From contig JAETQH010000029.1 in NCBI GenBank assembly GCA_021770785.1, positions 1-55,561 on the forward strand: DNA of 55,561 bases. The letters run 5' to 3'. A program made the position numbers and the translations under genes. The stretch is from Lachnospiraceae bacterium. GTDB taxonomy: Bacteria > Bacillota > Clostridia > Lachnospirales > Lachnospiraceae. Under the pieces are notes generated by a model that worked only from the letters and a program-made list of their open reading frames with translations, had not been told where the DNA came from and searched no databases. This document shows, piece by piece, positions 1-55,561 of this stretch. How positions within the stretch are numbered: the first letter of the stretch is position 1; each line of letters opens with the position of its first letter.

Positions 1-7
1 CTTCCGG

Positions 8-99
8 TTCAGACTGTTTATAAAACGTCGGCACTTAGGCACCGTATTTTGGTGCCTTATGTACCGCTACGTTTTATACCAAGCGCAAGCGTGTCTGAA
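8..99. repeat. Nested imperfect inverted repeat (long stem-loop)
   Basis: Three nested pairings share one centre: TTCAGAC (8-14) with GTCTGAA (93-99), TATAAAACGT (19-28) with ACGTTTTATA (69-78), and AGGCACC (37-43) with GGTGCCT (51-57). CGGCAC and GTACCG (29-34, 61-66) also pair mostly. Read as RNA this is one rod of about 90 nt. No long T-run follows the hairpin, so it is not an ordinary terminator. It could be a structured leader, a 3' processing element of an upstream gene, or a small MITE-like relic. Confidence 0.55.
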
Positions 100-189
100 T
101 AGGAAGAACCGCTATCCGGCCCCCTAAGGCACAGGGAAGGCTGAACTGTTACAGGAGAACGGAAGAACAGGAGAATGCAGTGTCTGGTC

Positions 190-218
190 TTGACATATAA
201 TTTTGGAAACGGTATCAT
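190..218 (+). promoter_or_regulatory. Sigma-A type promoter of the ROK kinase gene
   Basis: A perfect -35 box TTGACA (190-195) lies 17 bp from a -10 box TATCAT (213-218). Transcription would start near 225, giving a leader of about 30 nt that carries the RBS GGAGAAGAG just before the ATG at 256. This also shows that an upstream in-frame ATG at 175 cannot be the start. Confidence 0.75.
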
Positions 219-255
219 AAGCATAAATTCAATAAAACAAATAGGAGAAGAGACA

Positions 256-1197
256 ATGAAAAAATACGCATTTGGAGTAGATGTCGGCGGAACCACCTGT
301 AAAATCGGTTTTTTTGAAACCAGCGGGACGCTGATAGACAAATGGGAAATCAAAACCAACACGGAAAACAACGGAGCTTCCATTCTCTCAGATGTAGCTC
401 AGGCAGTGGACAACAAATTAGCCCAGGAAGGCATTAGCAAAGATGATGTACAGGGCATCGGACTTGGCGTTCCCGGCCCCGTGAGAAGCGACGGCGTGGT
501 AAATTGCTGCGTGAATCTCGGATGGAGCGAGGTGAATGCGGCAGAAGAGCTTGGCAGCCTCACAGGTTTAGATGTAAAGGTTGGAAATGATGCAAATGTG
601 GCTGCTTTAGGTGAAATGTGGCAGGGCGGTGCAAAAGGCTGCAAGGACGTCGTTGTGGTAACCTTAGGAACCGGAGTCGGCGGCGGCGTTATCGTAAACG
701 GAAAAGTGGTGGCAGGTTTTAACGGAGCAGGCGGTGAAATCGGTCATATCACAGTCAGTGACGATGAGATAGAGGCTTGCAACTGCGGACAGTACGGCTG
801 TTTAGAGCAGTATACCTCTGCAACCGGAATTGTGCGTGTGACAAAGAGAAAATTGGCAAAATCCTCAGATGACACCAGCCTTCGTCAGCTTAAGAACATC
901 ACGGCAAAGGACGTGTTTGATGCAGCAAAGGCAGGGGATGCCATTGCCCTTGGACTGGTGGACGAGGTTTGCGAGATTCTTGGGGCGGCGCTTTCTAATA
1001 TTGCCTGTGTGGTAAATCCGGAAATTATTGTAATCGGCGGCGGGGTTTCTAAAGCGGGGGATATTTTGATTGACAATATCAGGAAGCACTATCAGGAGAC
1101 GGCGTTCCATGCCTGCCGTAATGCGAAGTTTGCGTTAGCGGGACTTGGAAATGATGCGGGGATGTATGGGTGCGTGCAGATGTTGCTGGATGAATAA
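256..1197 (+). CDS. ROK-family sugar kinase (glucokinase / N-acetylglucosamine kinase)
   Basis: The 313-aa protein phosphorylates a hexose with ATP in the cytoplasm. Residues 8-13 are the DVGGTT phosphate-binding motif. A GEIGH motif, which in this family supports kinase function, is followed by the zinc motif CNCGQYGCLE at about residues 175-185. There is no N-terminal HTH, so it is an enzyme and not a ROK repressor. The start at 256 follows an RBS and lies downstream of the promoter at 190-218. The family is usually annotated as glucokinase. Beside a chitobiose phosphorylase and nagA/nagB, the free GlcNAc released by phosphorolysis is an equally good substrate. That specificity is inference. 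Confidence 0.9.
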   Translation: MKKYAFGVDVGGTTCKIGFFETSGTLIDKWEIKTNTENNGASILSDVAQAVDNKLAQEGISKDDVQGIGLGVPGPVRSDGVVNCCVNLGWSEVNAAEELGSLTGLDVKVGNDANVAALGEMWQGGAKGCKDVVVVTLGTGVGGGVIVNGKVVAGFNGAGGEIGHITVSDDEIEACNCGQYGCLEQYTSATGIVRVTKRKLAKSSDDTSLRQLKNITAKDVFDAAKAGDAIALGLVDEVCEILGAALSNIACVVNPEIIVIGGGVSKAGDILIDNIRKHYQETAFHACRNAKFALAGLGNDAGMYGCVQMLLDE

Positions 1198-1223
1198 AAG
1201 TATATAGAGTGGAAAAAAAGGGG

Positions 1224-1259
1224 ACAGGTAGGAAGTTATGCTTCTTGCCTGTTTTTTTT
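1224..1259 (+). terminator. Rho-independent terminator after the ROK kinase
   Basis: A stem made of ACAGGTAGGAAG and CTTCTTGCCTG (with G-U pairs) around a short loop is followed by eight T. It lies about 25 nt after the kinase stop codon and separates it from the repeat-rich intergenic region. Confidence 0.8.
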
Positions 1260-1274
1260 GTGGGCATCGCCTTC

Positions 1275-1599
1275 GGATTCGGGTGGCAAAAGGAGGGCTG
1301 GGGGCGGCTGTGAGGCGGGGAATGCGTCGGGAAGGCTCTGGTTTTTTGTTACGCTGTACGGAGATAAGATGGTTCTAAGAAATCTGCGGGGAGGGGCTGG
1401 CGGGGGACGTGAACGGTACAAGGCCGCCTTCCATGGCGGCGTTGTACCTCACCCAGCCGTCCGTGGCTGGGTGTCACTGGGGAATGGAGCAGATTTCTAA
1501 GAACATCTAATCTCCTCCCAGAGTAACAAATAACCAGAGCCTTCCCGGCGCAGTTCCTGCCTCACAGCCGGCCCCGGCCCTCTTTTGCCACCCGAATCC
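1275..1599. repeat. 325-bp imperfect inverted repeat with two inner hairpins
   Basis: A left arm (1275-1387, starting GGATTCGGGTGGCAAAAG) is matched by the reverse complement of a right arm (1489-1599). The arms agree over about 110 bp with scattered mismatches. The central 100 bp contains two more hairpins: a 14-bp stem at 1415-1428/1435-1448 with one mismatch, and a perfect 9-bp stem CACCCAGCC/GGCTGGGTG at 1450-1458/1465-1473. As RNA this would be a long rod ending in two hairpins. Short open frames cross it, but they are explained by the symmetry and carry no recognisable protein. It may be a MITE-like non-autonomous element or a structured RNA. No transposase is present. Confidence 0.8.
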
Positions 1600-1749
1600 T
1601 GAGGTTACTGGAGCGATGTCTGGAGGAGAATGCTGCCGGATGTATATTTTTTGCTGACGGGATCCTGAGGTTACAGGAGAGACACATGGAGGAGAATGCT
1701 GTGGGATGTATATTTTTTGCTGCCCGAATCCTGAGGTGTTGGAGAGAGA
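1596..1749. repeat. 66-bp tandem repeat, about 2.3 copies
   Basis: The phrase ATCCTGAGGT recurs at 1596, 1662 and 1728, exactly 66 bp apart. Each full unit contains GGAGGAGAATGCTG and GGATGTATATTTTTTGCTG. The first unit begins inside the right end of the 325-bp inverted repeat, so the two structures are physically joined. No coding function is visible. Confidence 0.75.
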
Positions 1750-1816
1750 TGGGGATTTAAACAATAAAATGCAAATTATGCCATACGTGGCAATACAGTT
1801 TTTGGAGGGGAAATTT

Positions 1817-1937
1817 TATAATGGAGGTACGATACAGGGAAGTGATGGAACTGTAGGCTCGGGACTTTGGAGCTTTGGTGTTTTGGTGCGGGTGGCACTG
1901 GAGAGGGTACGATACAGGAAGTCATGGACTGTGGGTT
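1817..1937 (+). promoter_or_regulatory. Putative promoter and paired direct-repeat operator upstream of chbP
   Basis: A TATAAT box lies at 1817-1822 without a good -35. The phrase GGTACGATACAGG occurs at 1827 and again at 1907, exactly 80 bp apart. In both copies it is followed by near-identical sequence (AAGT-ATGGA-CTGT-GG). Paired direct repeats are typical of AraC-type sites, so the YesN-like regulator of this locus (11429-12193) is a candidate binder. That assignment is inference. Confidence 0.4.
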
Positions 1938-1963
1938 AGAAAAAATGAGGGGAAGGGAAAGAG

Positions 1964-4372
1964 ATGCGATACGGACATTTTGATAATGAGAAGAGGGAGT
2001 ATGTGATTGATAGGGTGGATTTGCCGGTTTCGTGGACGAATTACCTGGGGGTAAGGGATATGTGTGTGGTGGTGAATCATACGGCGGGGGGATATATGTT
2101 TTATAAGACGCCGGAGTATCACAGGGTGACACGGTTCCGGGGAAATGCGGTGCCTATGGACAGACCGGGGCATTATGTGTATCTGCGGGATGCGGAGGAC
2201 GGGGATTACTGGAGTATTTCCTGGCAGCCAGTGGGGAAACCGTTGGATGAGGCGGCATATAGCTGCAGACATGGAATGAGTTATACTACTTATGAGTGTA
2301 AGTATAAGGGAATTGAGGCGAGCCAGACGCTGGTGGTGCCTATGGAGGATGCAGTGGAGCTCTGGGATGTGAAAATCAGGAATACCACGGGGCAGAGAAG
2401 AAGAATTTCTGTGTTTTCCTATTTGGAGTTTTCGTTTCATCATGTGATGATTGATAACCAGAATTTTCAGATGAGCCTGTATTGCGCCGGGTCTTCTTAT
2501 GAGGACGGTGTGATAGAGCATGATTTGTTTTATGAAGAGTATGGATATCAGTATTTTACGGCGAATTTCCCGCCGGACGGGTATGACTGCCTCAGGGATA
2601 AGTTTTTAGGCTCTTACCGGACGGAGGATAATCCCATAGCGGTGGAGCAAGGGAAATGCAGCGGCTCCTATGAGCTGGGCAATAACCATTGCGGAAGTCT
2701 TCAGAAGGATTTGGTGTTGGCACCGGGAGAGGAAATACGCCTTATCTTTATGCTGGGAGAGGGAAACAGGGAAGAGGGAAAACGGATTCGGGAGAAATAT
2801 TCAAACCTCAATAACGTAAATGCCGTTTATGAACAGTTAGCGGCGTACTGGAAGGATAAATTTTCCAGATTGCAGATACAGACACCCGATGAGGGAATGA
2901 ATACGATGATTAATACCTGGAATTTGTATCAAGCGGAGGTTAATGTGATGTTTTCCCGGTTTGCTTCCTTTATTGAGGTGGGGGGAAGAACCGGTTTAGG
3001 CTACCGGGATACGGCGCAGGATGCCATGACCATTCCCCACTCCAATCCGGAGAAATGCAGGCAGAGGATTGTGGAACTGTTGCGGGGGCTTACCACAAAG
3101 GGCTACGGGCTGCATTTGTTCCAGCCGGAATGGTTTGATCCGGACAAGGATAAGGAGAAGAAAAAACCTTTTAAGTCACCGACGGTAATACCGACGGCTA
3201 ATGCGGCGGATATTGTCCACGGTATTGAGGATGCCTGCTCCGACGATGCGCTCTGGCTTGTCCCGGCGATTGTGGAATATGTAAAGGAGACCGGAGAGAC
3301 GGAGTTTGTGGACGAAGTAGTGACCTATGCCGACGGGGGAGAAGGCACGGTCTATGAGCATATGATGCGCATCCTTGATTTTTCCGCGGAACAGGTGGGA
3401 GCTACCGGAATCTGTAAGGGGCTGCGGGCGGACTGGAACGACTGCCTTAATTTAGGCGGAGGTGAGAGCGCCATGGTATCCTTCCTGCACTACTGGGCCA
3501 TCAGCAACTTTATGGAGCTGGCAGGCTATTTAAAGAGGGAGAAGGACGTAGAAAAATATGCTGCCATGAGGGAGAAGGTACATAAGGTCTGCAACGAAGA
3601 GCTTTGGGACGAGGAATGGTTTATCCGGGGGGTAACGAAGAACGGCAAAAAAATCGGAACCATGGAGGATAAAGAGGGAAAAGTCCATTTGGAATCCAAC
3701 GCCTGGGCGGTGCTTTCCGGGGCGGCAGACGCCGAAAAGGGAAAACGTGCCATGGACAGTGTGGGGAAATATTTGTTCACCCCTTATGGAATTATGTTAA
3801 ATGCGCCCTCCTACACGGTGCCGGATGACGATATCGGATTTGTCACCAGGGTGTATCCGGGAGTGAAGGAAAACGGCTCTATTTTCTCCCACCCGAATCC
3901 ATGGGCGTGGGCGGCGGAATGTGTGTTAGGCAGGGGCGATATCGCCATGAAATATTATGATGCCCTCTGCCCCTACTACCAGAACGACAAGATTGAGATC
4001 AGGGAGTCGGAGCCTTACTCCTACTGCCAGTTCATTATGGGAAAAGACCATACTGCCTTTGGCAGGGCGCGCCATCCTTTCATGACAGGCAGCGGCGGCT
4101 GGGCATATTTCTCCGCCACCCGGTATATGCTGGGGCTTCGCCCGCAGTTTACGGAGCTTGTCATTGACCCCTGTGTTCCGGCGGAGTGGGAGAAATTTTC
4201 CGCAGTCCGCAAATGGAGGGGCGCAGAATTTGAGATTGAAGTAAAAAATCCCGAGGGTGTGATGAAAGGGGTAAAAGAAATCTGGTTAGACGGAAAGAAA
4301 GCGGAGTGCATTCCGGTACAGGAGGAAGGCACGAAGCACAGTGTCATTGTTGTTATGGGGAAAACAGCTTGA
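1964..4372 (+). CDS. chbP: GH94 N,N'-diacetylchitobiose phosphorylase
   Basis: The 802-aa cytoplasmic enzyme would split N,N'-diacetylchitobiose with phosphate into GlcNAc-1-phosphate and GlcNAc. GH94 enzymes are about 800 aa, so it is full length. The catalytic general acid is Asp490 in RADWNDCLNLGGGESAM. Several stretches resemble what I recall of the Vibrio chitobiose phosphorylase more than of cellobiose phosphorylases: DRPGHYVYLRDAEDGDYWS near the N-terminus, FIEVGGRTGLGYRDTAQDA mid-protein, and CSDDALW. No signal peptide is present, so the disaccharide must be imported, consistent with the ABC transporter downstream. The neighbouring mutase, ROK kinase, NagA and NagB could process both products. 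Cellobiose phosphorylase is the alternative. Confidence 0.85.
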   Translation: MRYGHFDNEKREYVIDRVDLPVSWTNYLGVRDMCVVVNHTAGGYMFYKTPEYHRVTRFRGNAVPMDRPGHYVYLRDAEDGDYWSISWQPVGKPLDEAAYSCRHGMSYTTYECKYKGIEASQTLVVPMEDAVELWDVKIRNTTGQRRRISVFSYLEFSFHHVMIDNQNFQMSLYCAGSSYEDGVIEHDLFYEEYGYQYFTANFPPDGYDCLRDKFLGSYRTEDNPIAVEQGKCSGSYELGNNHCGSLQKDLVLAPGEEIRLIFMLGEGNREEGKRIREKYSNLNNVNAVYEQLAAYWKDKFSRLQIQTPDEGMNTMINTWNLYQAEVNVMFSRFASFIEVGGRTGLGYRDTAQDAMTIPHSNPEKCRQRIVELLRGLTTKGYGLHLFQPEWFDPDKDKEKKKPFKSPTVIPTANAADIVHGIEDACSDDALWLVPAIVEYVKETGETEFVDEVVTYADGGEGTVYEHMMRILDFSAEQVGATGICKGLRADWNDCLNLGGGESAMVSFLHYWAISNFMELAGYLKREKDVEKYAAMREKVHKVCNEELWDEEWFIRGVTKNGKKIGTMEDKEGKVHLESNAWAVLSGAADAEKGKRAMDSVGKYLFTPYGIMLNAPSYTVPDDDIGFVTRVYPGVKENGSIFSHPNPWAWAAECVLGRGDIAMKYYDALCPYYQNDKIEIRESEPYSYCQFIMGKDHTAFGRARHPFMTGSGGWAYFSATRYMLGLRPQFTELVIDPCVPAEWEKFSAVRKWRGAEFEIEVKNPEGVMKGVKEIWLDGKKAECIPVQEEGTKHSVIVVMGKTA

Positions 4373-4507
4373 CATTTATATGAAGAAAAACAGGCTGTAG
4401 GTTCATGACTGAATGCAGCCGGATGAAAACAGCCTGATATTTTCATGAAAATAAAACAGGGGGAACGGGAACAGACATGTTCCCCACATATAGAAAGGGG
4501 ATTTCAC

Positions 4508-5920
4508 ATGATAAAATTTGGAACAGGCGGCTGGAGAGCTGTCATCGGAGATGAATTTACAAAAACAAATATTCAGTTATTAGCCCAGGGACTTGTCAAC
4601 AAGATGAAGAGCGAGGGCGTGGCGGAGCAGGGAATTGTCCTTGGATATGACAGAAGATTTCTTTCTAAAGAAGCCATGCAGTGGGCGGCGGAGGTTTTTG
4701 CGGCAGCCCATATCAAAGCCAGCCTGATTAATAAATCTTCACCGACACCGCTGATTATGTTTTATGTAATGAAGCACGACCTGCCCTATGGAATGATGAT
4801 TACCGCCAGCCATAACCCAGCGATATATAACGGTATCAAGGTGTTTACTGCCGGAGGCAGGGACGCAGATGAGCTTCAGACAAAAGACTTAGAGGACTAT
4901 ACCGGGGACATTGCGCTAGAGGAAGTGGCGGTGATGGACTATGAAGAGGGAAAGAAAGCGGGCTATATCGAGGAAATTTATCCTCTCAACGAGTACTTAG
5001 ACAACATTATTGCCTCCGTGAATATGGACGTTATCCGGAATGCCGGCTTAAAGGTGGCGTTAGACCCCATGTACGGCGTCAGTGAGACCTCCTTAAAAAC
5101 TATTCTCATGACGGCACGCTGCGAGGTTGCTACCATTCATGACAGGCACGATACCCTCTTTGGCGGGAAACTGCCGGCGCCTTCTGCGGCAACCTTACAT
5201 TCTCTGCAGAATTATGTGGTGGAGAAAAAATTTGATATCGGTATTGCAACGGACGGGGATGCAGACCGTATTGGCGTCATTGACGATAAAGGAAATTTCC
5301 TGCACCCCAACGATATTCTGGTATTGCTGTATTACTATCTTGTGAAATTTAAGGGATGGAGCGGCCCTGTGGTAAGAAATATCGCTACTACCCATATGCT
5401 GGATAAGGTGGCGTCGGAGTTTGGGGAAACCTGTTACGAGGTTCCGGTAGGCTTTAAATACATTTCTGCAAAAATGCAGGAAACCGGGGCGATTATCGGC
5501 GGGGAATCCTCCGGCGGACTTACGGTACACGGACACATCAACGGAAAAGACGGTATCTATGCGGCGGCGCTTCTGATTGAAATGCTGGCAGTGACCGGAA
5601 AGAAGCTCTCGGAAATCATGGAGGATATCCATACCGAGTGCGGGGAAATCCATATGGAAGAAAGAGATTATAAATTTACGCAGGAAAAGAAAGAGGAAAT
5701 GAACCATATTCTGATGGAGCAGAAGCTTTTGCCGGAGCTGCCGGAGGAAATCGATCATATTTCCTATCTCGACGGCAGCAAGGTATATTTCAAAAACGGA
5801 GGCTGGATTATCGCCCGTTTCTCCGGTACGGAGCCGCTGCTGCGAATCTTTTGTGAGATGCCAGAGGCGGAAACTGCGGCAGAAATCTGTGATATTTATG
5901 AGGAATTTTTAGGCTTATAA
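4508..5920 (+). CDS. Phosphohexomutase (phosphoglucomutase/phosphoacetylglucosamine mutase-like)
   Basis: This 470-aa alpha-D-phosphohexomutase interconverts hexose 1- and 6-phosphates. It shows all four family motifs: the phosphoserine loop TASHNP at residues 98-103, the metal loop TDGDADR near 248, the sugar loop GGESSGGL, and the phosphate-binding RFSGTEPLLRIF near the C-terminus. The start at 4508 follows AGAAAGGGG and opens with the family-typical MIKFGTGGWRA. An earlier in-frame ATG at 4445 would add 21 unrelated residues. Directly behind a chitobiose phosphorylase, its likely job is to turn GlcNAc-1-P into GlcNAc-6-P for NagA. Family members also act on glucose or mannose phosphates, so the substrate is inferred from context. 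Confidence 0.88.
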   Translation: MIKFGTGGWRAVIGDEFTKTNIQLLAQGLVNKMKSEGVAEQGIVLGYDRRFLSKEAMQWAAEVFAAAHIKASLINKSSPTPLIMFYVMKHDLPYGMMITASHNPAIYNGIKVFTAGGRDADELQTKDLEDYTGDIALEEVAVMDYEEGKKAGYIEEIYPLNEYLDNIIASVNMDVIRNAGLKVALDPMYGVSETSLKTILMTARCEVATIHDRHDTLFGGKLPAPSAATLHSLQNYVVEKKFDIGIATDGDADRIGVIDDKGNFLHPNDILVLLYYYLVKFKGWSGPVVRNIATTHMLDKVASEFGETCYEVPVGFKYISAKMQETGAIIGGESSGGLTVHGHINGKDGIYAAALLIEMLAVTGKKLSEIMEDIHTECGEIHMEERDYKFTQEKKEEMNHILMEQKLLPELPEEIDHISYLDGSKVYFKNGGWIIARFSGTEPLLRIFCEMPEAETAAEICDIYEEFLGL

Positions 5921-5934
5921 GGTATAGGCTTTTC

Positions 5935-6006
5935 AAATACCGGGCAGAATGTTATACTTTTTTCAAGGGAAGAGAATGGGAAAAAGTAGCTTCTGCCCGG
6001 TATTTT
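5935..6006 (+). terminator. Long two-part terminator after the mutase
   Basis: Arms AAATACCGGGCAGAA (5935-5949) and TTCTGCCCGGTATTT (5991-6005) pair perfectly over 15 bp and run into TTTT. Inside, ATACTTTTTT and GAAAAAGTA pair again. The stem ends only a few bases before the RBS of the sensor kinase gene, so readthrough would also affect that RBS. Confidence 0.8.
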
Positions 6007-6021
6007 TGCATGGAGGAGTGT

Positions 6022-7872
6022 ATGAAAAAAAATAGAAAGCCAGGCTCGTTAAAACAAAAAATATTGATTTTTCTGATACTGTGCTGGGGCGTCCCAATTG
6101 CAGTATTTTTTGCATTTACCACAATTTCTTACCGGAAAGGGATTATTGAAAAGGCGGAGGGGCTAGTGGAGGACCAGTTAGAAAATGTGGCGGCATTTGC
6201 CTCCATCCGGATTGGCGATGCCATTACCCTCTGCCAGCGCCCCTCCTATGAGAAAACCAGGGAGAACGCATGGAAAAGCTATCAGCAGGGAGAGTACTCC
6301 GAGAGTGAGTATCTCCAGCTGATAAACAGCAGCCTGAAAGGGAAATTTTATCTGGACGAAAAGTTCAATATGTATGCCTATTACCAGTACGGCACGGAGA
6401 ATCCCAAATGTTTTTCCTCCCGGACGGGCATTTCCTATAAGAGCTATACCAGTGAGATACAGCCGGAGCTTTTAGATATTATCCGTATGGATTCCTCCTA
6501 TGCTTATGTGCGGGTTGTGGAGGGCAGGATTTTTATCATAAGGAACCTGTATGCCACCGTGGACTATGAGCGCTATGGGACACTGGTGGTGGAGCTGAAT
6601 AAAGAGAAGGTATTCCAGGACGTGCCTGAGGACACTAGGGAGCGGATGATTGTCTGTATCGACAGTAACCGGGATGTGGTGGAGTTTACCGACGGAGCAA
6701 AGCGGGAGGAAAAGTTAGCGGAGTTGTCGGAGGAACTGTTGGAGATATATGACGGCACAAGCAACCGGAAGCTGGATAAAATGCAGAATGAGGCATATAA
6801 CGGTTATCTCTGGCAGGAACGCCATGACAATTACCACATCGGAGTGCTGGTCTTTGCAAAGAAAAGTGAGATATATTCCAGCCTCTATGAATTTTACACC
6901 ATCGTGGCTTTGATGCTTGCATTGTTTGCGCCGCTGTTTGTTTATGGGGTTTCTTTCCTAAGGAAGCATATCCAGATGCCTATCGGGCAGATATTGCAGG
7001 CATCGAAACGCATGGAAGCGGGAGAAATCGGTATCACGGTGGGAGGAGGGGAGATGCCCAACTCCGAATTTCAGTATTTGAAGGAAAGCTTCGACAGCAT
7101 GTCCGCACAGGTGAAATATCTCTTTGACTATGTGTATGATGAAAAGCTGGCGAGAAAGGATGCGCAGATACAGGCGTTACAGGCGCAGATAAATCCACAT
7201 TTCCTGAATAACACTCTGGAGATGATGAACTGGCAGGCGAGGATGTCGGGAAATACGGTGGTGTCAAAAATGATTGAGGCGCTGGGGACAGTGCTAGACT
7301 ACCGGATGAACCGGGCGGACGTGAAGGAAATTCATCTGGCGGAGGAGTTGCAGTGCGTGGATGCCTACTTTTACATTATGACCATGCGTTTCGGGCAGAG
7401 GCTTCAGATTGAAAAGAAAATTGACGAAGAGCTGCTCTATATTATGGTGCCCCCTCTGATTCTGCAGCCTCTTGTGGAAAATGCTATTGTCCATGGGGTG
7501 GAAACGGTGAAGAACGGAAAAATACGTCTGCGGGTGTACCATGACGTGAAGAATGTTTATTTTGAGGTGCGCAATACCGGGAAAAAGATGACGAAGGAGG
7601 ATTTTGACCGGATTAAGGCAATCCTTGAGGGAGATGAGGAAAAAATACCGAAGAACACGGGACGCCACACCTCCATCGGCATACGGAATGTAAATAAAAG
7701 GATCCGCCTTGTCTATGGGGAAGAATATGGGCTTACGATTGTACAGGAGGAAAATTTAGAGACAGTTTCCACCATTACCATACCTTACAGGGAGTGGAAT
7801 GAGGACGCTTCGTTAAAAGAACGAAAGAGCGCAGAGGATGAATGGAGGAACATGGCAAGATTGAACAAATAA
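6022..7872 (+). CDS. YesM/LytS-type membrane sensor histidine kinase
   Basis: A 616-aa two-component kinase, probably sensing extracellular sugar through its large loop. One membrane helix lies at about residues 15-35 and a second near 290-312, with an extracellular sensing region between them. A HAMP-like segment follows. The cytoplasmic kinase core has the His_kinase family motif QAQINPHFLNNTLEMMNW with the phospho-acceptor His, the N-box PLVENAIVHGVE, and a G-box SIGIRNVNKRIRL. The start at 6022 has GGAGGAG just upstream; an ATG at 6010 overlaps that RBS. The partner is almost certainly the YesN-like regulator at 11429-12193, with the ABC transporter genes between them. Confidence 0.9.
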   Translation: MKKNRKPGSLKQKILIFLILCWGVPIAVFFAFTTISYRKGIIEKAEGLVEDQLENVAAFASIRIGDAITLCQRPSYEKTRENAWKSYQQGEYSESEYLQLINSSLKGKFYLDEKFNMYAYYQYGTENPKCFSSRTGISYKSYTSEIQPELLDIIRMDSSYAYVRVVEGRIFIIRNLYATVDYERYGTLVVELNKEKVFQDVPEDTRERMIVCIDSNRDVVEFTDGAKREEKLAELSEELLEIYDGTSNRKLDKMQNEAYNGYLWQERHDNYHIGVLVFAKKSEIYSSLYEFYTIVALMLALFAPLFVYGVSFLRKHIQMPIGQILQASKRMEAGEIGITVGGGEMPNSEFQYLKESFDSMSAQVKYLFDYVYDEKLARKDAQIQALQAQINPHFLNNTLEMMNWQARMSGNTVVSKMIEALGTVLDYRMNRADVKEIHLAEELQCVDAYFYIMTMRFGQRLQIEKKIDEELLYIMVPPLILQPLVENAIVHGVETVKNGKIRLRVYHDVKNVYFEVRNTGKKMTKEDFDRIKAILEGDEEKIPKNTGRHTSIGIRNVNKRIRLVYGEEYGLTIVQEENLETVSTITIPYREWNEDASLKERKSAEDEWRNMARLNK

Positions 7873-7968
7873 TGTCAAGTCGGTCTAATGCCTTTTTGTA
7901 AAATCTGTACTAATATGATGATAGTAAATGAAGAACACATTTACAAATCATATGAAGGAGGATTTACT

Positions 7969-9309
7969 ATGAAGAAAAAAGTTTTATCAGTACTGTTAGT
8001 GGGGGCAATGACAGCATCTATGCTGGCTGGTTGTGGAAACAACGCCGGGCAGGCAAATGCCAATGCTTCATCGGGAAATGGCGGGGAGGTATCCCAGGGG
8101 ACAGAAAAAGGCAGTGATACCGCTGAGGCAGCTAAAAACCCGGTTACATTAAAAACCGTGTCTATGTTTGGGGGAACAGATCCGAATAAAGAAACCTATG
8201 AGTCTATCAACGCAGACATTATGGCACAGTATGATTACATTACCATCGAGGACAATTCATCTACCTCAAGCGAAGAGTGGAAAGCAACTGTCAATGCAGA
8301 CTTTTCTGTGGGAAACGAACCGGACGTGATCCAGTTCTTTACCGACGCAACTGCAGATACCATTGTGGACACCGGAAAATTAGTATCCATTGAAGAGATA
8401 CGGGCAGAATATCCGGAGTATGCACAGGATACCTTAGAGTCTGCTTTAGACGCAGCAAAGAATACCGACGGTGTTATGAGGGCAGTGCCCACCACCGGAT
8501 ACTGGGAGGGCTTATACTGCAACAAGGATTTGTTTGACCAGTATGATTTAGAGCTTCCTACGGATTGGGAGTCCTTAGAGACAGCAATCACAACCTTCCA
8601 TGATAACGGAATTATCCCGATTGCATGTTCCCTGAACAATGTACCTCATTACTGGATTGAGTTTTTAATGCTCTATTCGGCAGGTGTGGAGGAATATACT
8701 TCTATCCCTGAAACTGCTCCGGAAGGCTGGGTAAAAGGTCTTGAGCTGTTTAAAACCTTAAGGGACATGGGTGCATTCCCGGAGGACACCGACACAGTAG
8801 ACGACCCCTATGTGGGACAGTTATTCCGTGACAAAAAAGCTGCAATGCAGCTAGACGGCTCCTGGTATGCAGGAAATATTGAAGATACAGAAAACACCGT
8901 TGTAATTGCATTTCCGGGCGTTCCGGACCAAAAGGCAGAGGCAGGCGCTTTAGTAGGCGGTATCTCTTCCGGCTTCTACATTACAAAGAAAGCATGGGAG
9001 GACCCGGACAAGAAAGACGCAGCAGTGAAATTTGTTATGGCGCACACCAGCCAGGCAGGCGTGCAGAAATACTGGGAGGCAACAGGCGCTTTATCCCAGG
9101 CGGCAACCGAGGTATCTCCGGTAGAGGGAGCAACACCTTTTGCAGAGTCCATCGCAGCTTATACCAGCAGTGCCAGCGCCATTGTATCACCGACTGACTC
9201 CAGAATCGGTGACGCATATAAGACCTTAGTGGCATATATTGTGAAAGTATCTACAGGCGCTATGTCTGCAGAAGAGGCATTGAATGAGACATTATCTCTA
9301 ATTCAGTAA
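7969..9309 (+). CDS. Sugar ABC transporter substrate-binding lipoprotein
   Basis: The 446-aa protein captures a sugar outside the cell and delivers it to the two permeases downstream. It begins with a lipoprotein signal ending in LAGC, giving a lipidated Cys at about residue 24, then a Ser/Gly/Asn-rich linker. The body is a family 1 extracellular solute-binding fold, with the typical GLYCNKDLFDQYDLELPTDW-like segment where the ligand lobe closes. The start at 7969 has a strong AAGGAGG; an earlier in-frame ATG at 7888 lacks one and would destroy the signal peptide. Chitobiose or chito-oligosaccharide is the ligand suggested by the neighbours. No ATPase gene accompanies this importer, so it probably borrows a shared MsmX-type ATPase. 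Confidence 0.9.
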   Translation: MKKKVLSVLLVGAMTASMLAGCGNNAGQANANASSGNGGEVSQGTEKGSDTAEAAKNPVTLKTVSMFGGTDPNKETYESINADIMAQYDYITIEDNSSTSSEEWKATVNADFSVGNEPDVIQFFTDATADTIVDTGKLVSIEEIRAEYPEYAQDTLESALDAAKNTDGVMRAVPTTGYWEGLYCNKDLFDQYDLELPTDWESLETAITTFHDNGIIPIACSLNNVPHYWIEFLMLYSAGVEEYTSIPETAPEGWVKGLELFKTLRDMGAFPEDTDTVDDPYVGQLFRDKKAAMQLDGSWYAGNIEDTENTVVIAFPGVPDQKAEAGALVGGISSGFYITKKAWEDPDKKDAAVKFVMAHTSQAGVQKYWEATGALSQAATEVSPVEGATPFAESIAAYTSSASAIVSPTDSRIGDAYKTLVAYIVKVSTGAMSAEEALNETLSLIQ

Positions 9310-9318
9310 AGTTTGTGA

Positions 9319-9453
9319 AAAACGGAGGGGCTGGTTTTGCCCGGTTCCTTCGTTTTGACCTTATGAGAATTGCGTCGTCAGACGCATTTATTCGGAAGTT
9401 GTGGTAACTTTAGTTACCTGCAACTTTGAGAGCGTCACGAAGTGACGATTTTT
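9319..9453 (+). terminator. Four tandem hairpins between binding-protein and permease genes
   Basis: In 135 nt there are four consecutive stem-loops: 9319-9356 (imperfect, GGAGGGGCTGG with CCCGGTTCCTTC), 9371-9386 (TGCGTC/GACGCA), 9397-9426 (AAGTTGTGGTAACT with AGTTACCTGCAACTT), and 9433-9447 (CGTCAC/GTGACG) followed by six T. The last is a weak terminator; the others look like mRNA 3'-end protectors. Such an array would let the binding protein be made in excess of the permeases. Confidence 0.65.
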
Positions 9454-9521
9454 TGTACCCAAAATCCGGGAATTTCCCGTGGAAAAAGAAGGTTTTTTAA
9501 GAGAAGAAAGGTGGAAGAAAG

Positions 9522-10490
9522 ATGTTATATAAGAAAAAATGGCCGTTAGTGGTGTTCTTAGTACCGGGGTTACTGTTTATGCTAGTCTTTCTTTACATAC
9601 CGTTTATTGAAAATATTAAGAACAGTTTTTATGATATGCCTGCCATCGTAAAGATGCCGGGGACTGAATGGAAGTTTATTGGACTTGAAAATTACAAGAG
9701 ATTGCTTACGGATACAGATGTGAGGACGGCGTTACTTAACTCCGTAAAGATGATGGTGCTGACGGTTATTTTTGAGGTGGGAATCGCCTTTGTCTTAGCC
9801 GTACTGGTATCCCAGGTGAAAAAACTTCAGCAGCTGTTTCGTACCGTCTACTTTTTTCCGGTAGTTATTTCTGCAACAGCAATCGGTTTGTTGTTTAAAT
9901 TGTTCTATAACTATAATGGCGGTATGTTGAATCAGATATTAGAAGTATTTGGAGTGGAGCCTGTCAACTGGCTTTCACCGGAACTTGCATTTATCATGGT
10001 ATGTATTCCTACACTGTGGAGTTACATCGGATTTTACTTCGTAATTCTGCTGACAGGATTAAGCGATATCCCTGATGATATATATGAGGCGGCATCTATT
10101 GACGGCTGCAACCGTTTTAAACAGGTATTTTATATTACGCTGCCGATGATGAAATCCGTATTTTTTACTTCTGTTACCTTAGCGGTAACGGGAGCGCTGA
10201 AGGTATTCGACCTTCCGTGGGTGATGGTTCCCAACGGAGCGCCTCAGGGAATGACTCATTTCCTCGGCACATACATGTACCAGCAGACCTTCGGCCTTAA
10301 CAATTATGATTATGGTTCTACCTTAGCGGTATTGATTGTTGTTTTAGGTATCGTAGTTTCCAAAGGTGTAGGCTTTTTGACTGAGGATAAAGAGGAAAGG
10401 GCAGAGAAAAAGGCGAAACGTGTCAGAGAAAAAGCAGAGAAGAAAGCTGCTTTAAGCGGCAAAAAAGTACAGAAAAGGGAGGTGGCATAA
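9522..10490 (+). CDS. Sugar ABC transporter permease (MalF/UgpA type)
   Basis: A 322-aa integral membrane subunit with about six helices, starting with a helix at residues 8-28. It carries the cytoplasmic EAA loop EAASIDGCNRFKQVFYITLP that docks the ATPase. The last 35 residues are a strongly basic and acidic tail (KEERAEKKAKRVREKAEKK), longer than usual for the family. The stop codon touches the start of the next gene, so the two permeases are translationally coupled. It pairs with the next gene to form the channel for the sugar bound by the upstream lipoprotein. Confidence 0.93.
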   Translation: MLYKKKWPLVVFLVPGLLFMLVFLYIPFIENIKNSFYDMPAIVKMPGTEWKFIGLENYKRLLTDTDVRTALLNSVKMMVLTVIFEVGIAFVLAVLVSQVKKLQQLFRTVYFFPVVISATAIGLLFKLFYNYNGGMLNQILEVFGVEPVNWLSPELAFIMVCIPTLWSYIGFYFVILLTGLSDIPDDIYEAASIDGCNRFKQVFYITLPMMKSVFFTSVTLAVTGALKVFDLPWVMVPNGAPQGMTHFLGTYMYQQTFGLNNYDYGSTLAVLIVVLGIVVSKGVGFLTEDKEERAEKKAKRVREKAEKKAALSGKKVQKREVA

Positions 10491-11357
10491 ATGGATGCAG
10501 CAGTACAGGTAAAAACAACGGTAAAAAGAAGAAAAAAAGTAAAGATAAGTACGATTGTGATTTATGCCATCCTGATTTTGTGGGCGGTGCTTACGGTTTT
10601 CCCATTTGTATGGGTGGTTATGAACTCCTTTAAGCCATCGGCGGAGGTGCTCCGTTCTTCCTTTGCACTTCCGAACCCGGTGACCATGATGAACTATGAG
10701 AATGCCTTTGGAAAGCTGAATGTATTAAATGCGTACGGTCACAGCTTTTTGATTTCCGGTTCCGTAACCGTCGGTGTTATGGTGTTTGCATCGCTGATGT
10801 CTTTCGGGCTTACCAGATATCATTTTAAAGGAAAACAACTGGTGCGCAGCCTGATTGTGGCGAGCTTGATGTTCCCGGTGTTTGCCACCATTATCCCGGT
10901 ATTCCGTATGATTGTGGAATGGGGGCTTTTGAATAAAAATATTGCGGTGATCCTGCCCCAGATTGCCGGAAACTTAAGCTTTGCAACCATCGTCATGACA
11001 GGCTTCATGCAGAGCATTCCGGTGGAAATGGAGGAGGCAGCCTACATGGAAGGAGCAAATGTATTTCAGGTGTTTGGCAGAATTATTGTTCCACTCTGCC
11101 GCCCATCTCTTGCAACCGTGGCAATCTTTAGTTTCCTGTGGTCCTACAATGATTTGTTTGTACAAAAGATTATGATACGTGACCCGAAGAGATATCCGAT
11201 TTCCACATTGTTAGAGCAGATTAGCTCCCAGTATGGAACAGACTTCGGACTGATGGCGGCGTCTGTAACCATCATTGTGGTTCCGGTTATGATTGTGTAT
11301 GTCATATTACAGAAAAACATCATTAAAGGATTGACAGCCGGGGCAGTAAAAGGCTAG
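10491..11357 (+). CDS. Sugar ABC transporter permease (MalG/UgpE type)
   Basis: A 288-aa second permease with six predicted helices; the first follows a Lys/Arg-rich start. The EAA loop reads EEAAYMEGANVFQVFGRII. It begins one base after the stop of the MalF-like gene with GGGAGGTG as RBS, so both are expressed together. The C-terminal LTAGAVKG is typical of MalG-like proteins, where the C-terminus contacts the ATPase. Length and motifs are normal. Confidence 0.93.
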   Translation: MDAAVQVKTTVKRRKKVKISTIVIYAILILWAVLTVFPFVWVVMNSFKPSAEVLRSSFALPNPVTMMNYENAFGKLNVLNAYGHSFLISGSVTVGVMVFASLMSFGLTRYHFKGKQLVRSLIVASLMFPVFATIIPVFRMIVEWGLLNKNIAVILPQIAGNLSFATIVMTGFMQSIPVEMEEAAYMEGANVFQVFGRIIVPLCRPSLATVAIFSFLWSYNDLFVQKIMIRDPKRYPISTLLEQISSQYGTDFGLMAASVTIIVVPVMIVYVILQKNIIKGLTAGAVKG

Positions 11358-11428
11358 AATCATATTATAGAAGAAAAAAGAACGACGGCGCTCAGGTTGG
11401 GTGTCGTCGTCTCTCTACAGGGGGTTTT

Positions 11429-12193
11429 ATGTATAAAGTGATGATTGTAGACGACGAACCGATTATTGTGGAGGGGCTTTCTCGCAGTATCGCCTGGGAG
11501 AAATGGAATTGTGAGGTGGCAGTCACCGCCAATGACGGGCTGGAGGGGAAACAGCTCATTGAAGAGAAAAAGCCGGATATTGTTTTTATGGATATCTGTA
11601 TGCCGGAGATGGACGGACTTGCCATGATAGCTGCGATTAATTCCCAATTTCCCGATTTAGAGGTTTGCGTTTTGACAGGCTACCGGGATTTTGAGTACGC
11701 CAAAGAAGCCATACGGCTGGGGGTTACCCGTTTCCTGTTAAAGCCCTCTAATATGGAAGAGTTAGAGGAAGCCATCGACACTATGTGCAAAAACCTGAAA
11801 AAGAAAGGTATTACCGGAGAACAGCCGGAAATGAGCGGGGAGAAGGAGCAGGGGGAGAGCGCTTCTAGCAGCTTTATCGTAAAGAATGCACTGCATTATA
11901 TTGAGGAAAATTATACCCAGAAACTGACTTTAAGCGAGGTGGCGGAAAAGACTTATGTGAGTCAGTGGCACTTAAGCAAGTTGTTAAACCGTCATACGGG
12001 ACAGAGTTTTTCCGATATTTTAAACCATGTGCGTATAGAACATGCCAAGGAGCTGTTAAAAGACCCTGCCCTGCGCATCGGGGATATCTCGGAGCGGGTG
12101 GGATTTTTGGATTTGGCGCATTTTTCAAGGGTATTCAAAAAGCAGGAGGGAGTATCAGCCAACGAGTACCGGAATGAGGTGCTAGGAAGGTAG
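11429..12193 (+). CDS. YesN-type response regulator with AraC DNA-binding domain
   Basis: A 254-aa regulator. The receiver domain (residues 1-120) opens with KVMIVDDEP and holds the phospho-acceptor Asp in FMDICMPEMDG, with the conserved Lys in FLLKPSN. After a hydrophilic linker comes an AraC-type double HTH (about 150-254), including LSEVAEKTYVSQWHLSKLL and the second helix pair ending ANEYR. It is the likely partner of the YesM-like kinase at 6022-7872. The kinase lies upstream and the regulator downstream of the transporter genes. Likely targets are the transporter and chbP promoters. Confidence 0.93.
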   Translation: MYKVMIVDDEPIIVEGLSRSIAWEKWNCEVAVTANDGLEGKQLIEEKKPDIVFMDICMPEMDGLAMIAAINSQFPDLEVCVLTGYRDFEYAKEAIRLGVTRFLLKPSNMEELEEAIDTMCKNLKKKGITGEQPEMSGEKEQGESASSSFIVKNALHYIEENYTQKLTLSEVAEKTYVSQWHLSKLLNRHTGQSFSDILNHVRIEHAKELLKDPALRIGDISERVGFLDLAHFSRVFKKQEGVSANEYRNEVLGR

Positions 12194-12247
12194 AAAATGC
12201 AGACTTTGCCTTTTTTTATCCCCGCTTGCGTAGTTAGGGGGAAAACC

Positions 12248-12276
12248 TTGAAATAAGCGGATTTTGCTGTTACAAT
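12248..12276 (+). promoter_or_regulatory. Promoter of nagB-nagA
   Basis: TTGAAA (12248-12253) and TACAAT (12271-12276) are 17 bp apart. The leader to the nagB start is about 85 nt and contains GCCG/CGGC-type complementarity, but I see no recognisable riboswitch. It indicates that nagBA can be transcribed apart from the transporter genes. Confidence 0.6.
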
Positions 12277-12368
12277 CTAGTTAGAAGCCGTCGATGCGCC
12301 TTTTTAAAAGCAACAGGCTGCACGAAAAAGCGGCTGTCAGAGGAAAATCAAGACAGGGGGATTAGACA

Positions 12369-13100
12369 ATGAACATTATCAAAGCAAAAGATTATCAGGA
12401 CATGAGCCGGAAAGCGGCCAACATTATTTCCGCACAGATTATCATGAAACCGGACTGCGTGCTGGGGCTGGCAACAGGCTCTACACCCGTCGGCATTTAC
12501 CGACAGCTGATTGACGGGTATCAGAAGGGGGATTTGGACTTCTCTAAGGTGGCTACCGTAAATCTGGACGAGTACCGGGGATTGAAGCATACGGACCCCC
12601 AGAGCTATTATTATTTTATGCGTGAAAACCTGTTCAAGCATGTCAATCTAAGGGAGGATGCCACCTTTGTACCGGACGGCACCAATGAGGATGCCGGGGA
12701 GGCATGTGCAAAACACGAGGAGACAATACATTCTCTGGGGGGAATTGACTTGCAGCTTTTAGGGCTTGGAAATAACGGACATATCGGCTTTAACGAGCCG
12801 GGGGCAGCCTTTGAGAAGGAAACCCACTGTGTGGATTTGACAAAGAGCACCATCGAGGCAAATTCACGGTTCTTTACCTCCATCGATGAGGTGCCGACCC
12901 AGGCGTACACCATGGGAATCCGTACCATCATGCAGGCGAGAAAAATCCTGGTGGTGGTAAACGGCGAGGGAAAAGCAGAGATTGTGGCACGGGCGTTCTG
13001 GGGTCCGGTGACACCGGAGGTTCCCGCCTCCATTTTGCAGATGCACCCTGATGTGACGGTGGTTGCAGATGAGGCAGCCCTTTCTAAGGCACCGATGTAA
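12369..13100 (+). CDS. nagB: Glucosamine-6-phosphate deaminase
   Basis: The 243-aa enzyme converts glucosamine-6-P to fructose-6-P and ammonia. It shows the NagB motifs LATGSTPVGIYRQL, NLDEYRGL (with the catalytic Asp), and GLGNNGHIGFNEPG with the ring-opening His. Length is normal for the Gram-positive type, which lacks the allosteric C-terminal extension of the E. coli enzyme. The start follows GACAGGGGG. It stands 29 bp before nagA, so the pair is an operon in the unusual order B-A relative to the pathway. Confidence 0.97.
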   Translation: MNIIKAKDYQDMSRKAANIISAQIIMKPDCVLGLATGSTPVGIYRQLIDGYQKGDLDFSKVATVNLDEYRGLKHTDPQSYYYFMRENLFKHVNLREDATFVPDGTNEDAGEACAKHEETIHSLGGIDLQLLGLGNNGHIGFNEPGAAFEKETHCVDLTKSTIEANSRFFTSIDEVPTQAYTMGIRTIMQARKILVVVNGEGKAEIVARAFWGPVTPEVPASILQMHPDVTVVADEAALSKAPM

Positions 13101-13129
13101 ACAGAAGCGGAAAAGGGGGAAACCACGGA

Positions 13130-14281
13130 ATGGTTATCAAAAATGCGTTTGTTTTTACATTAGATCAGGGATTTGTCAAGAAAGATGTGGTTATTGAGGA
13201 CGGATATTTTACCGCAGGAGAAAGGGAGCCTTTTGCCGGGGAACAGGTCATTGACGCGGCGGAAAACTATCTGATACCGGGGCTTGTGGATGTTCACTTT
13301 CACGGCTGTGCCGGAGAGGACTTCTCCGACGGTACGCCGGAGGCATTAGACACCATCGGCGTCTATGAATTAAAATGCGGCGTTACCTCCATCTGTCCCG
13401 CCTCCATGACCTTGGCGGAGGATACATTGATTTCCGTCTGCGAAAATGCCTATGCCTACAAAACCCGCAGTGAGAACCGGCACACTGCCAGACTGTGCGG
13501 CATTCACTTAGAGGGCCCATTTATCTCGATGGAAAAGAAAGGGGCGCAGAACCCCGCCTTTATCCAGCCTCCCAGTGAAGCGGTTTTCCGCCGTCTGCAA
13601 AAGGCAGCCCACGGGCTGGTACGGCTCATTACCATTGCACCGGAAACAGAGGGTGCGGAAGAATTTATCCGTGCCCTTAGCTCTGAGGTTCATATTTCCG
13701 TAGGGCATACCACCAGTGATTACGAGACTGCCAGCCGGGCATTTGCTCTTGGAGCGGACCACGTCACTCACTTTTTCAATGCCATGCCGGGCTTCTCCCA
13801 TCGTGCCCCGGCGGTGTTTGGCGCCGCTTTTGATGCTGGACACGTAATGCCGGAGCTGATTTGCGATGGTATCCACGTGAAGCCTTCCGCCGTACGTGTT
13901 CTTTTTAAGCTTTTCGGAAAAGAGCGCATGGTTTTAATCAGCGACAGCATGAGGGCGGCAGGTATGCCTGACGGCGATTATTCCCTCGGCGGGCTTCCCG
14001 TAAAGGTCACGGGAAATCTGGCAACCTTAGAGGACGGAACCATCGCAGGCTCCGCCACTAACCTGATGGATTGTATGAGAACCGCAGTCTCTATGGGTAT
14101 CCCATTAGATACCGCTGTCCGCTGTGCAACCTACAATCCGGCGAAATCCATCGGAGCAGAACATATCTGCGGCAGCATTGCAGCAGGCTTGCAGGCGGAT
14201 TGTGTTATATTGTCAAAGACCGATTTGTCTGTCCGGAAAGTCATTTTTGGCGGGGAAGTGGTTGATGATACAGTTAGCTGA
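13130..14281 (+). CDS. nagA: N-acetylglucosamine-6-phosphate deacetylase
   Basis: The 383-aa amidohydrolase removes acetate from GlcNAc-6-P. Metal and catalytic residues are visible in LVDVHFHGCAGEDF, HLEGPFIS (metal Glu), SVGHTTSDYE, THFFNAMPGFSHRAP and LISDSMRAAG (catalytic Asp). It follows nagB in the same operon with its own RBS AAAGGGGG. It closes the route from GlcNAc-6-P made by the kinase and mutase upstream to glycolysis. Confidence 0.96.
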   Translation: MVIKNAFVFTLDQGFVKKDVVIEDGYFTAGEREPFAGEQVIDAAENYLIPGLVDVHFHGCAGEDFSDGTPEALDTIGVYELKCGVTSICPASMTLAEDTLISVCENAYAYKTRSENRHTARLCGIHLEGPFISMEKKGAQNPAFIQPPSEAVFRRLQKAAHGLVRLITIAPETEGAEEFIRALSSEVHISVGHTTSDYETASRAFALGADHVTHFFNAMPGFSHRAPAVFGAAFDAGHVMPELICDGIHVKPSAVRVLFKLFGKERMVLISDSMRAAGMPDGDYSLGGLPVKVTGNLATLEDGTIAGSATNLMDCMRTAVSMGIPLDTAVRCATYNPAKSIGAEHICGSIAAGLQADCVILSKTDLSVRKVIFGGEVVDDTVS

Positions 14282-14293
14282 ATAAACAATACA

Positions 14294-14342
14294 AAAACCT
14301 GGAGTAATCCGTCCAAATGGATGTTTTGCTCCAGGCTTTTTT
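14294..14342 (+). terminator. Rho-independent terminator after nagA
   Basis: CCTGGAG (14298-14304) pairs with CTCCAGG (14329-14335), with further inner pairing ATCC/GGAT, and is followed by CTTTTTT. An A-run precedes the stem, so it may also terminate in the opposite direction, where the MFS gene ends 130 bp away. Confidence 0.85.
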
Positions 14343-14471
14343 AAATTTACAGGTTGGTGCTTCCCGGTAAAGTGATTCGCTTTGTTATGCCAGCAACAAT
14401 TTCTCATAATAATGGCGGCGATTATGCCGGAAATCCTCATTCGAAGTATTTTTTTATTTTTCAAAATGGTA

Positions 14472-15650
14472 TCAGGTGCGGGATTTTTTGCAGGCGGCCA
14501 TACCAAACAGCAACAGTACCGGAAAAATGACAGCGGCAAGAATCCCAATCTTTAGATTGTCCTGAAAGAAACTGGAAACTATGCCCACCAAGGTAGGACC
14601 GCCGGAACAGCCGAGGTCGCCGCCTAAGGCTAAAAGTGCAAACATGGCAGTCCCGCCCTTTGGTACCGCTGCGGAGGATTTGCTGAAAGTTCCGGGCCAG
14701 AGAATACCTACGGAAAGGCCGCAGAGGGCGCAGCTAAGGAGTCCCGCCACAGGGCTTGGAATCAGGGAGATTCCTAAATAGGAGGCGATACAGAGGAAAA
14801 TACTGTAGACCATAAAACGGTCTAAATCTATTTTTTCACCGTATTTTCCGTAAATTGCCCTAGAAGAGCCCATGAGAATGGCAAACGCCATAGGCCCCGC
14901 CAGATCGCCCACGGTTTTAGAGACACCCAGACCCATTTCCGCAAAGGTGGATGCCCATTGGCTGACTGCCTGTTCGCTGGCTCCGGCGCAGACCATCATC
15001 AGAAACAGGATCCAGAAAATTTTCATGGAAAGCAGCTTTTTGACGGAAAACCCCTGCTCCCCCTCGTCTATCAGGGAGGCGATGGGGACTTTGGCAAAGA
15101 GGAAGGTATTGCAGAGGGGAATCAATGCCCAGAGAACCGCTAAAATCTTCCAGTTTCCGATTCCGAAAGCACGGAAAAAGATAGTGGAGAGCAGGACAAC
15201 TCCCACATGGCCCCAGCAGTAGAAGGAGTGCAGAAGGCTCATGGTCTGTTCCTTGTGTTCCGTAGGACATGCCTCCACCACGGGGCTTACTAATACCTCT
15301 AACAGCCCTCCGCCCACAGCGTAAACCATAACCGCAAGGAAAATGCCGATGAATGGGTCTGAAAAACAGTCCGGCAGGACGGTGAGAAGCAGCAGCCCGG
15401 CAGTGGCAAAAAGGTGGGCAAGCAGCATAGAGGCACGGTAGCCGATTTTGTCCACAAAGGTGACGGACAGTAAATCCACCAGAAGCTGCAAGCCGAAATT
15501 GATAGTGATAAGCATAGTAATTTTTTCTAAGGGTATTCCGTAGCTGCTCTGAAAGGTTAAAAACAGCAGCGGCACAAAGTTATTGACCACTGCCTGCACG
15601 ATATAGGCGATAAAGCAGGCAGTGACGGTTTTATTATAGTCGTTCTTCAT
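14472..15650 (-). CDS. MFS transporter, unknown substrate
   Basis: A 392-aa protein with about twelve membrane helices in two halves joined by a charged loop (LIDEGEQGFSVKKLLS), the usual major facilitator layout. The best recognisable signature is the loop VDKIGYRASM between helices 2 and 3. It resembles the fucose/glucose permease-like branch (FucP/YfkF type), but I cannot name a substrate. It lies on the opposite strand to the nag genes, so a link to amino sugars is only positional. The start at 15650 has AAGGAG upstream. Confidence 0.8.
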   Translation of the reverse strand: MKNDYNKTVTACFIAYIVQAVVNNFVPLLFLTFQSSYGIPLEKITMLITINFGLQLLVDLLSVTFVDKIGYRASMLLAHLFATAGLLLLTVLPDCFSDPFIGIFLAVMVYAVGGGLLEVLVSPVVEACPTEHKEQTMSLLHSFYCWGHVGVVLLSTIFFRAFGIGNWKILAVLWALIPLCNTFLFAKVPIASLIDEGEQGFSVKKLLSMKIFWILFLMMVCAGASEQAVSQWASTFAEMGLGVSKTVGDLAGPMAFAILMGSSRAIYGKYGEKIDLDRFMVYSIFLCIASYLGISLIPSPVAGLLSCALCGLSVGILWPGTFSKSSAAVPKGGTAMFALLALGGDLGCSGGPTLVGIVSSFFQDNLKIGILAAVIFPVLLLFGMAACKKSRT

Positions 15651-15730
15651 AAAAACTCCTTGAAATGTATTATGGGTATACAGTGTTTTTACATATTTCT
15701 GTTTCCATGCTTAAAGAAATCTGAACCATC

Positions 15731-16414
15731 TTAGGGACAGACGGCATTTCTTTTTACCCGGGCAAGAGCGCTGCTCACGGCAGGGATACAGAGGATACAG
15801 AGAGTGACCGCCATTTCCGGCAGCAGGTAGGAAGCCTGATAGCCGATGGAGTAAAGCACAGGGCTCATTCCCTCAGGGGCGTAGGCGGCAAAAAATACAA
15901 TGCCGGAGAGGGTGGAAAAGAAGAAGCGTCCTAGAACGCCCACCACATATCCGATTTGCAGTCCCCATTTCCTTTTATGGAAGAAGCCCGCAAGCCCCAA
16001 TGCGCCGAAGGCGAGGGGATAATCTAAAAGCATTTGGGGAATGGTATAAAAAATCGGTTCTGTGACGAACTGCACTAAACCGTAGGCAACTGCCGTCATA
16101 ATGCCGACATAGGGGCCGTACCAGTAAGCAATCAGCACGATAAACAGCATGGACAGCAGTGTTACGGAGCCGCCCATGGGCATTTCAAACAGCTTTATCA
16201 TGGAACAGGCTGCCGCAAGGGCAATGGCTGCTGCGGAATAGACCAGCTGCTTTGTGGTAAAGGCAGCCTTCTTTGCGCCGTTTCTGTGGCGCAGCAGGGC
16301 GGCAGTTACGATTAGAAGCAGGATGATGGCAGCTACAAGGAAGACACCTGTGACCGTCAGCCGTACGGAGCCGTCGCCCCATGCGCCCTCCGGCGTTGCA
16401 AAAAAGTCATTCAT
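15731..16414 (-). CDS. thiT: ThiT-like ECF transporter S component (thiamine)
   Basis: A 227-aa membrane protein. The first 60 residues form an extra N-terminal helix and linker; the rest matches the ThiT (YuaJ) S-component fold with six helices. Recognisable pieces are MPMGGSVTLLSMLFI, YWYGPYVGIMTAVAYG, and DYPLAFGALGLAGFF. Such S components bind thiamine and dock to a shared EcfA-A'-T module, which is not in this window. No TPP riboswitch is visible in the 5' leader, which is unusual for a thiamine gene, so another vitamin is possible. Confidence 0.75.
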   Translation of the reverse strand: MNDFFATPEGAWGDGSVRLTVTGVFLVAAIILLLIVTAALLRHRNGAKKAAFTTKQLVYSAAAIALAAACSMIKLFEMPMGGSVTLLSMLFIVLIAYWYGPYVGIMTAVAYGLVQFVTEPIFYTIPQMLLDYPLAFGALGLAGFFHKRKWGLQIGYVVGVLGRFFFSTLSGIVFFAAYAPEGMSPVLYSIGYQASYLLPEMAVTLCILCIPAVSSALARVKRNAVCP

Positions 16415-16452
16415 AATAAGAACCTCCGAATATTCAATGTTTTAGCGGTTCA

Positions 16453-16481
16453 ACTATACCAACACAGCCGGAAAAAGTCAA
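16453..16481 (-). promoter_or_regulatory. Promoter of the ThiT-like gene
   Basis: On the minus strand, TTGACT (16481-16476) and TATAGT (16458-16453) are 17 bp apart. The transcript would start about 35 bp before the ATG, which leaves no room for a TPP riboswitch. Confidence 0.65.
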
Positions 16482-16498
16482 GAAAAGCGAGGCTTTAT

Positions 16499-16527
16499 TT
16501 GACAAGGCGGGGAAGAAAAAATATAAT
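16499..16527 (+). promoter_or_regulatory. Strong promoter of the substrate-binding protein gene
   Basis: Perfect consensus: TTGACA (16499-16504), a 17-bp spacer, TATAAT (16522-16527). It is back to back with the ThiT-like promoter. No Fur or DtxR box is obvious over it. Confidence 0.8.
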
Positions 16528-16573
16528 AGCAAAATACAGGAAAAACAAACAAAGCTAAGGGAGAAGGACAGAC

Positions 16574-17629
16574 ATGAAAAAAAGATTTTTAACGGCAGTA
16601 CTGGTAGGAATAACAGCAGCATTTGCGTTGATGGCGGGCTGTGGCAGTGAAAATGAAAAAAATACTTCTGTGGGAAACGGGAGTTTAGGAAAAGAAGACA
16701 GCGGAGTTACAGAAGCAGCCGGGGAGACAGGCGGTACGGAGGAAAATTCCTTTACCGGGGAGGCGGAGGTTTCACAGACGCCCACAGAGGAAATCACATT
16801 TACCGATGATTTGGGAAGAGAGGTCAGCGTGGCCTCGGCAGACCGGGTGGCAACGTTAATCGGCAGCTTTACGGATATCTGGATGCTTGCCGGAGGAGAG
16901 GTTGTGGCAGCGGCAAATGATTCCTGGGAAAGTTTGGAATTGGATTTAGGGGAGGACGTGGTAAATCTGGGAAGCATTTTGGAGCCAGACGTGGAGCAGC
17001 TGATTGCGGCACAGCCGGATTTGGTTCTTGCCAGCGCCAATACGGACGCAGACGTGGCAATGGAGGAAGTTTTAACCCAGGCGGGAATCACGGTGGCATA
17101 TTTTGATGTGGCGGATTTTGATTCCTATTTGCATATGCTAGAGATTTGTACCAAGATTACAGACCGTGCTGATTTATATGAAAAAAACGGTCTTCTGGTA
17201 AAGGAAGAGATTGAGGAAACCAAGAAGCGTATGGACGGCAGTGCGCCTACGGTGCTGTTCCTTCGGGCGTCCTCCCAGAGCGTGAAGGCAAAGGGCAGTG
17301 AGGGAAATGTCTGCGGGGAGATGCTGGCGGATTTAGGGGCAGTCAATATTGCAGACAGCGACGAGAGCCTGTTAGATGACCTTAGCATGGAGGCAATCAT
17401 CGCAGCGGACCCGGATTATATCTTTGTGACGATTCAGGGGACGGACAGCGAGGCGGCACGGAATAACGTGGAGGAACTGTTGGTTTCTAACCCGGCATGG
17501 AATGCCCTGACAGCGATTCAGAACGGAAATTATTATTGGCTGGACAAGCGGTTATTTAACTTAAAGCCCAATGCGAAGTGGGGAGAGGCGTACCGGCAGT
17601 TAGCGGACATTCTTTACCCGGAGCAGTGA
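16574..17629 (+). CDS. FecB/BtuF-type ABC substrate-binding lipoprotein
   Basis: A 351-aa lipoprotein with signal MKKRFLTAVLVGI and lipobox LMAGC, then a Ser/Thr/Glu-rich linker to about residue 70. The rest is a class III helical-backbone binding protein: ITFTDDLGREVSVASADR opens the first lobe, EPDVEQLIAAQPDLVLAS is the inter-lobe helix region. This family binds siderophores, heme, cobalamin or oxyanions. The FecCD permease and ATPase encoded convergently at 19025-20774 are the obvious partners. The adjoining siroheme/precorrin gene makes a tetrapyrrole or iron substrate plausible. That is inference. Confidence 0.85.
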   Translation: MKKRFLTAVLVGITAAFALMAGCGSENEKNTSVGNGSLGKEDSGVTEAAGETGGTEENSFTGEAEVSQTPTEEITFTDDLGREVSVASADRVATLIGSFTDIWMLAGGEVVAAANDSWESLELDLGEDVVNLGSILEPDVEQLIAAQPDLVLASANTDADVAMEEVLTQAGITVAYFDVADFDSYLHMLEICTKITDRADLYEKNGLLVKEEIEETKKRMDGSAPTVLFLRASSQSVKAKGSEGNVCGEMLADLGAVNIADSDESLLDDLSMEAIIAADPDYIFVTIQGTDSEAARNNVEELLVSNPAWNALTAIQNGNYYWLDKRLFNLKPNAKWGEAYRQLADILYPEQ

Positions 17630-17647
17630 GTGGGAGAGAGGACAATT

Positions 17648-18982
17648 ATGGCATATTTTCCTTTTTTTATAGATATTGAAAATGAAAAAGGTCTGATTGT
17701 GGGCGGCGGCAGGATTGCAGTCCATAAGGTGGAAAAGCTCCTGCCCTTTGGGGCACGGCTCACCGTTATTGCGCCGCAGATTTTTTCTATATTAAAAGAG
17801 AACCCTTCTGTCATCTGTCTGGAACGGGAATTTTGCGACAGGGATGTGGAGCAGGCACGTTTTGTTATTGCCGCCTCGGACGATACCGCATTAAACCGTC
17901 ACATCAGCGAACTGTGCAGAGAAAAGGGGATTTTGGTAAATGTAGTGGATGATAAGGATGATTGCGGTTTTCTTTTCCCGGCGCTGGTGAAGGAGGGGAA
18001 GTTTACGGCGGGAATCTGTACCGCCGGAGCAAGCCCCCAGACGGCTGCCTCTGTCCGCAGCCGGTTAGCCGCAGAACTGCCGGGGCAGATAGAGGCGATT
18101 TTGGAGGATTTGAATGAGTTAAGGGACATTGCAAAGGAGCGGATTGCAGATGACAGAAAACGCGCTGCCTTTTTAAAAGCCGCAGCGAAATTCTGTCTGG
18201 CACAGAATCGCCCATTGACGGAAGAGGAAAAGGAAAGCCTGACAGTCTGGCAAAAAGGCAGCGTCACCTTAGTGGGGGCAGGCTGCGGTTCCTATGATCT
18301 TATCACGCTCCGGGGCTTAAATGCGCTGCGGAATTGCGAAGTCCTGATTTATGATGATTTGATAGACGAGCGTCTGTTAGAGCATGTTTCCGAGAGCTGT
18401 GAGAAAATCTATGTGGGAAAACGCAGGGGTGCCCACAGCAGGCGTCAGGAGGAAATCAATAACCTTTTGAAGGAAAAGGCAAAGGAAGGGAAGCGAGTTG
18501 TGCGTTTAAAGGGCGGCGATCCCTTTGTATTCGGGCGGGGAGCGGAAGAGATAGAGTCGCTCCGCCGGGAAAACATAGAGGTTTCGGAGATTCCGGGGAT
18601 AACTTCCGCCGTGGCAGTTCCCGCAGCGGCGGGTATTCCTGTCACAAACCGGAGAATGAGCCGCAGCTTTCATGTGGTCACAGCCCATACCTCCGATACC
18701 AAAGACTGCCTCCCGAAGGACTTAGAAACGCTGGCAAAGCTGGAGGGTACCTGCATTTTCCTTATGGGGCTGCACCAGTTAGGGAGCATTGCGGAAAAAT
18801 TGCTTGCTTACGGAAAAGCGCCGGATACACCTGTGGCGGTGGTGCATGGAAATTTTGACGGAACGGTGCAGGCAGTGCGGGGAACGTTGGCTGATATTGT
18901 AAAAAGGGCAGAAGAGGCGGGGGTAGAAGCCCCGGCGGTGATTGTGGTGGGAGAGACTGCCGGGATGGAGCTGTTTGCTTAG
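17648..18982 (+). CDS. Fused precorrin-2 dehydrogenase / uroporphyrinogen-III C-methyltransferase
   Basis: A 444-aa bifunctional siroheme or corrinoid enzyme. Residues 1-200 are the SirC/Met8 part: YFPFFIDIENEKGLIVGGGR is the NAD-binding start, and EKGILVNVVDDKDDCGFLFP is the dimer region. Residues 205-444 are the SAM-dependent CobA/SUMT part: VTLVGAGCGSYDLITLRG (a variant of the common GAGPGDPDLLT), LKGGDPFVFGRG, and PGITSAVAVPAAAGIPVT. Domain order matches CysG of E. coli. The ATG at 17648 follows GAGAGAGG; a GTG at 17630 is too close to the preceding stop. It sits 18 bp after the binding-protein gene, so both are co-transcribed. No chelatase partner is in view. Confidence 0.92.
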   Translation: MAYFPFFIDIENEKGLIVGGGRIAVHKVEKLLPFGARLTVIAPQIFSILKENPSVICLEREFCDRDVEQARFVIAASDDTALNRHISELCREKGILVNVVDDKDDCGFLFPALVKEGKFTAGICTAGASPQTAASVRSRLAAELPGQIEAILEDLNELRDIAKERIADDRKRAAFLKAAAKFCLAQNRPLTEEEKESLTVWQKGSVTLVGAGCGSYDLITLRGLNALRNCEVLIYDDLIDERLLEHVSESCEKIYVGKRRGAHSRRQEEINNLLKEKAKEGKRVVRLKGGDPFVFGRGAEEIESLRRENIEVSEIPGITSAVAVPAAAGIPVTNRRMSRSFHVVTAHTSDTKDCLPKDLETLAKLEGTCIFLMGLHQLGSIAEKLLAYGKAPDTPVAVVHGNFDGTVQAVRGTLADIVKRAEEAGVEAPAVIVVGETAGMELFA

Positions 18983-19024
18983 AAAGGCGGAAACGAAAAC
19001 TTTGAAGGCGTTCTTCTTTGATTT

Positions 19025-19783
19025 TTACAGGAAAAAATAAAATTTTTCCTTCCCGTCCGTAAATGTCCGTATCTGTGTCTGAAACACATCCTCGATGACA
19101 CCGGAAGCAAGGCAGCTTTCCGGCGTTCCGGCGGCTGTAATCGTCCGGTCATTCATCACCAGCAGCCTGTCGGAAATCCGAAGCGCCTGATTCAAATCGT
19201 GCAAAATCAAAATCACTGTCTTTCCCTGTTCCCTTAAGGTACAGACCATTTCAAGAAATTCCCTCTGACCGCGGATATCCAGGTAGGTGGTTGGTTCGTC
19301 CAACACAATGTAATCGCAGTCCTGAGCTAAAACCATGGCGAAAAATACCCGCTGGCGGATACCGCCGGAGAGGGTGTCCACGCAGCAGTCGGCGTATTCC
19401 GCCACATGGGTAAAATTCATGGCACGGGATACAATTTCCACGTCCCGTTTTGACTTTTTCCGGGAAAATCCAAGATGTGGGAAACGCCCGTGCTCCACCA
19501 GGGTTCTGACGGGCAGCACAGGGATAATGGTGCGCACCTGGGGCAGGAAAGCCAGCTTCCTTGCCCGCTCCTTAGGCGGCAGCTTCAGATAATCGTTTCC
19601 GTTCAGCCGGATATGCCCGGCAGTCACCTTTGAGACACCGTTTAAACATTGCAGCAGGGTGGTCTTGCCGCAGCCGTTAGGGCCGATGAGTGTGGTAATC
19701 TGCCCTGCCGGAAAGGAGACGGAGATATCCTCCAAAATTGGGGTGTGTCCGCAAGAGACAGACACATGAGAAAATTCAAGCAT
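19025..19783 (-). CDS. FecE/BtuD-type ABC transporter ATPase
   Basis: A 252-aa ATPase with Walker A GPNGCGKTTLLQCL, signature LSGGIRQRVFFAM, Walker B YIVLDEPTTYLD, and H-loop LILHDLNQ. TTYLD after Walker B is characteristic of iron-chelate and cobalamin importers. It overlaps the end of the permease gene by 8 bp, so the two are coupled. The unit runs toward the siroheme gene, leaving 42 bp between the two stop codons without a clear terminator. Confidence 0.93.
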   Translation of the reverse strand: MLEFSHVSVSCGHTPILEDISVSFPAGQITTLIGPNGCGKTTLLQCLNGVSKVTAGHIRLNGNDYLKLPPKERARKLAFLPQVRTIIPVLPVRTLVEHGRFPHLGFSRKKSKRDVEIVSRAMNFTHVAEYADCCVDTLSGGIRQRVFFAMVLAQDCDYIVLDEPTTYLDIRGQREFLEMVCTLREQGKTVILILHDLNQALRISDRLLVMNDRTITAAGTPESCLASGVIEDVFQTQIRTFTDGKEKFYFFL

Positions 19784-20774
19784 GGACTCTTCGCCCTCCT
19801 TTCTTTTTTAAAAGCAGATATAAGAAAAACGGACCGCCAATAAAGGACATAATAATTCCTGCCGGAAGCTCAAAGGGGGCGGCAATCACCCTGCCGAAAA
19901 GGTCACAGAGAATGACAAAGCCGGCGCCAAGCAGCCCGGAACAGGGAAGTAAAAATCTGGCGTCATTTCCAAAAAGCTGTCTACAGATATGTGGGACGAT
20001 AAGCCCGATAAAGCTCAGCAGCCCCGCATAGCTGACTACGCAGCCCGCCAGAATGCTGGACAATATTAATAGAAGAAAGCGGGTCAGGGAAACCCGAAGC
20101 CCAAGGGAGTGGGCGATATCGTCACCGAGAGCGAGCAGATTTAAGGGCCTGGCAAAAAAAAGTGCCGCCACAAATGCCGCCAAAATGCAGAGACAGGGCA
20201 GTTTTATTTTATTTAAAGTCAGTCCGGACAGCGTCCCGATTAAAAAAGAGGTTAGGTTGACGGTGATGTCCGTATCTAATAATTTAACGGTATTGATTCC
20301 CGCATTTAAGAAACTTGATACGGTGATGCCTGCAAGGATAATGGTGGTTCGCGAACTGTCGGAGGCTGCCGCCAACAGGAAAATGGCAAGGGTGGTAAGC
20401 AGCGCCCCAAGAAAGGCAAAAAAAGGTACATAAAAAGAACTTGCCGGAAAAAAAATCATGGCCAGCATAACCGCAAAGCCGGAGCCGGAATTGACGCCGA
20501 TGGTATTAGGACTGGCAAGGGAGTTGTTCATTACGGTCTGTAAAATCACCCCGGCGCAGGAAAGCCCCACTCCGGCAAAGAGCCCGCCAATCACCCGCGG
20601 GATACGTACGGTGGTGATAAGGATATAGGCGGTAGAAGTTTTGTCTCTCCCGGTGAGCACATGTAAGATATCCGAAAAGGTCAGGTTGACGCTGCCGAAT
20701 AAAATCCCAAGTAAGACAGAAACAATCAATATAAGAAAAAGGACAAAAATAAGGAAAGCAGGGTGTTTTTTCAT
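19776..20774 (-). CDS. FecCD-type ABC transporter permease
   Basis: A 332-aa permease with about ten helices of the FecCD family. Typical stretches are RIPRVIGGLFAGVGLSCAGV near residue 55, NSLASPNTIGVNSGSGFAV, and GLIVPHICRQLFGNDARFLL near the C-terminus. It forms the channel of an importer with the overlapping ATPase. The cognate lipoprotein gene lies 3 kb away on the other strand, a split arrangement less common than the usual BCD operon. Confidence 0.93.
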   Translation of the reverse strand: MKKHPAFLIFVLFLILIVSVLLGILFGSVNLTFSDILHVLTGRDKTSTAYILITTVRIPRVIGGLFAGVGLSCAGVILQTVMNNSLASPNTIGVNSGSGFAVMLAMIFFPASSFYVPFFAFLGALLTTLAIFLLAAASDSSRTTIILAGITVSSFLNAGINTVKLLDTDITVNLTSFLIGTLSGLTLNKIKLPCLCILAAFVAALFFARPLNLLALGDDIAHSLGLRVSLTRFLLLILSSILAGCVVSYAGLLSFIGLIVPHICRQLFGNDARFLLPCSGLLGAGFVILCDLFGRVIAAPFELPAGIIMSFIGGPFFLYLLLKKKGGRRVHA

Positions 20775-20875
20775 GGAAACCTCGTTAAAATTTATGAATT
20801 TTTTCTCAGGTCCGGCGTGCTGAAATATTTGTATTCAGGCAGGCTTGCCGGGCGGATACTATAGACATACAATAA

Positions 20876-20953
20876 ATTATAGCATATTATGGACGGACTG
20901 TGTAAAAAGTATGTGACTGAAATCTTGTAAAGTTCCCACACTAATGATAAAAT
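20876..20953. promoter_or_regulatory. Divergent promoters for permease (-) and ThiF-like gene (+)
   Basis: Minus strand: TTACAC (20905-20900) and TATAAT (20881-20876), 18 bp apart, drive the permease unit. Plus strand: TTGTAA (20925-20930) and TAAAAT (20948-20953), 17 bp apart, drive the ThiF-like gene. The transcribed permease leader can form a hairpin in which CTGAA pairs with TTCAG, framed by CCGGC and GCCGG. I cannot match it to a known riboswitch class. Confidence 0.55.
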
Positions 20954-20988
20954 TTTGCTGTTGCTTGTTGGAGTTAGGAGAAAAAAAG

Positions 20989-21768
20989 ATGGAACTTACG
21001 GAGAAGCAGAAAGAGCGGTACGCAAGGCATATCGTATTAGAAGGCGTGGGAGAAGAAGGACAGAAAAAGCTGTTACAGGCAAGGGTGCTGATTATCGGTG
21101 CCGGGGGTCTGGGCTCTCCCGCAGCCCTCTATCTTGCGGCGGCCGGAGTGGGGACGATTGGAATTGCAGATGCGGATGAAGTGGATTTGTCTAATTTGCA
21201 GAGGCAGATTTTGCACGGCACGACAGATGTGGGTAAGGCAAAGGTGAAATCCGCGGAAGAAACATTAAAACGCAGGAATCCGGACGTTACTGTCCGTGCC
21301 TATCAGCAGTTTGTCACCGGGGAAAATATCATGGAACTTATCAGCGGTTATGATTTTATACTGGATGCTACGGATAATTTTGACACAAAATTTTTGATTA
21401 ATGACGCCTGTGTCCTGGCAAAGAAGCCTTTCTGCCATGCGGGGATTTCCCGGTTTCAGGGACAACTTTTGACCTATGTTCCGGGAAAGGGTCCCTGCTA
21501 CCGCTGCGTCTTTAAAAATCCGCCGCCAAAGGACGCTGTCCCTACGGGAAGGCAGGCGGGGATTATCGGCGCCGTGGCAGGGGTTATCGGCAGTCTCGAA
21601 GCGATGGAGGCAATGAAATATATGTTAGGCGTGGGGGAGCTTTTGACGGGACAACTTTTGATTTATGATGCCCTAAAGCAGGAATTCCGCAAGGTCAAGC
21701 TGCCGGAACGCACGGAGGATTGCGCTGTCTGTGGGACACATCCGACGATTACGGAGCCGGGTGGTTAA
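20989..21768 (+). CDS. ThiF/MoeB/HesA-family E1-like sulfur-carrier adenylyltransferase
   Basis: A 259-aa enzyme that adenylates the C-terminal glycine of a ubiquitin-like sulfur carrier. The nucleotide loop is GAGGLGSPAALYLAAAGVG (about residues 37-55), followed by DADEVDLSNLQRQILH. The structural zinc site is formed by CYRC and CAVC. There is no C-terminal rhodanese, so it is MoeB/HcyF-like. The start at 20989 has TAGGAG; an ATG at 20944 lies inside the promoter and can be excluded. With the JAMM protease just downstream it resembles the carrier-dependent cysteine or homocysteine routes (CysO-Mec+, HcyS-HcyD-HcyF). The carrier itself is not in the window. Confidence 0.9.
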   Translation: MELTEKQKERYARHIVLEGVGEEGQKKLLQARVLIIGAGGLGSPAALYLAAAGVGTIGIADADEVDLSNLQRQILHGTTDVGKAKVKSAEETLKRRNPDVTVRAYQQFVTGENIMELISGYDFILDATDNFDTKFLINDACVLAKKPFCHAGISRFQGQLLTYVPGKGPCYRCVFKNPPPKDAVPTGRQAGIIGAVAGVIGSLEAMEAMKYMLGVGELLTGQLLIYDALKQEFRKVKLPERTEDCAVCGTHPTITEPGG

Positions 21769-21862
21769 GGGTAGGCGGTTTTAAGGGCGGACTAAAATAG
21801 TGTGGTGCAGATGAAAAACGGAAACACAAAGGGAAGCGCCTGAAATCAGAATGGAGTGTCGT

Positions 21863-22267
21863 ATGATTATCCTGAATAGACAAGATTATCAGAAAATATT
21901 AAACCATGCAGCCGCAGAACTTCCAAACGAAGCCTGCGGTCTTCTGGGCGGCTATGAAGATGGAGAAAACCGCATCGTGACGAATGTATATCTGCTGCGC
22001 AATGTGGATGAAAGCGCGGAGCATTTTTCTATGGATCCTAAGGAGCAGTTTGAGGCGGTTAAGGATATGCGCAGTAAGGGGCGGCAGCTTCTCGGCAATT
22101 TTCATTCCCACCCTAAGACGCCTGCAATGCCCTCGAAGGAGGATATCCGGCTGGCGTTGGATGAAAACTTAAGTTATCTGATATTGTCTCTGAAGGAGGA
22201 GAAGCCGGTGCTGAAGGTGTTTCGGATAAAAAATGGAGTGGCAGAGGAGAAATTGATTGTAATATGA
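21863..22267 (+). CDS. JAMM/MPN (Mec+-like) metallopeptidase
   Basis: A 134-aa zinc isopeptidase. The JAMM signature is complete: Glu in NEACGLLGG, then HSHPKTPAMPSKEDIRLAL supplying two His, Ser and Asp. Bacterial members next to ThiF-like enzymes cut an amino acid off a sulfur-carrier adduct, releasing cysteine or homocysteine. The start at 21863 has GGAG six bases upstream; an ATG at 21851 overlaps that RBS. The siroheme synthase nearby would serve sulfite reductase, so the neighbourhood reads as sulfur assimilation, by inference. Confidence 0.88.
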   Translation: MIILNRQDYQKILNHAAAELPNEACGLLGGYEDGENRIVTNVYLLRNVDESAEHFSMDPKEQFEAVKDMRSKGRQLLGNFHSHPKTPAMPSKEDIRLALDENLSYLILSLKEEKPVLKVFRIKNGVAEEKLIVI

Positions 22268-22281
22268 TAAAGGGAAAAAGA

Positions 22282-23055
22282 ATGAAGAAAAATGGGAAAT
22301 TGTGGGCGATTTTTTTCATAATCGTAATATTTATTATCAATTACTGCTTTTTGATTCCGCGAAAGGAAGATGTTTTTAGCAAATATTACACGTATGGGAT
22401 ATTTTTAATCATATATGCGGTGATTATAGTTTTTTCCCTAAAAAATATAGATATAAAAAAAGTAAGCAAAAAGAAAAGGGGAATAGCTATCATAGCTGGA
22501 ATTTTAGGCTCTATGGTCACAACAATACCTTGGATGGGAATATTAACCGGTATCTGTACTTTTTTTGCCTGTCTGTATGGTTTTTATATAAATATTGTTT
22601 ATGAAATAGGAAAGACTAGGGATAGAAATTATATTTTAGATAATTTTAAAATTATTTTTGAGGGTTTGATATTCTATATGATAATCTTATATTTTAAGCT
22701 ATTGTCAGAAAAGGCAATAGACAGTAGCGCTTCGATAGGCATCACTAATTTTACGGCCATAGGAGCAGGTGTTTCGGAAGAAATGATATTTCGATGGTTT
22801 CTTCCGGCGTTTATGCTACAAATAAATAAGGGAGAAGAGGTATCTAGTTTCCTGTATTATAGTATGGTAACGGTACCGTTTGCCTTATTACATGTAATAG
22901 ATATGGTGGTTTGGCAGGGAATAACAATGGAAGCCTTTTTTTATGTGATAAGTACGCTGATGATTGCGCTCCTGCTTGCAGTTTTAGCGAAAAAAAGAGA
23001 TGTATCGGTAGCAATAGTATTTCATTTTATCTTTGATTTCATAAGAATCATTTAG
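22282..23055 (+). CDS. CPBP-family intramembrane glutamic protease
   Basis: A 257-aa membrane protein with about seven to eight helices. It has the three CPBP (Abi/CAAX-like) motifs in order: EEMIFRW (catalytic Glu pair and Arg), FALLHV, and FHFIFDF. The family includes bacteriocin-immunity and peptide-maturation proteases as well as housekeeping members. Base composition drops sharply to AT-rich here compared with the upstream JAMM gene. The start could also be the ATG at 22264, which overlaps the previous stop codon; 22282 has the better-spaced AAAGGG. The next gene, an ABC exporter of the same composition, is its likely partner. Confidence 0.82.
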   Translation: MKKNGKLWAIFFIIVIFIINYCFLIPRKEDVFSKYYTYGIFLIIYAVIIVFSLKNIDIKKVSKKKRGIAIIAGILGSMVTTIPWMGILTGICTFFACLYGFYINIVYEIGKTRDRNYILDNFKIIFEGLIFYMIILYFKLLSEKAIDSSASIGITNFTAIGAGVSEEMIFRWFLPAFMLQINKGEEVSSFLYYSMVTVPFALLHVIDMVVWQGITMEAFFYVISTLMIALLLAVLAKKRDVSVAIVFHFIFDFIRII

Positions 23056-23077
23056 AAAGAAGTATTTTATTGAGCAT

Positions 23078-24697
23078 ATGAGGAAACTTTTAAATTTTGG
23101 ATTTAAGTATATAAAGAAAAAATGGTATTTATTGTATTTAATTTTGTATATTAACTATAACATTATGACAGTGCTTAGGCCATGGATATTAGGTAAGATT
23201 GTTAATTGCCTTGTAGATGGAGAACAACAACAATTATTCAGGATGGTAGCTTGTTTTTTTTCAATATCTATTTTAATCAGGATTTTTTTGTTGATTGCAA
23301 ATAAAATCTATTTGTATTTAGAAACATATGCGGTATATGCATTTAATATGAAAATTATCAAACGCTTATATAAAGTTTCCTATACTAATATTTGTAGAGA
23401 GGATCCCGTCGTTATAAATCAAAAAATTAATAGTGATTGTAATATCATTATTAATTTTTGTATTTCTTTTTTTAGGGATTTTATAAGTAATATTTTTAAT
23501 TTGATATTGATAGGGATAATTATTATATATCAGTTACCCATATTAGGTATAGTTTTGTTTACCTTGGTTGGTTTGTATATAATAGTTTACATTTTATCAA
23601 AAAGGAAAATCTATAAAACGAGTTTGCAGGTGAAAGAAAAGCAAACAGAATTTTTTGCGGGTTTGTATCATATGATATCAGGAATGAAATCAATAAGAAA
23701 TAATGGGTTTTCAGAGTATGTCATGAATAAACAAAATAGTTTTTTTAAAAATTATTTTAAAACGTTGAATGATAGACAAAATGTATTAAATATGTATGAT
23801 GTTGCAAATGGTAGCATTTCTCTGGCTGCGCAGATATTTTTATTTTTATATGGTGGAATACAGGTAATAAAAGGTAAATTGAGCATAGGATTTTTAACGA
23901 CAGTGATTACATACTTTTCCAATCTTATTCAGTCTACAAACTTTTTTCTGAATTTGGGAGAAAAATTTCAGGATACATCCACAAGTTATAATAGAATTCT
24001 TCCTTATTTGAAAATGAAAGAAACGAAATATGGTAAAACAAGAATCAATCAAATAGAAGACATTAGATTCGAAAATGTAGTGTTTAAGTATCCGGATGAA
24101 GAGGAATTGTTTTGCTTTAATGAAAAGTTCGAAATGGGTAACATTTATTGGCTTGAGGGGAGAAATGGGATTGGTAAAACAACACTTGCGAATCTTTTTA
24201 TGGGACTATTTGGTTTAGATTACAAGGGGCGTATATTGATTGATGATAAAGATATAAAAGAGTTGGCGTATAGGGATATTATAAACAAAAGGGTTGCAAT
24301 TGTGGAACAAAATCCATATTTATTATTAGATTCTGTAAAAAATAATATCATATGTAAAGCGGAAGGGGAAATAGATGAACAGGTTCTTGATGAATTAATT
24401 GATAGTTTCGGATTAAAAGATGTTGCATTAAGAGATAGTCGAAATTTGATTGATTATCAAAATATAAATCTGTCAGACGGGGAGAAGCAAAAAATAGTGA
24501 TTTTAAGAATGCTTTTCTCCAATGCAAGTGTGTGGATTTTAGACGAACCCACATCTTCGTTGGATAAAGAAAGCAAGAACGTTTTATATGAAGAATTAAG
24601 GAGAAGAAAAAAGGATCATATCATTATATTGATTACGCATGAAAAACCTCAGATATATGATAGAATTATATCAATGAGAGCATATGCAGACGATTAG
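23078..24697 (+). CDS. ABC exporter (membrane and ATPase domains fused), probable peptide exporter
   Basis: A 539-aa half-transporter: six helices in residues 10-310, then an ATPase domain. Walker A is GRNGIGKTTLANL (about 361), the signature is LSDGEKQK (G replaced by D at its third position), Walker B is VWILDEPTSSLD, and the switch His is in LITHEKP. AT-rich like the CPBP gene before it. No C39 peptidase domain is present. No small precursor peptide gene is visible around it, so it could export a peptide made elsewhere or confer immunity. Confidence 0.85.
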   Translation: MRKLLNFGFKYIKKKWYLLYLILYINYNIMTVLRPWILGKIVNCLVDGEQQQLFRMVACFFSISILIRIFLLIANKIYLYLETYAVYAFNMKIIKRLYKVSYTNICREDPVVINQKINSDCNIIINFCISFFRDFISNIFNLILIGIIIIYQLPILGIVLFTLVGLYIIVYILSKRKIYKTSLQVKEKQTEFFAGLYHMISGMKSIRNNGFSEYVMNKQNSFFKNYFKTLNDRQNVLNMYDVANGSISLAAQIFLFLYGGIQVIKGKLSIGFLTTVITYFSNLIQSTNFFLNLGEKFQDTSTSYNRILPYLKMKETKYGKTRINQIEDIRFENVVFKYPDEEELFCFNEKFEMGNIYWLEGRNGIGKTTLANLFMGLFGLDYKGRILIDDKDIKELAYRDIINKRVAIVEQNPYLLLDSVKNNIICKAEGEIDEQVLDELIDSFGLKDVALRDSRNLIDYQNINLSDGEKQKIVILRMLFSNASVWILDEPTSSLDKESKNVLYEELRRRKKDHIIILITHEKPQIYDRIISMRAYADD

Positions 24698-24747
24698 TTT
24701 AGTTTAAAGTATGTGATGTTTAGCGAGAACAATTGTTTTGTTTTTTT

Positions 24748-24787
24748 AAGTGTATTCCGCACCAAACAGTCCGGAATACACTTTTTT
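24748..24787. terminator. Bidirectional terminator
   Basis: AAGTGTATTCCG (24748-24759) pairs perfectly with CGGAATACACTT (24772-24783). Seven T precede and six T follow the stem region. It insulates the AT-rich exporter pair from the fatty-acid operon. Confidence 0.88.
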
Positions 24788-24797
24788 CATTTTCTGG

Positions 24798-24854
24798 TTG
24801 ACAAATGCTGGAAACTATAATATGCTTTGAAAAGCAAATAGTTTGATAATCAAA
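24798..24854 (+). promoter_or_regulatory. Fatty-acid operon promoter with FabT-like operator
   Basis: TTGACA (24798-24803), a 17-bp spacer and TATGCT (24821-24826) form the promoter. Just downstream at 24842-24854 lies TTTGATAATCAAA, a perfect 6+1+6 palindrome that matches the known FabT operator core TTTGATnATCAAA. A half-site TCAAAT follows at about 24866. Binding there would block elongation or initiation. The MarR-type FabT homolog is encoded at the end of this operon, giving a feedback loop. Confidence 0.8.
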
Positions 24855-24921
24855 ATATTGGAACGTCAAATAATTGCACGAACAAACAAAAACCAGAAAA
24901 GGAAAAGGAAGGTAAAATCAC

Positions 24922-25155
24922 ATGTTAGAAAAAATGAAACCAATTATTGCAGAGCAGTTAAACGTTGAGGAAAGCGAAATCAAAGCAGAGTCTAACTTCA
25001 AAGAGGACTTAGGCGCAGACTCCTTAGATTTATTCGAATTAGTTATGGCATTAGAGGAAGAATTCGGCGTGGAAATCCCATCTGAGGATTTAGAGAGCAT
25101 CGCAACAGTAAATGACGTTATGGAATATTTAAAAGGTAAAGGTGTGGAAGCGTAA
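24922..25155 (+). CDS. acpP: Acyl carrier protein
   Basis: A 77-aa acidic carrier. Phosphopantetheine attaches to Ser34 in the motif [30 protein letters not shown] precedes the ATG. It is the first gene of the fatty-acid operon, directly behind the FabT-like operator, and its stop codon overlaps the fabK start by one base. Confidence 0.97.
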
Positions 25156-26090
25156 TGCAGACGAGAGTAAGCAAATTACTTGGAACCAAATATCCGGTGA
25201 TCCAGGGCGGTATGGCGTGGGTGGCAGAGTACCATCTGGCAGCGGCCGTATCAAATGCCGGAGGCCTCGGCATCATCGGTGCCGCAAGTGCGCCGCCTGA
25301 GGTGGTCAGAGAGCAGATTAGAGAAGCGAAAAAGCTTACAGATAAACCCTTCGGCGTCAACGTCATGCTGTTAAACCCAAACGCCGCCGAGGTGGCACAG
25401 ATTGTCATTGAAGAGGGCGTAAAAGTCGTTACCACTGGAGCCGGAAGTCCGGCAAAGTTCATGGAAGCCTGGAAAAATGCAGGCGTTGTGGTAATCCCTG
25501 TGGTGGCAAGCGTGGCAATGGCAAAAATGATGGAGCGGGGCGGCGCGGATGCAGTCGTGGCTGAGGGCATGGAGTCCGGCGGACACATCGGTTCCCAGAC
25601 CACCATGACCTTAGTTCCCCAGGTGGCGGATGCCGTAAGCATTCCGGTCATTGCGGCAGGCGGTATCGCAGACGGCAGGGGAATTGCAGCCTCCATGATG
25701 CTTGGGGCAGAGGGTGTTCAGATGGGAACCCGTTTTGTGGTGGCAAAGGAGAGCATCGTTCACGCAAATTATAAAGAGCGCATTATCAAGGCAAAGGATA
25801 TTGATTCCGAGGTGACCGGAATGAGCACCGGACACCCCATCCGGGTGCTCCGAAACCAGATGAGCCGCGAATACTTAAAGTTAGAAAAAGAGGGAGCTTC
25901 ATTTGAAGAATTAGAGCACTTAACCTTAGGCTCTCTCCGCAAGGCAGTCATGGACGGCGATGTGGTAAACGGAAGCCTGATGGCAGGACAGAGCGCCGGA
26001 ATGGTGAAAAAAGAGCAGAGCTGCCAGGAGATCATTGAAGAAATCGTGGCAGAAGCAGAAACATTGCTTCCGGAAAAATTCTGGAAGTAA
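25155..26090 (+). CDS. fabK: Enoyl-ACP reductase II (FMN-dependent)
   Basis: A 311-aa TIM-barrel flavoenzyme of the nitronate monooxygenase superfamily that reduces enoyl-ACP in the last step of elongation. Typical pieces are YPVIQGGMAWVAEYHLAAAV at the start, PFGVNVMLLNPNA, VTTGAGSPAKF, VVAEGMESGGHIG and the FMN phosphate site AAGGIADGRGIAA. FabK is triclosan-resistant and replaces FabI in Streptococcus and many Clostridia. Position right after acpP is the standard operon order. Confidence 0.96.
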   Translation: MQTRVSKLLGTKYPVIQGGMAWVAEYHLAAAVSNAGGLGIIGAASAPPEVVREQIREAKKLTDKPFGVNVMLLNPNAAEVAQIVIEEGVKVVTTGAGSPAKFMEAWKNAGVVVIPVVASVAMAKMMERGGADAVVAEGMESGGHIGSQTTMTLVPQVADAVSIPVIAAGGIADGRGIAASMMLGAEGVQMGTRFVVAKESIVHANYKERIIKAKDIDSEVTGMSTGHPIRVLRNQMSREYLKLEKEGASFEELEHLTLGSLRKAVMDGDVVNGSLMAGQSAGMVKKEQSCQEIIEEIVAEAETLLPEKFWK

Positions 26091-26163
26091 AAATTGTGAC
26101 AAGAACCGCTTGCCGGAAAGTTAAGGCAGGAAACAGATTGTGACAAAGAAAGGCATGGAAAAC

Positions 26164-27090
26164 ATGGGAAAGAGAGCATTTATGTTTCCCGGACAGGGAG
26201 CACAATACATAGGAATGGCAAAGGAATTTTACGAGCAGATGCCGGAATGCAAAGCTGTTTTTGAGGAAGCATCAAAAGCGTCCGGCTTGGATATCGCAGC
26301 CCTTTGCTTTGAGGAAAATGACAAAATCAACATTACCGAATACACACAGATTTGTATGCTGACAGCGGAAGTAGCGATTTTAACTGCTTTAGAGAGCAGA
26401 GGCTATCACGCAGACGTAACTGCAGGCTTAAGCCTCGGAGAGTACGGGGCGTTAGTTGCAGCAAAGGTGCTTTCCGTTTCCGACGCCTTTGCGCTGATAC
26501 GGAAAAGAGGAATCTATATGCAGGAGGCTGTACCTACCGGAGGCGCCATGGCAGCCGTATTGGGCTTAGATGCAGACGTGATTGAGGAAAAATGCCAGGA
26601 AACTGACGGAATTGTTTCCATTGCCAATTATAACTGCCCGGGACAGATTGTCATTACCGGGGAAGAGGCTGCTGTGGCAGCGGCAGGTGAGGCCTGCAAA
26701 GAGGCAGGGGCGAAAAGAGTGGTTCCGTTAAAGGTAAGCGGCCCCTTCCATTCTAAAATGCTTGCGGGAGCAGGAGAAAAGTTAGGAAAAGAATTAGAGC
26801 ATGTTACGGTAAATACACCGCAGATACCTTATCTTACCAATGTCACTGCAGATTATGTGACAGACAGCAGTCAGGTAAAAGAGTTGTTAGAGCAGCAGGT
26901 ATCTTCCTCCGTGCGCTGGCAGCAGAGCGTGGAGCGCATGATAGCCGACGGTGTGGACGAATTTGTGGAAATCGGACCGGGTAAAACCCTCAGCGGATTT
27001 ATGAAGAAAATCAACAAAGAAGTGAAAGTTTGCAATATTGACAAAATGGAAGATTTTGAGCGTTTTGTCAGCGAACATCCATTGTCATAA
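26164..27090 (+). CDS. fabD: Malonyl-CoA:ACP transacylase
   Basis: A 308-aa enzyme that loads malonyl groups onto ACP. It opens with FMFPGQGAQYIGMA and has the nucleophilic Ser in GLSLGEYGALVAA and the catalytic His in GPFHSKML. The start at 26164 is about ten bases after AAGAAAGG and gives the family-typical MGKRAF; ATG 26155 and GTG 26140 are in-frame alternatives. Confidence 0.95.
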   Translation: MGKRAFMFPGQGAQYIGMAKEFYEQMPECKAVFEEASKASGLDIAALCFEENDKINITEYTQICMLTAEVAILTALESRGYHADVTAGLSLGEYGALVAAKVLSVSDAFALIRKRGIYMQEAVPTGGAMAAVLGLDADVIEEKCQETDGIVSIANYNCPGQIVITGEEAAVAAAGEACKEAGAKRVVPLKVSGPFHSKMLAGAGEKLGKELEHVTVNTPQIPYLTNVTADYVTDSSQVKELLEQQVSSSVRWQQSVERMIADGVDEFVEIGPGKTLSGFMKKINKEVKVCNIDKMEDFERFVSEHPLS

Positions 27091-27148
27091 AAAGTGAAAC
27101 GAAAAATGTGGTCTGCATCAGCAGGCGAAGAAAGGCAGAGGTATTGAT

Positions 27149-27889
27149 ATGTTGACAGGCAAAGTGGCACTGGTAACGGGAGCGAGCCGTGGAATTGGAA
27201 GTGCAATCGCAAAGAGCCTTGCAAGAGAGGGTGCGTTTGTGATTGTAAATTACAATGGTTCAAAAGAAAAAGCGGAGGCAGTGGTATCAGAGATAAAGGC
27301 AGCAGGCGGGGATGGTGTTTCTCTGCAGTGTGATGTTTCTGATTTTACCGCCTGCGGGGCAATGATTGAGAACTGTATCAAAGAGTACGGACATATTGAT
27401 ATTCTGGTAAACAATGCCGGAATCACAAGAGACAATCTTCTGATGAAAATGAGTGAAGAGGATTTTGACGCCGTATTAAATACCAATTTAAAGGGTGCGT
27501 TCAACACCATCCGCCATATGTCACGCTATTTCTTAAAACAGCGTGCAGGCAGCATTATCAATATTTCCTCTGTCTCCGGTGTCATCGGAAATGCCGGACA
27601 GGCGAACTACAGCGCCAGCAAGGCAGGCGTTATCGGTCTGACCAAGAGCGTGGCAAGGGAGCTGTCGAAACGGGGCATTACCTGCAATGCCGTGGCGCCG
27701 GGATTTATTGAGACAGAAATGACAGAGCAGATGCCGGAGAGCGCCAAGGAGGCGGTAAAACAGCAGATACCGTTACAGCGCACCGGTAAAGTGGAAGACA
27801 TTGCAGAAACGGTTATATTTTTAGCATCGGAAAAAGCATCCTACATCACAGGACAGGTAATTTCTGTGGATGGCGGTATGAGCATATAG
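27149..27889 (+). CDS. fabG: 3-oxoacyl-ACP reductase
   Basis: A 246-aa short-chain dehydrogenase using NADPH. Cofactor loop [22 protein letters not shown], catalytic Ser in NISSVSGV, and the [11 protein letters not shown]yr-Lys pair are all intact. The C-terminus [13 protein letters not shown] is typical of FabG. It is 59 bp after fabD in the same operon. Confidence 0.96.
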
Positions 27890-27906
27890 AAAAGGGAGAA
27901 CAGATA

Positions 27907-29142
27907 ATGAGTAGACGTGTTGTAGTAACAGGTATGGGAGCCATTACTCCTATCGGACTTAGTGTGGAAGAGTTTTGGCAGGGAGTGAAGGCGGAAAAAA
28001 TCGGATTTGCAGAGATTACGCATTTTGACGCTTCAGAATATAAATGTCATATTGCGGCAGAGGTAAAAGACTTTGACGCAAAACAGTACATGGATCCAAA
28101 ATCGGCAAAGCGTATGGAGCCGTTCAGCCAGTTTGCCATCGCAGCGGCGAAGGAAGCAATTGAGGATTCCGGATTAGATATGGAAAAAGAAGACCCCTAT
28201 CGTGTGGGAACTTCCATCGGTTGTGGTGTGGGAAGTTTACAGGGCATTGAGAGAGAGCACAGCAAATTGGTGGAAAAAGGACCGTCAAGAGTCAATCCAT
28301 TGTTTGTTCCTATGGTAATTTCCAACATGGCGGCAGGAAACGTTTCCATTCAGTTTGGTTTAAAGGGAAAAAGCATTAACGTGGTAACAGCCTGTGCCAC
28401 AGGAACTAACAGTATCGGCGAGGCGTTCCGCAGCATTCAGCACGGCGAGGCGGATGTGATGGTTTCCGGAGGTACAGAGGCTTCTATCTGTCCTATCGGT
28501 ATTGCAGGATTTAGTGCGCTGACCGCACTTTCTAGCGAGAGCGACCCGACGAAATGCTCTATTCCTTTTGATAAGAACAGAAGCGGATTTGTCATGGGTG
28601 AAGGTTCTGCCATCGTTGTATTAGAAGAGTTAGAGCATGCAAAAGCCCGCGGAGCAAAAATCTATGCCGAGGTAGTAGGTTACGGTACTTCTTCCGACGC
28701 TTACCACATCACTTCTCCGGAAGAGAGCGGTGCAGGCGCAGCAAGAGCCATGACCAATGCCATGGATGACGCAGGGATAAAACCGGAGGAAGTTACTTAT
28801 ATCAACGCCCACGGAACCTCTACCCACCATAATGACCTCTTCGAGACAAGAGCCATCAAATCAGCTTTTGGTGATCATGCAAAAGAATTAAAAATCAATT
28901 CTACCAAATCTATGGTAGGTCATCTTCTTGGAGCAGCAGGAGCGTTGGAATTTGTTACCTGCGTAAAGGAAATCCAGGATAGCTTTGTACATGCAACCGT
29001 AGGCTACACCACACCGGATGAGGAATTAGACTTAGATTACTGTAAGGAATCCGCAGAGATGGAGATTCCTTATGCCCTGAGCAACTCCTTAGGCTTCGGC
29101 GGTCACAATGCCAGTATTTTAATTAAAAAATACGAAGGCTAG
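27907..29142 (+). CDS. fabF: 3-oxoacyl-ACP synthase II
   Basis: A 411-aa condensing enzyme. The Cys-His-His triad is seen in VTACATGTNSIG, NAHGTSTHHND and STKSMVGHLLGAAG. RVVVTGMGAITPIG is the canonical N-terminus. It elongates acyl-ACP with malonyl-ACP from FabD. In many Clostridia accB follows here; in this window an 80-bp gap with a hairpin takes its place. Confidence 0.96.
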   Translation: MSRRVVVTGMGAITPIGLSVEEFWQGVKAEKIGFAEITHFDASEYKCHIAAEVKDFDAKQYMDPKSAKRMEPFSQFAIAAAKEAIEDSGLDMEKEDPYRVGTSIGCGVGSLQGIEREHSKLVEKGPSRVNPLFVPMVISNMAAGNVSIQFGLKGKSINVVTACATGTNSIGEAFRSIQHGEADVMVSGGTEASICPIGIAGFSALTALSSESDPTKCSIPFDKNRSGFVMGEGSAIVVLEELEHAKARGAKIYAEVVGYGTSSDAYHITSPEESGAGAARAMTNAMDDAGIKPEEVTYINAHGTSTHHNDLFETRAIKSAFGDHAKELKINSTKSMVGHLLGAAGALEFVTCVKEIQDSFVHATVGYTTPDEELDLDYCKESAEMEIPYALSNSLGFGGHNASILIKKYEG

Positions 29143-29153
29143 GAAATACTTTG

Positions 29154-29181
29154 GACACCATGCAGAGCAGCGCATGGTGTC
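29154..29181 (+). other. Stem-loop between fabF and fabZ
   Basis: GACACCATGC (29154-29163) and GCATGGTGTC (29172-29181) form a perfect 10-bp stem with an 8-nt loop and no T-run. It is probably an mRNA processing or stability element, and it stands where accB is found in related operons. Confidence 0.55.
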
Positions 29182-29224
29182 ATGTGAACAGTAGCAGGAA
29201 AAATTCTGCGGAAATATACAATTT

Positions 29225-29677
29225 ATGGAAAGGTATGGTTATCAGGATATGCCAGTATTAACAACAAAGAAAATTATGGAAATTATCCCTCACCGTCAGC
29301 CCTTTCTGCTGATTGACACGGTGGAGGAGTTAGAGCCGGGTGTCCGCGCAGTGGCAAAAAAATGTGTCAGCTACAATGAGCCGTATTTTGCAGGGCACTT
29401 TCCGGGGGAGCCGGTAATGCCGGGGGTATTGATTGTAGAGGCGCTGGCGCAGACAGGAGCGGTGGCAATCCTTGGAATGGAAGAGAACCGTGGAAAGACA
29501 GCTTATTTTGCCGGAATCAATTCTGCAAAATTCAAACAGAAGGTAGTTCCGGGGGACGTACTGACGTTAGAGACGGAGATTATCAAGCAGAAAGGTCCGA
29601 TTGGCGTGGGGAGCGCAGTGGCAAAGGTAGACGGGAAAATGGTCTGCAAAGCGGAACTGACCTTTGCCATTGGCTGA
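29225..29677 (+). CDS. fabZ: 3-hydroxyacyl-ACP dehydratase
   Basis: A 150-aa hotdog-fold dehydratase with [17 protein letters not shown] (catalytic His) and [19 protein letters not shown] (catalytic Glu). Family members usually begin about 9 residues before IIPHR, so the true start may be the ATG at 29252 (MPVLTTKK). The RBS is weak for both. Operon position between fabF and the carboxyltransferase gene is standard. Confidence 0.93.
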
Positions 29678-29725
29678 AAATAGCGTCGGTCACAGGTTTT
29701 GTCAGGTTGAAGAAAGGAATAGATT

Positions 29726-31468
29726 ATGGCAGCATTATTTAAAAAGAAATCAGGGTGGATTACCCTTGGTGGAAATAAAGAGGCAGGGGAAAAGACAGAG
29801 CAGCCCGCACAGGCAGAGCAGCCGAAAAAAAAGCCGCCAATTGTCTGTCCGGCATGTGGAAAAGAGATTGACAGCGATGAGGCAAAGAAAAATAAGTATG
29901 TCTGCTACGAATGCGGCAGTTATTTCCGTGTTCGTACCAAAAACAGAATCCGTATGGTGGCGGATAAGGAGACCTTTGAGCCGTGGTTTGAGGATTTAGA
30001 AGAGGCAAACCCGTTAGATTTCCCGGAGTACGAGCAGAAAGTGGCAGCGGCAAAGGAAAAGACCGGGCTTCATGAGGCGGTTACCATCGGACGCTGTAAG
30101 ATTTACGGGGAAGATACCGTCCTTGGTATCTGCGATGCCAGATTTTTAATGAGCAGCATGGGACACGTGGTGGGAGAGAAAATCGCCCTTGCGGTGGAGC
30201 GCGCCACAGAGTTAAAGCTGCCGGTGGTATTGTTCTGCTGCTCCGGCGGAGCGAGAATGCAGGAGGGAATTATTTCCTTAATGCAGATGGCAAAGACCTC
30301 CGCAGCATTAAAACGCCATTCTGACGCAGGTTTATTGTATGTTCCGGTGCTGACGGACCCCACCACCGGAGGTGTGACCGCCAGCTTTGCCATGTTAGGC
30401 GACATTATTTTAGCTGAGCCGGGAGCATTGATTGGTTTTGCAGGCCCCCGTGTGATTGAACAGACCATCGGCGAAAAGCTTCCGGAGGGCTTCCAGAGGG
30501 CAGAGTTCCAGTTAGAGCACGGTTTTGTGGATGCGGTTGTGGAGCGAAAAGACTTAAAGATGACCTTATTTCAGATTTTAAAGCTGCATCATAAGACAAC
30601 GGGTTACGCCAATTTTGATCCGTTGCACAGTGATGACTGCTATCAGCCGACGGAGCTTATGAGAGAGCGTGCCGCAAAATCCCAGCCCCTTTCCGCCTGG
30701 GAAAAGGTAAAGGCGGCGAGACAGGTGGACCGCTGTGCCTCTGTGGATTATATGGATGCCATTTTTGACGGATTTATAGAACTGCACGGAGACAGACAGT
30801 TCCGAGACGATCCTGCCATCGTGGGCGGTATCGCTTATTTAGACGGGCAGCCGGTAACAGTCATCGGTATCCATAAAGGAAAAGATTTAAAAGACTGTGC
30901 CAAGCATAATTACGGAATGCCTTCCCCGGAGGGTTACCGCAAAGCACTGCGCCTAATGAAGCAGGCGGAGAAATTTAACCGTCCAGTTATTACTTTTGTG
31001 AATACTTCGGGGGCATTTCCGGGAAAAGAAGCGGAAGAGCGGGGACAGGGAGAAGCCATTGCCCGCAACCTGTATGAAATGTCCGGCTTAAAAATCCCAG
31101 TACTCTGCCTGATGATTGGAGAAGGCGGCAGCGGCGGCGCTTTGGCGTTGGCGGTGGGAAATGAAGTCTGGATGATGGAAAATGCGACCTATTCCATTTT
31201 ATCACCGGAGGGCTTTGCGTCTATCTTATGGAAAGACGGAAAGCGTGCAAAAGAGGCCAGCGAAGTAATGAAGATTACCGCCCAGGATTTGAAAGCCCTT
31301 AATGTAGTGGAAGAGATTATCCCGGAATACGGCATGGCGGATGAGGCTGCCTGCGAGTCCATTTCAAGGTATATGAAAGGCCATATGAAGAAATTTTTAG
31401 AGAAACAGAACGGAAAGACCGGAGAGCAGTTAGCAGCAGAGCGTTATGCAAGGTTCAGGGCATTTTAG
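29726..31468 (+). CDS. Fused acetyl-CoA carboxylase carboxyltransferase (AccD-AccA)
   Basis: A single 580-aa chain combining both carboxyltransferase subunits, which transfer the carboxyl group from carboxybiotin to acetyl-CoA. Residues 1-290 are AccD with the zinc ribbon CPACGKEI...CYECG and [19 protein letters not shown]. Residues from about 305 on are AccA with [25 protein letters not shown] and [15 protein letters not shown]. The frame is open throughout with a short linker ([18 protein letters not shown]). Bacterial AccA and AccD are usually separate, so the fusion enforces 1:1 stoichiometry. The biotin partners AccB and AccC are not encoded nearby. Confidence 0.93.
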
Positions 31469-31492
31469 TCTGAAATAACAGGAGTTTTAAAT

Positions 31493-32464
31493 ATGAATAT
31501 TAAAATAATCGGAACCGGAAGTGCGGTTCCAAAACTTCGGGTAACAAATGATGATTTAAGTAAAATGATGGATACCTCTGACGAATGGATTAAGAGCCGT
31601 ACCGGAATTGAGGCACGCCACATCGCAGTGGAGGAGACAACCACAGGCCTTGCAGTGGAGGCGGCAAAGAAGGCCCTTGCCATGGCGGCGGTTTCACCGG
31701 AGGAACTGGATTTGATTATTGCGGCAACGGTGACGGCGGATAAATTTTTCCCCAACCTCTCCTGTGAGGTGCAGAGCGCCCTTGGGGCGGTTCATGCTGT
31801 GTCCTTTGATATCAGTGCAGCCTGTTCCGGCTTTCTCTTTGGGTTAGATACCGCAGCGCGCTATTTAAAACAGGGTGGTTACAACAAAGCTCTTATCATA
31901 GGCGCGGAAACCCTCTCTAAAATTATGGACTGGAATGATAGGAGCACCTGTGTGCTGTTTGGTGACGGTGCTGGGGCGGCAATCCTTTCCGCAGAGGAAG
32001 GTGAGGGAGAAGGCATCCTTGGCATGATACAGGGCTCCGACGGCGGCAGGGGCATGGTATTAAATTGCAGCAACCGCCCCGTAAACAACCCCTTCGTAAC
32101 AAATGACGCTGCCCTTTCCTACACCAGTATGAACGGACAGGAAGTATATAAATTTGCGGTGAAAACAGTGCCGGAGGCAATTACCCAGGCAGTGGAGGCG
32201 GCAGGCTTTTCCATGGATGAAATTGATTTATTTATCCTTCACCAGGCAAATTACCGTATCATTGAATCTGTGGCGAAACGGCTTCACCAGCCCATGGAAA
32301 AATTCCCCACAAACCTGCAGGAATGCGGAAATATTTCTGCTGCCAGCGTACCGATTCTGCTTGATAATGTGAATAATCATGGTAGAATAGGTAAGGGAAA
32401 TAAAATAGTTTTGGCAGGATTTGGAGCAGGACTGACCTGGGGAGCGACGGTTCTGGTATGGTAG
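31493..32464 (+). CDS. fabH: 3-oxoacyl-ACP synthase III
   Basis: A 323-aa initiating condensing enzyme using acetyl-CoA. Catalytic Cys in SAACSGFLFGLD (about residue 112), His in LHQANYRI and Asn in GNISAASVPI. N-terminal IIGTGSAVPKLRVTNDDL is canonical. It sits near the end of the operon, whereas in Streptococcus and many Clostridia fabT-fabH open it. The order is therefore permuted here. Confidence 0.95.
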   Translation: MNIKIIGTGSAVPKLRVTNDDLSKMMDTSDEWIKSRTGIEARHIAVEETTTGLAVEAAKKALAMAAVSPEELDLIIAATVTADKFFPNLSCEVQSALGAVHAVSFDISAACSGFLFGLDTAARYLKQGGYNKALIIGAETLSKIMDWNDRSTCVLFGDGAGAAILSAEEGEGEGILGMIQGSDGGRGMVLNCSNRPVNNPFVTNDAALSYTSMNGQEVYKFAVKTVPEAITQAVEAAGFSMDEIDLFILHQANYRIIESVAKRLHQPMEKFPTNLQECGNISAASVPILLDNVNNHGRIGKGNKIVLAGFGAGLTWGATVLVW

Positions 32465-32539
32465 CATTTGTGTACTTTTGCCTGAGGGGGCTAAGTGGCA
32501 GCAATGAATTACTATCCGCCACGAATAGGAGTATAATAA

Positions 32540-32992
32540 ATGACAACAGATGAAACATTAAACACGTTATTGGTGAGAATCTTTAAGGATATCATGGAGA
32601 TTGAGGGCAGGTGCTTAGTGACGGATGACTTTTCGGACATTACCTATAATGATTTCCATATTATCGAAGCAATCGGAACGGCGGAACCGAAAAGCATGAG
32701 CACCGTGGCGAAGCTGATGAAGGTCACCACGGGAACGCTGACGAAAGCCATGGACGGACTGACCGAAAAGGGTTATGTGGTGAGGGAGCGCAGCAAGCAG
32801 GATAAGCGCGTGGTCTGGGTTTACCTTACGGACAAGGGAAAGGCGGCGTTTAAACACCATGAAGACTTTCACTGGCGCATGATAGACCATGTAAAGGATG
32901 GACTTGGCGATCAGGAGATTACGGTACTGATTTATTCCCTGGCAAAATTAGTTGACTTTTTCCAGCAGGTTTATGAACCGGAGAACGAATAG
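32540..32992 (+). CDS. fabT: MarR-family regulator, FabT-like
   Basis: A 150-aa winged-helix regulator. The recognition region is MSTVAKLMKVTTGTLTKAM with the wing VVRERSKQDKRVVWVYLT. FabT represses fatty-acid genes, with acyl-ACP as corepressor. Two facts support the name: it is inside the fab operon, and a perfect TTTGATnATCAAA palindrome stands at the operon promoter (24842-24854). A generic MarR regulator is the alternative. Confidence 0.85.
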   Translation: MTTDETLNTLLVRIFKDIMEIEGRCLVTDDFSDITYNDFHIIEAIGTAEPKSMSTVAKLMKVTTGTLTKAMDGLTEKGYVVRERSKQDKRVVWVYLTDKGKAAFKHHEDFHWRMIDHVKDGLGDQEITVLIYSLAKLVDFFQQVYEPENE

Positions 32993-33003
32993 GAGGAAGG
33001 CAA

Positions 33004-33267
33004 ATGAGCAGATTAGGTGCAGGGAAAAACGCCTGGGCATTGTTTTTGCTGTTATTATCAGGCATTGTGCTGGGCGGCTTTATCGGAACCCTTACCGCAG
33101 GCATTCCGTTTTTAAGTTGGCTGAATTACGGACAGAGCTTTGGGTTGGAAAATCCGGTGGTGTTAGACCTTGGGATTTTGGTGATTACCTTTGGCTTGTC
33201 TATCCGTATTACGGTGGCGAGTATTATCGGCGTTTTGATTGCCATTTTAATTTACCGTTTGATTTAA
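33004..33267 (+). CDS. Small membrane protein, DUF4321
   Basis: An 87-aa protein with two hydrophobic segments, at about residues 9-30 and 55-85, and a Gly-rich turn (GIVLGGFIGTLTAGIPFL). It matches the clostridial DUF4321 family of unknown function. It is 11 bp after fabT with RBS AGGAGGAAGG, so it is the last gene of the fatty-acid operon. That position suggests a role in membrane biogenesis, but nothing in the sequence shows it. Confidence 0.8.
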   Translation: MSRLGAGKNAWALFLLLLSGIVLGGFIGTLTAGIPFLSWLNYGQSFGLENPVVLDLGILVITFGLSIRITVASIIGVLIAILIYRLI

Positions 33268-33270
33268 CAG

Positions 33271-33299
33271 AAAAAGACCGTCAGAGTGCGGTCTTTTTT
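33271..33299 (+). terminator. Terminator of the fatty-acid operon
   Basis: AAAAAGACCG and CGGTCTTTTTT pair around an 8-nt loop, beginning three bases after the DUF4321 stop codon, and end in six T. Confidence 0.9.
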
Positions 33300-33341
33300 G
33301 GAGTAAAACTTTAACAATTTAGCAGAATAAAGAAAAAAATA

Positions 33342-33370
33342 TTGCAAGTAGAAGAATTTTATACTAAAAT
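33342..33370 (+). promoter_or_regulatory. Promoter of gdhA
   Basis: TTGCAA (33342-33347) and TAAAAT (33365-33370) are 17 bp apart. The leader of about 95 nt contains no riboswitch I can recognise; the start codon has a strong AAAGGAG. Confidence 0.6.
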
Positions 33371-33455
33371 AAGTGTGTTGATGTGGGCTTCCGGGAGAAG
33401 ACACTGGAAACAATATATCAGGCAGATACTGTGTATCAAAACATTTTATAAATAA

Positions 33456-34805
<1,350 letters not shown>

Positions 34806-34853
34806 TCGGAGATTAACAGTTAATCTCTGAATTTTAAGATAATAAATGATAGG

Positions 34854-34894
34854 AAGAAGTCTTGGAAATGATGAATTTTCAAGACTTCTTTTTT
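34854..34894 (+). terminator. Terminator of gdhA
   Basis: AAGAAGTCTTG (34854-34864) pairs with CAAGACTTCTT (34880-34890) and runs into six T. A smaller hairpin, GAGATTAAC with GTTAATCTC, lies directly after the stop codon. Confidence 0.88.
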
Positions 34895-34921
34895 AGAATG
34901 GTGTGAAGAAGCGAAAAAATA

Positions 34922-35088
34922 CTAGTACAACGAATATTAAGTAATTGGCAGTTTGACTTGCCTATTTTCCTGATAGCACTACTCCCCAAGCCTCGACGTA
35001 GCCACCACTACGCCTGCGTTTGTGAAGCAGCACTCTCAGAAAAATATTCTGCGTCAAACTATCCAAAACTTAATTTTCGTTGTACTAG
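34922..35088. mobile_element. MITE-like element, copy 1 (167 bp)
   Basis: Terminal inverted repeats of about 36 bp: outer 12 bp CTAGTACAACGA (34922-34933) and TCGTTGTACTAG (35077-35088) are perfect, with continued pairing through ATTAAG and AGTTTGAC. The middle holds the phrases ATAGCACTACTC and GCAGCACTCT...GAAAAAT around an inner stem. The same phrases in the same order occur in the element at 44884-45041, though their outer arms differ in sequence. No ORF lies within. It stands at the border between gdhA and a stretch of gene debris. Confidence 0.7.
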
Positions 35089-35106
35089 GTGAGGAGAGTC
35101 AGTAGA

Positions 35107-35575
35107 ATGTTTGGACATTTTGGATTTTCATATATAGGATTGATATCTATGCTAATGCTAATCCCCCCTAATTTGATATGGACAAATAAACAACTACAGG
35201 GTTATAGTGCTGAAAATGAAAATAAATTTTTAGTTCGAAAGTATAGTACAGTATTCTATCGTGGAACTTCCGATGAAGACTTGGATTTATCAGGATTTCC
35301 TAAGAGTAGCAGGGATAATATTCAGGTTGCGTTTGAAAAGCAGGTACTTATTATCTTTTTGGGAGCGAAGTTGAAAGGTGGTAAGTGTAAGACAATCAGA
35401 GATTGGTTCCCGTATTCGTAAGGATGAAAGCTATGAGAAGAATTATCTGATAGGAAAGTATGGAGCAATCCCTGAATTGAAAAGGATTGATATTTTAAAG
35501 GAAGAAAATTATCATCCAATTCGAAGAAGCTTCTTGATGAAATAATACAATCGGAAAATCCTGTTTGGGACAGAT
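35107..35575 (+). pseudogene. Degraded gene fragments (membrane protein start plus unrelated coding remnants)
   Basis: From 35107 the reading frame gives FGFSYIGLISMLMLIPPN, then LIWTNKQ and GYSAENENK, the start of a clostridial small membrane protein, but continuity is lost at about residue 40. The frame then runs into RKYSTVFYRGTSDEDLD and a stop at 35421. Another frame continues at about 35411-35540 (RIRKDESYEKNYLIGKYGAI ending in FLMK). These look like pieces of at least two genes joined by deletion. I cannot identify the second. No intact start, RBS and frame combination covers the whole stretch. Confidence 0.6.
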
Positions 35576-35663
35576 AATAAAACCTTATCATATTACTATT
35601 AACAATTCAGCCGGAATATATAAAGTTTTATCTACATAAATGTATTGAGATATGTGAAAAGTA

Positions 35664-35694
35664 TTGACTGTAAACCTTGTTTATACCTTATAGT
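35664..35694 (+). promoter_or_regulatory. MerR-type promoter with 19-bp spacer
   Basis: TTGACT (35664-35669) and TATAGT (35689-35694) are separated by 19 bp, the long spacing seen at promoters activated by MerR proteins. The spacer contains a dyad GTAAAC-CTT-GTTTAT. An RBS-like AAAGGAGG follows at 35701, but no intact gene does. The MerR-family gene starts 200 bp downstream, so this may be its target site with the original target gene lost. Confidence 0.5.
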
Positions 35695-35714
35695 GGGGTA
35701 AAAGGAGGTAGTCA

Positions 35715-35895
35715 GATAGAGTATATATTAAAAATTGAAGTGTATTACTTACCTATAGCTTACAAGAATCTGTAAACAGTACTTACAGAGCCATTGCAGT
35801 TGGATATATGTGCATTATAATTTTTGTGTTTTTTGCTTCTGTCGTTATTGAAAAAATGTCTTATAGAATTTTATATGTTTGGAGGTGTTTTATAA
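35715..35895 (+). pseudogene. Remnant of a small membrane protein gene
   Basis: One frame ending near 35895 reads TYRAIAVGYMCIIIFVFF followed by ASVVIEKMSYR, a membrane helix with a charged end. It has no start codon with an RBS and is interrupted by stops upstream. Together with the orphan promoter just before it, this looks like the decayed target gene of the MerR regulator. The 320 bp between 35576 and 35895 hold nothing else that I recognise. Confidence 0.4.
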
Positions 35896-36762
35896 ATGAC
35901 AATAAAAGAAGTCGAGCAAATAACCGGTCTGACACGCTCTAACATTCGTTTTTATGAAAAGGAAAAACTAATAAGTCCAGACCGAAATGCGAGTAACGGA
36001 TATCGGGAGTATTCGGAAGAAGATATAAAGACCATTAAGAAAGTTGCATATCTTAGGACTTTGGGCATATCGGTTGAGGATATTCGTAGAATTTCAAGTA
36101 AGGAGGCTGATTTGTATGATATAGTTAAAGCACAAAGACATCATTTAGAACAACAGTTATCAGAATTGGAAAATGCAAAGATATTGTGTGAGAAAATGTT
36201 GTCATCTAGCGAAAAAATGGATTATGAAAATTTAGATATTCAGCAGTATGTTACCGATGTAAAAGATTATTGGAGCGAAAATGACAATATTTTAAAATTG
36301 GATTCGGTTAGTTTCTTTTATATGTGGGGTGGAAATATTACTTGGGGAATACTGACAATTTTATGTTTATTAGATGCAGTGTTTTCAATCGGACATTTGC
36401 CGGCTGAAATTCCTGTTCAGTGGAGTGGCGACATAGTAAATACATTTGTAAATAAACAATTTATTTTTGCATTTCCGGTCTCCTGCATAATGATCAGATT
36501 TGTATTACGCCCTTTCATTTGGAGGTGGCTTAAAATAAATATTATTGATAGTGAGTCCGTTACAAATTATATTACTAATTATTTGTGCTTCATAGCACTA
36601 TCAGTAGAAACATTCATAATTCTTTATGTAGAAGAAATTGTGAAACATGTGACAGTGATACTTTTCATTGATACCTTTGTGTTAATCGGATTATTGTTAA
36701 TGGCGGTATATAGAACAACAAGAAAAAGAAAGGGGCATTCAGGAGATATATGCTCGAATTGA
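35896..36762 (+). CDS. MerR-family regulator with C-terminal membrane domain
   Basis: A 288-aa protein. Residues 1-70 are a MerR winged helix (TIKEVEQITGLTRSNIRFYE, GYREYSEEDIKTIKKVAYLR), followed by a coiled-coil dimer helix to about 115. The C-terminal half contains four to five hydrophobic helices and the stretch GHLPAEIPVQWSGD, which resembles the DUF1648 motif of SdpI-like membrane proteins. It is therefore probably a membrane-anchored transcription factor. RBS GGAGG lies about ten bases before the ATG. AT-rich. The orphan promoter at 35664-35694 may be its target. Confidence 0.8.
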   Translation: MTIKEVEQITGLTRSNIRFYEKEKLISPDRNASNGYREYSEEDIKTIKKVAYLRTLGISVEDIRRISSKEADLYDIVKAQRHHLEQQLSELENAKILCEKMLSSSEKMDYENLDIQQYVTDVKDYWSENDNILKLDSVSFFYMWGGNITWGILTILCLLDAVFSIGHLPAEIPVQWSGDIVNTFVNKQFIFAFPVSCIMIRFVLRPFIWRWLKINIIDSESVTNYITNYLCFIALSVETFIILYVEEIVKHVTVILFIDTFVLIGLLLMAVYRTTRKRKGHSGDICSN

Positions 36763-36874
36763 GAATATACAGCAATTTCCATATGTGGGAGCTGATCTTG
36801 CTAAGATTGGTAGAAGTATGAAAAGTGGCGTAGTGGCTGAAAATGGCTTGCTGCGCTATTTTTGCGTCGAGTGA
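36734..36874 (+). pseudogene. Orphan coding fragment downstream of the MerR gene
   Basis: A frame shifted relative to the MerR gene reads EIYARIENIQQFPYVGADLA followed by KIGRSMKSGVVAENG, then stops at 36874. It looks protein-like but has no start codon and overlaps the MerR 3' end. Probably the tail of a gene cut by a deletion. I do not recognise the family. Confidence 0.35.
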
Positions 36875-36968
36875 CACGGGAAATGGGATGAATAACCAGC
36901 CCCCGCACCCATTCCCCCTCCCGGCATACCATAGAAAGAAACCATAACTTAGAAAGGTATGCAAAAAC

Positions 36969-37880
36969 ATGGGAAATTATGTAACAATGTCATTAGAAAC
37001 GCATCTTTTCTTCGGAAGAATCATGAAAGAACATGCGTTATTTTTATATGCAGGTTTTCCCTGCGGGGAGACAAAATGCAGGCAGCAGGCGGATTTTTTC
37101 CGTGAGGAATTTGAAGACGGACTGCGGAGGGCGGTGCAGCTTAGCAACGGTATCGTAAGCAGCGGAGTGCTTTCTTCCGGGGAAATCGTGACAGAATTTA
37201 CTCTGAAAGCGGAACGTCAGACCGAAAAATTGTCGGGAATCTCCATAGACAGTGAGATTACGAAGGCGGAAAAGCAGCTGCGTGCCGGAAACCAGATGAG
37301 ATTTAGCCGGGGGATAATGATGAATGTGCGGATGTTAAACCGCCGGATGCTTCAGCTAATCAACGGGCTGATCGAATTTAAGGAGCAGATTTTGCGGGAG
37401 ATAGCAGACTGCAGGCTCTATACCACCAACTATCCGCTGCTCATTGAACACATTTTGCGGGAGGCACGGCTCTACCGGGCAACCATCTTAGAACTTGAGA
37501 GAAGGGGCGGAATTGTGCCGAAAGATTTCAGGGAAATGGAACAGTTCTGGAATCAGATTATGATGGAGCACGCTCTGTTTATCCGGGGACTTTTAGACCC
37601 GACAGAATGTGAGCTGATTGAGACGGCGGACGGATTCGCAAAAGATTACTGCCGCCTGCTCGAAGAGGCAAAGGAACAGGATTTGCGGACGATGGATGAG
37701 CTGACCCGTAAAACGATAGAAACTACACAGGAATACCAGAAGTTCAAAACAGCGGGGACAGAGGGAATTACAGATTGTAAGATACGCTCTATCATATTGC
37801 CGCTGTTGGCAGACCATGTGCTTCGTGAGGCAAACCATTATCTGAGGATTTTGGCGGACCACGGGATAGGCAGGGACTAA
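36969..37880 (+). CDS. DUF2935 protein (all-helical, ferritin-like fold family)
   Basis: A 303-aa cytoplasmic, almost entirely helical protein. It has two similar halves: FFGRIMKEHALFLYAGF near the start and FWNQIMMEHALFIRGLL near residue 197, each followed by conserved His/Glu helices; LLIEHILREARLYR and LLADHVLREANHYLR are another matching pair. The paired E-H residues resemble a di-metal site, consistent with DUF2935 (PF11155). It ends one base before the giant multicopper oxidase gene, so the two are coupled. A metal-handling role is inference from this pairing. Confidence 0.8.
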   Translation: MGNYVTMSLETHLFFGRIMKEHALFLYAGFPCGETKCRQQADFFREEFEDGLRRAVQLSNGIVSSGVLSSGEIVTEFTLKAERQTEKLSGISIDSEITKAEKQLRAGNQMRFSRGIMMNVRMLNRRMLQLINGLIEFKEQILREIADCRLYTTNYPLLIEHILREARLYRATILELERRGGIVPKDFREMEQFWNQIMMEHALFIRGLLDPTECELIETADGFAKDYCRLLEEAKEQDLRTMDELTRKTIETTQEYQKFKTAGTEGITDCKIRSIILPLLADHVLREANHYLRILADHGIGRD

Positions 37881-37881
37881 T

Positions 37882-40800
37882 ATGGAACTGTGCAAATATC
37901 CCGCAAAGGGAAATACCCGGACGTTTCATATTAAAGCAATACAGCTGCCCATTGTCTATAACCGCTATGGCGACCACGACCCGGATGGGCTGCTTTATGT
38001 ATTAGAGGAAGAGGCGGAACAGATTCAAAAAGAGGCGTACATCCGGTTTGAACAGAACCCGCCCCAGCCCTATGAAAAGGTGCAGCCGTTGGTAATTCGG
38101 GCCAATCTGGGCGATACGGTAAAAATACGTTTCCGCCACAATTTAAACCGAAGGCTTTCCATCCATGTGCAGGGGTTATCCTATGATGTAAATACCTCGG
38201 ATGGCGCTGCGGTGGGATTTAATGCCGACAGTACCACCAGCGGAGAAATCTGGTATACCTGGTATGCAGACCGGGAGGGCGTCTATTTATTTCATGATAT
38301 GGCATCTCCGGGAAGCTCGGAGGAATCCACCAATATACATGGACTGTTTGGGGCAATGATTGTGGAGCCGCCGGAGGCGGAATGGCTTGACCCGCAGACA
38401 GGAGAAGAGTTGGAAAGCGGACTGATGGCAGATATTTATCAGCCCGGAAAACCTGCCTTCCGGGAATACAGCGTATTTTTCCATGACGAATTGGAGATGA
38501 AGGATAAAGACGGAAATCCGCCCACTGACCCGCATACCGGGCTTCCTTCCGGCACGACAGCAATCAGCTACCGTTCCGAGCCTATGAGAAACCGGATGCC
38601 GATGACCCACGACCCGGCGGATTCGGGAGAGGAAATCTCCATGAGCTCCTGGGTGTATGGTGACCCGGCACCGCCCATTCTCCGTGCTTACGTGGGCGAC
38701 CCGGCGAAAATTCGGCTGGTTCACGGCGGCGTGAAGGAAACCCATGTATTCCATCTGCACAACCATCAGTGGAGGTTAGAGGGGGAAAATCCGGTTTCCA
38801 CAATCATTGATTCTATTTCCATCAGCCCTCAGGAATGCTATACACTGGACATTTTATATGGAGCGGGCAGCCAAAATGGGGTGATTGGCGATGTGATTTT
38901 CCATTGTCATCTGTACCCCCATTTCCATGAAGGAATGTGGACGCTGTGGAGAATTCACGACCGTCTGGAGGATGGAACGGGAACACTGCCGGATGGGACG
39001 AAGATTCTGCCGTTAATGCCGTTAAAGGACAGGGAGAGGCCGCCGAAAAAAGATAACTTACATCCGGGCTATCCCAATTTCATTGAGGGAACCGTGGGAG
39101 AAATGCCATTGCAGCCGCCCTGTGGAGTGATTGACAGAGAAGGGAAGGTAACCAATAAGCCCACACAGTTAGAGCGTGCTAATTTTGCGGAAAATGCAGT
39201 GTCGGGAGCGTTGTACACGGAAACCTGTCCGTGTCATACAGTAGGACAATGTAAAAAATGCAGCGGGTATCAGAGAGACTATGAAGACAGTAGCGGAATG
39301 GAACTAACAGCAGGATATGGAACTGTTTTTGAAAATGAAGAAATGGCAGAGTATGAAAATGTCTGGGATAACGAAAAAACAACAGGGAACGAAACAGTCT
39401 GCGGAACAGAAAAAACACAAGAACATGAAGCTTTGGATATACAAAAGCGTAAAGAAGATTGCGGCTGTCCCCATTGTAAACAGGAACACGTCAAGGTTTT
39501 CGAGATTGCCATGGTTCAGGCGAAAATTACCTACAACAGTTATGGCTGGCACGACCCCCAGGGACGATTTTTTGTCCTGAAAGAAGAGATAGAACGTCAC
39601 GGCGGGCTACAGGCATATATTCGCAAGGTAGAACAGCAGAAAATCAAGGTAGAGCCACTGGTGATCCGTGCCAATGCAGGGGATTGTATCGAACTGCACA
39701 CCACCAATCTGCTGCCGGAATTTATAGAGGGAAGTGCTTTCCAGCAACGAACCCGGACCGATATTGCGGGCCACCATGTTCATCTGGTAAAATTTGACAC
39801 CATTGTCTCCGACGGCGCTGCAAACGGGTGGAACAATATCGCAGGGGCGAGACGTTATGAAACCTTGATAGAACGTTTCTTTGCCGATGAGGAATTACAG
39901 ACCGTATTTTTTCACGACCATCTTTTTGCCAATTCCCACCAGCAGCATGGATTGTTCGGGGCGCTAATCATCGAGGAGGCGGGAGCAACCTTCCACAGTC
40001 CCAGAGACGGAAAGGAAATTTCCTTTGGAACCCAGGCAGTGATTCATCGGAGAAACGGCACTTCTTTCCGGGAATTTGCGTTGTTTGTGCATGATTTTGC
40101 ACTGCTGTTTGACAAAAACGGAAAGCCCCTAAATCCGCCGGAGGTTCCGGGCTCCCATGACGACCCCGGAGTGATGGGGATTAATTATCGGTCGGAACCC
40201 ATGAGGGAGAGGCTTAAGCGGGAGGAGGACCCGGCATATATGTTCAGCTCCATCGTCCATGGAGACCCTGCAACGCCCGTGCTTGAAACTTATCCGGGAG
40301 ATGAGCTTTTGTTCCGGCTGTTAGACGGCGCCCACGAAGAACAGCATTCCTTCAATGTCACGGGAATGTCATGGCACAAGGAAAGGAAGGATTTGCATTC
40401 CCCCCTGGCAGCGTCCCAGACATTGGGAATTTCCGAAGCCTTTAATCTGAATGTAACGGAAACATACGGTGCAGGAGATTATCTTTATTACTTCGGCGGT
40501 ATCGACGATGCGTGGCTGGGCTTATGGGGAATTATCCGTGCCCATGAGAAATATCAGAAGCATCTAAAACCCTTGTGTAAAAAGGAGAAGTGCCTCCTTC
40601 CGCTGCCGCCCTGTCCGGGGAAGGATGATACGATCCGGCGTTATGAAGTGGCGGCAATACAGAAAGATTTGGTCTATAACCGCTACGGTGACCATGACCC
40701 CAACGGACTGGTTTTTGTGCCGTTAGAGGACCTGGATATGGTGTTGGCGGGAAAATGTCCGGCAAAACCGCTGATACTCCGTGCCAATGCGGGGGACTGG

Positions 40801-41769
40801 ATAGAGGTCACGCTGCACAATGCCCTGAATATAGAGCAGCCGGTTCCCTATTTTGATTATCCGAAAGTCCCGCTGGATAAAAAACATACGCCCTCCATGA
40901 GGGTTTCGCTGAATCCGCAGTTCCTCCAATATGACCCGGTTTCCGATTCGGGTATCAATGTGGGCTACAATCCCAAAGAGCAGACCGTAGGCATCGGTGA
41001 GAGCAAGAAATACCTGTGGCGGGCGGACCGGGAATACGGTGGTTGTATGTTGCAGTCCTTTGGCGATATGCGAAACCATCGTTACCATGGCTTGTTCGGT
41101 GCTGTGATTGTAGAACCACCGGGAGCGGAGTGGTACCGTAATTTTACCAGAAAAAAGGATTCCCATGCGGAGCAGGCAGTGATTACGGCGCCCGGAGTGG
41201 AAAGCTTCCGTGAATATGTGCTGTTTATCCAAAACGGCATACGGCTCTTAGACGCAGAAGGAAATCTCGTTCAGACTGCGGCGCAGGATGGTGAGCCGGT
41301 GGATGCGGAGGACACGGGAGAAAAAGGCTACAATTACCGCTCGGAACGCTTTGCCAACCGGCTGAGGAAAGATAAAAGGATGGAAAAAGTTTTCTCCAGC
41401 AAAATACATGGTGACCCTGCTACCCCGTTGCTGAAAGCGTATTCCGGCGACCGTGTCATTTTCAGAACCCTGATGCCGGCGGATAAGCCCAGAAATACCT
41501 CCTTTGCGGTGCACGGGCATATGTGGAGGGAACAGCCCGGGGATGCCCTTTCCAGAAACATTCCGGTGCAGGGAGCAATTAGCATCGGAAATAAATTTGA
41601 TATGGAAATGGAGGACGGAGCAGGCTGTCCGGGAGATTACCTTTACCGCTCCGGCAGTTTTAAATGGGATGTGGAATCCGGAATGTGGGGAATTTTCAGA
41701 GTGGTCAAACGCTCCATCGGCTGCCGGTGCAGAGAGGCCTGCCAAAAGATTAAAAATAGTATCTGCTAA
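37882..41769 (+). CDS. Giant three-part multicopper oxidase-like protein (MnxG-like size)
   Basis: A 1,295-aa protein built of three homologous cupredoxin blocks opening with YNRYGDHDPDG (about residue 27), YNSYGWHDPQG (551) and YNRYGDHDPNG (931). Block 1 carries HVFHLH (287-292) and a canonical type 1 copper motif HCHLYPHFHEGM (about 340-351). Block 2 carries the other two trinuclear-site motifs, HVH (about 631) and HDH (about 678). Block 3 keeps YHGLFGAVIV but lacks the His clusters. A Cys-rich linker with CPCHTVGQCKKC and CGCPHC joins blocks 1 and 2, and CRCREAC ends the protein. No signal peptide is seen. Size and copper motifs recall the Mn(II) oxidase MnxG of Bacillus spores; substrate unknown. 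Confidence 0.88.
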   Translation: MELCKYPAKGNTRTFHIKAIQLPIVYNRYGDHDPDGLLYVLEEEAEQIQKEAYIRFEQNPPQPYEKVQPLVIRANLGDTVKIRFRHNLNRRLSIHVQGLSYDVNTSDGAAVGFNADSTTSGEIWYTWYADREGVYLFHDMASPGSSEESTNIHGLFGAMIVEPPEAEWLDPQTGEELESGLMADIYQPGKPAFREYSVFFHDELEMKDKDGNPPTDPHTGLPSGTTAISYRSEPMRNRMPMTHDPADSGEEISMSSWVYGDPAPPILRAYVGDPAKIRLVHGGVKETHVFHLHNHQWRLEGENPVSTIIDSISISPQECYTLDILYGAGSQNGVIGDVIFHCHLYPHFHEGMWTLWRIHDRLEDGTGTLPDGTKILPLMPLKDRERPPKKDNLHPGYPNFIEGTVGEMPLQPPCGVIDREGKVTNKPTQLERANFAENAVSGALYTETCPCHTVGQCKKCSGYQRDYEDSSGMELTAGYGTVFENEEMAEYENVWDNEKTTGNETVCGTEKTQEHEALDIQKRKEDCGCPHCKQEHVKVFEIAMVQAKITYNSYGWHDPQGRFFVLKEEIERHGGLQAYIRKVEQQKIKVEPLVIRANAGDCIELHTTNLLPEFIEGSAFQQRTRTDIAGHHVHLVKFDTIVSDGAANGWNNIAGARRYETLIERFFADEELQTVFFHDHLFANSHQQHGLFGALIIEEAGATFHSPRDGKEISFGTQAVIHRRNGTSFREFALFVHDFALLFDKNGKPLNPPEVPGSHDDPGVMGINYRSEPMRERLKREEDPAYMFSSIVHGDPATPVLETYPGDELLFRLLDGAHEEQHSFNVTGMSWHKERKDLHSPLAASQTLGISEAFNLNVTETYGAGDYLYYFGGIDDAWLGLWGIIRAHEKYQKHLKPLCKKEKCLLPLPPCPGKDDTIRRYEVAAIQKDLVYNRYGDHDPNGLVFVPLEDLDMVLAGKCPAKPLILRANAGDWIEVTLHNALNIEQPVPYFDYPKVPLDKKHTPSMRVSLNPQFLQYDPVSDSGINVGYNPKEQTVGIGESKKYLWRADREYGGCMLQSFGDMRNHRYHGLFGAVIVEPPGAEWYRNFTRKKDSHAEQAVITAPGVESFREYVLFIQNGIRLLDAEGNLVQTAAQDGEPVDAEDTGEKGYNYRSERFANRLRKDKRMEKVFSSKIHGDPATPLLKAYSGDRVIFRTLMPADKPRNTSFAVHGHMWREQPGDALSRNIPVQGAISIGNKFDMEMEDGAGCPGDYLYRSGSFKWDVESGMWGIFRVVKRSIGCRCREACQKIKNSIC

Positions 41770-42044
41770 GGTGACTGAGAAAAAGAAGACAGCTTTTGTC
41801 TGGTGAGGATGAGAAAAAGGTTTGTCTTTTGTTAAGGAAGAATAGAGAAAATGACAGCCGGAGTGCAAATTACGGGTTCCGGCTTAAAAATGCAGCCGGA
41901 CAGGTGACTTACAGATGTAGATTTACATCAAAAATTTTATATCTCCTGTCTCTAAAACTTTATATCTCTTTGGTAGAAATTGCCACGCATTTCTGGTAGA
42001 ATAAAAAGAAAAAATACAAATAGAGAAACGAGGTCATACAGATT

Positions 42045-42455
42045 ATGAATATACTATTTTTCCTGACTCCCAAGGAGGATGTTGCAACAGTCAAGGAAAC
42101 CGATACGTTGCGCCAGGTGCTGGAAAAAATGGAAAACCACGGTTATGCGGCAATCCCTTTTTTAAGCCGGGAGGGCAAATACATAGGAACAATTACGGAT
42201 GGAGATTTACTCTGGTTTTTAAAACGGAGAAATTTCCCGGAACTAAGAACCTTAGAGGACATGCCGATTATTACTATTGAGCGCCACCGGGACAACCAGG
42301 CGGTAAAGGTAGGCGAGAGCATGGAGGATTTGTTTGACAAGGTGACAAACCAGAATTTTGTTCCTGTGGTGGATGATAACGAGGTATTTATCGGTATTGT
42401 AACAAGGAAGGACGTGCTGGTTTACTTACAGAAAAAGATAGGTGAGAAGCAGTAA
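42045..42455 (+). CDS. Tandem CBS-domain protein
   Basis: A 136-aa protein consisting of one CBS pair. The first half contains AAIPFLSREGKYIGTITDGD, the second FVPVVDDNEVFIGIVTRKDV; both have the G-x-x-T-x-x-D end that contacts adenosine nucleotides. There is no attached catalytic or membrane domain. Stand-alone CBS pairs often sense AMP, ADP or ATP. No partner is obvious; the flotillin gene follows after 185 bp. Confidence 0.85.
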   Translation: MNILFFLTPKEDVATVKETDTLRQVLEKMENHGYAAIPFLSREGKYIGTITDGDLLWFLKRRNFPELRTLEDMPIITIERHRDNQAVKVGESMEDLFDKVTNQNFVPVVDDNEVFIGIVTRKDVLVYLQKKIGEKQ

Positions 42456-42512
42456 AATCTTAATATTCCCTTAAGCCAGGTTGTATACAGGCAAAAAAAG
42501 TCCGGAATATGT

Positions 42513-42585
42513 TATAATGTCGAAAGACATTATAGGGGTCGAAGTGCGCATGGGCCGCCCACGGCGAATGCTTTGTGGGAAGCAC
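42513..42585 (+). promoter_or_regulatory. Palindrome over -10 box and structured leader of flotillin gene
   Basis: TATAATGTC-GAAA-GACATTATA (42513-42534) is a perfect 9-bp dyad that includes a TATAAT box, so it may be an operator over a promoter or, if transcribed, a GNRA-capped hairpin. Downstream, CCCAC (42558-42562) pairs with GTGGG (42575-42579), enclosed by GTGC/GCAC. I cannot match this to a known riboswitch. Confidence 0.4.
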
Positions 42586-42640
42586 ATGGTATACCTTAAA
42601 AAGTAACTGGAATATACTGACAAAAGAGGAGGAATTGTGA

Positions 42641-44149
42641 ATGAAGTTTATTACACCTGGGTTTTTGATTGGAATTGTTGTGATAGTGTGTTTGATTGTA
42701 CTGCTGTGTATGGGGTATGTGAAAGCTCCACCGGACATGGCGTATATTATTTCCGGTATCAAGAAAAAGTCAAAGATTGTCATCGGAAAGGCGAGTATCC
42801 GCATCCCGTTTTTTGAGCGTCTGGATAAGTTAAACCTGAGGCTGATACCCATTGACGTAAAGACCAGCAATGCAGTACCAACGGCAGATTACATCAATAT
42901 CAACGTGGACGCTACGGTCAATGTCAAAATCAGCAATGAGCCGGATAAGCTTCGCTTAGCAGCGGAAAACTTCCTGAACAAAAATACCGAGTACATAGCC
43001 GGAGTGGCAAGGGAGGTTCTCGAGGGCAATGTCCGTGAAATCGTCGGAAAGATGAAGTTAGAGGAAATGGTATCTGACCGTCAGAAATTTGCAACGTTAG
43101 TAAAGGAAAATGCAGAGCCGGATTTAGCGGCGATGGGACTTGATATCATCAGTTTTAACGTGCAGAACTTTGTGGACGGAAACGAGGTCATTGAAAACCT
43201 TGGTATCGACAATATTGTCAAAATCAAGAAAGCGGCAGCCATTGCCCGTGCCGAGAGTGAGAGAGACATTAAGGTGGCACAGGCGTCAGCGGATAAAGAG
43301 TCCAACGATGCAGCAGTAGCGGCGCAGACCGAAATTGCCAAGAAACAGAATGAGCTTGCCATCAAAAAGTCAGAACTTCAGATGGAGGCTGACACTAAGA
43401 AGGCTATGGCAGATGCGGCATATGAAATCCAGAAAGAGGAACAGCGTAAAACCATTGAGATTACCACTGCCAATGCGGATATCGCAAAGCAGGAGCGTGA
43501 AATTGAGTTAAAACAGAAGGAAGTAGCCGTAAAAGAGCAGGCATTAGAGGCTGAGATTAAGAAACAGGCAGAGGCGGACAAATACGCAGCACAGCAGAGA
43601 GCGGACGCAGCTCTTTACCAGAGGCAGAAGGACGCGGAGGCAAAGCAGTTTGAGGCGCAGCGTGAAGCCGAGGCGAGAAAAGCCCAGGCAGAAGCAGACC
43701 GTTTCTCCAAGGAGCAGGAGGCGGCAGGTATCCGTGCTGTCGGTGAAGCTGAGGCATCCGCCATTCAGGCGAAAGGTCTCGCAGAAGCCGAGGCAATGGA
43801 AAAGAAAGCCGAGGCTTATGCAAAATACAACAAGGCAGCCGTGGCGGAAATGATGATTAAGGTGCTTCCTGACGTGGCAGGCAAGATAGCAGAGCCCCTC
43901 GGACAGATTGATAAGATTACCATCATCGGCGGTGCCGGCGGTGAAAACGGCGTAGAGCAGGTAGCAGGCAATGTGCCCGTAGTGATGGCAAAACTTTTCG
44001 AGAGCATGAAAGAAGCTACGGGAATTGATCTTGCCGATATCGTCAATGCAGACAGCTATGACGCTCAGGTAAACCGCAATATCAATGTGACTGGCTTAGA
44101 CGATATTAATTTAGTGGTAAAATCACCGGAGAATAACGGGAAGCAGTAA
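42641..44149 (+). CDS. floT: Flotillin-like SPFH-domain protein
   Basis: A 502-aa membrane scaffold protein. An N-terminal helix at residues 6-26 anchors it. The SPFH (band 7) domain covers about 30-190 (APPDMAYIISGIKKKSKIV; INVDATVNVKISNEPDKLR). Residues 200-400 are an Ala/Glu/Lys/Gln-rich coiled coil with recurring EAEA/EAEAMEKKAEAYAKYN, typical of flotillins. The C-terminus contains GGAGGENG. Flotillins organise membrane microdomains that host signalling kinases and transporters. The usual NfeD partner is not adjacent. RBS GAGGAGG is strong. Confidence 0.93.
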   Translation: MKFITPGFLIGIVVIVCLIVLLCMGYVKAPPDMAYIISGIKKKSKIVIGKASIRIPFFERLDKLNLRLIPIDVKTSNAVPTADYININVDATVNVKISNEPDKLRLAAENFLNKNTEYIAGVAREVLEGNVREIVGKMKLEEMVSDRQKFATLVKENAEPDLAAMGLDIISFNVQNFVDGNEVIENLGIDNIVKIKKAAAIARAESERDIKVAQASADKESNDAAVAAQTEIAKKQNELAIKKSELQMEADTKKAMADAAYEIQKEEQRKTIEITTANADIAKQEREIELKQKEVAVKEQALEAEIKKQAEADKYAAQQRADAALYQRQKDAEAKQFEAQREAEARKAQAEADRFSKEQEAAGIRAVGEAEASAIQAKGLAEAEAMEKKAEAYAKYNKAAVAEMMIKVLPDVAGKIAEPLGQIDKITIIGGAGGENGVEQVAGNVPVVMAKLFESMKEATGIDLADIVNADSYDAQVNRNINVTGLDDINLVVKSPENNGKQ

Positions 44150-44211
44150 AAAATTTCCGGCAAACGTTTCCTCTTGGTGAGACAGAATGGGAACGCAGAA
44201 TGAGAGGAAAA

Positions 44212-44697
44212 ATGAAACCATATTTAAAAGTAATAACAGTATTCTGTGCTGCGGCAATCAGTCTTTCCGGCTGCGGCACAGAAAATAATACACCCCAGGG
44301 CGGAAACGCTGCGGAGGTGTCAACAGAGCAGAACGGCAGGGAAATTGCCCTTTATGTGGGAAATGAGAATGGAGACGGTCTTGTGACAGAGACGGTGTCC
44401 GTGGAAGAACTGACACCGGAAGCAATTCTTTTGGCACTGTCGGAGAAAAATGTCATCCCGAAAGAGACAAAGGTGCTTGATTTTAAAGATGAAGGCGAAA
44501 CCCTTACCCTGGATTTATCCAAAGAGTATCAAGAGTATGTGTCCTCTTACGGCACCTCCGGAGAACTGGTCATTGTAGGCGGAGTAGTAAATACTTTTTT
44601 AGATGCCTACGATGCGGACACCATCACCATTTTAGTGGAGGGTAGTGCCTGGGACACCGGACATGCAGACTACAGCGGAGCACTGGGACGGTACTAG
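44212..44697 (+). CDS. GerMN-domain lipoprotein
   Basis: A 161-aa secreted lipoprotein with lipobox LSGC at about residue 20 and a Gln/Asn/Thr-rich linker. The rest is one GerMN (sporulation/germination) domain: REIALYVGNENGDGLVTET, LLALSEKNVIPKETKVLDF, and a closing TFLDAYDADTITILVEG. GerM acts in spore peptidoglycan and engulfment in Bacillus; stand-alone GerMN lipoproteins are common in Clostridia. The start at 44212 follows GAGAGG; an ATG at 44200 has no RBS. Confidence 0.82.
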   Translation: MKPYLKVITVFCAAAISLSGCGTENNTPQGGNAAEVSTEQNGREIALYVGNENGDGLVTETVSVEELTPEAILLALSEKNVIPKETKVLDFKDEGETLTLDLSKEYQEYVSSYGTSGELVIVGGVVNTFLDAYDADTITILVEGSAWDTGHADYSGALGRY

Positions 44698-44707
44698 GGG
44701 CAGCACT

Positions 44708-44851
44708 GCATAGCGTTTTTTTCTGTGCGCTTGGTAAGGCGCATTGGGGACATTATTTTACAAGGAAATTAATACGCCTGTCAAAAGGTATCTGCCTCAT
44801 AACCTTATCCCTCCCCCAATTTTGCTTTAACAGATAATAAAAACGCTATGC
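44708..44851. repeat. 144-bp inverted-repeat element
   Basis: Perfect 13-bp ends GCATAGCGTTTTT (44708-44720) and AAAAACGCTATGC (44839-44851). Within it, ATTGGGG and CCCCCAAT pair, so the whole could form one long stem-loop. It starts ten bases after the GerMN stop codon. The right arm is not followed by a clean T-run, so a simple terminator is a poor fit. Sequence differs from the neighbouring element at 44884. Confidence 0.6.
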
Positions 44852-44883
44852 GGAAGACCAACCAACCACATAGCTTTCACCTT

Positions 44884-45041
44884 AGGAACTGTCCCAAAAT
44901 AACTTTTAATATTGCTTGTCTTTTTCTCCAATAGCACCACTCAAAAATCAGTTACATAGCCCGCTATGCGCCTGATTTTTGAGCGGCACTCTTGAAGAAA
45001 AATCTGGCGCACTATTTAAAAGTTATTTCTGGACAGTTCCT
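44884..45041. mobile_element. MITE-like element, copy 2 (158 bp)
   Basis: Perfect 11-bp ends AGGAACTGTCC (44884-44894) and GGACAGTTCCT (45031-45041), with arms continuing through AAAATAACTTTTAA. An inner 12-bp stem CTCAAAAATCAG/CTGATTTTTGAG encloses CATAG/CTATG. The phrases ATAGCACCACTC and GCGGCACTCT...GAAAAAT correspond to those in the element at 34922-35088. The right end coincides with the stop codon of the sulfate transporter gene, which suggests insertion or use as its 3' end. Confidence 0.7.
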
Positions 45042-46690
45042 TACTTCTCCACAAGCCCTTCCGCACAATCCAACGCCTCCACAATATTCGGCAGGAAATG
45101 CTCCTTTCCCACATATTCAATAAACCCGTCCTTCTCCATAACCGACATAGGCTGTTCATTGACATGGGAGAAAATCAACGTAATATTTTTCTTTTTGGTG
45201 CGATTCGCCAGTTCCCGCAGAGAACGCATGGCGCTGGCATCAATGGCGGGAACGCTCCGCATACGGATAACCACAACCTTGGTAGATTTGCCACTGTTAA
45301 TGCGCAGAATTTCGTCCGCAGCGGCGAAAAACAGCGGACCGCTGATTTCAAATACCCGGATGGAATGAGGAATATCACGCATTTTTTCTGCCTCACCCGG
45401 TGTAACATCCGGCTCATCAACATATTTCCAGGCAGTGACATCCGCTGTCTCAGCCATCCGTTTCATAAATAAAAGGGCTGCTAACACAACACCGATTTCA
45501 ATCGCTACCACAAGGTCGAAAAATACCGTGAGCAAAAAAGTTGCCACAAGGACAATAATATCACTTTTAGGTGCTGTTTTGCAGAGCCGGGCGAAGGAAG
45601 TCCAGTCCGCCATATTTGCGGCCACCACCAGAAGAACCGCCGCTAAGGTGGTCATGGGAATCAAAGCAGCCAAAGGCATTAAAGCCAGCAGAATAATCGT
45701 CAAAGTAATACAGTGCACAATACCTGCAATGGGGGTGCGTCCGCCGTTTCTTACATTGGCAGCCGTACGGGCGATGGCTCCGGTGGCAGGAATACCGCCG
45801 AATAAACCGGAGAAAATATTTCCAAGACCCTGCCCGATTAATTCTGCATTGGATTTGTGGTTGTCACCAATCATACCGTCAGATACCACGGCAGAGAGCA
45901 GGGATTCGATGCCTGCCAAAATGGCAATAGTGAATGCCGGGGAAAGCATTTTCTGGATTAATCCGAAACTAAAGCCCGGGACATGGAATGCCGGGAATGA
46001 GGAAGAAAGCTCTCCGTATACGCTGCCAATGGTATTGACTGGAAGCCCCGCAAAATACACCACCAGGGTGGTGACGATGATTGCCACCAGAGAGCCGGGG
46101 ATTTTGTCTGTTACCTTAGGCCACACCAGCATGATAACAACCGCAGCCACACCGGTGAGAGTGGCGGTCCAGTTGATAGTGCCTATATGGGTGGCGTATG
46201 CAATTACCTTATATAAAAATTCAGAGGGGACAGATTCCATGGAAAGTCCGAAGAAGTCTTTTAGCTGCCCCACAAAAAGGGTTACGGCGATACCGCAGGT
46301 AAATCCGGTAGTAATCGTATAGGGAATATATTTAATCAGGGAGCCAAAGCGGCAGAAGCCCATAATCACAAGGATAATTCCCGCTAAAATGGTGGCAACA
46401 ATCAGTCCGTCGGTGCCGTATTCCGTGACAATACCGTAAATAATCACCACAAAGGCTGCGGTAGGACCGCCAATCTGGACACGGCTGCCGCCGAAAAAAG
46501 AAATAAAAAATCCGGCGATGATAGCGGTGTAAAGACCCTGCTCCGGGCTGACGCCAGAGGCAATGGCAAGGGCGATAGAAAGGGGCAGGGCGATAATGGC
46601 AACAATGATACCGGAAATGATATCCTTTACCAGTTGTGCCCTGGTGTAGCCCTTTAGGACATCAAACAATTTTGGTTTTAGTTCATTCAT
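45041..46690 (-). CDS. SulP-family anion transporter (sulfate permease-like)
   Basis: A 549-aa transporter with 10-14 helices in residues 20-400 and a C-terminal STAS domain (about 430-549, with KVVVIRMRSVPAIDASAMRS). The transport core shows GLYTAIIAGFFISFFGGSRV followed by QIGGPTAAF, the SulP signature region. Substrate may be sulfate, bicarbonate or another anion. The start at 46690 has GGAGG; a longer frame from 46765 would add 25 residues without RBS. Its stop codon overlaps the terminal repeat of the MITE-like element. Confidence 0.9.
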   Translation of the reverse strand: MNELKPKLFDVLKGYTRAQLVKDIISGIIVAIIALPLSIALAIASGVSPEQGLYTAIIAGFFISFFGGSRVQIGGPTAAFVVIIYGIVTEYGTDGLIVATILAGIILVIMGFCRFGSLIKYIPYTITTGFTCGIAVTLFVGQLKDFFGLSMESVPSEFLYKVIAYATHIGTINWTATLTGVAAVVIMLVWPKVTDKIPGSLVAIIVTTLVVYFAGLPVNTIGSVYGELSSSFPAFHVPGFSFGLIQKMLSPAFTIAILAGIESLLSAVVSDGMIGDNHKSNAELIGQGLGNIFSGLFGGIPATGAIARTAANVRNGGRTPIAGIVHCITLTIILLALMPLAALIPMTTLAAVLLVVAANMADWTSFARLCKTAPKSDIIVLVATFLLTVFFDLVVAIEIGVVLAALLFMKRMAETADVTAWKYVDEPDVTPGEAEKMRDIPHSIRVFEISGPLFFAAADEILRINSGKSTKVVVIRMRSVPAIDASAMRSLRELANRTKKKNITLIFSHVNEQPMSVMEKDGFIEYVGKEHFLPNIVEALDCAEGLVEK

Positions 46691-46780
46691 AAGTAACCTC
46701 CGAATTCTGTATAAAATATTAAAAATATTAAAATTTTGTAAAAACACAAGATAAAATTTTATCACGGAAATTCCTGTGAT

Positions 46781-46902
46781 TCAAGGGGATTTCAAAAAAA
46801 ATCAAGGTGATTTCAAAAAAATAAGAGAAATATCTGCGCCGTTTCGGGAAAAATAACAGTACATCAATTCCTATTGACACACTATGAATTGGAAGATATA
46901 CT
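46781..46902 (+). promoter_or_regulatory. Rrf2 gene promoter with upstream 21-bp tandem repeat and dyad
   Basis: TTGACA (46874-46879), 17 bp, TATACT (46897-46902) form a strong promoter. Upstream, a 21-bp unit beginning TCAAGG-GATTTCAAAAAA occurs twice in tandem (46781-46801, 46802-46822), and an imperfect 20-bp dyad ATCACGGAAATTCCTGTGAT lies at 46761-46780. These are candidate regulator sites in the region between the SulP and Rrf2 genes. Confidence 0.6.
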
Positions 46903-46946
46903 ATTTTTACAGAAAAACAGAAAAGAGAGGGGGGAGGTAAGTTCAT

Positions 46947-47378
46947 ATGAAGATATCGACAAAGGGAAGATATGCACTGCGTCTCATGCTGGATTTGGCG
47001 TTGAATAATACGGGAGAACCTGTCAGCTTAAAGGACATTGCAAAACGGCAGGAGATTTCGGATAAATATTTAGAGCAGATTATTTCCATATTAAATAAGG
47101 CAAAATACGTACAGAGTATCCGGGGCGCCCAGGGGGGATATGTGCTGACGAAAAAGCCGGAGGAATATACGGTGGGAATGATTTTAAGGCTCACCGAGGG
47201 AAGCCTTGCACCGGTTGCCTGCGTGGAAGAAGATTATAATTGTGAGCGGATGTGCGACTGTACCACGCTGCTGGTGTGGAAGAAGATTAATGACGCAGTA
47301 AATGAGGTTGTGGATCATATTACACTGGCGGATTTGCGGGATTATGAGCTACAGAAGGTGGGAGAGTATGTGATATAA
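46947..47378 (+). CDS. Rrf2-family transcriptional regulator (IscR/CymR-like)
   Basis: A 143-aa winged-helix regulator. It opens with the canonical MKISTKGRYALRLMLDLA; the recognition segment is VSLKDIAKRQEISDKYLEQI. Four cysteines cluster at CVEEDYNCERMCDC, the position where IscR binds an Fe-S cluster, though the spacing is not the classic one. It could be IscR-like (Fe-S) or CymR-like (cysteine). No isc or suf genes are in view; divergent from the SulP transporter, which may be its target. Confidence 0.9.
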   Translation: MKISTKGRYALRLMLDLALNNTGEPVSLKDIAKRQEISDKYLEQIISILNKAKYVQSIRGAQGGYVLTKKPEEYTVGMILRLTEGSLAPVACVEEDYNCERMCDCTTLLVWKKINDAVNEVVDHITLADLRDYELQKVGEYVI

Positions 47379-47423
47379 GAAATAAGCTGTTGGTAGAACC
47401 GCCGGAGAGAGTAGACAGTAACA

Positions 47424-47506
47424 ATAAGTCAAGAAAATTGATATATTTTTGATTTTTATATAGACAATATTGGTGGAATGTGATAAGATAAGTCAAGAAA
47501 ATTGAT
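47424..47506 (+). promoter_or_regulatory. leuA-araC promoter flanked by two identical 19-bp repeats
   Basis: ATAAGTCAAGAAAATTGAT occurs perfectly at 47424-47442 and 47488-47506, both in the same orientation, 64 bp apart (close to six helical turns). Between them lies the promoter TAGACA (47461-47466), 17 bp, TAAGAT (47484-47489). The downstream repeat overlaps the -10 end and the start site; the upstream one lies near -63. This is the geometry of loop-forming AraC-type sites. The gene downstream encodes a protein with an AraC DNA-binding domain, so autoregulation is likely. Confidence 0.7.
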
Positions 47507-47523
47507 TAGAAATGAGGATGATT

Positions 47524-49518
47524 ATGGACGTATCAAAGAAATATGGAAGAGCTTATTTTATGCCCCCGGAGGTGACCTACGACTGGGTGCAGAAGGATAT
47601 GATTGAGAAACCGCCTATCTGGTGCAGTGTAGATTTAAGGGACGGAAATCAGGCGTTGATTGAGCCCATGGGATTAGAGGAAAAGATTGAATTTTTCCGG
47701 ATGTTAGTGGATATCGGGTTTAAGGAAATCGAAGTGGGATTTCCGGCGGCTTCTGATACGGAATACCGTTTTATGAGGGCGTTGATTGAGCGGAATATGA
47801 TACCGGAGGATGTGACGGTTCAGGTGCTGACCCAGGCGAGGGAGCATATCATCAAAAAGACCTTTGAGGCGGTGAAGGGTGCGCCCCATGCGGTGATTCA
47901 TCTTTACAATTCCACCTCCGTTGCCCAGAGGGAGCAGGTGTTTAAAAAGAGCAAGGAAGAGGTAAAACAGCTGGCGGTCGACGGGGCGGTTTTATTAAAA
48001 GAGCTGGCGGAAGAGACAGACGGCAATTTTACCTTTGAATACAGCCCGGAGAGCTTTCCGGGGACGGAAGTAGATTATGCGGTGGAAGTCTGCAACGCAG
48101 TGCTGGACGTGTGGCAGCCGGATGCAGAGCACAAGGCGATTATCAATATTCCAACTACGGTACAGATTGCTATGCCCCATGTGTTTGCGTGCCAGATTGA
48201 ATATATACATAAGCATTTGAAATACAGGGATAATGTAGTGCTCAGTGTTCACCCCCACAACGACAGAGGTTGTGGAATCAGTGATGCAGAGTTCGGCGTC
48301 TTAGCAGGTGCGGACCGTATCGAAGGAACTTTATTCGGAAACGGAGAGCGTACCGGAAATGTGGATATTGTAACGGTGGCGATGAATATGGTCTGTCATG
48401 GCGTCGATTCGGGACTGGATTTTTCCGATATTGCCTCTATCCGCGAAAAATACGAGCGTTTTACGGGAATGCACGTTTATGAGAGAACTCCTTACGCCGG
48501 AGATTTGGTCTTTACAGCTTTTTCCGGTTCCCATCAGGATGCGATTTCCAAGGGAATGGCGTGGCGTGAGGCAGGAAAGAGCGGCGAGCGCTGGGATGTG
48601 CCATACCTTCCGATTGACCCGAAGGATGTGGGCAGGGAATATGAGTCCGACGTTATCCGAATCAACAGCCAGTCCGGTAAGGGCGGTGTGGCGTTCATTT
48701 TAAAACAGAATTATGGTATCTCACTGCCGGATAAGATGAAAGAGGAAGTGGGATATTTGATCAAGGGTGTTTCGGACGAGAAACATCAGGAACTTTCACC
48801 GGAGGCAATTTATCAGATATTTTCCGAGCATTATGTCAATGTCAAGGACGTATTTTCCGTTCCGGAATGCCATTTTGAGCAGAAGGACGGTATCTGCGCC
48901 ACAGTGACTATTGAACAGGGGGCGGAGAAACGGACGATTAAGACCAACGGAAACGGTCGTCTGGATGCGGTCAGCAATGCCATTAAGATGTATTTTGGTA
49001 TTAGCTATGAACTGGCGGTTTATGAGGAACATGCGATTTCCGAGGGTTCTTCCTCCAAAGCGGCGGCTTATGTGGAAATTATCTGTCAGGGCAAACCTTA
49101 CTGGGGTGTGGGCGTGGATGAGGACATCATTAAGAGCTCCATTGCCGCACTGGTTTCTGCCGCAAACAAAATGACAAAAAGTAAGAACATTACCGAGGGA
49201 ATGGAAGAGCGCACGGTGGAAATCATGAATTATATCCAGAACCACTATGCGGATGTGACCTTAGATGTGTTGGCGGACACGTTTAATCTGTCAAAACCGT
49301 ATTTGTCTAAATATATTAAGGAAAAGTCCGGTATGACGTTTCAGGATGCGGTAAAAAAAGCCCGGATGAAAAAGGCGAGAAGATTGCTGAAGGAAACTAA
49401 TCAGACCGTGGAGTCTATTGCGGCTTCGGTAGGTTATGAAAACGTGGAGCATTTTAACCGTCTGTTTAAGAAGGCTTATGATATGACGCCGGTTCAGTTC
49501 CGGAGACAGTACAAGTAA
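47524..49518 (+). CDS. leuA: 2-isopropylmalate synthase fused to an AraC-type DNA-binding domain
   Basis: A 664-aa protein. Residues 25-400 are the LeuA TIM barrel ([17 protein letters not shown] at about 34; metal site HPHNDRGCG near 242; [19 protein letters not shown]). Residues 435-555 are the LeuA regulatory dimer domain that binds leucine in relatives. Residues 565-664 are a complete AraC double [23 protein letters not shown] and [20 protein letters not shown], ending [10 protein letters not shown]. The frame is continuous; LeuA of this long type normally stops near 560. The start at 47524 follows GAGG. It probably makes 2-isopropylmalate and also binds DNA in a leucine-dependent way; that second role is inference. 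No other leu genes are nearby. Confidence 0.93.
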
Positions 49519-49536
49519 CAGGAATTTAAAATATGG

Positions 49537-49573
49537 TAGGGAAAGGGAACCGCGGGCGGTTTCTCTTTCCCTA
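49537..49573. terminator. Convergent terminator between leuA-araC and mntR-like genes
   Basis: TAGGGAAAG (49537-49545) and CTTTCCCTA (49565-49573) pair, with inner ACCGC/GCGGT. It lies between two genes that end toward each other, so it probably serves both. The T-runs are short. Confidence 0.6.
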
Positions 49574-49576
49574 TCA

Positions 49577-49945
49577 TTATTCCGAAATTTTAACATTGGA
49601 TTTAATCGCCTGAAAACTCTCCGGGCTGATGACATGTTCAATCCGGCAGGCATCTTCCGCGGCAATAGCTGCATCCACTCCAAGGCTGGTGAGCCAGCTG
49701 GTCAGAAATTCGTGCCGTTCATAAATCATTTCCGCAATGGCGCGTCCTGATTCGGTGAGATAAATGTATCCCTCTTTTGTGACAGTAATGTTTTCTTTTT
49801 CACGCAGATTTTTCATGGCAACGCTGACGCTGGATTTCTTGAAGCCAAGCTCTTCGGCGATGTCGACGGAACGTACCACTGGATTTTTTTTGCTTAAAAT
49901 CAGTATGGTTTCTAAGTAATTTTCTGCTGATTCATTTACGTTCAT
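49577..49945 (-). CDS. DtxR/MntR-family metal-dependent regulator
   Basis: A 122-aa regulator comprising the winged helix and dimerisation domains but no SH3-like third domain, as in MntR. It begins with NESAENYLETILILS and has the recognition stretch VRSVDIAEELGFKKSSVSVA. The metal-binding region is ERHEFLTSWL...EDACRIEHVIS, which keeps the E-H and C/E-H ligands. It likely senses Mn or Fe. It is transcribed toward the LeuA fusion gene and away from the HTH-TPR regulator. Confidence 0.9.
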   Translation of the reverse strand: MNVNESAENYLETILILSKKNPVVRSVDIAEELGFKKSSVSVAMKNLREKENITVTKEGYIYLTESGRAIAEMIYERHEFLTSWLTSLGVDAAIAAEDACRIEHVISPESFQAIKSNVKISE

Positions 49946-50033
49946 AAAAACACCCCTCCTATCTGGCTACTTTTGCGTTCATTATATCATAACCCCCCGT
50001 TTTCGGTAAAGTTGTTTGAAAATTATTTTAAAA

Positions 50034-50063
50034 TTGACAAAAGTAAGAAGAAATTGTTATACT
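50034..50063 (+). promoter_or_regulatory. Promoter of the HTH-TPR regulator
   Basis: TTGACA (50034-50039) and TATACT (50058-50063), 18 bp apart. It indicates constitutive expression of the regulator of the peptide locus. Confidence 0.65.
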
Positions 50064-50114
50064 TTAGAAATACCATAACTTTTGGAAATGCTTAAAGAAA
50101 AGAGTTGATGCGGA

Positions 50115-51920
50115 ATGAAATATATCGGAAAAATGATAGGTTCCCTGCGGTGTGAAAAGGAAATATCACAGAAAGACCTTGCACGGGGAGTGATAAGTAC
50201 GGCGGAATTGTCAAGAATAGAAAATGGTACGAAGGAGGCAAACAGCCTTATTTTAGAAGTATTGCTGCAGCGATTGGGAAAGTCTTTAGACAGATTGGAA
50301 TATATTGCGTCGAATGAGGAATATCAGGAAATATGTTTAAAAGAGATGATTTGTCAGGAGTTGGCATGTGAAGATTACGAGATGGCTGAAATGCTATTGA
50401 CGGAATATGAAGCATATGGAGCCGAAAATAATGTACTCTGTCGGCAATTTGTGATGCAGATAAGAGCTGTTATCGCATTTGTAAGGGAGAGAAATATCGG
50501 ACAGTGCTGCCAACGGTTACAGGAGGCGCTGAAGCTTACTCAAGCAAGCTGGAAAAAGGAAATGTGGACGGGAGAGAAGCTATGCACACAAGAAATTCAG
50601 ATTTTGCTTACCCTGTATTATCTGCGTCTCCTTGAACAGACAATTAATGAGGAAGAAATCGTAAGATTAGCAGAATATATTGACAGCCATTATACAGAAG
50701 AAAAGGAAAAGGTGAAGGTGTTTCCGCAGGCTGTTTATCTTGCAGGCAGAGCAGCTTTTGCAGAGGGGAATTTCGGAAAAGCCTATAAATTGTATCAGGC
50801 GGGAAAACAATGCCTGATGGAAAATGGGGTTTTAGATTTAATGAGTAAAATTTTAGAGGGCGAAAAAGAATGTTTAGAGAAAACGGAACGGTGGGAAGAG
50901 GCGGCAAAAAGAGAAAAAACACTTACTGCGATTGATTTCTTATATGAACAGGCGCAGAAGAAAAAGACAGAAGAGGAGATACTGTTTTTTGTCTTAAAAA
51001 GCTACCAAAAAGATGTCGTTATCAGTAATGAACTGCTTCGAGAGCTTCGTGAGGAAAAGGGAGTGTCACAGGAGGAAATCAGTGAGGGAGTGTGTGCCCA
51101 AGAAACCTTATGCAGGATAGAAACACAGAAAAGAGCTCCGAAGCACAGGACAGTGAGGGGAATTTTTGAAAAATTAGATTATGACAGGCGTTTTTTCCAA
51201 GGCTATGTGGTGTCAGATGATTATTATGCTTATGAGTTGGTGGGGAAAATCAATAAAAACTGGTATAAGAAAAATAAGGAGGAAGCTTATCGGCTTGTGG
51301 AAGAACTTAAACAGATTCTGGATTTAAGTATTCCGGTGAACCGTCAGTACATTGGGCATGAAGAATTGCAGAGAAAAATAGAAGAGGAGAAACTGAATTG
51401 GGAAGAAATAGCTGATACATCAATACGATTGCTTCGCTATACGATGAAGGATTTTTCGGGACAGGTGTACCGGGAACTTTCTATTGAGGAGTTCGTGATT
51501 ATAAATTATATGGCATTATGCTTAAAAAAGGCAGGTAGGATGAAAGAAGCGGAGAACTTATATCAGCAGGTGCAGGAGGTTTATAAAAAAAGCATTTTGA
51601 AGGAAAAGAATCGCATGGGTTCGCAATTTCTGTATTATATCAATTATGTAGGATTGCTAGAAGAGGAGGATAAACTATCAGAAGCGATTGCAATAGGAAA
51701 GCAGGGGCTGAATTTTGCGTTGGATTGTCAGAGGGGGGACATTGCGGCAACAGTTTTGGCAAATATGGCATGTGCCTATGAAAAAATGTCAGAGAAAAAA
51801 GAGTTAGCAAAAGAATGTCTGCGGAATGATTATTATTTAATGCTCTTATATGAACATGAGAAAGACGCAGATAAGATAAAAAAATACTATGAAAGCAGAT
51901 ATGGTGTGGATATTGTATAG
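50115..51920 (+). CDS. Regulator with two XRE HTH domains and a TPR-like body (peptide-sensing type)
   Basis: A 601-aa cytoplasmic protein. HTH 1 is at residues 6-60 (ISQKDLARGVISTAELSRIE). Residues 65-295 are all-helical with alternating aromatic/Ala positions like tetratricopeptide repeats. A second HTH follows at about 303-355 (VSQEEISEGVCAQETLCRIE), then more TPR-like helices to the end (AENLYQQVQEVYKKS; ATVLANMACAYEKMSEKKE). One HTH plus TPR is the RRNPP/Rgg/PlcR peptide-receptor layout; two HTH halves in one chain are unusual. Its cognate signal is probably the 41-aa peptide encoded convergently at its stop codon. Target sites are probably the inverted repeat at 52099-52156. Confidence 0.82.
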   Translation: MKYIGKMIGSLRCEKEISQKDLARGVISTAELSRIENGTKEANSLILEVLLQRLGKSLDRLEYIASNEEYQEICLKEMICQELACEDYEMAEMLLTEYEAYGAENNVLCRQFVMQIRAVIAFVRERNIGQCCQRLQEALKLTQASWKKEMWTGEKLCTQEIQILLTLYYLRLLEQTINEEEIVRLAEYIDSHYTEEKEKVKVFPQAVYLAGRAAFAEGNFGKAYKLYQAGKQCLMENGVLDLMSKILEGEKECLEKTERWEEAAKREKTLTAIDFLYEQAQKKKTEEEILFFVLKSYQKDVVISNELLRELREEKGVSQEEISEGVCAQETLCRIETQKRAPKHRTVRGIFEKLDYDRRFFQGYVVSDDYYAYELVGKINKNWYKKNKEEAYRLVEELKQILDLSIPVNRQYIGHEELQRKIEEEKLNWEEIADTSIRLLRYTMKDFSGQVYRELSIEEFVIINYMALCLKKAGRMKEAENLYQQVQEVYKKSILKEKNRMGSQFLYYINYVGLLEEEDKLSEAIAIGKQGLNFALDCQRGDIAATVLANMACAYEKMSEKKELAKECLRNDYYLMLLYEHEKDADKIKKYYESRYGVDIV

Positions 51921-52046
51921 CTAATTTGTGTGGGCTTCATCAAAAAACGAAAGCGGTTGAATGAAACTTTCGGAATTTATTGCAGGCAGAGCAATCAACC
52001 CCATACAAATAAGCGATAAAACAAGTGATAGTAATTTTTCCTTCAT
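51921..52046 (-). CDS. Pheromone-like small secreted peptide, 41 aa
   Basis: A short gene found by reading the minus strand. ATG at 52046, AGGAGG at 52063-52058, stop at 51921-51923, directly abutting the stop codon of the HTH-TPR regulator on the other strand. The peptide starts MKEKLLSLVLSLICMGLIAL, a typical signal sequence, and ends QPLSFFDEAHTN after a likely cleavage region PAINSES. This is the layout of Phr/NprX/PapR-type signalling peptides: a short exported precursor beside a TPR-type receptor. Its promoter (TATACT near 52079-52074 on the minus strand) faces the 22-bp inverted repeat. No homology can be claimed; the call rests on architecture. Confidence 0.7.
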   Translation of the reverse strand: MKEKLLSLVLSLICMGLIALPAINSESFIQPLSFFDEAHTN

Positions 52047-52098
52047 AAGTAAATTATCCTCCTAAAGTTTTTTTAGTATAGTACATTTTAAAGAGATT

Positions 52099-52156
52099 GT
52101 TTATGACGTTTTACGAAAACATTTAATACAAAAAGTTTTCGTAAAACGTCATAAAC
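52099..52156. promoter_or_regulatory. Perfect 22-bp inverted repeat, likely operator of the peptide locus
   Basis: The 22-bp arms 52099-52120 and 52135-52156 are exact reverse complements, separated by 14 bp. Each arm contains its own dyad, GTTTT-ACG-AAAAC and GTTTT-CGT-AAAAC, with centres 27 bp apart. The element lies between the pheromone gene (leftward) and the RiPP precursor (rightward). Two dyads in mirror orientation suit binding by a regulator with two HTH domains. A hairpin terminator is less likely: the arms stand before both genes, and only five T follow on the right side. Confidence 0.75.
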
Positions 52157-52227
52157 TTTTTCGAGTGAATATGTTAATGTTTTAATTAAGCAATTGCTAA
52201 AGATTGATTACAGAGGAGGTGAAAAAT

Positions 52228-52299
52228 ATGAGAGTATTAAAAGATGAGATAAAGCGTGTAAGATGTATTTTTGATAACTGTGGATGCCGTCCAAAGTAA
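52228..52299 (+). CDS. RiPP precursor peptide, 23 aa, three Cys
   Basis: A 23-residue gene with a strong RBS GAGGAGGTG seven bases before its ATG. The N-terminal 11 residues are charged (MRVLKDEIKRV) and would be the leader. The C-terminal part RCIFDNCGCRPK holds Cys13, Cys18 and Cys20, the likely substrate of the radical SAM enzyme 75 bp downstream. No GG cleavage site is present, in line with an exporter that lacks a C39 peptidase. Thioether or C-C crosslinks are both possible. Very short Cys-containing precursors beside SPASM enzymes are known, but I cannot assign this to a named family. Confidence 0.78.
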   Translation: MRVLKDEIKRVRCIFDNCGCRPK

Positions 52300-52309
52300 T
52301 GTGTGGTTA

Positions 52310-52345
52310 AATGGCTTAGAGGTATTTAAATGCCTTTAAGCCATT
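52310..52345 (+). terminator. Attenuator-like hairpin between precursor and maturase genes
   Basis: AATGGCTTA (52310-52318) pairs with TAAGCCATT (52337-52345), and inner AGGTATTT pairs with AAATGCCT around a tiny loop. There is no strong T-run, so it would act as a partial terminator or 3' stabiliser and raise precursor mRNA over enzyme mRNA, as is common in RiPP operons. Confidence 0.6.
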
Positions 52346-52374
52346 ATTAAAGTTAATGGTGTGGAGAAAAAATA

Positions 52375-53622
52375 ATGTACAAAATATCAAAAAGTGTTAT
52401 TATAAAAAAAGGATATGAAGTAGTTAATTTGAAAAACAGGTTATTAGATGGTGAAGTGGAAATTACAGAACCATATATACAGGAATTGGAGAAAATAATA
52501 GAAACGGGCACAGAAACGATTCAAAGCGATTTGGAGAAGTTTTTGTTTGAACATAAATATTTAGTAGAAGATAGAATTGCAGAATCGGAGATACAACAGC
52601 TGCTAGTGATGATGAAAGAAACACTCATTATAGGGATTTTGCCTACAATGAGTTGTAATTTTAGATGTACATATTGCTATGAATGTCATACGTCAGAGCA
52701 TATGACAGAAATGACGTTGGAAAATATAAAATATTTTCTGAAACGAGAAATTACCACTAAGAATATTCGGTATGTTCAAGTGAACTGGTTTGGTGGAGAA
52801 CCAACATTATGTGTAGAGCAGATTTGCGATTTTAATAGGTATGTGATTTCTTTACAGGAACAGTATAAGTTTTCTTTTATATCGGGAATTACGACAAACG
52901 GATATTTATTAGATAAAGAAATGTTTGCAAAATTTTATCGATTGGGAATAGAAAATTATCAAATTACGTTAGATGGTTGGCAACATGATACATTTAGAAA
53001 GCATGTGACAGGTAAGAAAACACGTGATAAAATTGTAAATAATTTGAAAGAAATATCATCTTTGCCGGAAGAATATGAATTTGTTGTTCGTTTGAGGTAC
53101 AACATTTCGGAGAATAATCAAGACATGTCTTGGTATGATTATATAAAAGAAGTTTTTGGTGCAGACAATCGTTTCACAATGTATATTAATTTTGTGAAGG
53201 ATTGGGGTGGAGAAAGTGCGAAAAATATGGAATTATGCACCAATCAGGAAATGAATGATTTAGAAGAAAAACATGTTTCTTATATGGAAAAAATAGGGTT
53301 AAGAAATGATAATACAAGAGAAGAAATTTTAATTCCACTTAAAAATGTCTGCTATACGGCATACCCTAATTCATACACATTTACACCGGATAATAGAGTG
53401 ATAAAATGCACGGTTGCTTTGGATGATTCAGAAAATCAGATTGGAAGAGTAGATGATGTGCTAGGTGTTATAGTGGATAAAGAAAAGGAAGAAAAATGGA
53501 CAGAAACAACGTTAGAATATTGTGGGGATTGCGAATATATACTTAGTTGCTTACACAGGGCTTGCCCAAGGCAGGTTGTAATAGACCATCAGCCAGTGGA
53601 GAGATGTGTTCTGCACCATTAG
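52375..53622 (+). CDS. Radical SAM/SPASM peptide maturase
   Basis: A 415-aa enzyme. Residues 1-85 form a small helical/winged N-terminal part that may bind the precursor. The radical SAM cluster motif is CNFRCTYC (Cys94, Cys98, Cys101), followed by FGGEPTL for SAM binding. From about residue 322 a SPASM domain supplies Cys residues for auxiliary clusters (CYTAYPNSY, IKCTVALDD, CGDCEYILSC, CPRQ, ERCVLHH). Such enzymes install thioether or carbon crosslinks in small peptides; the substrate is presumably the 23-aa peptide just upstream. AT-rich. Confidence 0.9.
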   Translation: MYKISKSVIIKKGYEVVNLKNRLLDGEVEITEPYIQELEKIIETGTETIQSDLEKFLFEHKYLVEDRIAESEIQQLLVMMKETLIIGILPTMSCNFRCTYCYECHTSEHMTEMTLENIKYFLKREITTKNIRYVQVNWFGGEPTLCVEQICDFNRYVISLQEQYKFSFISGITTNGYLLDKEMFAKFYRLGIENYQITLDGWQHDTFRKHVTGKKTRDKIVNNLKEISSLPEEYEFVVRLRYNISENNQDMSWYDYIKEVFGADNRFTMYINFVKDWGGESAKNMELCTNQEMNDLEEKHVSYMEKIGLRNDNTREEILIPLKNVCYTAYPNSYTFTPDNRVIKCTVALDDSENQIGRVDDVLGVIVDKEKEEKWTETTLEYCGDCEYILSCLHRACPRQVVIDHQPVERCVLHH

Positions 53623-53639
53623 AGAGCGAGGGAGAAAAT

Positions 53640-55253
53640 TTGAAAAAATATATTTATATGCGTTGGAAAGAGTGCTTCACAGCCAGCTTATTTTTATGCC
53701 TGAATGTTTTGGCTGCCACGATATGTTCTTTTGTGCTGATGGATACCATAGATGCCATTACGGCAGGAGATAAACAGCAAATCTGGAAACTGTTGCTGGG
53801 TCAGGCGTTTGTCTGGATAATGACAGTTATAACCTACTATCTGGGGGGAGTATGGAAGGGGAAAGCGCAAAGAGCCATAAATAATGATATGCGCCATACG
53901 ATTAGCAACATACTTATGCGAAAAAGTTATCAGCAGTATGAGGAGCATGCTATAGGAGATTATATCTCGTGGTACACAAATGATGTGGCGCAGATTGAAA
54001 TGTGGGCGCTGAATTCCTTCTTTTCGCTGGTGACTTGTATTTTTCAAGTGGTGATTACAGCGGTATCATTGTTTTTAATCCATTGGGCGTTGGTAATTGC
54101 AGCTTTGCTGGGCGGAGTATTTTTGATGGTTATTTCTGTGTTTTTCGAGAAAAGAATTGAGGAAAAAGCGAATGCAACCTCAGAGGCATCGGAAACCTTT
54201 TACAGCGGAATGAAGAACCTGCTGTCCGGCTTTATGGTGATGAAAAATTTCCATATTATGAACAAATTTGAAAAGCAGGCAGATGAATGCAGTGAGAAAA
54301 AATCTGAAACCGATTATCAATATATAAAAGTACAGGTTACATCAAATGCATGGCTGCTTTTTTGTGATGCAGCCTTTCGCGTATTGATTATTGGTATTTG
54401 TGCCTTTCTTATATTTGATGGAAAACTTGGAGTCAGTGCCATCGTCGGTGTGATTAATTTTATGCCGAAAATTTTTGATGGTTTAACAGATGCGGTTTGC
54501 TATAAGAATTCCATGATAGCAGCAAAACCATTTTTTGAGAAATTTGAAAATGAGTACCGGAAAACAGAAAAAGAAGGAAAAAATTTAAAAACATTGGGAG
54601 ATATCAGGCAAAGGATTTGTATGAAACATTTAGGGTACTGCTATGGGGAGAAAGTAGTATTAAAGGATTTGAATTTCCAGATTCAGAAAGGGAAAAAATA
54701 TGCACTGGTGGGTTCAAGCGGCAGTGGAAAAACAACACTTATGAAAATTTTGTTAGGGCAGCTGCAGGGGTATGAGGGAGAACTTCTTTATGATAATGTG
54801 TCTGCATCAGAGTATGAACCGGAGACGATTACAGATAAAATTGCTTATATTGAGCAAAATGTATATCTGTTTGATACGACAATTCGCAATAACATTACAT
54901 TGTGGGAAGATTTTTCAGAAGAAAAGATAGAAAAGGCGCTGCAGGAAAGCGCATTGTTTGAGGATATGAAATTATTTCCACAGGGCTTAGATACGCCGGT
55001 GGGAGAAAACGGCAAAAACTTGTCCGGCGGACAGCGGCAGAGGATTGCGGTGGCGAGGGCATTGATACATGATAAAAAGCTTCTTTTTGTAGATGAGGGA
55101 ACATCAGCATTAGATCAGCAGAATGCAAAAGAAATCGAAACGAAACTTTTAGAGAATGAGGATTTAACATTATTATTAATCAGCCATCATCTTGATGGAG
55201 TGAGAAAAGCACAGTTTGACGATGTATTTGAATTAAAAACGGTGGAAGAATGA
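53640..55253 (+). CDS. ABC exporter of the RiPP locus (membrane plus ATPase domains)
   Basis: A 537-aa half-transporter. Six helices in residues 15-310 are followed by an ATPase domain: Walker A GSSGSGKTT (about 359), signature LSGGQRQRIAVAR, Walker B LLFVDEGTSALD, and H-loop ISHHLDG. There is no N-terminal C39 peptidase, so leader removal must happen elsewhere. I chose the TTG at 53640, which follows GAGGGAG. An ATG at 53547 would overlap the maturase by 76 bp and add 31 unrelated residues. It ends the operon and would export the modified peptide. Confidence 0.88.
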   Translation: MKKYIYMRWKECFTASLFLCLNVLAATICSFVLMDTIDAITAGDKQQIWKLLLGQAFVWIMTVITYYLGGVWKGKAQRAINNDMRHTISNILMRKSYQQYEEHAIGDYISWYTNDVAQIEMWALNSFFSLVTCIFQVVITAVSLFLIHWALVIAALLGGVFLMVISVFFEKRIEEKANATSEASETFYSGMKNLLSGFMVMKNFHIMNKFEKQADECSEKKSETDYQYIKVQVTSNAWLLFCDAAFRVLIIGICAFLIFDGKLGVSAIVGVINFMPKIFDGLTDAVCYKNSMIAAKPFFEKFENEYRKTEKEGKNLKTLGDIRQRICMKHLGYCYGEKVVLKDLNFQIQKGKKYALVGSSGSGKTTLMKILLGQLQGYEGELLYDNVSASEYEPETITDKIAYIEQNVYLFDTTIRNNITLWEDFSEEKIEKALQESALFEDMKLFPQGLDTPVGENGKNLSGGQRQRIAVARALIHDKKLLFVDEGTSALDQQNAKEIETKLLENEDLTLLLISHHLDGVRKAQFDDVFELKTVEE

Positions 55254-55355
55254 TGCGGTCATCAATAAAAACATTCAAAATAATATCTAAATCAAATTGT
55301 AACATTGACATGGAAAGAGGATTACTCAAATTATTTGTAAAAAGCGTTTGGATAC

Positions 55356-55404
55356 AAAAAAAGATACAAGAGTTAGTAAGTAAGAACTCTTGTATCTTTT
55401 TTTT
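55356..55404. terminator. Strong bidirectional terminator of the RiPP operon
   Basis: An A-run plus AAGATACAAGAGTT pairs with AACTCTTGTATCTT plus eight T. Symmetry of the A and T runs suggests that it also stops transcription entering from the right. Confidence 0.92.
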
Positions 55405-55561
55405 GTATAGGAAAATTTTTATATGATAACAATTCAACCCGTCCGTGTTAACTTCCTGATTTTTTCTCACTCAAAATCGCATTATTCTCTATAAAACTCA
55501 GGTTTTGGTTTTTCTCCTGGTATTATAGGTAGTAGCAATTCCTTAAAAACGATAACCATAT
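55405..55561. other. Window end, possible end of an incoming minus-strand gene
   Basis: No complete gene lies here. On the minus strand one frame stays open from the window edge to a stop at 55482-55484, ending PIIPGEKPKPEFYRE. This could be the C-terminus of a gene that begins outside the window, but it is too short to judge. Confidence 0.2.

What the first reader, a model, noticed from the sequence alone, without database searches (positions are those of the whole stretch)
50115..55253. Self-contained peptide-signalling RiPP locus: double-HTH TPR receptor, convergent pheromone-like gene, operator, 23-aa Cys-rich precursor, rSAM/SPASM enzyme, exporter
Seen: all six parts lie in 5.2 kb with consistent orientation. 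Known: RRNPP/Rgg receptors sense short exported peptides, and several control radical-SAM RiPP clusters in streptococci. Inference: here the signal is the 41-aa peptide, the receptor acts on the 22-bp inverted repeat, and the product is a crosslinked peptide from RCIFDNCGCRPK. The combination of receptor layout, very short precursor and convergent signal gene does not match a named system that I know.
Basis: partly seen in the sequence, partly recalled or inferred. Interest (0 to 1): 0.93.

Follow-up and report, generated by a model that had tools for sequence, protein, structure and literature searches.

The report
Tandem peptide-signal receptor running RiPP operon
A stretch of bacterial DNA holds a doubled gene for a likely peptide receptor, a small facing gene for a likely secreted peptide, a long DNA palindrome and an operon predicted to make and export a modified peptide; receptor, small gene and palindrome recur together beside different genes in other bacteria, so this is likely an undescribed cell-to-cell signalling switch.

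Summary
All six parts are present. The 601-aa receptor is two homologous PlcR/Rgg-like HTH-TPR units in one chain (halves align at E 2.5e-25) and belongs to a family found in 21 of 329 genomes of its bacterial family. Of 40 testable receptors, 27 are abutted by a convergent small gene with a signal-peptide-like start, against 3 of 310 control genes. A long inverted repeat lies next to it; in 23 loci aligned on its ATGxC half-site a TATAAT-like -10 sits exactly 22 nt outside on the peptide side in 17, and 21-22 nt outside on the cargo side in 13. Two receptors of another family repeat the pattern. Cargo varies: rSAM plus ABC exporter, ThiF plus M16, EAL proteins. I read a tandem RRNPP-like quorum-sensing switch predicted to activate its peptide gene and a RiPP operon. 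Against: the 41-aa peptide has no sequence homologue, 13 of 40 receptors fail the peptide test, the repeat could also terminate transcription, and nothing was tested at the bench. Peptide-controlled rSAM RiPPs and convergent signal genes are known in streptococci; tandem receptor and shared operator are new in my searches.

The parts
50115..51920 (+). Tandem receptor, 601 aa: two HTH-TPR units in one chain
   Evidence: HTH domains near residues 10-61 and 307-357; PlcR match 311-585 and match of 3-105 to transcriptional regulators that I recall as Rgg; halves homologous; model pLDDT 91.8; PlcR best in Foldseek and VIA-align
51921..52046 (-). Convergent 41-aa gene, likely secreted pheromone precursor
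   Evidence: SD 6 nt, Lys-rich then hydrophobic N-terminus, stop against receptor stop; same gene place in 27 of 40 receptors; no sequence homologue
52075..52103 (-). Predicted promoter of the peptide gene: -35 TAAACA 52103-52098, -10 TATACT 52080-52075
   Evidence: Consensus scan, by itself not above shuffles; -10 lies at the offset 22 shared by 17 of 23 loci
52099..52156 (.). Inverted repeat, likely operator; arms 52099-52124 and 52131-52156, outer 22 bp perfect
   Evidence: followed by TTTTT on the + side, so a terminator role is not excluded
52228..52299 (+). 23-aa predicted RiPP precursor, three Cys near the C-terminus
   Evidence: SD 6 nt; Cys-bearing short ORFs in L032, L033, L034 at the same place
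52375..53622 (+). Radical SAM/SPASM-type maturase, 415 aa, with an N-terminal domain before the rSAM core
53640..55253 (+). ABC exporter with fused membrane and ATPase domains; TTG start chosen by me
   Evidence: PF00005 and PF00664

Best explanation
The locus carries a receptor made of two fused PlcR/Rgg-like units, a convergent small gene for a likely secreted pheromone, and an inverted repeat, the likely operator, between that gene and an operon predicted to make, crosslink and export a 23-aa Cys-rich peptide. The pheromone is predicted to be trimmed outside the cell, re-imported and bound in the TPR groove of the receptor. The loaded receptor would bind the inverted repeat, whose outer edges touch the -35 regions of two divergent promoters, and activate both: the peptide gene (positive feedback) and the cargo operon. 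The rSAM enzyme would then link the precursor's cysteines, most likely as thioethers, and the ABC transporter would export the product. Shown here: the anatomy, the receptor duplication, the recurrence of receptor, peptide gene and repeat, the half-site motif and its fixed distance to -10 elements. Inferred: secretion, import, binding, sign of control, crosslinking.
For: Convergent peptide gene behind 27 of 40 testable receptors against 3 of 310 controls and behind 2 of 2 receptors of another family found later. Repeat next to the peptide gene beats all 40 shuffles in 27 of 29 loci; half-site pair in 14 of 39 receptors against 0 of 343 controls; gapped operator pattern at only 2 places in the 5-Mb genome, both beside tandem receptors. 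-10 at offset 22 in 17 of 23 loci on the peptide side and at 21-22 in 13 of 23 on the cargo side, highest single count in 500 shuffles 5. Receptor profile and fold like PlcR, internal duplication, two-gene form in three loci. An SBP_bac_5 peptide-binding protein is encoded in the genome. rSAM fold like thioether-forming maturases; short Cys-bearing ORFs before related rSAMs.
Against: 13 of 40 receptors lack the peptide gene by the strict test; relaxing recovers L069 and, without a Shine-Dalgarno match, L071. No homologue of the 41-aa peptide. Repeats of score 14 or more also follow 20 of 343 control genes, and the window repeat is followed by TTTTT, so it may terminate transcription. The window's cargo side has no -10 of 5 of 6 at offset 21-22. 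L010 has no recognisable precursor and a shortened rSAM. L033 and L034 have single-unit receptors and no convergent peptide gene. Nothing was measured.
Confidence: 0.72

Rival explanations
1. Same parts, opposite sign: the tandem receptor represses both promoters by covering their -35 regions and the peptide releases it.
For: The operator edge would overlap the -35 on both sides, which fits occlusion as well as activation. Peptide-released repressors of this superfamily (PrgX) are recalled, not looked up.
Against: The exact spacing of 22 nt to the -10 is more than a repressor needs; best matches are PlcR and Rgg-like proteins, recalled mainly as activators.
Confidence: 0.22
2. The inverted repeat is a terminator of the receptor transcript, not an operator, and the module is less tightly coupled than I say.
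For: Perfect 22-bp stem, RNA fold z-score -10.2, TTTTT after it on the + side, T-rich edges in several loci; 20 of 343 control genes also have repeats of score 14 or more within 430 nt.
Against: Letters of the half-site are conserved across loci, the repeat lies between two predicted promoters at a fixed distance, and 0 of 307 control regions 160-420 nt after a gene reach score 16 while 20 of 29 peptide loci do. The terminator scan found none but allows loops of 3-8 nt only, so it does not settle this. Both roles may hold.
Confidence: 0.1
3. The convergent peptide is a membrane-acting small protein (toxin-like or immunity-like) kept beside its regulator, not a pheromone.
For: Hydrophobic N-terminal stretch and small size; no homologue.
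Against: Polar, variable tails after the hydrophobic stretch in 30-odd loci look like propeptides; the neighbour is a TPR receptor of the PlcR type.
Confidence: 0.08
4. The modified 23-aa product itself is the signal read by the receptor, and the 41-aa gene is accessory.
For: Short, with a dedicated exporter.
Against: The convergent gene recurs with cargo that has no rSAM or such precursor.
Confidence: 0.05

Closest known systems
PlcR-PapR (RRNPP family)
   Different: Two units in one 601-aa chain; peptide gene convergent; repeat placed between two divergent promoters
Group III Rgg/SHP of streptococci
   Same: Signal gene convergent with and overlapping the end of the receptor gene (PMC13361665, passages)
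   Different: Single-unit receptors of streptococci; here tandem receptor, peptides of 34-77 aa and a shared long operator
Rgg/SHP-controlled RaS-RiPP clusters of streptococci
   Same: Peptide-sensing regulator beside an rSAM RiPP operon (PMC13361665, PMC8092268, search listing)
   Different: Other receptor architecture, other rSAM type (no NCBIfam cut-off reached), other bacteria
Thioether-forming rSAM maturase of entries 5wgg/5why (CteB, name recalled)
   Different: ChlB (20.7), anSMEcpe (20.4) and TigE (20.3) tie within 1 Z, so the chemistry is not fixed by this

Membership tests
RRNPP quorum-sensing system | HTH DNA-binding domain | tested here: met
   Two HTH domains over Pfam cut-offs
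RRNPP quorum-sensing system | Peptide-binding TPR fold | tested here: met
RRNPP quorum-sensing system | Receptor of 250-500 aa (criterion in PMC10075063, passages) | tested here: not met
   601 aa; each half is about 300 aa, and two-gene forms of about 310 aa each exist. I therefore call it RRNPP-like, not a standard member
RRNPP quorum-sensing system | Adjacent 10-100 aa propeptide with a secretion signal | tested here: met
   By a simple basic-plus-hydrophobic rule, not SignalP: 41 aa, adjacent
RRNPP quorum-sensing system | Mature peptide imported and bound by the receptor | not testable with these tools
   Only an SBP_bac_5 protein in the genome was shown
Group III Rgg/SHP | Convergent overlapping short hydrophobic peptide gene beside an Rgg | tested here: inconclusive
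   Convergent and abutting; receptor is not a single Rgg unit
TIGR04463 rSAM_vs_C_rich maturase | Score over the curated cut-off | tested here: not met
   138.9 of 525 bits
rSAM RiPP cluster | rSAM enzyme, short precursor ORF and exporter in one operon | tested here: met
rSAM RiPP cluster | Modified peptide product | not testable with these tools
   Needs mass spectrometry

The most novel reading that the evidence does not exclude
A widespread, undescribed class of quorum-sensing switch: a single-chain pseudo-dimer RRNPP-like receptor that reads a convergent secreted peptide and, from one long palindromic operator locked at the -35 of two divergent promoters, fires both the pheromone gene and an exchangeable cargo operon, often a RiPP factory. 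Its 600-aa length hides it from published 250-500 aa screens.
Probability: 0.6. Interest if true: 0.87.

Novelty: new variant of a known kind. Interest (0 to 1): 0.77.

Why it matters
It makes testable whether two fused receptor units replace the usual receptor dimer, and it suggests synthetic tail peptides as switches for silent RiPP operons.

Tried and rejected
The DNA of the closest rSAM relatives (P0002-P0006, 57-72% identity) could not be fetched, so conservation of the 41-aa and 23-aa frames at close range is untested. Two genome-contig scans found no relative. Viral contigs, plasmids and phages gave only distant rSAMs (best 38.5% identity, L035, which has a receptor-like ORF and an N-terminally short rSAM; not counted). 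rSAM type elsewhere: own genus 1 of 62 genomes, itself; family 3 of 397; order 4 of 392; class 1 of 391, itself; family of G641 1 of 38 and genus of G683 1 of 79, each the query genome. L009 (G090), the weakest hit, shows no receptor in the ORF list of its 4 kb and was not followed. Receptor outside the family: 3 of 300 order genomes, two of them of the own family. Pfam was run on 40 of the 69 downstream ORFs; 17 of the 40 had no match at 1e-6. Dropped before counts: 2 of 42 receptors in the peptide test, 3 of 42 in the repeat test; the -10 test used only 23 loci with ATGxC in the repeat. The three shuffle tests shuffled single letters. The operator pattern does not match the diverged repeat of the third own receptor (C246). 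In the literature searches PMC10626739 and PMC13239113 were listed and not opened.

Full report
1. What is in the window. The receptor ORF has 601 aa and two HTH domains. A 41-aa ORF on the other strand (51921-52046) ends against the receptor stop. An inverted repeat with arms 52099-52124 and 52131-52156 follows, then a 23-aa ORF with three Cys, a radical SAM protein and an ABC exporter. The window is a whole contig, so the downstream side is cut.

3. The receptor belongs to a family with a fixed neighbourhood. 21 of 329 genomes of the same bacterial family have it, with 40 matches, three of them in the own genome. I read all 40 (window, L010 and 38 fetched regions); two further receptor-like ORFs in these regions make 42. 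The rule for a peptide gene was: ATG, GTG or TTG start, at least 4 nt of Shine-Dalgarno, a basic residue and then a hydrophobic stretch near the N-terminus, opposite strand. I wrote it after seeing the window, L008 and L032, and set the limit of 60 nt between the two stops after the first listing. By it, 27 of 40 testable receptors have such a gene, against 3 of 310 other genes in the same regions. Thirteen fail; relaxing the rule recovers L069 and, without a Shine-Dalgarno match, L071. Two receptors of another bacterial family, found afterwards, both have the gene, 2 and 7 nt from the receptor stop, and a long repeat.

4. The operator. In 29 loci with a peptide gene (27 of the fetched or own receptors, the window, and L032, which was found through its rSAM) the repeat beside the peptide gene beats all 40 shuffles in 27 (not L069, L087), and 20 of 29 score 16 or more. 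Of control regions 160-420 nt after other genes, 0 of 307 reach 16. Within the first 430 nt, where terminators lie, 25 of 39 receptors and 20 of 343 controls reach 14; the half-site pair ATGACnTTT...AAAnGTCAT is present in 14 of 39 receptors and 0 of 343 controls, and a gapped form of it at only two places in the genome, both beside tandem receptors, with 0 for the reversed pattern. In 23 loci aligned on the outer edge of ATGxC, a TATAAT-like hexamer (5 of 6) starts exactly 22 nt outside in 17 on the peptide side; on the cargo side 8 start at 22 and 5 at 21; the highest count at any one position in 500 shuffles was 5 on either side. With a 17-nt spacer the -35 touches the operator edge on both sides. 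The window obeys this on the peptide side (TATACT) but has no such hexamer on the cargo side. I read the fixed phase as a sign of an activator; a repressor is the main rival. The repeat would also form a strong RNA stem (z -10.2), is followed by TTTTT, and may end the receptor transcript as well.

5. The cargo varies. Pfam on 40 of 69 downstream ORFs and my rSAM profile show rSAM enzymes at seven receptor loci besides the window (L010, L074, L080, L082, L083, L086 as a 113-aa piece, L096); five of these (not L083, L096) have the convergent peptide gene by the test. Others: ThiF-like plus M16 peptidase (L066), ABC exporters with membrane domain (L010, L075, L080, L082, L084, L089), ABC ATPase (L069, L081), FtsX-like permease (L094), EAL proteins (L068, L103), MFS (L073, and behind the second receptor of L010), and neighbours that look like housekeeping genes (L070, L079). 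Seventeen of the 40 had no match.

7. Known or new. Peptide-controlled rSAM RiPPs of streptococci: PMC8092268, PMC13361665, PMC12445099 (search listing). Convergent overlapping signal genes are group III Rgg/SHP (PMC13361665, passages). RRNPP_detector takes receptors of 250-500 aa, and its families with RRNPP-linked gene clusters do not include Lachnospiraceae (PMC10075063, passages). PMC12700828 and PMC9765709, passages only, gave nothing on fused receptors. RRNPP with Lachnospiraceae gave 0 papers; searches listed none on a tandem receptor by title and start of abstract. The library lacks most subscription journals and preprints. That the family is Lachnospiraceae is my inference.

8. What stays open. 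No binding, secretion, sign of control or product was measured. The 41-aa peptide has no sequence homologue among 5.8 billion proteins, by a search that needs shared 5-residue words. That fits a fast-changing pheromone but is also what a spurious ORF would show; its place and type across the family are what speaks for it.

Noticed in passing
window 47512-49518 (+): One ORF of 668 aa fuses a complete 2-isopropylmalate synthase (HMGL-like, IPMS_D2, LeuA_dimer) to a C-terminal AraC-type HTH: an enzyme that may sense leucine and bind DNA.
   Followed up: partly
window 49577-49945 (-): DtxR/MntR-type metal-dependent repressor directly upstream of the receptor gene.
   Followed up: no
L066 (G183:C92), 5269-9919: Receptor, convergent peptide and repeat beside a 30-aa ORF, a ThiF-like and an M16 peptidase gene: a RiPP-like locus without rSAM.
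   Followed up: partly
convergent peptides of L070, L073, L074, L080, L081, L087, L092, L093, L103: Predicted tails share a single Cys after a small or branched residue (such as ISIC, VSTC, TVC) followed by an acidic stretch; the window peptide lacks this.
   Followed up: no
L110 and L111 (G661): In another bacterial family the inner half-site TGGAA is kept while the outer half-site is AGTATAT instead of CATGAC; the two HTHs may read different sub-sites.
   Followed up: no
L068 and L103: The first cargo gene is an EAL-domain protein, so the same module may steer cyclic di-GMP.
   Followed up: no
G000:C20 (L076) and G000:C246 (L081): The same genome has two more tandem receptors, each with its own convergent peptide and repeat.
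   Followed up: partly
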